Positions 1 through 38,343 of a DNA stretch of 38,343 nucleotides are shown in pieces. The notes below the pieces were generated by a model. It was not told the DNA's origin. It made no database searches and worked only from the letters and a program-made list of their open reading frames with translations. The stretch's first letter is position 1. The number at the start of each line of letters is the position of its first letter. A program made the translations under genes and the position numbers. Source of the DNA: a virus; the IMG/VR virus record IMGVR_UViG_3300032334_000371, positions 1 to 38,343 of that record; one strand, written 5' to 3'.

Positions 1-1
1 A

Positions 2-1414
2 CTAGCAAATACTTATACAGCTACGATTGGAGCAAACACATATACTCTTGGTGAAATTTCAAAAGTATCTATTATTAATCGTGGATCTAATTATTATAAA
101 AAACCACAAATAACTTTACAAGATTCTTTAGTTTCTACTGCTGGTTTTTTGACAGACAAATTAATTACAATTTCTAATCCCGGAACAAACTATGGCGTAG
201 GAAATACATTAATTTTCGCTGGCGGATCTGGAACTAGTGCTGCTGGTGTTGTTGCATCAGTAACAGAAAGCACAACGTTCGATCTTCTATTTGAAGACGG
301 CTTTCAAATGAAGGCTGATGGAAGTTATTATGATATTATTAAAAATGAAGATTGGAGCGTAACGGGTCCTATCAAAAGATTAGAGTTAACAAATTTTGGT
401 ACTGGATATACTTCATCGGGTCTACCATCCATATCTGTTTCGACTACGACGGGCGCAAATGCAAACCTAATTATAACTGGAATTCAAGGTACGAGCGCAA
501 ATGTTACAGTCGATTCTGCAAATAATACGACCGGTATCGGATCTATTCGTTCTATTAGAATCAAAAATTTTGGTGTAAACTATACAAGTGCAAATGCAAA
601 TGTTTCAACTGTAGGTGACGGAAATGCAAATTTAATTCCAATCGTTTCTGGTCTAGGAATCAAAGACGGAGATTGGATAAATGATGACGGTAAAATTGAC
701 TATAAGATCATTCAAGATTCGTATTACTATCAAGACTATTCTTACGTCATTAAAAGTGGATTAACATTTGCTGAATATTCATCTACACTAAAGAAAATTA
801 TTCATCCAGCTGGATTACAACCATTTGGCGAGATTACAATTCTCAGCAATATTAATCCTGGAGAGGTAACTAAATCTGATGCTTCGATTACCACTATTGA
901 AATATCAAAATCAATAGCAAATTTGGAAGTATATATTAGTAGTATCTCCAATAAATTTATTATTGAACACAAAACTGGATTTTCTGGAGACATTTTATAC
1001 GACGATTTTCTTATATCAGAATATGACAATAGTCCAATGAGCGTAATCGACGAAATAAGATTCGATGATATATACGTTTATCCGCTTATTGTTAGAAATG
1101 AAACAATAAAATATAATACAATTGTTGGAACGGTTTCATCAGCAAACGCAACTATTGCAAATTTCACAACTAATTCTTATGCTAATGTTTTAATTTTTGG
1201 TATTGGTGGTACAACATTTAATCAAAATCAATCTGTTGTAGTTGGAGTAGGAACTAACTTTTTAGCTGATTTTAGTTATGGAAATATATTAATAGCAAAT
1301 AATGAAATTTTTGGAGTAATTTCCCCATTAGGAAATAATACAATGATGCTTCTTAATAATTTTCCAACAAGTCCATTTAGTGGTGTTGCTGCATCTAGAG
1401 GCATAGTTGTGTAG
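2..1414 (+). CDS. C-terminal part of a large baseplate-associated structural protein (gene 7 position), 5' end outside window
   Basis: The frame is open from base 2, so the gene is cut by the window edge; the TTG at 149 is an internal leucine codon and not a start. About 470 residues are visible. The first part holds at least four imperfect repeats of a beta-rich unit with a Gly-x-x-Tyr core (GSNYY, GTNYG, GTGYT, GVNYT). A middle segment (nt 650-840) contains DSYYYQDYSYVIKSGL and HPAGLQPFGE, a block I associate with large structural proteins of cyanophage-type T4 relatives. The end carries a GVGTNF beta module that recurs in the 2070-residue protein and in the tail sheath. It ends 113 bases before gp8, the position of T4 gene 7, a baseplate wedge protein. 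That identity rests on position only; a different large tail protein is possible. Structural role is fairly sure, exact identity is not. Confidence 0.7.
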   Translation, partial: LANTYTATIGANTYTLGEISKVSIINRGSNYYKKPQITLQDSLVSTAGFLTDKLITISNPGTNYGVGNTLIFAGGSGTSAAGVVASVTESTTFDLLFEDGFQMKADGSYYDIIKNEDWSVTGPIKRLELTNFGTGYTSSGLPSISVSTTTGANANLIITGIQGTSANVTVDSANNTTGIGSIRSIRIKNFGVNYTSANANVSTVGDGNANLIPIVSGLGIKDGDWINDDGKIDYKIIQDSYYYQDYSYVIKSGLTFAEYSSTLKKIIHPAGLQPFGEITILSNINPGEVTKSDASITTIEISKSIANLEVYISSISNKFIIEHKTGFSGDILYDDFLISEYDNSPMSVIDEIRFDDIYVYPLIVRNETIKYNTIVGTVSSANATIANFTTNSYANVLIFGIGGTTFNQNQSVVVGVGTNFLADFSYGNILIANNEIFGVISPLGNNTMMLLNNFPTSPFSGVAASRGIVV

Positions 1415-1488
1415 AGTTTCGATGTAAATAGTCATATTCAATAATCATACAATTTTGACCTTAAACATAGAGATTGTACAACTTTTTT

Positions 1489-1496
1489 TATAAATA
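1489..1496 (+). promoter_or_regulatory. T4-type late promoter upstream of gp8
   Basis: Exact TATAAATA in the 113-base gap before gp8, 31 bases upstream of its ATG, following a run of T. This is the T4 late promoter consensus read by RNA polymerase carrying the phage sigma gp55. The rest of the gap shows no gene. Confidence 0.8.
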
Positions 1497-1527
1497 AATA
1501 AAAATATCAAAATAGGGAACAACGTAA

Positions 1528-2805
1528 ATGCCGTCACTTGTAACTAGTAAATTTAAAATTCATAATGCAGAACAGTTTGTTGAATCGTTTTCGGAAACAT
1601 CTAATACAGTTATGTATTTGTTTGTTGGAAAAAACACAGCATTTCCAAACGACAATTCTCCACCAACTCCAGTAAATTCTACTGCAAACGTAGAACTTAC
1701 TCCATGGAGAGATATGTTTGGTGCAAAGAGAATATTGAGTTCTGACGTCACTCATGCAATTCCTAGATATAACTGGACTTCTAGCACAGTCTACATTTAT
1801 TATGACGATCAAGACACAAATCTCATTGAATCGGACAATTTCTATGTTATTACTGACGAATATAACGTTTACAAGTGTCTTTGGAATGCTGGTGGTACAG
1901 CATCTACAACAAAGCCAACAGGAACAAGCACATCCCCATTTACTACAGCTGATGGGTATATTTGGAAATTCATGTACACAGTAACAACATCTAGGGCTGT
2001 CAAATTTTTAACATCATCTTACATTCCAGTTCAAACATTGGCTTCAGATGATGGCACAGACCAGTGGGATGTTCAAACGGCCGCAGTTGATGGTGGTATT
2101 CACGTTATCAAAGTAACGGCGGGCGGTTCTGGTTATGCTACAGCGCCAGCAGTTACAATTACTGGCGATGGTACTGGCGCAACAGCTAACTCCACAATTA
2201 CTGCTAACGTAGTTACATCAGTTACAATTACATCGGCGGGTACAGGATATACAAGGGCAACTGTAACTTTCGCGTCTGGAGCAGCAGCTGCTACCGCGAT
2301 TATTTCTCCAAAAGGTGGACATGGATCAAATGCAATAGAAGAGTTAGGTGGTAAGTATGTGATGCTTAATACTCGTTTGGATGGATCAGAATCAAGCACA
2401 ATTACAACTTCAAATGAATTTAGACAAGTTGGTCTTATTCGTGATCCATTTTTATATGGAACATCAATCAGAGCAGTTGCATCTTCTTATAGACAAACAT
2501 TTAGATATACGCTAACCGGCGTTTTGGGAACATTTAACTTAGATGAAACTGTAACTAGTGGATCTAATACTGCATCTCTAGTAGAATACACGGCTCCAAA
2601 TTTATTCACAACATTGCCCGTTAACTTACCGTTTGCTAACTCGGTAAGTGTTTCTGGTGCTGGTGGTGCTACAGGAACAATTTCTGCAATTTCCACTCCA
2701 GGTCTTCAGCCTTATAGCGGTGATATTATTTATGTTGAAAATAGAGTGCCTATTTCTAGAGCATCAGATCAAATCGAAGATATTAAATTAATTATTCAAT
2801 TCTAA
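1528..2805 (+). CDS. gp8: Baseplate wedge protein gp8
   Basis: Counterpart of T4 gp8, a baseplate wedge subunit. The N-terminus (PSLVTSKFKIHNAEQF) matches the T4 start VTSKFRTEKMLNF in pattern. Further shared marks are IPRYNW, a YKCLW segment, GYIWKFMYTV, and the C-terminus SGDIIYVENRVPISRA followed by DQIEDIKL, closely parallel to T4 GEMIYMENRPPIIMA and DQTEEINI. At 425 residues it is longer than T4 gp8 (334). The excess is largely an inserted block at about residues 190-260 made of two GxGY-type beta repeats (AGGSGYATAPAV and SAGTGYTRATV) like those in the preceding gene. AGGGAAC upstream of the ATG serves as ribosome binding site, and a late promoter precedes it. Confidence 0.93.
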   Translation: MPSLVTSKFKIHNAEQFVESFSETSNTVMYLFVGKNTAFPNDNSPPTPVNSTANVELTPWRDMFGAKRILSSDVTHAIPRYNWTSSTVYIYYDDQDTNLIESDNFYVITDEYNVYKCLWNAGGTASTTKPTGTSTSPFTTADGYIWKFMYTVTTSRAVKFLTSSYIPVQTLASDDGTDQWDVQTAAVDGGIHVIKVTAGGSGYATAPAVTITGDGTGATANSTITANVVTSVTITSAGTGYTRATVTFASGAAAATAIISPKGGHGSNAIEELGGKYVMLNTRLDGSESSTITTSNEFRQVGLIRDPFLYGTSIRAVASSYRQTFRYTLTGVLGTFNLDETVTSGSNTASLVEYTAPNLFTTLPVNLPFANSVSVSGAGGATGTISAISTPGLQPYSGDIIYVENRVPISRASDQIEDIKLIIQF

Positions 2806-2821
2806 TTTTTTAAGATAAAAC

Positions 2822-5800
2822 ATGGCTAATACTAATCCCAGCGGTATCGATTTTAACACCAGTCCATATTTTGATGACTACGATGAAGACAAAAAGTTTG
2901 CAAGAATTCTTTATAGACCTGGTCGTGCAGTTCAAGCTAGAGAACTTACGCAAGCGCAAACTCTTCAACAAGTTCAAACAAAACGTTTTGCAGAATATTT
3001 TTTCAAACAAGGCGCATTGGTTGACGGGTGCGAACAAAATTTAGATTTAGGTTTAAGTTTTGTAAAACTTCAAAATCTTTATAATGGTTCAGAAGTTAAT
3101 GTTGATAATTTTAAAGGAAGTATAGTTTATGGAGCAAATAGTGGTATTAAAGCATACTGTGGATTAGTAACAGATATTGAAGGAAATGATCCAAAAACTT
3201 TGTTTGTTAGTTATGCTACAAGTGGAACTCAAGTTCTTACTGTAAACGTTGCGCCGTCTACACTTACTGTTGGGAATAATATAACATTCTCGACAGGAAA
3301 CACAGGAACAATTGAAGCGTGGTATACAGATCCAATCACTGGTGCAAATAGAATTTATGTGTCAAACACTAGTGGAACGTTATCTGTAACAACAGCAACC
3401 ACAACACTTAGTACCGGAAGCACTCAAGTTCTAAATGTTACTGATGTGACCGATTATACATCAAATACTAAATTTTCTAACTCGGAAACAATTTTTACAT
3501 CAAACACAATTGGTAGATCATACGCAAGTGCCGCATTAACAAATGCTACAAGAAATATTGTTGATGAAGGACTTTCAACAGAGACAGTTTACAATTACGG
3601 TTCTAAGATTACAATTTCTGAAGGTGTTGTTTATGTTGCAGACCATTTTGTTAAACATTCAACACAATCAATCATTCTAGACAAATATACGAATACTCCA
3701 TCCTATAAAGTTGGTTTAGTTCCAGTCAAATCATTTGTCGATTATATTTCAGATCAATCACTTGTTGATAATTCACAAGGAACTCCAAACTATCAAGCGC
3801 CTGGCGCAGATAGACTAAAAATTGATACGTTATTAATTAAAGTTGGTTTAGATGAAACTACGGATGAAAATGAATTCATAACAATTGCAGAAATTGAAAA
3901 TGGCATCTCTAGAAAAAGAAAACTAGTTACTGTAGATAGTAAAATGGAAGACGTTTTAGCAAAACGTACACAAGAAGAATCTGGAAATTACACTCTAGTA
4001 GATCCTATCGTAACAATTCGCGAACATCTATTGAATAGTGAGAATGGGGGTAGATATACGTCTACTGATGGCGGAAATACTAATTTACTTTTGATTGAAG
4101 TCGATCCATTCACAGCTTATGTTTCTGGATATAGAAATCAGATCATTACAAAAGCATCAGTGCCAATAGAAAAGGGTCTTAGTACATCTTATGTGCAACA
4201 AACTAAGACTCAAATTAACTATGGGCAATATATTGAAGTTAAAGAATTGGTTGGTGCATGGGATATCATGGAATCAAAAACAGTTGATTTATATGATACG
4301 GCACAACAAGTTATTACAAATTCAGTACATTCTACAGCAACCGTGACTGGAACTAAAATCGGTACAGCAAGAGTTCGTTCTATTGAATATGTAAGTGGTA
4401 GTAAAGGCACATCTGATGCAAGATATTACTTGTATCTATATGAAATATCTATGAATTCTGGAAAGAATTTTTCAGCAGTTCGTTCTGTTTATGATTCTAC
4501 AACCCCAAAACGTTTTGCTGATATTGTTCTCACTACTGCTGGTGCGGTGTTACAAGAAACATCCTTCAACACGATGATTTTTCCTTTACCATACCAAGCA
4601 ATTAAAACGATTAGAGATTCTTCACAAAATATTGAAACTGCTTTTAGATTTAAAAAGAAATTTACGGTTACATTCTCTTCTGGTGTTGCTACTGTTGCTA
4701 CAGACGTTGTTACTGAAACATTCATTGGTACGGGAACATTAAATAATACACAAAAAAATGACTATTACATGGTAGTAGTCAATAATTCTGGAGCAAACGT
4801 AGAAACGACTGCATTGTCGGGAACTGTTACGATTGGTGCTGGATCTAACACAGTAACTGGAACTTCGACTTCATTTACTACACAGCTAAACGTTGGCGAT
4901 TTAATTAGAGTTAATAGTTTAACTAGACAAATTTCAACTATTACAAATGCAAATTCGTTAATATTAACAACTACACACACAACTGGTGCTGCTGCAGGAA
5001 ATACATTTACAAAAATAATTCCTGCCGGAGACGTTCTTTCGCTCTCAGATAATGGAGGAAAGGGCAGCACAAGAAGCGTAACAGTTTCTTCACCAGGAAC
5101 AGTATCTATTGATGTTCAAGAAAATGCAAACTTTAGTGCGGACATTATTGTTTCGATGGATCGTTCTGCAGCGAAAGAGAAAATCAAAACACTAAACTAT
5201 GCATCTCAGGCAAATATTAATCCAAATACTCATCCTAATGGAATCTCTGGTCCATTTGGTTTGGGATATGGCGATATCTATCAATTAAGAGCAGTATATC
5301 AATCCTCATCATTTGCTGACCCAGCATCAACATCAAATACAAATGTCACATCGTATTACACATTAGACAACGGACAAAGAGACTACGCATACGAGCATGG
5401 AACAATTAAACCGGCTACAGGATATGTTCCAACTGGTAGATTATTAGTAGTTTTTGATAACTTCACACATGATACGTCACAGGGTGTTGGTTATTGTTCT
5501 ATAGATTCATATCCTATCAATGATACTACAACATCTAATACAACAATCACTACTGCAAGTATTCCTAATTTTTTAAGTTCTACAACCAAAACTTTTTATC
5601 AACTTCGTGATTGTATTGACTTTAGACCAATCAAAACAGCAAATACATCTTTGAATCCAATTGATGTTGGGACATATCAAGTTCCAACATTTGGACTTCG
5701 TATTCCAGAATCTGGTTCTGATTTTGAATCTGACATGATCTATTATAAAGGTAGAATATCAAAAGTATACATCAATAATCGCGGAGTGTTTGGTATTAAT

Positions 5801-8800
5801 GATGGTGTTCCAGCTCAATCTGGGAATCAAAAGGCTGAAAGTCCTCCAACTAAACCAGACACACTAGAAATTGCTGAATTAACTATTCCACCTTATCCAT
5901 CACTACCTTCTACTGTTAAAATTAGATTATTGAAAAATAAACGTTTTACAATGCGCGATGTTGCAAAATTGAGTGAAAGAGTAGAAAGATTAGAATATTA
6001 TACTTCATTAAGTTTTCTTGAAAAACAAGCTACAGACACAACAGAATTAGATATTGACGGATTAGATCGATTTAAGAATGGAATTATTGTTGATCCCTTT
6101 GTCGGGTTTGCTGTAGCATCTACATCTATAGATAGCGCATGTGCTATTGATAAAACAAATAGGTATTTAACTTGTTTACAAGATAATGCAAATACTTTAA
6201 AATTATTTCATACAAGTGCATCATCAACAACGACTATTAATAGCGGCAATAAAGTAATGTTGCCATATACTGAAGTTGAAGCCGCCGGATTAAAGCAGAT
6301 ATATGCTTCTAAGCAATTAAAACTTGCAGAAGAACTGAGTTTTATTTGGACTGGAGATATTTCTGTAATGCCATTTACAGATAACTTTTTTGATACTGTA
6401 AATGATCCAACCAAAGCTGTAGTGTACACCGACGATCAGGGTGCTGACAACTGGAAAAATATGATAAGTGCTTGGAATACTGAAGTTGCTCCACTAAATC
6501 AAAAATGGCTTGGAAATTCAACGCAAACTAATACTGTTCCGGGCACACAAAGAACTACTAAAGATGTCAAACAGGTGGATTCGAGAGTCGTGGGCGATTT
6601 TCTCATTAATACCTATGGGGTTACTAGTGTCACTACTTCTACTGAAGAAACAACAGCAATTGCATATAATCAATTAGCCAGCGGAAGTCAATCAACAGGA
6701 GCATCTAAAAATGATGTTAAATTTGATAGAGTCGTTAGTGTTGAAGTTGCACTTTGGATGCGACAAAGAGAATTTGTTATTCAAGCTAGGGGATTAAAAA
6801 ATAACTCAAGAGTATATGCATTTTTTGATGGAATTAATGTAACAGCAAATTGCTATCAAATACAATTACTAGGTAATAGCACTACACTACAATCATTAAA
6901 TTCTAAATTTGATAATGATGGATACTTGAATGGCGAAAATGTAACTTGGAAAGCAATTGCTAATGGAGCAAACACACTACAACCTTTAATTGTAAAAAAT
7001 AACGAAATATATTTATTGTTTGAAGTTCCACAAAAGAAATTTTATACAGGAACAAGGGAATTTAAAGTCACAGATAGTCCAACAAATTCCGACGGTACAG
7101 CATCAACTTTTGCAAAAAACAATATTTTTTCACAAGGCATGTTAACAAAGACTGGTACAGTTTCTATTAATTCTCGCCCATTCAATGTATCATTTAATGA
7201 TACAAATAATATTGTAAATTTAGGCAGAAAAACTGTTTCTACTCGTAAAGTGGAAACAACAACATATGGTGAATCGACGGAATATATAAATTTGAATCCC
7301 CCTCCACCTAGAGACACGGACCCTTTATCTCAAAGTTTCTATGTCGATCCGAAAACATATCCATCTGGATTCTACTTGACTTCTATTGATTTATTCTTTA
7401 GATTTAAATCAAAAGATGATAATAGAAACGTTACTATAGAACTTCGCGAAGTTGAAAATGGTTATCCAGCACCTCAGTTTATTAGTGATGGTGATAATGC
7501 GATTGTTAATAATAAAAATATTAAAATTAGTGAAGATGCATCTTTACCGACAAAATTCACATTTAAGAATCCAATTTATTTAAGTTCTGGAAATGATTAT
7601 TGTTTTGCTGTTAAACCAGAAAATTGTGATGGCGACTTTGCAGTTTGGGTTGCTGAACTTGGTGCAATAGATGTGACTAATCCTAATAAACAAACTAGAA
7701 TTGAATCTGCATATAATAGTGGAGTGTTATTTACATCTTCAAATGATAGAACTTGGACAGCAAAGCAAAACACTGATATGAAATTTACAATGAGAATTGC
7801 TCAATTTGATACCACTGCAAAATATGCTTATTGGACTAATGTTCCAGTTTTAAATTCATTTACATACGATGCATTGACACCAGCTATTAGTGATCAAGTT
7901 CTTCCCGGAACAAACATTAAATATGAAATTAAAACTTCTGACGATACTTATGCTGTAGATTCTGATTACACAACAATTAAAAATTATGAAAGACTGGCAT
8001 TTAGATCGAGAAAACAAGTTAATACTGGTGCTATAGAAACTACAAACTCATTCAAATCTTTGCAATTGAGAGCAACATTATCTACTACAGACAAATATGT
8101 TACTCCTTATATTGATGATGAAAATATTCTTTTCCATTTTGATAAAAACATTATCAACAATGAATATCAAACGAGTGTAAGTGGAACTGTTCGATATACT
8201 TCTTCTAGTAATGTTGTTGTTGGTACTGGTACAAGTTTTACAACAGAAGTATTTCCGGGTGAATATGCAAAATTTGGAACACAATTCCGTAAAATTGCTT
8301 CAATTGCAAATAACACATATTTGACGGTATCTACTAATTTTGCTACATCAAATTCTGTCAATCAAACTATGACAATTCGTGAAGAAGAAAATCCTATAGG
8401 ACCATATTCATCACAAGCTAGATATATAACAAAAGTTGTAACATTAAATGATGGATTTGAAGCTAGTGATTTGGTAGTTTATTTGGATGTTAATAGACCA
8501 GCAGGAACTTCGATTAAAGTTTATTGTAAACTACTAAATGAAAATGACACAGATGCATTTGATGATAAATTATATACTCCTATGTCTCTAGATGGATTTG
8601 AAACATTTTCATTAAACCCTGGAATATATAAAGAAGAAAAATATATTATTCCAACTGCAACAAAAACTGGCGGATCAATTATATTGTCTGGTAATGTTTT
8701 AATTTCAACCTCAAATACAACAGTTACTGGAAATTCGACAAGATTTATTCAAGATTTGAAAATTGGAGACACTATTGCTGTTGGAGTTAATAGAGAGCAA

Positions 8801-9034
8801 AAAGTTATTACAACTCTTGCAAATAATACTTCTCTGACTGTTGATTCTGTTTTCTCTACGACTGCATCCTCACAAGATATTTTTAGAGTGCTAAATAATT
8901 CAATAACTTATACTACTCCCGATTCAAAAGTATACCAAGGATATAAATATTTTGCGATAAAAATTTTATTTTTATCAAGTGTTCCTACTTATGCTCCAAA
9001 GGTAAAAAATCTTAGAGGAATTGCATTAGCATGA
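2822..9034 (+). CDS. Giant baseplate/tail structural protein with DUF4815-like N-terminus
   Basis: At 2070 residues this is the largest gene of the window. The N-terminus (FDDYDEDKKFARILYRPG, then AVQARELTQAQT) is the hallmark start of the DUF4815 family of virion structural proteins in cyanophages and other large myoviruses. It stands where T4 has genes 9, 10, 11, 12 and wac, none of which is recognisable nearby, so it probably provides the outer baseplate and fibre-attachment functions; that is inference. Three copies of a roughly 70-residue beta module (S/N-x-T-V-x-G-T-G-T-S-F-T-T type) lie at about residues 666-735, 1786-1857 and 1955-2026. A segment RDVAKLSERVERLEYYTSLS (about 1040-1060) looks helical or coiled. 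The last four bases overlap the next gene as ATGA. No strong ribosome binding site is seen (AAGATAAAACATG). Confidence 0.82.
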   Translation: MANTNPSGIDFNTSPYFDDYDEDKKFARILYRPGRAVQARELTQAQTLQQVQTKRFAEYFFKQGALVDGCEQNLDLGLSFVKLQNLYNGSEVNVDNFKGSIVYGANSGIKAYCGLVTDIEGNDPKTLFVSYATSGTQVLTVNVAPSTLTVGNNITFSTGNTGTIEAWYTDPITGANRIYVSNTSGTLSVTTATTTLSTGSTQVLNVTDVTDYTSNTKFSNSETIFTSNTIGRSYASAALTNATRNIVDEGLSTETVYNYGSKITISEGVVYVADHFVKHSTQSIILDKYTNTPSYKVGLVPVKSFVDYISDQSLVDNSQGTPNYQAPGADRLKIDTLLIKVGLDETTDENEFITIAEIENGISRKRKLVTVDSKMEDVLAKRTQEESGNYTLVDPIVTIREHLLNSENGGRYTSTDGGNTNLLLIEVDPFTAYVSGYRNQIITKASVPIEKGLSTSYVQQTKTQINYGQYIEVKELVGAWDIMESKTVDLYDTAQQVITNSVHSTATVTGTKIGTARVRSIEYVSGSKGTSDARYYLYLYEISMNSGKNFSAVRSVYDSTTPKRFADIVLTTAGAVLQETSFNTMIFPLPYQAIKTIRDSSQNIETAFRFKKKFTVTFSSGVATVATDVVTETFIGTGTLNNTQKNDYYMVVVNNSGANVETTALSGTVTIGAGSNTVTGTSTSFTTQLNVGDLIRVNSLTRQISTITNANSLILTTTHTTGAAAGNTFTKIIPAGDVLSLSDNGGKGSTRSVTVSSPGTVSIDVQENANFSADIIVSMDRSAAKEKIKTLNYASQANINPNTHPNGISGPFGLGYGDIYQLRAVYQSSSFADPASTSNTNVTSYYTLDNGQRDYAYEHGTIKPATGYVPTGRLLVVFDNFTHDTSQGVGYCSIDSYPINDTTTSNTTITTASIPNFLSSTTKTFYQLRDCIDFRPIKTANTSLNPIDVGTYQVPTFGLRIPESGSDFESDMIYYKGRISKVYINNRGVFGINDGVPAQSGNQKAESPPTKPDTLEIAELTIPPYPSLPSTVKIRLLKNKRFTMRDVAKLSERVERLEYYTSLSFLEKQATDTTELDIDGLDRFKNGIIVDPFVGFAVASTSIDSACAIDKTNRYLTCLQDNANTLKLFHTSASSTTTINSGNKVMLPYTEVEAAGLKQIYASKQLKLAEELSFIWTGDISVMPFTDNFFDTVNDPTKAVVYTDDQGADNWKNMISAWNTEVAPLNQKWLGNSTQTNTVPGTQRTTKDVKQVDSRVVGDFLINTYGVTSVTTSTEETTAIAYNQLASGSQSTGASKNDVKFDRVVSVEVALWMRQREFVIQARGLKNNSRVYAFFDGINVTANCYQIQLLGNSTTLQSLNSKFDNDGYLNGENVTWKAIANGANTLQPLIVKNNEIYLLFEVPQKKFYTGTREFKVTDSPTNSDGTASTFAKNNIFSQGMLTKTGTVSINSRPFNVSFNDTNNIVNLGRKTVSTRKVETTTYGESTEYINLNPPPPRDTDPLSQSFYVDPKTYPSGFYLTSIDLFFRFKSKDDNRNVTIELREVENGYPAPQFISDGDNAIVNNKNIKISEDASLPTKFTFKNPIYLSSGNDYCFAVKPENCDGDFAVWVAELGAIDVTNPNKQTRIESAYNSGVLFTSSNDRTWTAKQNTDMKFTMRIAQFDTTAKYAYWTNVPVLNSFTYDALTPAISDQVLPGTNIKYEIKTSDDTYAVDSDYTTIKNYERLAFRSRKQVNTGAIETTNSFKSLQLRATLSTTDKYVTPYIDDENILFHFDKNIINNEYQTSVSGTVRYTSSSNVVVGTGTSFTTEVFPGEYAKFGTQFRKIASIANNTYLTVSTNFATSNSVNQTMTIREEENPIGPYSSQARYITKVVTLNDGFEASDLVVYLDVNRPAGTSIKVYCKLLNENDTDAFDDKLYTPMSLDGFETFSLNPGIYKEEKYIIPTATKTGGSIILSGNVLISTSNTTVTGNSTRFIQDLKIGDTIAVGVNREQKVITTLANNTSLTVDSVFSTTASSQDIFRVLNNSITYTTPDSKVYQGYKYFAIKILFLSSVPTYAPKVKNLRGIALA

Positions 9035-9273
9035 GGCAAAACAAAATTTCAATTTCGGATCCAACGAATGGATTTACTGAAAGAGATGCGAATTCAAAAG
9101 CAATATTAAATACTGATTTAAATTCTCTATTAAAGTATAAAATTCAAAAAAGAAAAATTTTTGATATTAATCAAAGTAAAGAAAATATTAATGAAATTTA
9201 TAAAGAAATTGATGAAATTAGAAATGATATTAGTGAGATAAAAAACCTACTACTAACAATAGCTGGAAAATAA
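9031..9273 (+). CDS. Small conserved-looking protein with C-terminal coiled coil
   Basis: An 80-residue protein coupled to the giant structural gene by an ATGA overlap. The C-terminal half (INEIYKEIDEIRNDISEIK) has regular isoleucine/leucine heptad spacing typical of a short coiled coil. The N-terminal half is polar and unremarkable. No known family is recognised. Position between the baseplate giant and the fibre genes suggests a small structural or assembly partner, for example a connector or trimerisation helper. That role is inference only. Confidence 0.7.
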   Translation: MRQNKISISDPTNGFTERDANSKAILNTDLNSLLKYKIQKRKIFDINQSKENINEIYKEIDEIRNDISEIKNLLLTIAGK

Positions 9274-9276
9274 AAT

Positions 9277-9753
9277 ATGCCCATTACGAATGTACAATCG
9301 AGTAATACAATTGATCAATTTAGACTAGCATTTAATGATTCTGCTAATATTATCAATTCAGTTGTTCCATCATTTGTTGTTGGTGGTGGTGGTGCAATTG
9401 TATCAGCTAATGTTGCAGCAAACAATCTTACTCTTTCTAACACAACCGATTCAACAAGTTCTGCAACTGGCACATTAATTGTTTCTGGTGGTGTTGGGAT
9501 TTCTAAAAATCTTTATGTTTCTGGTATTTATTTAAATAATCAAAACGTATTGAGATTTGGTTCTTCAGCGAATGCAAACTATGTTGGACTTAGATCAAAT
9601 TCAGCTGTCGGATCAAATGTTATATGGACTCTTCCTAATTTAGACGGATTAGCGAATCAAGCACTTATAACAAATGGCAGCGGCGGATTTTCGTTCGCCA
9701 ATACAATATCAACAGGCAAATCTATCGCTATGGCGATAATCTTTGGATCATAA
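9277..9753 (+). CDS. Short fibre-anchor protein, paralogue of the N-terminus of the 837-residue fibre
   Basis: A 158-residue protein beginning MPITNVQSSNTIDQFRLAFN. Its first 110 or so residues repeat those of the 837-residue fibre at 13281, which begins MPITNIYSSNTFSQFRQAFN; both continue with IINSVVPSFV and then SATGTL(I/V)VSGGVGI(S/A)KNLYVSG. The match extends to DNA, with 23 identical bases around both start codons. The C-terminal 50 residues (NQNVLRFGSSANANYVGLR, IWTLPNLDGLANQALITNG) look like a small beta tip domain common in tail fibres. It may be a short fibre in its own right or an anchor for the following small virion and propeller proteins. It follows the preceding stop by 3 bases, with GGAAAA as weak ribosome binding site. 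Confidence 0.75.
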   Translation: MPITNVQSSNTIDQFRLAFNDSANIINSVVPSFVVGGGGAIVSANVAANNLTLSNTTDSTSSATGTLIVSGGVGISKNLYVSGIYLNNQNVLRFGSSANANYVGLRSNSAVGSNVIWTLPNLDGLANQALITNGSGGFSFANTISTGKSIAMAIIFGS

Positions 9754-9762
9754 GGAAAAAAA

Positions 9763-10161
9763 ATGGCAAATCCAAATTTGGTAAATGTGACAACGATAAC
9801 TGGAAACACAACATATCTAACTCCATCATCTTCAGTTTCGCCTTTTGTTCTTTTGCCTAACGCAGCGTCATCTAATCAAGTTTTGAAAATTAACCAGATT
9901 GTTGCAACTAACGCCAACACATCAGCGGCTGCAAATGCTACAGTTTCGATTTACACTAATGGTGGTGTGGCTCAAGGTTCTGCCCCATCAGGCGGCACTG
10001 CATTTCCAATTGCTTCAACAATTTCTGTTCCAGTTGGTGCCGCATTGATTGTTGTAGACAAAAGTACGCAAATTTACTTATCAGAAAATACGTCAATCGT
10101 AGTGACCACTAGCATTAGTAATGCCCTCACCTTTACTGTCTCGTATGAGGCCATATCATAA
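9763..10161 (+). CDS. Small beta-rich virion protein
   Basis: A 132-residue protein starting MANPNLVNVTTITGNTTYL, rich in Thr, Ser, Val and Asn, with alternating polar and apolar residues that suggest a beta sandwich. Proteins with this MANPNxVNVT start are familiar to me as small virion proteins in genomes of aquatic T4-like phages, often next to fibre-head genes; the exact role is not known. It lies between the short anchor and the first propeller, ending one codon before the next ATG, so the three are probably co-expressed. AAGGAAAAAAAATG gives a good ribosome binding site. Confidence 0.72.
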   Translation: MANPNLVNVTTITGNTTYLTPSSSVSPFVLLPNAASSNQVLKINQIVATNANTSAAANATVSIYTNGGVAQGSAPSGGTAFPIASTISVPVGAALIVVDKSTQIYLSENTSIVVTTSISNALTFTVSYEAIS

Positions 10162-11526
10162 ATGTCACTGCGATACAGAGGGGGAATCATATCGGCCTCC
10201 CCACCAACAATTTCAACTAGTTCTGCTTCTGGATTTTGGAATATTATTCAGAAGATGCAAGCGCAAGACGCTGGGACTTGGCCTATTGCGACTCGTATTC
10301 CAAGTTGGATTGGGGTGTTAGCTAATGGTGTTGGCCGTTCAGTTGCTGTAGATTCCGTGGGCAATGTTTATGTTTGCGGGTGGTCAAACGCAAGTGGCAC
10401 CTATGAAGGAAGCAATAATGCTCAAATAGTCAAATACAACACTAATGGAGTTATCCTGTGGCAAAGACGCTTGGGTTTCGCAGATCCTGACGATAGAGCA
10501 TATGGCATTGCAGTAGATTCCTCTGGCAATGTTTATGTTTGCGGATATTTTGGCAATAATGGAGGTGATAGCGACGATTTTCTAACAGCCAAATACGACA
10601 CCAATGGCAATATCCAGTGGCGAAGGTCATTGAACGTCATAGGGTTTAGTTCTGGCTATTCAGTTGCAGTAGATTCTTCTAGTAATGTTTATGTTTGCGG
10701 AGTTACAAATTCTTTTGGTAATCGTATTCAAATAGTCAAATACAACACCAGTGGCAATATCCAGTGGCAAAGAATTTTAACATCAGGAAATTATGGCCAA
10801 GGCGTTGCAGTAGATTCCTCTGGTAATGTTTATGTTTGTGGATATTCATCCTATGATATTCAAATAGCCAAATACGACACCAATGGCACTATTCTGTGGC
10901 AAAGGAGTTTGGGCGAGTCTTCAACTTATGGCCAAGGCGTTGCAGTAGATTCCTCTGGTAATGTTTATGTTTGTGGATATTCAACCTACAGTGGCCGTTT
11001 TGATGTTCAAATAGCCAAATACAACACCAATGGCACTATTCTGTGGCAAAGGCGTTTGGGCGACTCAGAGATTCAGGAAGGCTACGGCGTTGCTGTAGAT
11101 TTAGTGGGCAATGTTTATGTTTGCGGTATTTATTCAAACTCTCCATACTCCACTAAGAATTTTCTAATTGCCAAATACGACACTAATGGTATTATCCAAT
11201 GGCAAAGGCGCTTGGATGGCTCAGGGATTAATGAAGTTTATGGCATTGCAGTAGATTTAATCGGTTTTTTTTATGTTTGCGGAACTTCAACCGTAAGCGG
11301 AAACACTAATTTTCTTTTTGCAAAACTGCCCGGAGATGGCTCTTTAACTGGAACGTACACTGTCGGAGAATACTCTTTTACTTACGGCGCATCTTCATTT
11401 ACTGACCAAGAATCGTCTTTAGTAGTTAATGAAGTTTATGGCAATACCCATTCAACTTATACCAGCGTAACATCTTCATCTACTAACGCCGAATCGTCTT
11501 TAATCTCCTCAACGACTACCATATGA
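10162..11526 (+). CDS. Seven-bladed SBBP-type beta-propeller, fibre-head or receptor-binding protein
   Basis: 454 residues. After an N-terminal segment (GGIISASPPTIST, SGFWNIIQKMQ, AGTWPI) come seven repeats of about 40-55 residues with the pattern (V/I)AVDSSGNVYVCGY ... IAKYDTNG.I.WQRRLG. This is the SBBP (seven-bladed beta-propeller) repeat known from bacterial surface proteins. Seven units predict one closed propeller. A Ser/Thr-rich tail follows (about 390-454) and may form a separate domain. Adjacent repeats are nearly identical in DNA, including a perfect 58-base repeat, showing recent blade duplication. The gene is visibly richer in G+C than the AT-rich virion genes around it. Its site among fibre genes and its paralogue at 11788 suggest a receptor-binding role; no catalytic motif is visible. 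Confidence 0.8.
   Translation: MSLRYRGGIISASPPTISTSSASGFWNIIQKMQAQDAGTWPIATRIPSWIGVLANGVGRSVAVDSVGNVYVCGWSNASGTYEGSNNAQIVKYNTNGVILWQRRLGFADPDDRAYGIAVDSSGNVYVCGYFGNNGGDSDDFLTAKYDTNGNIQWRRSLNVIGFSSGYSVAVDSSSNVYVCGVTNSFGNRIQIVKYNTSGNIQWQRILTSGNYGQGVAVDSSGNVYVCGYSSYDIQIAKYDTNGTILWQRSLGESSTYGQGVAVDSSGNVYVCGYSTYSGRFDVQIAKYNTNGTILWQRRLGDSEIQEGYGVAVDLVGNVYVCGIYSNSPYSTKNFLIAKYDTNGIIQWQRRLDGSGINEVYGIAVDLIGFFYVCGTSTVSGNTNFLFAKLPGDGSLTGTYTVGEYSFTYGASSFTDQESSLVVNEVYGNTHSTYTSVTSSSTNAESSLISSTTTI
10791..10983 (+). repeat. Perfect 58-base direct repeat within the propeller gene
   Basis: Bases 10791-10848 and 10926-10983 are identical. The offset is 135 bases, exactly 45 codons, one blade. The flanking second half of the blade is also close to identical. 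The repeat is in frame and points to a recent blade duplication or to gene conversion. Confidence 0.9.
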
Positions 11527-11795
11527 GTTCATACATCAAACTATCGACTAATGAGTTTCCCCGACACATTGGGGACATTGAGATTGATCCTGCTGGGGCA
11601 GAAGACTACGCCCATGTAGAGTGGGTTGATATGCCAACGTTTGACCCGAAGACCCAGCGTTGTGTAGCAGGAGCGCCGCAGCAGACTGAAGGCACTTGGT
11701 ATTGGACATGGGTAGTGCGTGACGCCACGCCAGAAGAGATTGAACAAGCAAACAAACCGTTCGTAGACCCGTTTGGTCGGATAAACAATGTCTAA
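11523..11795 (+). CDS. Small protein resembling tail-fibre assembly chaperones
   Basis: A 90-residue protein, overlapping the propeller stop by ATGA and the next propeller start by 8 bases. It has an acidic N-terminal half, a VEWVDMPTFDPKTQRCV block, then TWYWTWVVRDATPEEIEQAN. This tryptophan-rich strand followed by (T/S)PEE(I/E) is reminiscent of small tail-fibre assembly proteins encoded next to fibre tips in many phages. That assignment is from pattern and position, not a firm homology. The gene is strikingly more G+C rich than most of the window, shared with the propeller before it but less with the one after. Such a pair (tip plus chaperone) would be expected to move together. Confidence 0.7.
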   Translation: MSSYIKLSTNEFPRHIGDIEIDPAGAEDYAHVEWVDMPTFDPKTQRCVAGAPQQTEGTWYWTWVVRDATPEEIEQANKPFVDPFGRINNV

Positions 11796-13182
11796 ACGTT
11801 ATCCGGGTGGATTAATTTCCAAGACTCCAGTAGTTCCTACAAGATCATCTGCTCCAGGTGTCTGGACGCTCGATCAAGCGATAGCTTATTCTAGGGCGGG
11901 AACTTGGCCTATAGGAGTAACCGGTTATTATTTGATTCAATATTTGGGCGCGACTGGTACGGCAACTTGTTATGATGTTGCAATAGATTCTTCTGGTTAT
12001 ATTTATGTTGCTATGGATGGCGGCGATGAGGATGGTGGCGGCGCCGCTATTGTAAAATATGATCCTGCTGGAAATATTCAATGGCAAAAAATTTTAGGAT
12101 CAACTAATGAAGATTTTAGGAGTGTAGCAGTAGATTCTTCTGGAAATGTTTATGTTACGGGAAGGCAATTTTTTAGTACATCCTATGCATATTTAATTGC
12201 CAAATATGACTCATCTGGAAATCTTCTATGGCAAAGAAGATTAAGCGCCGGTACCCCCCAGTATGGTTTTGGAATAGCAGTAGATCCTTCTGAGAATGCA
12301 TATGTTACCGGGTATTCTGACACACTTGACTCTATTGTAACAGCCAAATATAGTACATCTGGAATTCTTCAATGGCAAAGAAGATTAAGTACAACCAACT
12401 CGGACGAGTTAGGAGATAGTATTGCGGTAGATTCTTCTGGGAATGTTTACATTATTGGATATACAACTAATACTGTTGGAGTGGATCATTTAGACATCAT
12501 AATTGCAAAATATGATACATCAGGAGAAATCCTATGGCAAAGAACTCTTAGTAGTGCATCAAATTTAAATGACGATGGCACAGGTATTGCAGTAGATCCT
12601 TCCGGTAATATCTATATTTGTAGCAATAGCCCTACTGGCTTTGCTTCTGGTGGTGCTGCTGCTGCTGCTAATAGTGCTACTGATATCTTAATTGCAAAAT
12701 ATGATACATCTGGAAATATTCTATGGCAAAGAGTTTTATCTAGAAGTGGTTACGATGCTTGTTTGGATATTGCACTGGATTCTTCTAACAATCTTTATGT
12801 TTGTGGATCTACTGATATACAAGCCAACACATCTTTAATTGTAAAATATGACACATCTGGAAATCTTCTATTTCAAAGGTTATTGACTGGAGCATCAAAT
12901 GCTTATGGAATAACTATAGATCAGTCAAATTTTTTTAATGACATGTGTGTTGTTGGAGCTAATGGGTTTATTACTAAACTTCCAAGTGATGGAAGTAAAA
13001 CTGGAACTTATGATAGTTTTACTTATAGTGTAACGTCAGCTTTTGCTAATTCTGCAGGATCATTTGTTAATGCAGCTTCAATTTTAGATGCTAGTGTATC
13101 GGGACTTACTAATTCCGCAACAACACTTATCAGTAACAACGGAACAATGACTATTACATCAAAAATTGTTATATTAACATGA
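11788..13182 (+). CDS. Second seven-bladed SBBP-type beta-propeller protein, paralogue of the gene at 10162
   Basis: 464 residues with the same plan as its upstream neighbour: N-terminus with GGLISKTPVVPTRSS, APGVWTLDQAIAY and AGTWPI, then seven blades of the form (V/I)AVDSSGNVYVTG ... IAKYDTSGN(I/L)LWQR(R/T)L, then a Ser/Thr/Asn-rich tail. Blades differ more from each other than in the upstream copy, and the base composition is AT-rich like the rest of the phage, so this copy looks older or better adapted. Blade 5 carries an inserted loop with an alanine run (SGGAAAAANS). Glycine/serine/aspartate-rich loops between strands would form the outer binding face. A receptor- or glycan-binding role is inferred from context. 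Confidence 0.8.
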   Translation: MSKRYPGGLISKTPVVPTRSSAPGVWTLDQAIAYSRAGTWPIGVTGYYLIQYLGATGTATCYDVAIDSSGYIYVAMDGGDEDGGGAAIVKYDPAGNIQWQKILGSTNEDFRSVAVDSSGNVYVTGRQFFSTSYAYLIAKYDSSGNLLWQRRLSAGTPQYGFGIAVDPSENAYVTGYSDTLDSIVTAKYSTSGILQWQRRLSTTNSDELGDSIAVDSSGNVYIIGYTTNTVGVDHLDIIIAKYDTSGEILWQRTLSSASNLNDDGTGIAVDPSGNIYICSNSPTGFASGGAAAAANSATDILIAKYDTSGNILWQRVLSRSGYDACLDIALDSSNNLYVCGSTDIQANTSLIVKYDTSGNLLFQRLLTGASNAYGITIDQSNFFNDMCVVGANGFITKLPSDGSKTGTYDSFTYSVTSAFANSAGSFVNAASILDASVSGLTNSATTLISNNGTMTITSKIVILT

Positions 13183-13190
13183 ATTTAAGA

Positions 13191-13213
13191 AAAAAATTCA
13201 AAAAGAATTTTTT
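13191..13213 (+). terminator. AT-only hairpin, possible weak terminator
   Basis: AAAAAATTC (13191-13199) pairs with GAATTTTTT (13205-13213) around an AAAAA loop, just after the propeller stop and ending 4 bases before a late promoter box. A 9-base-pair stem with one G-C pair and a run of U in its 3' arm could act as a weak terminator. It is too AT-rich to be sure. Confidence 0.35.
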
Positions 13214-13217
13214 CCAA

Positions 13218-13225
13218 TATAAATA
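13218..13225 (+). promoter_or_regulatory. T4-type late promoter upstream of the 837-residue fibre gene
   Basis: Exact TATAAATA in the 98-base gap between the second propeller gene and the long fibre gene, 55 bases upstream of the ATG. It would give the long fibre its own transcript, independent of the propeller cassette. Confidence 0.78.
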
Positions 13226-13280
13226 AAAATATAGAATGCTTTAGAACTCAAAACCCATTACTATAACCAACAAATAAAAT

Positions 13281-15794
13281 ATGCCCATTACGAACATTTA
13301 TTCATCTAATACGTTTAGTCAATTTAGACAAGCGTTTAATGAAGCCGCAGATATTATCAATTCAGTTGTCCCATCATTTGTTGGTGGCAGTGCGATTGTT
13401 ACAGCAAACAATGTTATAGCAAACAATGTTACAGCAAACAATCTTACAGCAGGAAGAATTGCTATTGTTGGTACTTCTGGAATCATCCAAGATGATGCTG
13501 GATTAACATATAATCCTACAACTGATGTGCTAACTCTTTCGGGCACAACAGAAACGACAAATTCTGCAACTGGTACGTTAGTCGTTTCTGGTGGTGTTGG
13601 GATTGCTAAAAATCTTTATGTTTCTGGAAACGCATTCGTCACAGGAAACTTGACTGTATTAGGATCTAATACTGAAATTAGTACAACTCAAATTAATGTC
13701 GTTGATTCATTACTACAACTAGCTAATAACAACACAACAGATTTAGTTGACATTGGTGTTTTTGGTCAGTATAATTCTGGAGGAGCAAATCTACATTCAG
13801 GATTATTTAGAGATGCTTCTGATGGTGTTTGGAAACTATTTAGCTCGTATAATCAAGAACCAACAACAACGATTAATCCCGGAGCAAACAACTTTACATA
13901 TGCGAATTTATCTATTGGTTCTTTAACCACAAGTATTCCAACTGCCGTTACATCTGGTGGTACTGGTACAAACACGTTTGCTGCGAATAATGTACTACTT
14001 GGAAATGGCACTTCGGCTCTTCAAGTAGTCGCTCCTGGAGATAGTGGTAATGTATTAACATCTAATGGAACAACATGGTCTTCCACCAAACCCCCAGGCA
14101 ATGGTGGCACTACAGCTTCTGGTAGTGTAACACTAACTTCTGCATCAGTTGGCGCACAATCGATTACTACTACTAATTATGGACAGTCAGTCACACTTCC
14201 AAATGCTACTACTGTAACGAAGGGAGCAGTGATATTTAATATTCGTAATACTGGTTCATATCCACTAAAAATAAAAGATAATTCGGATAATGTCTACGGA
14301 TTTTTATATCCGCAAGAAGAGGCTATAGTTGGACTAGCTGACAATAGCACAGCTGCTGGTGTCTGGACGATTTCAAATCTAGAACCAATCGCTCCCGTAG
14401 TGTCTAGAACTTTTCCTTCGAATTTAACTATTGCTGGTTCTACAGTATCTCAAGCTGTTATTTTAGATTCTACTCGAACACTTTATGTTATTGGTGGCAC
14501 TACTTCTGGCAATGTGTATTCGACTGTATATGATGCTTCTACTGCCACATTTGGATCCGTCGCAACAGTTGTTGGATCTGGCGCAAATGTTCCAACAGCT
14601 GTTGCAATTTCTTCATCTTCAGTATTAGTTGTTTATAACGTTTCTACTACTCTCACCTCAGTGATTCTTTCCGTCGCAGGAACTACGATAACCGTAAGTG
14701 GAACAACTTATACTGCTGCTTCCAGCACCATAACTAGTTATGGTTCCAGTCAAGCTGGATATTCTCCTTGGGTTGTATGTGGATCAACTTACATTTTACG
14801 TTATGTGAGCGGCACTCAAGTTACATTTCGCGGGTTTACAGTTAGCGGCACTGTTGTTACGATTGGTACAGCTGTTGCTCCTACCAATGCAACTGGTACG
14901 AATTTTACCACATACCCGATTAATACTGGTGGATCCAATAGTTTCTTATCATTTTATTACACTGGACCTCCATCAACAAATACAGCAAATATACAACTTT
15001 ATACTGTTTCTGGATCAACTATTACTGCAAGTGGATCTAATACAATAACATTCGATAGTCCATTCACATATAGGGTTATACCACATGGAGCTGGCGTAGG
15101 TCGTTTTTGGATTACTTTGGTACGATCCAATGCACTATCAGCATATCTGTATACTGTGTCGGGAACTACTGTGAGTTTGTCCGGACCAGTTACACCGCTT
15201 TCTGCTTTTTCATACTCTGCAACAGATCATGTTCCCGTTACAGACTTAGCTGCATGTGGTGATAAATTAGTTATAGCGAGTAACATTGGAAATATAGTTG
15301 GATATAATATTGTGACTGATGTCGCAGGATCTATATCAAATGGTACGCCAATCTTTCAATCGTCGCTTACTCTCACAAATCAGCCAGTAAGAGTTACTTC
15401 TAATAGCACTACTGCAACTTTTGCATTCACCACATCGACAGCAATTTATGCAAGTACAATAGATGCTTCCGGAAGTTCTCCTGTTCAGATTAATTTTGGA
15501 TCTACAGGATATGTATCCACATCGTTTGCGGCGCCTGTGATTCGAATTTTTGATTCGCAAATTTCCAACACTTCTCAACAATTTTCTTCTAATTCTTTGT
15601 ATTATACAGTTCCTTCAATTGCAATAATCCGTTCGATTGCGTTCACAAACGGGGGATATCATTTCCCGATGTTTTCTTATACTGCAATTACAGCAGGCCA
15701 AACTACTAATAGAACAAGTTCGAATAATTTTTACTCTATAGCTACAACAACTACTCCCAACATGTTATCGATTATAGAATGTGCAACAGTTTAA
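13281..15794 (+). CDS. Long tail-fibre protein with duplicated anchor and a propeller-like head
   Basis: 837 residues. Residues 1-115 match the short anchor protein at 9277. Residues about 126-214 (NLTVLGSNTEISTTQINV, LANNNTTDLVDIG, GLFRDASDGVWKLF) form a domain also present in the 1160-residue fibre at 27475. Next are a TSGGTGTNTF/NVLLGNGTSALQ segment (about 220-272) and a GSVTLTSASVG/TLPNATTVTKG segment, both usual in phage fibres. From about residue 375 a series of beta repeats appears, each with a Y.VSGTT(I/V)..SG strand pair, suggesting a third, differently built propeller or beta-helical head. The tail (TPNMLSIIECATV) ends the protein. It probably forms a trimeric fibre attached by its N-terminus. 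It has its own late promoter. Confidence 0.8.
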   Translation: MPITNIYSSNTFSQFRQAFNEAADIINSVVPSFVGGSAIVTANNVIANNVTANNLTAGRIAIVGTSGIIQDDAGLTYNPTTDVLTLSGTTETTNSATGTLVVSGGVGIAKNLYVSGNAFVTGNLTVLGSNTEISTTQINVVDSLLQLANNNTTDLVDIGVFGQYNSGGANLHSGLFRDASDGVWKLFSSYNQEPTTTINPGANNFTYANLSIGSLTTSIPTAVTSGGTGTNTFAANNVLLGNGTSALQVVAPGDSGNVLTSNGTTWSSTKPPGNGGTTASGSVTLTSASVGAQSITTTNYGQSVTLPNATTVTKGAVIFNIRNTGSYPLKIKDNSDNVYGFLYPQEEAIVGLADNSTAAGVWTISNLEPIAPVVSRTFPSNLTIAGSTVSQAVILDSTRTLYVIGGTTSGNVYSTVYDASTATFGSVATVVGSGANVPTAVAISSSSVLVVYNVSTTLTSVILSVAGTTITVSGTTYTAASSTITSYGSSQAGYSPWVVCGSTYILRYVSGTQVTFRGFTVSGTVVTIGTAVAPTNATGTNFTTYPINTGGSNSFLSFYYTGPPSTNTANIQLYTVSGSTITASGSNTITFDSPFTYRVIPHGAGVGRFWITLVRSNALSAYLYTVSGTTVSLSGPVTPLSAFSYSATDHVPVTDLAACGDKLVIASNIGNIVGYNIVTDVAGSISNGTPIFQSSLTLTNQPVRVTSNSTTATFAFTTSTAIYASTIDASGSSPVQINFGSTGYVSTSFAAPVIRIFDSQISNTSQQFSSNSLYYTVPSIAIIRSIAFTNGGYHFPMFSYTAITAGQTTNRTSSNNFYSIATTTTPNMLSIIECATV

Positions 15795-15831
15795 GGAATT
15801 AGTAATTAGCTAATGATAAAATATTTCCCAT

Positions 15832-15839
15832 TATAAATA
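15832..15839 (+). promoter_or_regulatory. T4-type late promoter of the gp13-gp17 unit
   Basis: Exact TATAAATA 26 bases upstream of the gp13 ATG, which also has a strong ribosome binding site (AAGGGGAAAAG). A perfect 10-base palindrome ATTAGCTAAT lies at 15805-15814, between the fibre stop and the promoter; its meaning is unknown. Confidence 0.8.
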
Positions 15840-15865
15840 GAACATGAAATTTATAAGGGGAAAAG

Positions 15866-16615
15866 ATGAGTACCAGCAAACCAGCATCAAGAGAAGAATT
15901 CAAGCAATTCTGTCTTAGAAGATTAGGTGCACCTCTATTAGAAATTAACGTTGCTGATGAGCAAATTGAAGATTGTATCGAAATCTCATTCTCATACTAC
16001 TACGATTATCATTTCGATGCAACTGAAAAAGTTTATCTAGCACATCAAGTCACAGACGAAGATAAAGTCAATAAGTATATTTCAATTCCAGATGAAGTTA
16101 TTGGAATTAGAAATGTGCTTGACATTGGTGATAGCTATTCAACAAATAATCTTTTTAATCTAAGATATCAGATTTCTTTGAATGACTTATATTCATTCAA
16201 TACTGGACCGTTTGCTCCTTATTACATGGCTTTTCAAAACGTTGCACTTGCTGAAGAACTATTCGTTGGCAAACAATCTCTTAGATTCAATCGTCATATT
16301 AATAGACTTCATATTGATATGTCTTGGGACACTAAAGTCAAGACTGGTGAATATATCATCATTGAAGGCTACAAGAAAATCGATCCAGACACATATACTG
16401 ATGTATACAATGATCGTTGGTTGCAAAGATATTGTACTGCACAAATCAAAAAGCAATGGGGAGAAAATCTTAAAAAGTTTGAAGGCATTTCAATGCCCGG
16501 AGGAATCACATTCAACGGACAAAAGATTTGGGACGAAGCATTAGATGAACTAAATCAATTAGAAACAGAGATGATTTCTAATTACTCGTTACCAGTTATA
16601 GACATGGTTGGATAA
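15866..16615 (+). CDS. gp13: Neck protein gp13
   Basis: A 249-residue counterpart of T4 gp13, one of two neck proteins that close the filled head and join it to the tail. Supporting segments are FCLRRLGAPLLEINVADEQ with IEDCIEISFSYYYDYHFD near the N-terminus and the C-terminal MPGGITFNGQKIWDEA, a signature I know from gp13 proteins. It is shorter than T4 gp13 (309 residues), as in cyanophages. It is directly followed by gp14 with a TAATG stop-start overlap, the same order as in T4, and begins the neck-terminase transcription unit. Confidence 0.92.
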   Translation: MSTSKPASREEFKQFCLRRLGAPLLEINVADEQIEDCIEISFSYYYDYHFDATEKVYLAHQVTDEDKVNKYISIPDEVIGIRNVLDIGDSYSTNNLFNLRYQISLNDLYSFNTGPFAPYYMAFQNVALAEELFVGKQSLRFNRHINRLHIDMSWDTKVKTGEYIIIEGYKKIDPDTYTDVYNDRWLQRYCTAQIKKQWGENLKKFEGISMPGGITFNGQKIWDEALDELNQLETEMISNYSLPVIDMVG

Positions 16616-17427
16616 TGGCTCGTAATAGATATTTTAATCAATACTCTCCGATTAGATCGGAGCAGTCACTAATCACATCATTAGTTGTAGAATCGATTAA
16701 AATTTATGGCGTCGATGCATATTATCTACCAAGAACACATGTAAACTTAGATAAACTTTACAATGAAGATGGCTCTGTCATTTATGATGATGCACTTGAA
16801 ATGGAAATGTATGTTAAAAGTTATGATGGCTTCATGGGTCAAGAAGATTTCATTTCTAAGTTTGGACTACAAATTGACGAATCAATCACTTTTGTAGTTG
16901 CACAAAAAAGATTCATTGAATCATTGAAACCATTAATGATGAATGAATATGGATACAATGTTATTTTAGAAGATGGTGGATATTTTCTTGCAGAACAGGG
17001 ATATGATTATTCTGGAATTCTAAGACCTCGAGAAGGTGATTTGATTTGGATTCCAATGCTTGGATACATGTACGAAATCAAGTTCACAGAAAACATCGAA
17101 AACTTCTTCCAATTGGGCGATCTTTACACATTTGAAATGAGATGTGATAGATTTGAATACTCTAGTGAAAGAATTGATACTGATGTTCCAACAATTGATG
17201 CAATTGAAGATCAGTACAGTCTATCTACATCAAACTTAGAAAAATCATTGCTTGAAGATGGAGAATTTTTATTATTAGAAGATGAAACTTATATTGTCGA
17301 TGAATCTAACGTTGTTCTAGCATCTGAAGTTTCTGCAGATAATGTATACATTGGACAGAAAATTATTTCAGATGACGTATTAGATTTTTCAGAGAAAAAC
17401 ACTTTTGCAGATTCAAGGACTTTCTAA
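16615..17427 (+). CDS. gp14: Neck protein gp14
   Basis: 270 residues, counterpart of T4 gp14 (256). The N-terminal RSEQSLITSLVVESIKIYG and DAYYLPRTHVNLDKLYNEDG match the family pattern. It partners gp13 in the neck. Two copies of an acidic motif are inserted: ILEDGGYFLAEQG near residues 122-134 and LLEDGEFLLLEDETY near 217-231. Repeats of this LEDG(x)FLLLE kind recur in many phage proteins and are of unknown function. The start overlaps the gp13 stop by one base, and gp15 begins 2 bases after the stop, so the three are translationally coupled. Confidence 0.92.
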   Translation: MARNRYFNQYSPIRSEQSLITSLVVESIKIYGVDAYYLPRTHVNLDKLYNEDGSVIYDDALEMEMYVKSYDGFMGQEDFISKFGLQIDESITFVVAQKRFIESLKPLMMNEYGYNVILEDGGYFLAEQGYDYSGILRPREGDLIWIPMLGYMYEIKFTENIENFFQLGDLYTFEMRCDRFEYSSERIDTDVPTIDAIEDQYSLSTSNLEKSLLEDGEFLLLEDETYIVDESNVVLASEVSADNVYIGQKIISDDVLDFSEKNTFADSRTF

Positions 17428-17429
17428 TT

Positions 17430-18161
17430 ATGATGTTTGGTCACGATTTTTATCACGGCACATTAAGACGATATATTTTAATGTTTGGTAATCTATTCAA
17501 CGAAATTCAAGTTGATCGTAGAGATGCTAATGGCGAAAAAATACAATCACTTAATGTTCCAATTGAGTATGGTCCTAAACAAAAATTCATTACAAGAGTT
17601 TTAACAGATCCGACTTTGAATAGAGAAATTTCAATCACAATTCCAAGACTTGGATTTGAGTTCACAAATTTATCTTATGCTGGACAAAGAAAATTAAATA
17701 GCGCACATAGAATTGTGAAAGGCGTTAATACTGGCGGTACGGATTTCGATTATACATACACCCCAGTTCCATACGATTTAGATTTTACATTAAACATTTT
17801 TGTGAAAAATACAGAAGATGGTCATCAAATTGTAGAACAGATTATTCCTTTCTTTACTCCAGACTTTACTGTAACGATGAAAGTTCTTCCAGAACTTGGC
17901 ATAACAATGGACGTTCCAATTGAATTGACAAGTATTAACTCGGAAGACTCTTATGAAGGCGATTTTGATTCTCGTAGAGTTCAAACGTGGGATTTGAATT
18001 TCACAGTTAAGGGTTATCTATTCGGACCACTCAATAAATTCAAGTACATTACGAATGCTGAAGTTAATACGGGATTTTTTATTGAAAGCGCAATCGTCAA
18101 CACTCAAACATTTAGTGGAGACGAATCTTTTACTATTACTGAAACAACGAATGGCATATGA
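17430..18161 (+). CDS. gp15: Tail completion/sheath stabiliser protein gp15
   Basis: 243 residues, counterpart of T4 gp15 (272), the hexameric terminator of the tail that binds the last sheath ring and accepts the neck. Recognised from FYHGTLRRYILMFGNLFNEI followed by VPIEYGPKQKFITRV and ITIPRLGFEFTNLSY, which are typical for the family. Two ATG codons stand in tandem at the start (MM); either could be used. The stop overlaps the gp16 start by ATGA. Confidence 0.93.
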   Translation: MMFGHDFYHGTLRRYILMFGNLFNEIQVDRRDANGEKIQSLNVPIEYGPKQKFITRVLTDPTLNREISITIPRLGFEFTNLSYAGQRKLNSAHRIVKGVNTGGTDFDYTYTPVPYDLDFTLNIFVKNTEDGHQIVEQIIPFFTPDFTVTMKVLPELGITMDVPIELTSINSEDSYEGDFDSRRVQTWDLNFTVKGYLFGPLNKFKYITNAEVNTGFFIESAIVNTQTFSGDESFTITETTNGI

Positions 18162-18580
18162 AAAAAACTATAGATGAAAAATTAAATAGCATTTTTCAGA
18201 TTCCTTCGACCGCAATTGCACAAGATGCAATCATTGATGTAATTCCCTCAAGAAATGAAGATCATCAAACAGTAGATTCTGATTATGAGTACGCAAGAGA
18301 TAATCTTCGTGGTCTAATTGAAAATGGCAAAGTCGCAATGGAAAACATTATCTTTCTTGCAAAAGAAGGCGAATCACCCAGAGCATATGAAGTCATTGGT
18401 CAATTGATTAAAACTCTTTCAGATACAAATAAAGATTTGATTGAATTAAGCAAAAAGGTAAGAGAAGCTAAAGGCAAAGATTTGCCATTGCAGCAACAAC
18501 CTCAAAACGTAACAAATAATTCTCTATTTATTGGTAGCACTGCGGAACTACAAAAACTTATTAATTCTAAAAATGAATGA
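18158..18580 (+). CDS. gp16: Small terminase subunit gp16
   Basis: 140 residues, counterpart of T4 gp16 (164), which recognises DNA and regulates the packaging motor gp17. The central region DYEYARDNLRGLIENG and PRAYEVIGQLIKTLSDTNK matches the conserved coiled core of the family. The C-terminus is glutamine-rich, ending in a short helix. It overlaps gp15 by 4 bases and the chosen gp17 start by 8 bases. Confidence 0.93.
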   Translation: MKKTIDEKLNSIFQIPSTAIAQDAIIDVIPSRNEDHQTVDSDYEYARDNLRGLIENGKVAMENIIFLAKEGESPRAYEVIGQLIKTLSDTNKDLIELSKKVREAKGKDLPLQQQPQNVTNNSLFIGSTAELQKLINSKNE

Positions 18581-20207
18581 AACACCAAAGTCGTATTTGG
18601 GCAATTCTTTACTAAAAGCATCTAATGTAAAAATCAATTTTAGTAGAGGGGAAGTTGAAGAGTATTTAAAATGTGTGAGTGATCCTATCTATTTTATAGA
18701 AACATATTGCAAGATTGTCACGCTTGATCATGGACTTCAATCATTCAAACTTTATGAATGTCAAAAGAAAAAAGTAAAAATAATTCATGAGAATAGAAAA
18801 ATCATTCTCATGGAAGGCCGACAACAAGGCAAGACAACAACATCTGCAGCATACATTCTTTGGTATACTCTATTTCAATCAAGCAAGACTGTAGCTATTC
18901 TTGCAAACAAAGCAAGTGCAGCAAGAGAAGTTTTATATCGTTATCAAATTATGTATGAAAATCTTCCTAAGTGGTTGCAACAAGGCGTCACTACTTGGAA
19001 CAAAGGCGATATTGCATTAGAGAATGGATCTATAGTGTTTACTGCTGCAACAAGTGCATCTGGTATTCGTGGAAAATCCGTAAACATGTTATATGTCGAT
19101 GAAGCAGCAATCATACCAAATAACATTGCAGAACAATTTTTTACGTCAGTCTATCCAACAATCTCTGCTGGTGAAACTACAAAGATTCTATTGTCATCAA
19201 CTCCTTTAGGATATAATCATTTCTGGAAATTCTGGAATGATGCTGAAAATGGTAGAAACGGATTTGTGAATCTATTCATCCCGTATTGGGAGATTCCTGG
19301 TCGCGATGATATGTGGGCTGAGACACAAAGAAAACTATTAGGCGAGATTAAATTCAATCAAGAGGTTCTATGCAACTTTCTTGGTTCAAGTATGACATTA
19401 ATTTCTTCTGATACGATTGGTCAAATGTCAGCTAATCAAATCATTCATTCAAAAGATGGTTTAGATATATACGAAAAAGTAGAAAAAGATCATTCATATG
19501 TTATTGTCGCAGATACAGCAAAGGGTGTTGGAGCAGACTATTCAGCATTCGTTATTTTAGATATCACAAAAATGCCTTATAGAATGGTTGGCAAGTATAG
19601 AAACAATGAGATTAGTCCATTGCTTTATCCATCAATCATAAACAAAGTCGGCAAAGAATATAACGAAGCATACGTTTTAATAGAAATTAATAGTTCAGAA
19701 CAAGTCGCAGATATTCTTTATGGTGAATATGAATATGAGAATGTCATATCAGTTTCTAGAACAACTAATGGGCAAGTTGTTAATGGTGGATTTGGTGGTA
19801 GCAAAACACAACTTGGTGTGATAACAGACAAAAAAGTAAAACGTATTGGATGCTCAAACTTTAAATCAATGCTTGAAGAAAAGAAACTTTTAATCAATGA
19901 CGCAGACACAATTTCAGAAATTTCAACATTTATTCAAAAACGCGATAGTTTTGCTGCTGATGAAGGATATCATGATGATCTAGTCATGCCTTTAGTGCTA
20001 TTTGCATGGCTAACAACTAACTCTTATTTTAAAGAATTAACAAACACAAACATCAGAAAAGAATTATACAATGCTAGAATTAAAATGATTGAAGATGAAA
20101 TAGCACCATTTGGATTTATAAATAATGGAAAAGAGGACACACAATTCGTTGATTCTGGTGGGCAGGTTTGGGAAACGACAAGCACACACAAAAGTGAATT
20201 TTTATAA
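18573..20207 (+). CDS. gp17: Large terminase subunit gp17 (packaging ATPase and nuclease)
   Basis: 544 residues from the ATG at 18573 (T4 gp17: 610). The frame is open further upstream to a TTG at 18531, but that lies deep in gp16; the ATG at 18573, overlapping gp16 by 8 bases, is the better start. ATPase domain: Walker A GRQQGKTT at residues 82-89, Walker B MLYVDEA at 172-178 with the catalytic Glu next to Asp176, coupling motif LLSSTP at 206-211. Nuclease domain, RNase H-like: Asp314 in VIVADTAKG, Glu371 in VLIEINSS, and the aspartates of HDDLVMP near 468-469. The 57-residue spacing between the first two acidic residues equals that in T4. It cuts concatemers and drives DNA into the prohead. 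Confidence 0.97.
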   Translation: MNETPKSYLGNSLLKASNVKINFSRGEVEEYLKCVSDPIYFIETYCKIVTLDHGLQSFKLYECQKKKVKIIHENRKIILMEGRQQGKTTTSAAYILWYTLFQSSKTVAILANKASAAREVLYRYQIMYENLPKWLQQGVTTWNKGDIALENGSIVFTAATSASGIRGKSVNMLYVDEAAIIPNNIAEQFFTSVYPTISAGETTKILLSSTPLGYNHFWKFWNDAENGRNGFVNLFIPYWEIPGRDDMWAETQRKLLGEIKFNQEVLCNFLGSSMTLISSDTIGQMSANQIIHSKDGLDIYEKVEKDHSYVIVADTAKGVGADYSAFVILDITKMPYRMVGKYRNNEISPLLYPSIINKVGKEYNEAYVLIEINSSEQVADILYGEYEYENVISVSRTTNGQVVNGGFGGSKTQLGVITDKKVKRIGCSNFKSMLEEKKLLINDADTISEISTFIQKRDSFAADEGYHDDLVMPLVLFAWLTTNSYFKELTNTNIRKELYNARIKMIEDEIAPFGFINNGKEDTQFVDSGGQVWETTSTHKSEFL

Positions 20208-20210
20208 ATA
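20203..20210 (+). promoter_or_regulatory. T4-type late promoter of gp18
   Basis: Exact TATAAATA that includes the gp17 stop codon, 54 bases upstream of the gp18 ATG. gp18 also has a strong ribosome binding site (AAGGAGAATTC). A separate strong promoter suits the large amount of sheath protein required. Confidence 0.78.
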
Positions 20211-20264
20211 AATTGAAGTAAACTCACAAAATTATAAAATTATTATAAAAACAAGGAGAATTCA

Positions 20265-22169
20265 ATGGCTATTAGTTTAATTTCACCAGGAATCAAAATC
20301 ACCGAACAGGATTTGGTTGCATCACGACAAGTAACGGTTTCAACATCTGGAGGATTTGCTGGTCAATTCCGTTGGGGTCCAATTGAATATCCAACATTAG
20401 TAACTTCTGAAACTGACTTGGTTGCTCAATTTGGAAAACCAAATGCAACAAACATCGTCGATTTTCTTTCAGCAGCAAACTATCTAGGATATTCTAATCA
20501 ACTATTTGTTGTTAGAACAGCAAACACACCATTAAATGCTACTGCTGAAGCAACAACTGGTTCTGGCACATCTGGTATTGGTGTTCTAGTTAAGAATATT
20601 GACGTTTATCTAAACACAGCATCGTTTAACGTTGGTCCATGGATTGCAAAATATGCTGGTGCATTAGGAAACTCTCTTAAAGTTTCTATTTGTCCTAGCG
20701 CAAATGCATGGTCTTCGTCGCTAACAGGAACATTCACAGTTGCTGCTGGTGGAACGTTAGTTATCGGCTCTGGTGCAGCAGCTAATACAGAGCTAACAAT
20801 TGGCGACTATGTTACACTAAATAGTCGTACATTAAGAGTTTCAAACACAATCAATGCTAATGCATTTAGCTTATCGACGGCACACTTAACTGGTGCAACA
20901 GGAGCATCAGCAACTCGTAGATGGGAATACTATAGCGAGTTTGATTCTGCTCCAGGAACATCAACAATGGCTGGAGTACAGGGTGCAACAAATGATGAAT
21001 TGCATATTGCAATTGTTGACGAAGAAGGCGATATCACTGGTGTACCGGGTACAGTCTTAGAAAAGTATGCATACCTTTCAAAAGGTTCTAATGCTAAATC
21101 AGACAATGGTGGTACAAACTACTATAAGACTGTTATCAATGATCGTTCAAAATACATTTGGTGGGGAGCGCATGACGCTGCAGGAACCAACTGGGGTAAC
21201 GCATTCGTTACTTCTGGAGCTGGTGTCACATACACAGCAGTTTCAAAGCCAAAGACTTATTCCTTAGCTGGTGGTGCTGATAGCAACACAATTCAAGATG
21301 GTGACCGTATTACATCTTATACAAAACTTTCTAACAAGCAAGAAATTCCAGTTTCTCTAATTATTGCTGGTCAATCAAATGCTTCTGTCGTAAATAGAAT
21401 CATTTCTGATGTTGCAGAAACGAGAAAAGACATTATTACATGTATTTCTCCACTAAGATCAAACGTTGTCAACAATCCTGGCGCTGAAGCAACATCGATT
21501 TTAACGTGGGCAGATACAATCACACGTTCCACATATGTTGTTGCAGATAGTGGATGGAAGTATCAATACGACAAATACAATGATGCGTATGCATATGTTC
21601 CATTGAATGCTGACGTTGCTGGTATTATTGCTAGAAATGATACGTTAAGAGATCCTTGGTTATCTCCCGCCGGATATACAAATGGTGGAATCCAAAATCT
21701 AGTTAGACTAGCATATAATCCAGGTCAAGAAGATCGTGATGCTCTTTATAAATCTGCAGTAAATCCAATCTTCACACAAGTTGGTCGTGGAACAGTTCTA
21801 TTTGGCGATAAGACTTTCACAACAAAGCCTGTTTCTACAAATAGATTAAACGTTCGTAAGTTGTTTATTGAAATTCAAAAAACAATTTCTGATGCAGCCA
21901 ACTCAGTATTGTTTGATCAAAACGACGAACAAACAAGAACGGCATTTATTAATTTGATCATTCCTTATCTAAGAAGTGTTCAAGCTAGAAGAGGTATTAT
22001 AGAGTTTAGTGTGATTTGTGACGAAAGAAACAATCCACCTAGTGTTGTAAATAATAGCGAATTTGTTTGTGATATTTACATTCAGCCGATTCGTTCTGTT
22101 AACTTTGTTCAGCTTAATTTTGTCTCTGTTGCAGGATCTGTCGAATTCACCGAAGTCGCTGCTGAATAA
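20265..22169 (+). CDS. gp18: Contractile tail sheath protein gp18
   Basis: 634 residues, counterpart of T4 gp18 (659). The N-terminus AISLISPGIKITEQDLVAS with GGFAGQFRWGPIEYPTLV and the C-terminus RGIIEFSVICDERNNPP with DIYIQPIRSVNFVQLNFV are clear sheath signatures. Between about residues 152 and 218 lies a beta module (LTGTFTVAAGG, ELTIGDYVTLN, TLRVSNTINAN) that resembles modules of the giant baseplate protein and probably decorates the outside of the sheath. It contracts to push the tail tube through the host envelope. Confidence 0.96.
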   Translation: MAISLISPGIKITEQDLVASRQVTVSTSGGFAGQFRWGPIEYPTLVTSETDLVAQFGKPNATNIVDFLSAANYLGYSNQLFVVRTANTPLNATAEATTGSGTSGIGVLVKNIDVYLNTASFNVGPWIAKYAGALGNSLKVSICPSANAWSSSLTGTFTVAAGGTLVIGSGAAANTELTIGDYVTLNSRTLRVSNTINANAFSLSTAHLTGATGASATRRWEYYSEFDSAPGTSTMAGVQGATNDELHIAIVDEEGDITGVPGTVLEKYAYLSKGSNAKSDNGGTNYYKTVINDRSKYIWWGAHDAAGTNWGNAFVTSGAGVTYTAVSKPKTYSLAGGADSNTIQDGDRITSYTKLSNKQEIPVSLIIAGQSNASVVNRIISDVAETRKDIITCISPLRSNVVNNPGAEATSILTWADTITRSTYVVADSGWKYQYDKYNDAYAYVPLNADVAGIIARNDTLRDPWLSPAGYTNGGIQNLVRLAYNPGQEDRDALYKSAVNPIFTQVGRGTVLFGDKTFTTKPVSTNRLNVRKLFIEIQKTISDAANSVLFDQNDEQTRTAFINLIIPYLRSVQARRGIIEFSVICDERNNPPSVVNNSEFVCDIYIQPIRSVNFVQLNFVSVAGSVEFTEVAAE

Positions 22170-22172
22170 ATA
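22165..22172 (+). promoter_or_regulatory. Possible variant late promoter (AATAAATA) upstream of gp19
   Basis: AATAAATA overlapping the gp18 stop, 28 bases before the gp19 ATG. Late promoters of T4-like cyanophages can vary in the first base (NATAAATA). The string is common by chance in such AT-rich DNA, so this is weak. Confidence 0.35.
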
Positions 22173-22200
22173 TATTATATAACAACAACGGAGAACGAAA

Positions 22201-22746
22201 ATGGGATTTAGCACACTAGAACAGTTAAAAAATGCGATTAAAACTGGAGCCAGATCAAATCTATTCACAGTGTCTCTTCCAATTATTACTGGAATTGATT
22301 CTGTTTTACAACAAGAGTTTCAATACTTGTGTAAAGCAGCATCACTTCCAGGATCGGCTATAGGTTCTATTGATATTCCTTTTATTGCTGGAAGACGTTA
22401 TAAAATTGCTGGAGACAGAACTTTTTCTGATTGGACAACAACAATTATGTCCGATCAGAATCAGAAAATTAGAAAAGCACTAGAAGATTTGCAAAGAGCG
22501 TATGCTCCAACTCATCTTGGAAATACACGTGCTTATGCGACAAAAACTGGTGCTAGAGATACAGATTTTCAAACTGTCACAGTAACACAATACGATTTGA
22601 GCGGAACTGCAGTATATAAATGTGAACTAAGAAATGCATGGCCTAGTGATATTTCGACAATTGATTTATCATATGATTCTACAGACACACTTGAAGAATT
22701 TACATGCACTTGGTCATACGATTATTTTGTTTATACTGAACTATAA
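22201..22746 (+). CDS. gp19: Tail tube protein gp19, first copy
   Basis: 181 residues, counterpart of T4 gp19 (163), which stacks as hexamers to form the tail tube. Shared family features are KTGARSNLFTVSLP, the CKAASLPGSAIGSIDIPF stretch, AGDRTFSDWTTTIMSDQ (T4: AGDRTFDDWTVTVMND) and the C-terminal LSYDSTDTLEEFTCTWSYDY. ACGGAGAACG is the ribosome binding site. It is followed by a second gp19-like gene. This copy is closer to T4 gp19 in length. Confidence 0.94.
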   Translation: MGFSTLEQLKNAIKTGARSNLFTVSLPIITGIDSVLQQEFQYLCKAASLPGSAIGSIDIPFIAGRRYKIAGDRTFSDWTTTIMSDQNQKIRKALEDLQRAYAPTHLGNTRAYATKTGARDTDFQTVTVTQYDLSGTAVYKCELRNAWPSDISTIDLSYDSTDTLEEFTCTWSYDYFVYTEL

Positions 22747-22773
22747 TAAAAATATCAAATATAAGGAATAATC

Positions 22774-23394
22774 ATGGCAACAGAAAACTCTTTTTTTAAC
22801 ATCTCAAATTTTAGAGCAGCACTAGATGCTGGCGCAAAGCCAAATCTATTTTCAATAAGCATGGACTTACCTACGGGAGTTTCTGGTGATCATAATACTT
22901 TTAAGAATAATATGATTCTGTGTAAATCAGCAGCGATTCCAGCATTGACAGTTGGTATTATCGAAGTTCCGTATAGAGGAAGAAGAATTAAACTTCCGGG
23001 AGATAGAACTTATGGTGATTGGACAATCACAATCGTTAATGATAATAAACAATTTATGCGTAAAGCATTCGATAGGTGGTTAAAATACATCAATAATCCA
23101 GATGCTACTGCAAGTATTCGTACTACACAAAATATCGACTATAAAGTTTCTATTGATATTAGCCACCTTAAAATTAATGGTAAAGTAAGTCGTAGATATC
23201 AATTAGTTGATGCATTTCCTACAGACGTTTCAGCAATTGATTTGTCGTATGATACAACTGATTCTATTCAAGAGTTTACGGTGACATTCATGTATAGTCA
23301 CGTTCTATTTGGTGGTATTGCATCAGGTATTAATGCTGATGCGCCACCAATTACAGAAAATGATGTAATTAACATACCTGCCCAGTTTGCTTAA
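22774..23394 (+). CDS. gp19: Tail tube-like protein, second gp19 copy
   Basis: 206 residues, same fold family as its neighbour: DAGAKPNLFSISMDLP, CKSAAIPALTVGIIEVPY, PGDRTYGDWTITIVNDN and LSYDTTDSIQEFTVTFMYSH align throughout. It is well diverged from the first copy and has an extra C-terminal 20 residues (SGINADAPPITENDV onward). Starting 27 bases after the first copy, with AAGGAATAATC as ribosome binding site, and without its own promoter box, it is probably co-transcribed. It could be an alternating tube subunit, an end-of-tube protein or a relative of gp54, the tube initiator; which one cannot be decided from sequence. Confidence 0.9.
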   Translation: MATENSFFNISNFRAALDAGAKPNLFSISMDLPTGVSGDHNTFKNNMILCKSAAIPALTVGIIEVPYRGRRIKLPGDRTYGDWTITIVNDNKQFMRKAFDRWLKYINNPDATASIRTTQNIDYKVSIDISHLKINGKVSRRYQLVDAFPTDVSAIDLSYDTTDSIQEFTVTFMYSHVLFGGIASGINADAPPITENDVINIPAQFA

Positions 23395-23430
23395 TATAAA
23401 AAATAAATAACATTCATTCCAATATGAATT

Positions 23431-23456
23431 TTACGCATGCATAAATAGATGCGTAA
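23431..23456 (+). promoter_or_regulatory. Inverted repeat enclosing a variant late promoter (CATAAATA)
   Basis: TTACGCAT (23431-23438) and ATGCGTAA (23449-23456) form a perfect 8-base inverted repeat. The 10-base interval GCATAAATAG contains CATAAATA at 23440-23447, a one-base variant of the late promoter box. It sits in the 114-base gap between the second gp19 and gp20. The repeat could be a protein-binding site over the promoter or fold as a hairpin in read-through RNA. Confidence 0.55.
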
Positions 23457-23464
23457 TAGTGTCA

Positions 23465-23496
23465 GAATGGGGGCTATTACGCCCCCATTCGTTTTT
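23465..23496 (+). terminator. Strong intrinsic terminator upstream of gp20
   Basis: GAATGGGGGC (23465-23474) pairs perfectly with GCCCCCATTC (23481-23490) around TATTAC, giving a 10-base-pair stem with seven G-C pairs, followed by GTTTTTT. It is a typical rho-independent terminator and the only strong one seen in the window. It ends 12 bases before the gp20 ATG. Confidence 0.9.
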
Positions 23497-23508
23497 TAGG
23501 AATAAAAA

Positions 23509-25170
23509 ATGGCCATAAAACTTTTTGGATACAAGATCGGTAAAGATGATACCGATGTAGAAAAATTAAAATCTTTTGTTCCACCAAATGATGACGATGC
23601 ATCAGTATCTGTAGCTGGAGGTGGAGTATACGGTACATACATTGATTTAGAAGGTCAGATTAGATCTGATGCGGATTTAATTAAAAAATATCGCGAGATG
23701 GCACTTCAGCCAGAATGTGATGCTGCGATTGAAGACATTGTAAATGAATCTTTAGTTTTTGAAGATGGCGACTATCCAGTTCAAATTGTTTTAGATAAAT
23801 TAGAACAACCAGAATCAATCAAAAAGAAAATTCGTGATGAATATTATTTCATTATGAAACTTTTAGATTTTAATAATCAAGGATATGATATCTTTCGTAG
23901 ATGGTATGTTGATGGAAGACTTTACTATCACATGGTCATTGATGAGAAAAATCCAAGAACAGGATTAAAAGAAGTTCGATATATTGATCCCAGAAAGATT
24001 CGCAAAGTTAGAGAATTAAAGAGAGATAAGAATTCAATTAATGTGAATGCACTTCCTTCACAAAATTATGTCGAATATTTCATCTATTCGGACAAAGGTT
24101 TTGCTAGAGATGGATCTCAAGGAATCAAAATTGCTGCAGATGCTGTTTGTTATACAAATTCTGGTATCACAGATAAAGATGGCAAAGTAATTGTTTCGCA
24201 TTTACATAAAGCAATCAAGCCACTAAATCAATTAAGAATGCTTGAAGATGCTACGGTTATCTATAGAATTTCAAGAGCGCCGGAGCGTAGAATTTTTTAT
24301 ATTGATGTTGGTAATTTACCAAAAATGAAAGCTGAAGAATATCTTCGCGACATTATGCAAAGATATAAGAACAAGATTGTATATGATGCACAGACTGGAG
24401 AGATTCGCGACGATAGAAGATTTCAAACAATGCTTGAAGACTTCTGGCTTCCGAGAAGAGAGGGTGGTAGAGGCACTGAAATCACAACTCTTCAAGGTGG
24501 TCAAAATCTAGGAGAAATAGATGATGTTTTATATTTTCAAAAGAAAGTATTTAAATCATTAAATGTTCCGATCACAAGATTAGATTCTGAAAATGGATTC
24601 TCTTTGGGTAGAGCATCAGAAATCACAAGAGATGAATTAAAGTTTTCAAAATTTATCAATCGTTTGCGTTTGAGATTTTCACATTTGTTTGATAAGTTAT
24701 TAGAAACTCAATTGTTGCTAAAAGGTATCTGTACTCGTAAAGAGTGGCAACAAATGAAAGAAGAAATTTTTTATGACTATCAATCTGATTTGCATTTTGC
24801 AGAACTTAAAGGTGCTGAGATTCTAAAAGAAAGATTGGGATTGTTGGAAGCAATTGATCCTTTCGTCGGAAAGTATTTTTCTATTCGTCATATTCGTAAT
24901 AAAGTTTTACAACAAAGCGAAGAAGATATTAAAGAAATTGATAAAGAAATGGAAGAAGAAGCTGCACAGCAAGAAGAGAATGCTCCTCCTCAGGAAGAAA
25001 TGCCTCAAGAAGCACCACCAGCATTAGCATCCAATCAAGCTAATATTAAAGTAAAGGGTGAAGAGTATGAAAGAACTTTTGATGATTCTGATCAAAAAGA
25101 ATTATCAAAATCAATGACACGATTTTTTGATACTTTAGTCGAAGAGGCAAAGGGTGACAACAAAGAGTAA
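23509..25170 (+). CDS. gp20: Portal vertex protein gp20
   Basis: 553 residues, counterpart of T4 gp20 (524), the dodecameric ring at the unique head vertex that starts head assembly and passes DNA. Recognised from LRSDADLIKKY-like and REMALQPECDAAIEDIVNE near residues 60-85, RRWYVDGRLYYHMVIDEK, RYIDPRKIRKVRE, FYIDVGNLPKMKAEEYL and LDSENGFSLGRASEITRDE. The C-terminus is strongly acidic with a proline/glutamine-rich part (about 480-515), which differs from the conserved core. Ribosome binding site AGGAATAAAAAATG, right behind the terminator. The last 17 bases overlap the next gene. Confidence 0.96.
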   Translation: MAIKLFGYKIGKDDTDVEKLKSFVPPNDDDASVSVAGGGVYGTYIDLEGQIRSDADLIKKYREMALQPECDAAIEDIVNESLVFEDGDYPVQIVLDKLEQPESIKKKIRDEYYFIMKLLDFNNQGYDIFRRWYVDGRLYYHMVIDEKNPRTGLKEVRYIDPRKIRKVRELKRDKNSINVNALPSQNYVEYFIYSDKGFARDGSQGIKIAADAVCYTNSGITDKDGKVIVSHLHKAIKPLNQLRMLEDATVIYRISRAPERRIFYIDVGNLPKMKAEEYLRDIMQRYKNKIVYDAQTGEIRDDRRFQTMLEDFWLPRREGGRGTEITTLQGGQNLGEIDDVLYFQKKVFKSLNVPITRLDSENGFSLGRASEITRDELKFSKFINRLRLRFSHLFDKLLETQLLLKGICTRKEWQQMKEEIFYDYQSDLHFAELKGAEILKERLGLLEAIDPFVGKYFSIRHIRNKVLQQSEEDIKEIDKEMEEEAAQQEENAPPQEEMPQEAPPALASNQANIKVKGEEYERTFDDSDQKELSKSMTRFFDTLVEEAKGDNKE

Positions 25171-26899
25171 TTCGCAAAAAGACATAATTAGCGAAGCACT
25201 TTCTGTCGCAACATCAGTTGCTTATACTAAAAAAGAAATTGAGAAATTAAAAAAAGAACTTTTTAATTTCATTCAAGAACAAAGTAGCGAACAGAAAACT
25301 CTCGTTGAGTATGTCGAAGGTCCACAAGGAGAACGAGGTATCGTTGGTCCTCGTGGATTCATTGGTCAGACTGGTGCTCGGGGTCCAGTTGGTCCAAAGG
25401 GTGACACTGGCGAACAGGGCCCACAAGGTGAAAAAGGCGACACTGGTGAAGTTGGTCCTCAAGGATACATGGGCGCTACTGGTCCTAAAGGAGAACGTGG
25501 CGAGAAGGGCGACAAGGGCGACAAAGGTGATCGCGGCGAGCAAGGCATTCAAGGTGAGCAGGGTATTCAAGGTCCAGCTGGAGTAGACGGCAAAGATGGT
25601 TCTGCTGGAAAAGATGGTCGCGACGGAATCAATGGCTTACCTGGACGCGACGGCTTAGACGGTAGAGATGGTGTTGATGGTAAAGATGGCGCACAAGGAA
25701 AAGATGGAAAGCCTGGCGCACAAGGAGCAAAAGGCGAGAAGGGAGACATTGGACCAGCAGGCGCACCAGGATCTCAAGGAGAGCAAGGCCCGCAAGGTGA
25801 AAAGGGTGATCCCGGTCAAGATGCTGATGTAAGAGTAGTAGAAGAGCAAGTCAACAAATTCAAAGAGTTTCTACTACAGGATGTAAATCAATACAAAAAT
25901 AAAGTTAATGCAATCATCGGTCAAGGATTCGGAGGCGGATCTCATGGTGGCGGTGAAGTTAATCTACGCTACTTAGATGACGTTGATAGAGATAGCATTA
26001 CTGATGGTTATGTTTTATCATATGATGAAGCATCACAAAAATTTGTATTCATAGAGCAAACTGGTGGTGGTGGCGGCACTGTTGACAATATTGCAAGAAC
26101 AAGAGCAAACAATGCTTGGACTACAGCAAATCTAGCATATGCTATCGCAAACTCTGCTTGGGCTACAGCAAACATACAATCAGACTGGAATGTTGTTGAT
26201 GTAGCTAATGTTGCATATATTAGAAATAAACCAAATCTATCAATTTATGCAACAACTGCTACAACCAATGCTATATCAAATAATGTTTCTAGTGCATGGT
26301 ATACAGCAAATCTAGCATATACAGAAGCAAATACAGCACATTACATTGGACAAGCTGCTTATGATTATGCTAATACATTAATTGTTAGCACTAATCCAGG
26401 AGTTGATAATTTAGCACGTTCAATTGCTAATAGTTCATTTGCTACAGCAAATAGTAAGACATACACGTTTCATCAGAACACCGCACCAGCAACTGCTAAT
26501 ATAAATGATCTTTGGGTAAACACAGATACAGCATTCGTATATTACAACTTCGGAAATACTTCGTATCCTATTTGGGGTGAGTTTGGTCCAACAGGAACAT
26601 CTGTTGTAAATGCAAACAATGATTTAGATTTAAAAAATACAATACTAGTAACATCATCAACATACACGGCATCAAATACGGATTGGTATATTGGTGTTAA
26701 TCGAGTTAGTACCGTAACTATTACTCTGCCAACTGGAATAAATGGTCGAGAAATAGTTATTAAAGATGAAAGCGGAAATTGTGCAAATAATCCTATCGCT
26801 ATAGTTGGTAATATAGATAATGATGCTGGTGGCGCTATACTTTCAATAAACAATGGCAGTTTACATTTCATCTACAGAGCTGGTTGGAGAATAATCTAA
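25154..26899 (+). CDS. Collagen-like fibre protein
   Basis: 581 residues from a GTG start at 25154 inside the gp20 end, with GAGG at a proper distance; no ATG is available before the collagen part. Residues 1-50 include a helical, charged segment (KKEIEKLKKELFNFIQEQ). Residues 56-223 are 56 uninterrupted Gly-X-Y triplets, many with charged pairs (GEKGD, GKDG, GERGEKGDKGD) that stabilise proline-poor bacterial and phage collagens; a triple helix of about 50 nm is expected. A short coiled coil (about 228-256), a Gly-rich hinge and an NLRYLDDVDRD block follow. Ala-Asn repeats (ARTRANNAWTTANLAYAIAN, about 315-445) resemble the shaft of the fibre at 27475. The C-terminus forms a small beta tip (about 490-581, WYIGVNRVSTVTITLP). 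It is probably a trimeric virion fibre; whether head- or tail-bound is open. Confidence 0.85.
   Translation: MTTKSNSQKDIISEALSVATSVAYTKKEIEKLKKELFNFIQEQSSEQKTLVEYVEGPQGERGIVGPRGFIGQTGARGPVGPKGDTGEQGPQGEKGDTGEVGPQGYMGATGPKGERGEKGDKGDKGDRGEQGIQGEQGIQGPAGVDGKDGSAGKDGRDGINGLPGRDGLDGRDGVDGKDGAQGKDGKPGAQGAKGEKGDIGPAGAPGSQGEQGPQGEKGDPGQDADVRVVEEQVNKFKEFLLQDVNQYKNKVNAIIGQGFGGGSHGGGEVNLRYLDDVDRDSITDGYVLSYDEASQKFVFIEQTGGGGGTVDNIARTRANNAWTTANLAYAIANSAWATANIQSDWNVVDVANVAYIRNKPNLSIYATTATTNAISNNVSSAWYTANLAYTEANTAHYIGQAAYDYANTLIVSTNPGVDNLARSIANSSFATANSKTYTFHQNTAPATANINDLWVNTDTAFVYYNFGNTSYPIWGEFGPTGTSVVNANNDLDLKNTILVTSSTYTASNTDWYIGVNRVSTVTITLPTGINGREIVIKDESGNCANNPIAIVGNIDNDAGGAILSINNGSLHFIYRAGWRII
25319..25822 (+). 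repeat. Collagen-type Gly-X-Y coding repeat, 56 triplets
   Basis: Glycine occupies every third codon from residue 56 to 221 without a break. The DNA uses GGT, GGC, GGA and few GGG, so the repeat is not a simple tandem at base level. Confidence 0.95.
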
Positions 26900-26900
26900 T

Positions 26901-27458
26901 ATGACATATCTTTTCAATAATAACAATAATGTTGTGTATCCTGACCATAAACCTGGACTACATTATTCATTTAATAATCATGCAATTAATGTGCATAGAG
27001 GTTGGACCATCGAATCTGATACTATGGTTCCAATGATGAGCATTCGAACTAAAGCTAATATAAGCGCAAGTCAATATAGTGAATTAGAAGATTATGAACT
27101 TGGAAATAATAACGCAACCGCAAGTACGGTTGTTTACGAATGGTGGTTAGGACCATTAACATTTGGTGGAGCTGCTGTACCATCCTTTACTTCGGTTGGA
27201 ACAGGATTGGAATATAGATTCTATACAGATTGGTATAGTAGTCAAAATGGAACAACAGTAACAAGTTTTAGTGGATGTACACTAATTCATTCTGGGATTA
27301 TTATCGGTCGTACACAAGGTGGAGATAGCGTTCATACAGCATTGAGTGGAACAGGAACTTCCTCTCCCGGAACATTATTAACTCTTATGGTAAAACGAGT
27401 TGATAATTCCACAAAATTAGATTTGTGGGGAACATTTAATTTAATAGAATTTACTTAA
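26901..27458 (+). CDS. Hypothetical beta-rich structural protein
   Basis: 185 residues, starting one base after the collagen-like gene's stop. The sequence has an asparagine run near the N-terminus (FNNNNN), then mixed aromatic and polar strands (YEWWLGPLTFGG, YRFYTDWYSSQNG, LIHSGIIIGRTQGG, KLDLWGTFNLIEF) that suggest a beta sandwich. No family is recognised. Its place between two fibre genes in the same transcription unit makes a fibre-tip or fibre-associated virion protein likely. The start has no clear ribosome binding site and probably depends on coupling. Confidence 0.7.
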   Translation: MTYLFNNNNNVVYPDHKPGLHYSFNNHAINVHRGWTIESDTMVPMMSIRTKANISASQYSELEDYELGNNNATASTVVYEWWLGPLTFGGAAVPSFTSVGTGLEYRFYTDWYSSQNGTTVTSFSGCTLIHSGIIIGRTQGGDSVHTALSGTGTSSPGTLLTLMVKRVDNSTKLDLWGTFNLIEFT

Positions 27459-27474
27459 AAAATAATATAAATTC

Positions 27475-30400
27475 ATGGCGCTCAATTTCCCAATATCACC
27501 CACATTAAACCAGACTTATACAGTCGGCACAAAGACGTGGAAATGGAATGGATATGCTTGGGATCTTCAATTACAAGATTCTGCATCATCAAATAATTTA
27601 TCGTATGCTTGGTCTACTGCTAATGCAGCATATGCTCAAGCAAATACTGGAACATCATTAGCACAAGCAGCATACGATTATGCTAACACTTTAGTATTAT
27701 CTGGTGGAACATTAGATCAATTTGCTAGAAATACTGCAAATTCTGCTTGGTCTACAGCCAATGCTTCATACACTCAAGCAAATACAGTATCAACATTAGC
27801 TAATAATGCATCATCGATAGCTAACAATGCATTTTTAATCGCTAATGTAGCATATGCTCAAGCAAATACTGGAACATCACTAGCTAATTCAGCATTTTCT
27901 CAAGCCAATAATGCTTCGTCATTAGCACAAGCAGCATATAATTATGCTAACACAATTGTATCTGATACTCAGATTGATCCTCTCGCAAGAAGTAATGCAA
28001 ATAATGCTTGGTTCACAGCAAATAATGCATATACCCAAGCGAACAATGTATTTTTAGTCGCCAATTCCGCATTCATTCAAGCAAACACTAGTTCTAGTAT
28101 AGCAAATAATGCATATACCCAAGCGAATACTGCTACTACTAATGCCACCATAGCAAACAATCAAGCGGCAGCTGCATTCTCTACAGCAAATACAGCAAAT
28201 GCAAAAGCACAAGCCGCTTACGATTTTGCCAATACAATTGTAAGTGATACACAGATTGATCCATTTGCTAGAAGTCAAGCAAACAGCGCATTCAATCAAG
28301 CAAACACAGCAACATCTAATGCTTCTACTGCAAATGCTAAAGCACAAGCGGCATATGATTACGCAAATACAATTGTTGTTCCGAGTCTTTCTGGCTATGC
28401 AACCAATACTACAGTCAATCTAGTTTGGTCTACCGCTAATAGTGCATTCTCTACTGCTAACTCAGCATTTGCTAAAGCAAACACCGGCACCAATCAATTA
28501 ATCAACGGTGCTAGTACAGTCAGTCTTAGTGCAAATGGCAACTTAACATTAGCAGGACCAATTATTGGATTAGGAAATTCTAAACTAGATTTTACTACTT
28601 ACGGAGCCAACACCGCATATCTAACAACTACTAATGATGATTCTACTGCATTGTTTATGGGGTCGGCAACTGCTGAATTATATGCTTATACAAATGTTCA
28701 AATTAGGGCCAATACTGCAGGAATATCGAAAAACTGGACATTTGGCGAAGATGGCACATTAACATTCCCAGATAGCACAGTACAAACTACAGCCGCAACA
28801 AATATAGATGCATTTGCTAGAAGTCAAGCTAACTCAGCATTTGCACAAGCTAATACAGCGACTAACAATTCTTCTATCGCTAACAATATTGCATTAAGTG
28901 CTTTCAATCAAGCAAATACTGCTACAACTAATTCTGCTATTGCTAATAATCAAGCGGCATCTGCATTCTCTAAAGCTAATACTGCTACAACTCTAGCACA
29001 GTCTGCTTACGATTACGCAAATACAATTATTGTTCCAAGTCTGAGTGGTTACGCTGTTAATACAACAGTTAATTTAATTTGGTCCACAGCAAACAATGCA
29101 TTTTCAACTGCTAATGCTGCATACGTTCAAGCTAATACAGCTAATACATTAGCCAATACATTAGCAAATACAAAATTAAACACAAGCGGTGGTACAATTA
29201 CTGGTAATGTCACAATCACAGGTGACTTAACTATTTCTGGAAACTTAACATCATTTTCAGCAAATAATATTGTTATTGATGATTCTATAATTTATCTTGC
29301 TAATAATAATTCAGCTAACGTAATCGACATTGGCATTGTTGGAAACTATACTGATTCAAAATATCAACATACGGGTTTAGTGCGTGATGCATCTGATGGT
29401 AAATGGAAATTATTCAGTAATGTAATTTCAGAACCAACGACCACAATAGACTTCACAGATGCAATTTATGAAACATTAAAAGTTGGCGTAATTGAAGCAG
29501 CAAATGTAATAATTAATAGTACTGATATTATATCATATGCTCAAATAATTTTCAATACTGCAAACTCCGCATGGCTCACAGCAAATGCTGCTTATGTACA
29601 AGCGAATACTAGTTCTACAATAGCAAACAATGCTTGGTTCACAGCAAATGCTGCTTATGTACAAGCGAATACTAGTTCTACAATAGCAAACAATGCTTGG
29701 TTCACAGCAAATGCTGCTTATATACAAGCGAACAGTGCATTTTCAACTGCTAATGCTGCTTATAATCAAGCAAATACGGGAACAGCATTAGCACAATCAG
29801 CATACAATTATGCTAATACATTAAGTGGTGGCATAACAGATCAATTTGCTAGAAATACTGCAAACTCCGCATGGCTTACAGCAAATAATGCATATGCTCA
29901 AGCGAACACAGTAAATCTAGCTTATGCACAAGCCAATAGTGCATTTTCGACAGCAAATCTAGCTTATACACAAGCGAACACAGGAACATCAATAGCAAAC
30001 AATGCATTTTTTACAGCTAATGCCGCTTATCTACAAGCGAATAGTGCATTTTCAACTGCTAATGCTGCTTATAATCAAGCGAACACAGCAAATCTAGCTT
30101 ATAATCAAGCCAATAGTGCTTGGTTTACTGCAAATAATGCTTATGCACAAGCCAACAATGCTTGGTTTACTGCAAATAATGCATATGCTCAAGCGAACAC
30201 AGCAAATCTAGCTTATAATCAAGCGAATAGTGCATTTTCAACTTCTAATGCTGCTTATCTACAAGCGAATAGTGCATTTTCAACTTCTAATGCTTCTTAT
30301 CTACAAGCGAATAGTGCATTTTCGAGAGCAAATCTAGCTTATAATCAAGCCAATAGTGCATTTTCAACTGCTAATGCTGCTTATAATCAAGCGAACACAG

Positions 30401-30957
30401 CAAATCTAGCTTATAATCAAGCCAATAGTGCATTTTCAACTGCTAATGGTGCTTATACTCAAGCCAATAGTGCATTTTCGACAGCAAATCTAGCTTATAC
30501 TCAAGCCAATAGTGCATTTTCAACTGCTAATGGTGCTTATAATCAAGCGAATAGTGCATTTTCAACTGCTAATGGTGCTTATACAAGAGCTAATACTAGT
30601 TCTACTCTTTCTGGAACTGAGACACTAACAAACAAGCGGATCAACCCAAGGGTTTTGACAGCAACGACCGGGACATCAGTTACACCCAACACTGCTTTGT
30701 ATGATCAGTACAACTGGACTGCGCTTGCATCTACCTTAACTTTCAACGCTCCAACAGGCACACCCGTCAACGGTAATAAATTAATGTTTCGAATCACTCC
30801 TAATGGAACACCTGGTCTGTCTTGGAATGCTACCTACACACCGATTGGTGTAACGCTACCAACCACAACCGCCAACAATAAAACAATATACGTTGGTTGC
30901 ATATATAACGAAGACATTCCACGTTGGGATGTTATTGCCGTTTCGACACAAGCATGA
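27475..30957 (+). CDS. Long Ala-Asn repeat tail-fibre protein
   Basis: 1160 residues. N-terminus NFPISPTLNQTYTVGTKTWK then WNGYAWDLQ is the N-P-x-x-G-x-x-W-x-WNG-x-xW module that heads many cyanophage fibres. Most of the rest is a shaft of 7- and 14-residue units such as ANSAFSTANAAYNQ, in three blocks (about residues 40-340, 440-565, 690-1040). Small Ala and aromatic residues at regular heptad-like spacing suggest a long parallel coiled coil. Two globular inserts interrupt it: about 345-440 (LNGNLTLAG-like, FGEDGTLTFPDSTVQTTA) and about 575-690 (DLTISGNLTSFSANNIVID, GLVRDASDGKWKLF), the latter shared with the fibre at 13281. A C-terminal domain (about 1045-1160) begins SGTETLTNKRINPRV, common in phage fibres. 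The stop overlaps the cupin gene by ATGA. Confidence 0.85.
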   Translation: MALNFPISPTLNQTYTVGTKTWKWNGYAWDLQLQDSASSNNLSYAWSTANAAYAQANTGTSLAQAAYDYANTLVLSGGTLDQFARNTANSAWSTANASYTQANTVSTLANNASSIANNAFLIANVAYAQANTGTSLANSAFSQANNASSLAQAAYNYANTIVSDTQIDPLARSNANNAWFTANNAYTQANNVFLVANSAFIQANTSSSIANNAYTQANTATTNATIANNQAAAAFSTANTANAKAQAAYDFANTIVSDTQIDPFARSQANSAFNQANTATSNASTANAKAQAAYDYANTIVVPSLSGYATNTTVNLVWSTANSAFSTANSAFAKANTGTNQLINGASTVSLSANGNLTLAGPIIGLGNSKLDFTTYGANTAYLTTTNDDSTALFMGSATAELYAYTNVQIRANTAGISKNWTFGEDGTLTFPDSTVQTTAATNIDAFARSQANSAFAQANTATNNSSIANNIALSAFNQANTATTNSAIANNQAASAFSKANTATTLAQSAYDYANTIIVPSLSGYAVNTTVNLIWSTANNAFSTANAAYVQANTANTLANTLANTKLNTSGGTITGNVTITGDLTISGNLTSFSANNIVIDDSIIYLANNNSANVIDIGIVGNYTDSKYQHTGLVRDASDGKWKLFSNVISEPTTTIDFTDAIYETLKVGVIEAANVIINSTDIISYAQIIFNTANSAWLTANAAYVQANTSSTIANNAWFTANAAYVQANTSSTIANNAWFTANAAYIQANSAFSTANAAYNQANTGTALAQSAYNYANTLSGGITDQFARNTANSAWLTANNAYAQANTVNLAYAQANSAFSTANLAYTQANTGTSIANNAFFTANAAYLQANSAFSTANAAYNQANTANLAYNQANSAWFTANNAYAQANNAWFTANNAYAQANTANLAYNQANSAFSTSNAAYLQANSAFSTSNASYLQANSAFSRANLAYNQANSAFSTANAAYNQANTANLAYNQANSAFSTANGAYTQANSAFSTANLAYTQANSAFSTANGAYNQANSAFSTANGAYTRANTSSTLSGTETLTNKRINPRVLTATTGTSVTPNTALYDQYNWTALASTLTFNAPTGTPVNGNKLMFRITPNGTPGLSWNATYTPIGVTLPTTTANNKTIYVGCIYNEDIPRWDVIAVSTQA
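29578..29703 (+). repeat. Perfect 2 x 63-base tandem repeat in the fibre shaft
   Basis: Bases 29578-29640 and 29641-29703 are identical, each 21 codons of the Ala-Asn shaft. A third, partial copy follows directly with one early base change. Exact tandem identity indicates very recent expansion. Confidence 0.92.
30041..30590 (+). repeat. 42-base (14-codon) tandem repeats in the fibre shaft
   Basis: About a dozen units of 42 bases, core AATAGTGCATTTTCAACTGC followed by TAATGCTGCTTATAATCAAG, with few differences between units. They encode the ANSAFSTANAAYNQ unit. Near identity at DNA level, not only in protein, allows length change by slippage or recombination. Confidence 0.88.
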
Positions 30958-31235
30958 AGAACATTCCCCCCACTTATACTTTCCTTTATGACAAGGTAAG
31001 ATTTTCCGTGTATCACGCAAATTCTGGGGAGGGTCTTTCGCGTCATGAGCACACGTTTGCTCATCTAACAATGTGCGTTGCCGGTCAAGCTGCCATCCGT
31101 AAAGAAAACCTTTACAAAGAGATGGACAAGGACACCACGCCCGTGATCCTCAAAGAAAAAGAATGGCATGAGGTCGAAGCATTGGTTAATGGAACTATCT
31201 TTATTAACGTATTTCCATCAGGAGAACAAGAATGA
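30954..31235 (+). CDS. Small cupin-like protein
   Basis: 93 residues, starting at the ATG in the ATGA overlap with the fibre stop; an upstream in-frame ATG at 30924 lies inside the fibre gene and is less likely. It fits a single-domain cupin: motif 1 as G-x3-HEHTFAHLTMCVAG with His31, His33 and His37 as possible metal ligands (His37 in place of the usual Glu), and motif 2 with His72 in KEKEWHEVEALVNGTIFIN. Cupins bind metal and often sugars or small acids. Being wedged between a fibre and an adhesin, it may assist fibre folding or bind glycan, but this is speculation. Its base composition is richer in G+C than the phage backbone. Confidence 0.72.
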   Translation: MKNIPPTYTFLYDKVRFSVYHANSGEGLSRHEHTFAHLTMCVAGQAAIRKENLYKEMDKDTTPVILKEKEWHEVEALVNGTIFINVFPSGEQE

Positions 31236-31414
31236 CTGTATGTGTATTGTTTAACGACAAAGGCGAGTTTGTTAACACAATCATGGCCGAGCCAACAGAT
31301 TGGGTTGAGGAAGGCTGGCGTCTGGAAGAAGTGCCAGAGGGATACGTCTGGAACGGTAAGGCTATTGTTCTTGCAGGAACAATGCAAAACGAAGTAACGC
31401 CGGAAGTTATCTAA
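31232..31414 (+). CDS. Small hypothetical protein of the adhesin cassette
   Basis: 60 residues, overlapping the cupin-like gene by ATGA and the adhesin gene by one base (TAATG). It is acidic, with a beta-like start (MTVCVLFNDKGEFVNTIM) and a DWVEEGWRLEEVPEGYVWNG core. No family is recognised. Such very small genes directly before an adhesin tip are often assembly helpers. It shares the richer G+C content of its neighbours, suggesting that the three genes arrived together. Confidence 0.65.
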   Translation: MTVCVLFNDKGEFVNTIMAEPTDWVEEGWRLEEVPEGYVWNGKAIVLAGTMQNEVTPEVI

Positions 31415-33273
31415 TGCCCACCGTAACGATTGCAATTACATCTGGGACTCGTTGGAGGGTTCCGGTTGATTGCACATCTGCGACTATTCATTGTATTGGT
31501 GGTGGTGGTGGTGGCGGTGGAGCTTATTCAAAATCAACTGGGGTTTCGTTAACTCCTCTTTCATTAGCGTATGTAAATATTGGAGTAGATGGCGGAGACA
31601 CTTGGTTTAATAAAACCACCAACTCTGCACCAACATCAAATACAAACGGTGCTCTAGCGAAGGGAGGCGCAACTACCGCTGGATGTTGTGACCCTATTCT
31701 TCTTGGGGGTCAAGCAGTTGATGGTGTTGGTGATGTTGATGCTAAGTTTTCTGGCGGCAATGGAATAAGAAACATTACTTGCGGTGGAACCGTTTATGAA
31801 ATTGGTGGCGGCGCTGCGGGGCCTTCTGGGGCGGGTGGAAACGCGGGGGAAACAAAATATCTCGGAGGCGGAGGCGGAGGCGGAGGAGCCAACGGAGGAA
31901 CAAACGGAACAAACGGATCTTCTGTAACTGGAAATGGTGGAACAGGTGGAAATTCTGGAGTAGGAGGTGCTGGAGGGGCGGGAGGTCTTGGTTCAACAAG
32001 TTCAGGGACTGCGGGATCTCCGGGCACAAACGGTGGCGGTGGGGGTGGTGGCGGTGCTGATACAGTTGTTCCATTTGTTGCCGTAAACAATGGTGGCGGC
32101 GCAGGGTCCATGCAAGCAGTCTGGACAGACTACTTGGGAAATTCATATGGACCGGCTGGCGGATCAGGCGGAGAACCTTATTCAAACATTGATCTTGTTA
32201 GGACCATTACGCAAAGAACCAATTATGGCGGTGGTGGAGCTTTAAGCGGTGGTCAAGGTCTTATTATTATTACCTACACCCCGGTAGTGACAATTGGGAA
32301 CTCGTACACAGAAGTATTAAATGAGACTGGTTCAACTGAAATAAGCACACCAAGTCGTTGGAGAATTCCTTACGGAGTAGATAGTGTGAACGTTCACGCA
32401 ATTGGTAGTGGGTCGGCTGGACAAACGCCTACTGGACCTTGGGGTGGGGGAGGTGGCGGAGCTTACGCTAACTCCACAATTGACGTAAGCACGTTAAATA
32501 ACACAGGCGCGTACTATTTAAATTACTTTACTGGTAGTTTTTTTGGCGGATCTGACGCTTGGTTTAATAAATCAGCCAATACGGCGCCTAGTGCTAATGC
32601 CAATGGGGTTTTAGCTAAGGGAGCGGCAGTGGGTAGCAGAACTGGCGGAGCTTCCGCATCTTCTGTAGGTGTGACCGTTTATTCCGGAGGTACTGGGGGG
32701 TCTGGTGGCGGTACAACCATCGTAAAAAGCGGTGGCGGTGGAGGTGCTGCCGGTCCATCTGGGGCAGGTAAAAACGGCGGCAACGTATTTAGTGCAACTA
32801 ACGCATCTGGTTCATCTGGAGGCGGTGGTGGCGCAAACGGCGGGTCTTCAACTGCTGGCACTAACTCACCAGCCGCCGCGACTGCTGGTGCTGGCGGCGC
32901 AGGTAATGGGGGGACAGGAGGTGGTGCGGCTGCAACAGCAAGTTCTGCGGCTGGAAATGGAACTAATGGCGGCGGCGGGGGTGGAGGTAAAAACACCGTT
33001 GGGTTCCTAAACGGCGGTGACGGAAGCACACAAAACATCTGGACTGATTCGGGCACAAGCAGCCAGTATGGTCCCGGTGGCGGTGGTGGGGGAGCGGCAG
33101 CAACTAATTCAAGTAACCTTGGTAATGGTGGTGCAGGCGGAAATTGGGGTGGCGGCAGTTCAAATCGCACCCCAGTAGGTTACCCACTCATCGTCCTCCA
33201 GTACACAATTGTTAAGGCTGTACCTGTCGATGCGATTGTAACATCTGGAAATATGTTTATGATGTTCAATTAG
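31414..33273 (+). CDS. Glycine-rich adhesin-like protein with two tandem halves
   Basis: 619 residues in two homologous halves (about 1-300 and 305-619). Each opens with a small beta domain (SGTRWRVPVDCTSATIHCIG; STPSRWRIPYGVDSVNVHAIG), a GGGGGGGAY turn and a (T/A)WFNK(T/S)xNxAP strand, then a long glycine-rich part with runs such as GGGGGGGGANGG and GNGGTGGNSGVGGAGGAGG, and a conserved (I/N)WTDxxGxSxxYGPxGG closure. The glycine runs are like the polyglycine type II helix sandwich of the Salmonella phage S16 gp38 adhesin and the Gly-rich domains of other phage adhesins. The four serine/asparagine-rich loops between runs would form the variable receptor-contact tips. A receptor-binding tip of the preceding long fibre is the best guess. 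G+C content is well above that of the structural genes. Confidence 0.78.
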   Translation: MPTVTIAITSGTRWRVPVDCTSATIHCIGGGGGGGGAYSKSTGVSLTPLSLAYVNIGVDGGDTWFNKTTNSAPTSNTNGALAKGGATTAGCCDPILLGGQAVDGVGDVDAKFSGGNGIRNITCGGTVYEIGGGAAGPSGAGGNAGETKYLGGGGGGGGANGGTNGTNGSSVTGNGGTGGNSGVGGAGGAGGLGSTSSGTAGSPGTNGGGGGGGGADTVVPFVAVNNGGGAGSMQAVWTDYLGNSYGPAGGSGGEPYSNIDLVRTITQRTNYGGGGALSGGQGLIIITYTPVVTIGNSYTEVLNETGSTEISTPSRWRIPYGVDSVNVHAIGSGSAGQTPTGPWGGGGGGAYANSTIDVSTLNNTGAYYLNYFTGSFFGGSDAWFNKSANTAPSANANGVLAKGAAVGSRTGGASASSVGVTVYSGGTGGSGGGTTIVKSGGGGGAAGPSGAGKNGGNVFSATNASGSSGGGGGANGGSSTAGTNSPAAATAGAGGAGNGGTGGGAAATASSAAGNGTNGGGGGGGKNTVGFLNGGDGSTQNIWTDSGTSSQYGPGGGGGGAAATNSSNLGNGGAGGNWGGGSSNRTPVGYPLIVLQYTIVKAVPVDAIVTSGNMFMMFN

Positions 33274-33350
33274 ACTGGGTGCAAGATGAAAGAATCTTCG
33301 ATTGACAATTCAAATAATTTGACACAAATAGATTCTCAAATCTTGTAATG

Positions 33351-33358
33351 TATAAATA
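33351..33358 (+). promoter_or_regulatory. T4-type late promoter of the prohead core unit
   Basis: Exact TATAAATA, 28 bases before the gp67-like ATG. The 113-base gap holds no gene; a 5-base hairpin AAGAT/ATCTT at 33283-33298 is too weak to be called a terminator. The start codon has ACGGAG as ribosome binding site. Confidence 0.8.
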
Positions 33359-33386
33359 ATAACAAATCTATTAACGGAGTTACACT

Positions 33387-33605
33387 ATGGAAAATATTCA
33401 ATCTGCAATTAATAGTGCAGCACAAGGAAAGCCTCACGAATTTAAGAGTTACATTGAAGACATTTTAGCTGATAAAGTTTCTAACTTTTTAGCAGTTAAA
33501 AAGATGGAATTAGCAGGTTCTATTTTCAATAATGAAGAACAACAAGAAGACCAACAACAAGAGTTTCAATTTAGTTCAGAAGGAAATGTAGATGAAGACC
33601 TTTAA
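33387..33605 (+). CDS. gp67: Prohead core protein, gp67-like
   Basis: 72 residues, resembling T4 gp67 (80) in size, place and build: an amphipathic helical first part (IQSAINSAAQGKPHEFKSYI, EDILADKVSNFLAVKKMELAG) with a short IFNNEE turn corresponding to the T4 NFLIEGEE region, followed by a glutamine- and acid-rich tail. T4 gp67 is a scaffold component needed for correct head shape and is cut to peptides by gp21. In T4 it follows the portal directly; here 8 kb of fibre genes lie between. The gene overlaps the next by 14 bases. Confidence 0.75.
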   Translation: MENIQSAINSAAQGKPHEFKSYIEDILADKVSNFLAVKKMELAGSIFNNEEQQEDQQQEFQFSSEGNVDEDL

Positions 33606-34779
33606 ATCTTTTATTCAATTAGATGAAGTTGAACGTGCAAAATACAAAGAAGGTATTGCAAACAAACTTTCTGGTGTTTCGTATCTAGCACAGACTAAAG
33701 ATCCAGGCGATTTGGAGCATGTTGGTCCAGAAGAAATTGGTCCGAAAGCAATTAAAACTGCATCTGGAAAGCGTCCAGCGGATCGTTTAGACAATAAACA
33801 GCCGTTCGGCGAAGCGATTGAAGATAATCTACATCCTGCAGGTGCAGCTTTATTGAAGCACATTAAACCTGAACATCACAATAAATATAAAGCCCACCTA
33901 ACAAAAGACACATTTAATGGAAGCTATAAAGATCGTCATGCAGTTCTTAAAGCTGCACATGATGCTGGTCATTTGAAAATGGATCTAAAGAAACAAAATG
34001 AAGAAGTTGAAGAACTCGACGAGATTTCTTCTAATCTAGCAGCTAAAGCAGCAGCGGTTGCAAGAGCTAAAAGACAAAATTCTCTTGAAAGAGGTAATGC
34101 TGTAGCAGCAAAGGCACATAACGATCAAGCAAATAGACTACAAGTCGGTAGCGATAATAGAGCTAATAAAGAAACAAATAAAGCATATTCAGATGCTCTT
34201 AAAAAATCGAGAAAAAGAATACAACAAAGTCCTTTATCTGATGTTAAAAAAAGAAGAATGGGTGAAGAAGTTGAAGAAGTTGGTGAAGCAGACAATTTAG
34301 CATTGCGTGGATTGGTCTCAGCCGATCCAAAAAATGCAGGCAGATTTTTGAGCACACAGAAAGGTAAAGAGAATAGAGCAAAGAAAAATGTTCCTGAATT
34401 GAAAGCTGATATTAAAAGACAGTTGGGTAAACACCCAAAACCAAATCTTCCAGAACAAAATGAATTAGATGAAGAAGATTTCACACCACAACAAACTAAG
34501 ATGGCTCACACAATTGGCAAAGAGTTTGCTAAGAAAAAAGTTGGTGACACTTACAAAGGCGGTCCATATGCAGTTGCATCAGCAATGGTAAAGAACAAGC
34601 CAGAAGCTGCTCAAAAAGCATACAACACAATCAAAGCAAAAATGAAAGAAGAAGCTGATGCTGATCTTCTATATAAAGTTTATAATGATTTAAATGAGCA
34701 AAATAGAATTGTATTCATGAATAGATTGGAAGTAGATGCGAACGATCTTTTACAATTCGCTAAACATATGGAAGACTAA
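33592..34779 (+). CDS. Modular prohead core or internal head protein with targeting-like N-terminus
   Basis: 395 residues. The N-terminus MKTFKSFIQLDE closely follows the capsid-targeting sequence MKTYQEFIAE of the T4 internal proteins, which is cut by gp21 after I/L-x-E. The remainder consists of basic blocks rich in Lys, Ala and Asn (about 80-135, 145-225, 235-285, 300-350) separated by short acidic stretches (NEEVEELDEIS, GEEVEEVGEAD, PEQNELDEED), each containing an L-D-E or V-G-E like site. It could thus be delivered with the core and be cut into several DNA-binding peptides. That is inference. It may occupy the role of gp68 or the IP proteins. It overlaps the gp67-like gene by 14 bases. 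Confidence 0.75.
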   Translation: MKTFKSFIQLDEVERAKYKEGIANKLSGVSYLAQTKDPGDLEHVGPEEIGPKAIKTASGKRPADRLDNKQPFGEAIEDNLHPAGAALLKHIKPEHHNKYKAHLTKDTFNGSYKDRHAVLKAAHDAGHLKMDLKKQNEEVEELDEISSNLAAKAAAVARAKRQNSLERGNAVAAKAHNDQANRLQVGSDNRANKETNKAYSDALKKSRKRIQQSPLSDVKKRRMGEEVEEVGEADNLALRGLVSADPKNAGRFLSTQKGKENRAKKNVPELKADIKRQLGKHPKPNLPEQNELDEEDFTPQQTKMAHTIGKEFAKKKVGDTYKGGPYAVASAMVKNKPEAAQKAYNTIKAKMKEEADADLLYKVYNDLNEQNRIVFMNRLEVDANDLLQFAKHMED

Positions 34780-34782
34780 AAA

Positions 34783-35226
34783 ATGGCTGATGCAGTAAGC
34801 ACACAAGTATTAAAAGACCATGCATCTGCATGGGCTGTTAAACTAACAAACATTTCTGATGGAACTGGTGAAACAAACGTAGTTAAAGTTTCTGCTAATT
34901 CATTAATTGCATCAAATGGTGACGGATCAACACAAAGATTGTCAATCACTAAATTGTTTTGGAACGTTTCTTCAAATAGAGTTAATTTGCTTTGGAGAGG
35001 AACAACAAACACTTTGATTACAACATTGACTGGAACTGGTTATTGGAATCTAGTCGGCGAAGGTAGCATGCCTTTAACAAACAACGCTGGTGCTGGTGCA
35101 AACGGCGATATTCTTGTGACTACATCTGGATTTGTTGCTGGCTCTGCGTATACAATCATTATGGAAGGTAAGAAACTATCTGGTTATACGAGTCGCGAAA
35201 CAACTGATGATGGTATTAGTCCTTAA
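34783..35226 (+). CDS. Small beta-rich virion protein of the head region
   Basis: 147 residues, starting ADAVSTQVLKDHASAWAVKL then TNISDGTGETNVVKVSANSL. I know this pattern from small virion structural proteins of T4-like aquatic phages, lying near gp21. A tryptophan-bearing strand series (ITKLFWNVSSNRVNLLWRG, TGYWNLVGEGSMPL) suggests an immunoglobulin-like or jelly-roll beta fold. A role as capsid decoration or head fibre base is possible but unproven. It begins 3 bases after the preceding stop and ends 2 bases before the next ATG. Confidence 0.75.
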   Translation: MADAVSTQVLKDHASAWAVKLTNISDGTGETNVVKVSANSLIASNGDGSTQRLSITKLFWNVSSNRVNLLWRGTTNTLITTLTGTGYWNLVGEGSMPLTNNAGAGANGDILVTTSGFVAGSAYTIIMEGKKLSGYTSRETTDDGISP

Positions 35227-35228
35227 AA

Positions 35229-35498
35229 ATGTTGGGCTTTAAAGACTTTTTATCTGAAGCTGGAATTGTTAAGGTCAATAGAATTCGACACGGCCAAGTT
35301 CAAAGAAGAGTTGCTGTGACAAGAATGGCTGGGTATAAAGTTATTAATGGGAAACTTGTGAAAATGTCTTCGCAAGAAAAAATGCATCGTAAACTTGGTC
35401 AAAGAGTTGGTGCAAGAAAAAGAGTTTCAAAAATTTCGACTATGTTAAGAAAAAGAGCAATGTCAATTAGAAAACGAAAATCTGCGGGGATCAAATGA
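35229..35498 (+). CDS. Small, highly basic head core protein (gp68 position)
   Basis: 89 residues, strongly basic (many Arg and Lys: KKRVSKI-like, ARKRVSKISTMLRKRAMS, IRKRKSAG). The N-terminus MLGFKDFLSEAG is like a T4 capsid-targeting sequence with a perfect gp21 type site L-S-E/A after residue 10. It sits directly before gp21, where T4 has gene 68, a prohead core protein. Sequence similarity to T4 gp68 itself cannot be shown here. The expected role is a scaffold component that stays in the head bound to DNA after cleavage. It overlaps gp21 by ATGA. Confidence 0.78.
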   Translation: MLGFKDFLSEAGIVKVNRIRHGQVQRRVAVTRMAGYKVINGKLVKMSSQEKMHRKLGQRVGARKRVSKISTMLRKRAMSIRKRKSAGIK

Positions 35499-36145
35499 TA
35501 CTAATTCAAGAAATTAACGAAGAGATTAAATTCTTTACCGAACAAGCAGAAGCTGGCGGTAAACAATATTATATCGAAGGTGTTTTCATGCAAGCTGAGC
35601 GCCAGAATAGAAACAATAGAATGTATCCACTTTCAATTCTACAAAAAGAAAGTAACAGATACAAAACAGAATACATCGATAAGAATCGTGCATATGGCGA
35701 GTTGGGTCACCCAGAAGGACCGACAATTAATTTAGAACGTGTTTCTCACATGATTAAAGAATTGCGTCAAGATGGAAATGATTTCATTGGTAAAGCAAAG
35801 ATCATGGACACACCTTATGGAAACATTGTAAAGAATCTACTAAGTGAAGGTGCTACTGTTGGAGTCTCAACTCGCGGTCTTGGTTCAATGGAAAAGAGAA
35901 AAGATGGAATCAATGTAGTCATGGACGATTTCTATCTTGCTACTGCTGCTGATATTGTTGCAGATCCATCTGCTCCTGATGCATACGTTAGAGCAGTTAT
36001 GGAAAACAAACAATGGATCTGGGATAATGGAATTTTAAAAGAAGTTGAAATTGCAAAACATCAAGAGATCATTAAAGAGTCTTCTAAGAAGAATTTAGAA
36101 GAAAATATGATTCAAGTTTTCAAAGATTTCATTTCAAAACTATAA
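35495..36145 (+). CDS. gp21: Prohead core protease gp21
   Basis: 216 residues, counterpart of T4 gp21 (212), the serine protease that matures the prohead by cutting after I/L-x-E. Family features are IEGVFMQAERQNRNNRMYP, AYGELGHPEGPTINLERVSH with the likely catalytic His72, GATVGVSTRGLGSM with the likely nucleophile Ser125, and DIVADPSAPDAYV with a further acidic residue. The C-terminus (after about 175) is helical and charged and probably removed by self-cleavage. The start overlaps the preceding gene by ATGA. Confidence 0.95.
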   Translation: MILIQEINEEIKFFTEQAEAGGKQYYIEGVFMQAERQNRNNRMYPLSILQKESNRYKTEYIDKNRAYGELGHPEGPTINLERVSHMIKELRQDGNDFIGKAKIMDTPYGNIVKNLLSEGATVGVSTRGLGSMEKRKDGINVVMDDFYLATAADIVADPSAPDAYVRAVMENKQWIWDNGILKEVEIAKHQEIIKESSKKNLEENMIQVFKDFISKL

Positions 36146-36150
36146 AATTT

Positions 36151-36158
36151 TATAAATA
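36151..36158 (+). promoter_or_regulatory. T4-type late promoter of gp22
   Basis: Exact TATAAATA 39 bases before the gp22 ATG, which has ACAAGGAGACTG as ribosome binding site. Confidence 0.8.
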
Positions 36159-36197
36159 CAATATCAATAAATTAAAGCATTTTACAAGGAGACTGTC

Positions 36198-36941
36198 ATG
36201 ACAGAACAATTAAAAGACACGAATGCTGATATCGCTGCTATTTTTTCTGGCGAAGGGCTTTCTGAAGAATTCAAAAGCAATGCTAAATCAATCTTTGAAG
36301 CAGCAATTCTTGCAAAAGTTTCTGAAGAAACAGCAAGACTAGAAGAAGAATTCGAAGAAAAGCTAGTTGAAGAAGTTCAGTCTATCAACGAAAATCTAGT
36401 TACAAAAATTGATGAGTATCTAGAATACGTTGTTACAGAGTGGATGGAAGAAAATAAACTAGCTGTAGAATCTGGAATTAAAGCTGAATTAGCTGAAGAC
36501 TTTATGATTGGACTAAAGAATTTGTTTAATGAGCACTATGTTGACATTCCTGAAGACAAAGTTGAAATTGTTGAAGAATTTGCACAACAAGTTGAAATTT
36601 TGGAATCTGAATTAGACAAAGCTATTACAGATAATGTCTCTCTAACAGAAGAAATTAATGGCTACAAGAAAGAAAAGATTGTAGCTGATATTTCTGAAGG
36701 ACTGACTGAAGTTCAATTGGCGAAACTTAAATCATTGTCTGAGAACATTGAGTTCATTACAGAAAATGATTATAAGCAGAAACTTCTTTTGACGAAAAAG
36801 AAATATTTTGATGAAGTTGGCAGCGACGAAATTGTTACAAAATCGAATCAAATGGATGAAGAAACATCTACATTAGAAGAGTCATTCTCTCCTGTTATGA
36901 GTCACTATGTTCAGAATATTTCTAGAACACTCAAAAAATAA
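36198..36941 (+). CDS. gp22: Prohead scaffold (core) protein gp22
   Basis: 247 residues, counterpart of T4 gp22 (269), the main scaffold around which gp23 assembles and which gp21 degrades. The start ADIAAIFSGEGLSEEFKSNA with KSIFEAAILAKV is the conserved family signature. The rest is almost wholly helical and acidic with long coiled coils (ETARLEEEFEEKLVEEVQSI). Several L/I-x-E sites are present, as expected for a protein cut to small peptides. The last 25 residues (FSPVMSHYVQNISRTLKK) are conserved in the family and contact the shell. Confidence 0.94.
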   Translation: MTEQLKDTNADIAAIFSGEGLSEEFKSNAKSIFEAAILAKVSEETARLEEEFEEKLVEEVQSINENLVTKIDEYLEYVVTEWMEENKLAVESGIKAELAEDFMIGLKNLFNEHYVDIPEDKVEIVEEFAQQVEILESELDKAITDNVSLTEEINGYKKEKIVADISEGLTEVQLAKLKSLSENIEFITENDYKQKLLLTKKKYFDEVGSDEIVTKSNQMDEETSTLEESFSPVMSHYVQNISRTLKK

Positions 36942-36946
36942 TTTTT

Positions 36947-36954
36947 TATAAATA
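36947..36954 (+). promoter_or_regulatory. T4-type late promoter of gp23
   Basis: Exact TATAAATA 30 bases before the gp23 ATG, starting 5 bases after the gp22 stop. The gene has the strong ribosome binding site AAAGGAGAAT, in keeping with the most abundant virion protein. Confidence 0.82.
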
Positions 36955-36984
36955 AATTAAACATAAATCTCAAAGGAGAATAAA

Positions 36985-38325
36985 ATGGCTATCGAAAATC
37001 TTATTAAAAAATGGTCACCAGTCTTAGATCATCCTGATCTAAGCACAATCAAAGACGCACACAAGCGTTCCGTTACAGCACAACTTCTTGAGAACCAAGA
37101 ACGTGCATGTCGCGAAGACGCAGCTGGTTCTGGTGGTTATCGTAACCAAACATCACTACTAACAGAAGCATCCCCAGCTAACGCAATGGGCGCATCTTCT
37201 TCTACAGCTGGTGATGGTAACATCGACATTTACGATCCAGTTCTAATTTCATTAGTTCGTCGCGCTGCTCCTAATCTAATTGCTTATGACATTTGCGGTG
37301 TTCAGCCAATGACTGGACCTACAGGTTTGATCTTCGCAATGCGTTCGCGTTACACAGGTCAGACACAAACAGAAGCATTGTTTAACGAAGCTAATACACA
37401 GTTCTCTTCTACAGGAACAGGTAACTTGGCTGTTCAAACTGGCTCTTCACCTGCTGATCTATCTGCTGGTACAGAGTACACACGTGGAACTGGTATGACT
37501 ACAGCAGCTGCTGAAGCACTTGGCGATGCAGCTGGTAATGCATTCCAAGAAATGGCTTTCTCTATTGAAAAGATTGCTGTAACAGCTCGTAGCCGTGCGC
37601 TAAAAGCTGAATACACAATGGAACTAGCACAAGACTTGAAAGCAGTTCATGGTCTTGACGCAGAGCAAGAGTTGGCGAACATTCTTTCTACAGAGATCCT
37701 AGCTGAGATCAATCGTGAAGTCGTTCGTACAATTAACTTGACTGCAACAGTCGGTGCACAAGAGAACGTTACAACAGCTGGTACTTTCAACCTTGACGTT
37801 GATTCGAACGGTCGTTGGTCGGTTGAGAAGTTTAAGGGCTTGATGTTCCAACTAGAGCGCGAAGCTAACGCAATTGCTAAAGCAACACGCCGTGGTAAAG
37901 GTAACATCCTAATTTGCTCTTCGGACGTTGCTTCTGCATTGCAAATGGCTGGTGTTCTTGACTATACACCTGCTCTAGCAAATAGCCTACAAGTTGATGA
38001 CACAGGCAACACATTTGCTGGTGTTCTAAATGGACGTTTCAAAGTTTATATCGATCCATACTTCGCAGCTACATCTGGTACACATTATGCAACAATCGGC
38101 TACAAAGGCACATCAGCTTTTGATGCTGGCTTGTTCTATTGCCCATACGTTCCTTTACAAATGGTTCGTGCAGTTGGCCAGGATACATTCCAGCCAAAGA
38201 TCGGCTTCAAGACACGTTACGGAATGGTTGCAAACCCATTCGCAACATCTGCAGCTGACGGAACATTGACATTTGCTAATAAGAATATCTACTACCGTAG
38301 AATTTCTATTACAAATCTAATGTAA
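36985..38325 (+). CDS. gp23: Major capsid protein gp23
   Basis: 446 residues, counterpart of T4 gp23 (521), an HK97-fold shell protein. Clear signatures are VQPMTGPTGLIFAMRSRY, EMAFSIEKIAVTARSRALKA, YTMELAQDLKAVHGLDAE, LANILSTEILAEINREVVR and KGNILICSSDVASAL. The N-terminal 61 residues are the probable propiece: the LLTE/ASPANAMG site after Glu61 fits the gp21 rule and the T4 site after residue 65. The gene is complete; its stop is 18 bases from the window end. It uses more C-ending codons and is richer in G+C than its neighbours, usual for a very highly expressed gene. Confidence 0.97.
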   Translation: MAIENLIKKWSPVLDHPDLSTIKDAHKRSVTAQLLENQERACREDAAGSGGYRNQTSLLTEASPANAMGASSSTAGDGNIDIYDPVLISLVRRAAPNLIAYDICGVQPMTGPTGLIFAMRSRYTGQTQTEALFNEANTQFSSTGTGNLAVQTGSSPADLSAGTEYTRGTGMTTAAAEALGDAAGNAFQEMAFSIEKIAVTARSRALKAEYTMELAQDLKAVHGLDAEQELANILSTEILAEINREVVRTINLTATVGAQENVTTAGTFNLDVDSNGRWSVEKFKGLMFQLEREANAIAKATRRGKGNILICSSDVASALQMAGVLDYTPALANSLQVDDTGNTFAGVLNGRFKVYIDPYFAATSGTHYATIGYKGTSAFDAGLFYCPYVPLQMVRAVGQDTFQPKIGFKTRYGMVANPFATSAADGTLTFANKNIYYRRISITNLM

Positions 38326-38343
38326 TTTGATTAAATCACCGTA

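Follow-up and report, generated by a model that had tools for sequence, protein, structure and literature searches.

Between the gp67-like gene and the gp21 protease gene of a T4-like phage of bacteria from water lies an open reading frame of 395 aa, and we asked whether it encodes, as the initial annotation of this DNA proposed, an internal head protein that gp21 would cut into several basic peptides. The stretch analysed, here called the window, is a virus record of 38,343 bases; its gp23 is 65–69% identical to those of the Pelagibacter phages Mosig and HTVC008M and of the Methylophilales Melnitz phages. The genes at its right end follow the order portal gp20, tail-fibre-like genes, gp67-like gene, 395-aa ORF, 147-aa ORF, gp68-like basic ORF, gp21, gp22 and gp23:

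23509-25170: portal gp20
33387-33605, plus strand: gp67-like prohead core gene, weak match to PHROG 1064 'prohead' (E 0.002, residues 6-61), same position in relatives
33592-34779, plus strand: putative modular head-targeted precursor protein, 395 aa, pI 9.3, ATG start, in frame
35229-35498, plus strand: small basic protein of 89 aa in gp68-like position, weak match to PHROG 3503 head scaffolding (E 0.033)
35495-36145, plus strand: gp21-type prohead protease (peptidase S77; PF03420, E 2.8e-35; PHROG 207, E 4.6e-79)
36198-36941, plus strand: gp22 scaffold (PF25623, E 1.7e-65)
36985-38325, plus strand: gp23 major capsid protein (PF07068, E 3e-145)

The 395-aa reading frame is real and in frame as annotated, and the gp67-like gene overlaps its start by 14 bases. 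The 89-aa protein has a start of its own resembling a capsid targeting sequence (CTS), MLGFKDFLSE/A, and a start of the type MLxFK[DE]FI is conserved in relatives. In the window gp23 a likely maturation site is LLTE61/A; LL[STG]E/A is found in gp23 of most neighbours, and T4 gp23 has FLTE/A for comparison. About 8 kb of tail-fibre-like genes (25154-33273), among them a collagen-like ORF of 581 aa and one of 1160 aa composed of SAFSTANAAYNQANT repeats, lie between the portal and the gp67-like gene; in Mosig, Melnitz and HTVC008M the small core genes directly follow the portal. Two adjoining tail-tube genes (22201-22746 and 22774-23394) both match PHROG 45.

All five motifs listed by the initial annotation, LDE12, FGE74/A, LDE144, VGE232/A and LDE294, are found at the residues given. 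The anatomy of the protein is as follows:

33592-33627, plus strand: capsid-targeting-like peptide MKTFKSFIQLDE, residues 1-12, with site LDE12
33628-33813, plus strand: block A, residues 13-74, up to FGE74, disorder predicted; relatives show a breakpoint at 74
33814-34023, plus strand: block B, residues 75-144, ends LDE144, predicted compact helical domain, also in long phage proteins (loci L025-L037)
34024-34287, plus strand: block C, residues 145-232, up to VGE232, strongly basic and predicted to form a single long helix, missing from L003 and L004 as a unit of exactly 88 aa
34288-34473, plus strand: block D, residues 233-294, basic, ends LDE294, the exact 62-aa difference between L004 and L005
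34474-34635, plus strand: block E, residues 295 to about 348, domain TKMAHTIGKEF.., in many slot proteins with or without B and D
34636-34776, plus strand: block F, residues 349-395, acidic and helical C-terminus, retained by most slot proteins

The description of these blocks as lysine-rich and separated by acidic linkers holds for blocks C, D and E, with core net charges of +11, +7 and +4, and for the linkers at 144, 232 and 294, with net charges of -4, -3 and -3 over the last 12 residues, whereas blocks A and B, at +2 each, are no more than mildly basic and the stretch before residue 74 has a net charge of -1 only. Likewise, the proposed peptides would be basic only in part, since the C-terminal block is acidic with a pI of 4.6.

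The likeness of the start to the T4 capsid targeting sequence was borne out: an aromatic residue at position 4 and a phenylalanine at position 7 (F4, F7) are followed by L10-D-E12, an L/I-x-E soon after the CTS, and the first residues MKTFKSF compare with MKTFKEF in T4 ipI. In T4 IPIII residues 4 and 7 direct targeting and residues 8 and 10 processing, and gp21 cuts after L/I-X-E (PMC9026906); the phage encodes its own gp21 protease of the S77 type. Of the slot proteins, 58 distinct ones have a CTS-like start; a hydrophobic-x-E at residues 8–18 is present in 55 of them, compared with 19% in composition shuffles, and in 3 the start site is not hydrophobic at P3. Where the sequence reaches far enough upstream of gp21, at 76 loci, 69 have a CTS-starting ORF in the slot before it; the count comes from the closest gp21 relatives and is no census, and some of its ORFs are the gp68-like one and not the slot protein. 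By analogy, and from published proteomics of the virions of relatives, the protein is likely to be targeted to the head and to lose its start peptide to gp21.

Exchange of whole blocks among relatives, a comparison suggested by the annotation, found strong support in exact block losses and in breakpoints at the sites. One scan gave 43 relatives in viral contigs and a second gave gp21 neighbours; pairs of gp21 and slot protein were left out when the latter was a gp68-like ORF of 89–96 aa or an internal start at a contig cut (L002). Slot proteins vary in length between about 77 and 395 aa and show more than 20 block arrangements. In L003 and L004, with a gp21 98–99% identical to that of the window, exactly the 88 aa of block C (145-232) are missing, L005 and L006 lack about 150 aa corresponding to blocks C and D, and L004 differs from L005 by the 62 aa of block D. 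The lengths 88, 62 and 150 are the spacings between the sites at 144, 232 and 294. Further changes are a second copy of a B-type block in L041 relative to L043 and L044, and another block inserted between the FGE and MSE joints in the comparison of L064 with L073. The B-type copies are arranged in tandem in the L041 slot protein (L041:5647-6297), L043 and L044 having one each.

Sharp homology breakpoints lie at most one residue from the glutamate of [ILVFM]xE in 112 of 444 cases, compared with 32.5 ± 5.2 at random (maximum 48, 300 draws), and with the strict [IL]xE in 61 compared with 17.3 ± 4.2; the 46 non-redundant proteins form related, non-independent pairs, so that p values are not to be taken literally, and trimmed ends were used, raw BLAST ends being noisier. 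Where breakpoints end in glutamate, P3 is hydrophobic in 22 of 36, compared with 27% of all glutamates. The sites are thus module borders, and whole blocks are gained or lost between near-identical phages. This turnover at the couplings suggests a swappable peptide cargo in the head.

The AlphaFold model of the whole protein is of low confidence (pLDDT 67.5, pTM 0.26). Disorder is predicted for residues 9-61, 65-77, 219-263 and 279-290, with pLDDT below 50 for the first two. Block B is predicted as a compact helical domain (folded alone, pLDDT 81.8 and pTM 0.59), block C as one long helix, and E and F as helical. Sites 74 and 232 fall within low-confidence stretches and site 294 beside one; LDE144 lies inside a long predicted helix of low to medium confidence (133-211), which is a point against cutting there.

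Family searches with the 395-aa protein gave no PHROG, Pfam or NCBIfam family at a usable E-value, no profile match to gp22, gp67 or gp68 and no significant PDB sequence match, and fold searches of PDB and viral structures with the whole model and with block B returned nothing significant; in these searches no block resembled T4 IPI or any known family or fold. The bodies of internal proteins are unconserved even among T-even phages, and a lacking family match to them is therefore not decisive. A tblastn search of the whole protein against 50,697 phage records had no match even at E 10, so the slot protein is known here from metagenomic contigs only. EF-hand-like loops such as LDKNHNGELDKQDF are repeated in several modular proteins (long proteins of L025-L031), and the best, weak viral fold match of the window protein is a phage protein named 'EF-hand domain-containing'.

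Block B also occurs in proteins of 269–1133 aa. In L029 and L032 the protein that carries it is the slot gene itself, located after the gp67-like gene and close before gp21; in L025-L028, L031 and L033-L037 it is part of long proteins outside the slot, and block D recurs in L026 beside other blocks. At the loci examined among these (L025-L028, L031 and L036) several neighbouring genes start MKSF..F..E or a variant of it and a cytidylyltransferase gene is nearby; in L033-L037 some metagenomic versions of the cytidylyltransferase are fused to block B. Proteins of 1131–1133 aa in L034 (1518-4913) and L035-L037 start MITFKEAKD; a cytidylyltransferase domain comes first, then numerous exchangeable blocks, of which block B is one. 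The distal clusters in L025 (1907-9803), L026, L027, L028 and L036 hold several ORFs with the CTS-like start MKSF..F..E, among them DUF6267 (PF19782), a 546-aa cytidylyltransferase-like protein, DUF6321 and a 63-aa protein; from their sequences these clusters look like a battery of packaged proteins. Three long modular proteins (L028:4801-6930, L031:4294-6756 and L033:236-2245) have a CTS-like motif (MKSFKDFITEIKLADLP and variants) close to the C-terminus, as though they had acquired a small CTS-tagged gene by fusion. A ferritin/Dps-like ORF (L028:4346-4801; PF00210, E 2.9e-19 in L028) stands beside the cytidylyltransferase and modular genes, and similar ORFs are present in L031 and L036.

Cultured cyanophages have comparable clusters. 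The S-CREM2 cytidylyltransferase ORF154, ORF136 and the modular ORFs 137 and 160 were detected by mass spectrometry in purified virions (PMC10665884), whose authors cautioned that such proteins may be highly expressed and not separated from virions. ORF154 starts MKNFSSFLTE/ADEK and ORF136 MQTFSMFFSE/DAG; ORFs 137 and 160 share blocks with S-SM2 T4-GC119 and DSL-LC02. The T4-GC190 cytidylyltransferase was detected in S-SM1 virions (PMC3037559), and its S-SM2 orthologue starts MKSFFQFLSE/A. Given the detections in S-CREM2 and S-SM1, virion packaging of this class of CTS-bearing or modular proteins is likely.

We consider it moderately probable that the 395-aa protein is a prohead-core cargo precursor which loses its start peptide, is cut at inner sites and leaves its modules with the DNA. 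The N-terminal peptide would direct the protein into the head during assembly, in the manner of a T4 capsid targeting sequence, and the gp21-type protease, encoded 716 bases downstream, would remove it and would cut some or all hydrophobic-x-E sites at the module borders. Small, mostly basic modules would be released and remain with the DNA. The ends, that is targeting peptide plus block A and the acidic block F, are largely fixed, and inner modules are gained, lost, duplicated and shared with other genes via recombination in the linkers, leaving different phages with different module sets. The anatomy, the synteny, the block exchange and its match with the hydrophobic-x-E sites are established by the sequences; cutting at the inner sites, retention in the mature head, delivery to the host and any function there, such as the action against host defences suggested by the initial annotation, are what we infer from this arrangement.

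A serious though doubtful alternative is that of a disposable prohead-core scaffold, which would enter via its start peptide, set head size or core packing and leave the head as gp21 peptides like T4 gp22, gp67 and gp68, with a block number that varies as length would matter little. Its location between the gp67-like gene and gp21/gp22 would suit such a role, as would the extended, helical or disordered prediction and the conserved acidic C-terminus. Moreover, the T4 precedent cuts both ways: internal proteins are injected, with IPI* set against GmrSD (PMC3012670), whereas the core proteins that are cut into multiple fragments, such as gp22 and gp67, mostly exit the head (PMC9026906), so that being cut is no sign of staying in the head. 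The extreme turnover of blocks among phages whose gp21 is 98–99% identical, however, fits cargo better, as does the presence of the blocks in distant long proteins, some of them headed by an enzyme, and modular relatives were detected in mature S-CREM2 virions.

It also appears unlikely that the linkers are recombination joints only. Here the protein would be head-targeted, lose its start peptide and stay uncut, near-identical DNA in flexible acidic spacers would shuffle the blocks, and the hydrophobic-x-E motifs would be incidental. The DNA at the linkers provides such a joint in two copies:

33999-34014, plus strand: linker repeat copy 1, TGAAGAAGTTGAAGAA, left of block C, 16-nt direct repeat
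34263-34278, plus strand: linker repeat copy 2, right end of block C, 16-nt direct repeat

This perfect repeat ends blocks B and C, its two copies (0 expected) being the only ones in the window. A crossover between them, collapsing the repeat, would give the L003/L004 arrangement, and the linker can therefore act as a seam in both DNA and protein. Exchange also takes place at the FGE and MSE joints without the 16-nt repeat, which is hence not the sole route. L002 keeps block C with another linker (GELGEEVSE, not GEEVEEVGE) and yet retains V-x-E. Linker DNA frozen in sequence was considered and rejected: the EEVE codons GAAGAAGTTGAA, used in 15 of 27, are only mildly above the roughly 0.3 expected from codon use, so codon use in the linkers is near the prediction from codon bias.

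The number of sites in the protein is at chance, as the joints-only reading would have it: [IL]xE occurs 5 times compared with 3.8 in shuffles (p 0.33) and [ILVF]xE 10 times compared with 6.2, which is not significant (p 0.066). Since L/I-x-E is not enriched over shuffles, we dropped site count as evidence. Given the glutamate positions, [ILVF]xE is over-represented in the linkers (8 of 10, hypergeometric p 0.009); for L/I-xE alone the excess is not significant (4 of 5, p 0.10). The sites had been annotated as gp21-type, and three of the five fit the published L/I-X-E (PMC9026906). Among the inner sites this applies to LDE144 and LDE294 but not to FGE74 and VGE232, two of four that thus suit incidental motifs, and P3 of site 74 was never L or I among the relatives seen. 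Against an incidental motif stands the pattern in 27 distinct EEVE linkers, with I, L or V at P3 in 20 and E at P1 in 19, while P2 and P4 vary; this is expected for a protease site and not merely for an acidic spacer. Judged from the sequence, cutting is plausible at LDE144 and LDE294 and plausible, less surely, at FGE74 and VGE232, and would give the pieces A or A+B, C, D and E+F. Seam cleavage was not reported in the literature searched.

That the protein is a cytoplasmic accessory unrelated to the head, placed in the head operon by chance, is highly improbable: it would agree with the lack of a family or fold match, but position and start motif are conserved and virion proteomics detected relatives that share the start motif.

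The closest known systems include the T4 internal proteins IPI, IPII and IPIII, which share the start peptide with an aromatic residue at position 4 and F7, the following hydrophobic-x-E cut site and a mostly basic content, and in which highly diverse bodies are joined to a CTS that alone is conserved (PMC3012670). These CTS-targeted, gp21-processed and injected proteins are, however, single-module, with one maturation cut, and are located elsewhere in the genome, whereas the window protein is a multi-module precursor in the gp67-gp21 slot without detected sequence relation to them. The T4 core proteins gp22, gp67 and gp68 have the same gene neighbourhood, gp22 and gp67 being cut at several sites by gp21, but there is no family match and block exchange was not reported for them in the literature searched. 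In the heads of giant phages, a gp21-like protease likewise cuts SPN3US gp53 and gp54 and the inner body proteins of phiKZ at several x-x-E sites, and some of these proteins are ejection proteins (PMC10052503, PMC9026906). There the protease breaks down a long propeptide at the N-terminus and leaves a single mature body, and no exchangeable cassettes were described.

The cyanophage cytidylyltransferase T4-GC190 and its modular neighbours have a CTS-like start with FLTE/A or FLSE/A and are present in virions; T4-GC190 differs in its N-terminal enzyme domain and in its location in a distal gene cluster rather than in the gp67-gp21 slot. Polyvalent proteins of phages and conjugative elements are mosaic multi-domain proteins thought to enter the host with DNA (PMC5512222). 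They are defined by known enzymatic conflict domains, at least two of which are required, and none was detected in the window protein: neither this protein nor the modular relatives scanned contained a Pfam domain at gathering score.

The start of the protein probably works like that of a T4 internal protein, and the new part is the proposed multi-module, cassette-exchanging precursor in the slot. The literature searched, which took in few subscription papers, contains no account of a precursor of this kind occupying the gp67-gp21 slot. A wider possibility, which we put forward tentatively, is that T4-like phages of bacteria living in water carry a protease-bounded payload array between fixed ends. 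Its modules would be exchanged at the linkers, both inside the slot gene and between it and a distal CTS-tagged cluster that includes a packaged nucleotidyltransferase, the head protease would unpack them, and a phage-specific set of small proteins would be delivered to the host at infection. The known T4 internal proteins are each a single protein that is injected; they differ widely and have only the targeting peptide in common. If the proposal is true, cut sites doubling as seams for payload exchange would explain how this cargo diversifies, and a CTS start together with hydrophobic-x-E seams would provide a sequence rule for packaged effectors among unannotated phage proteins.
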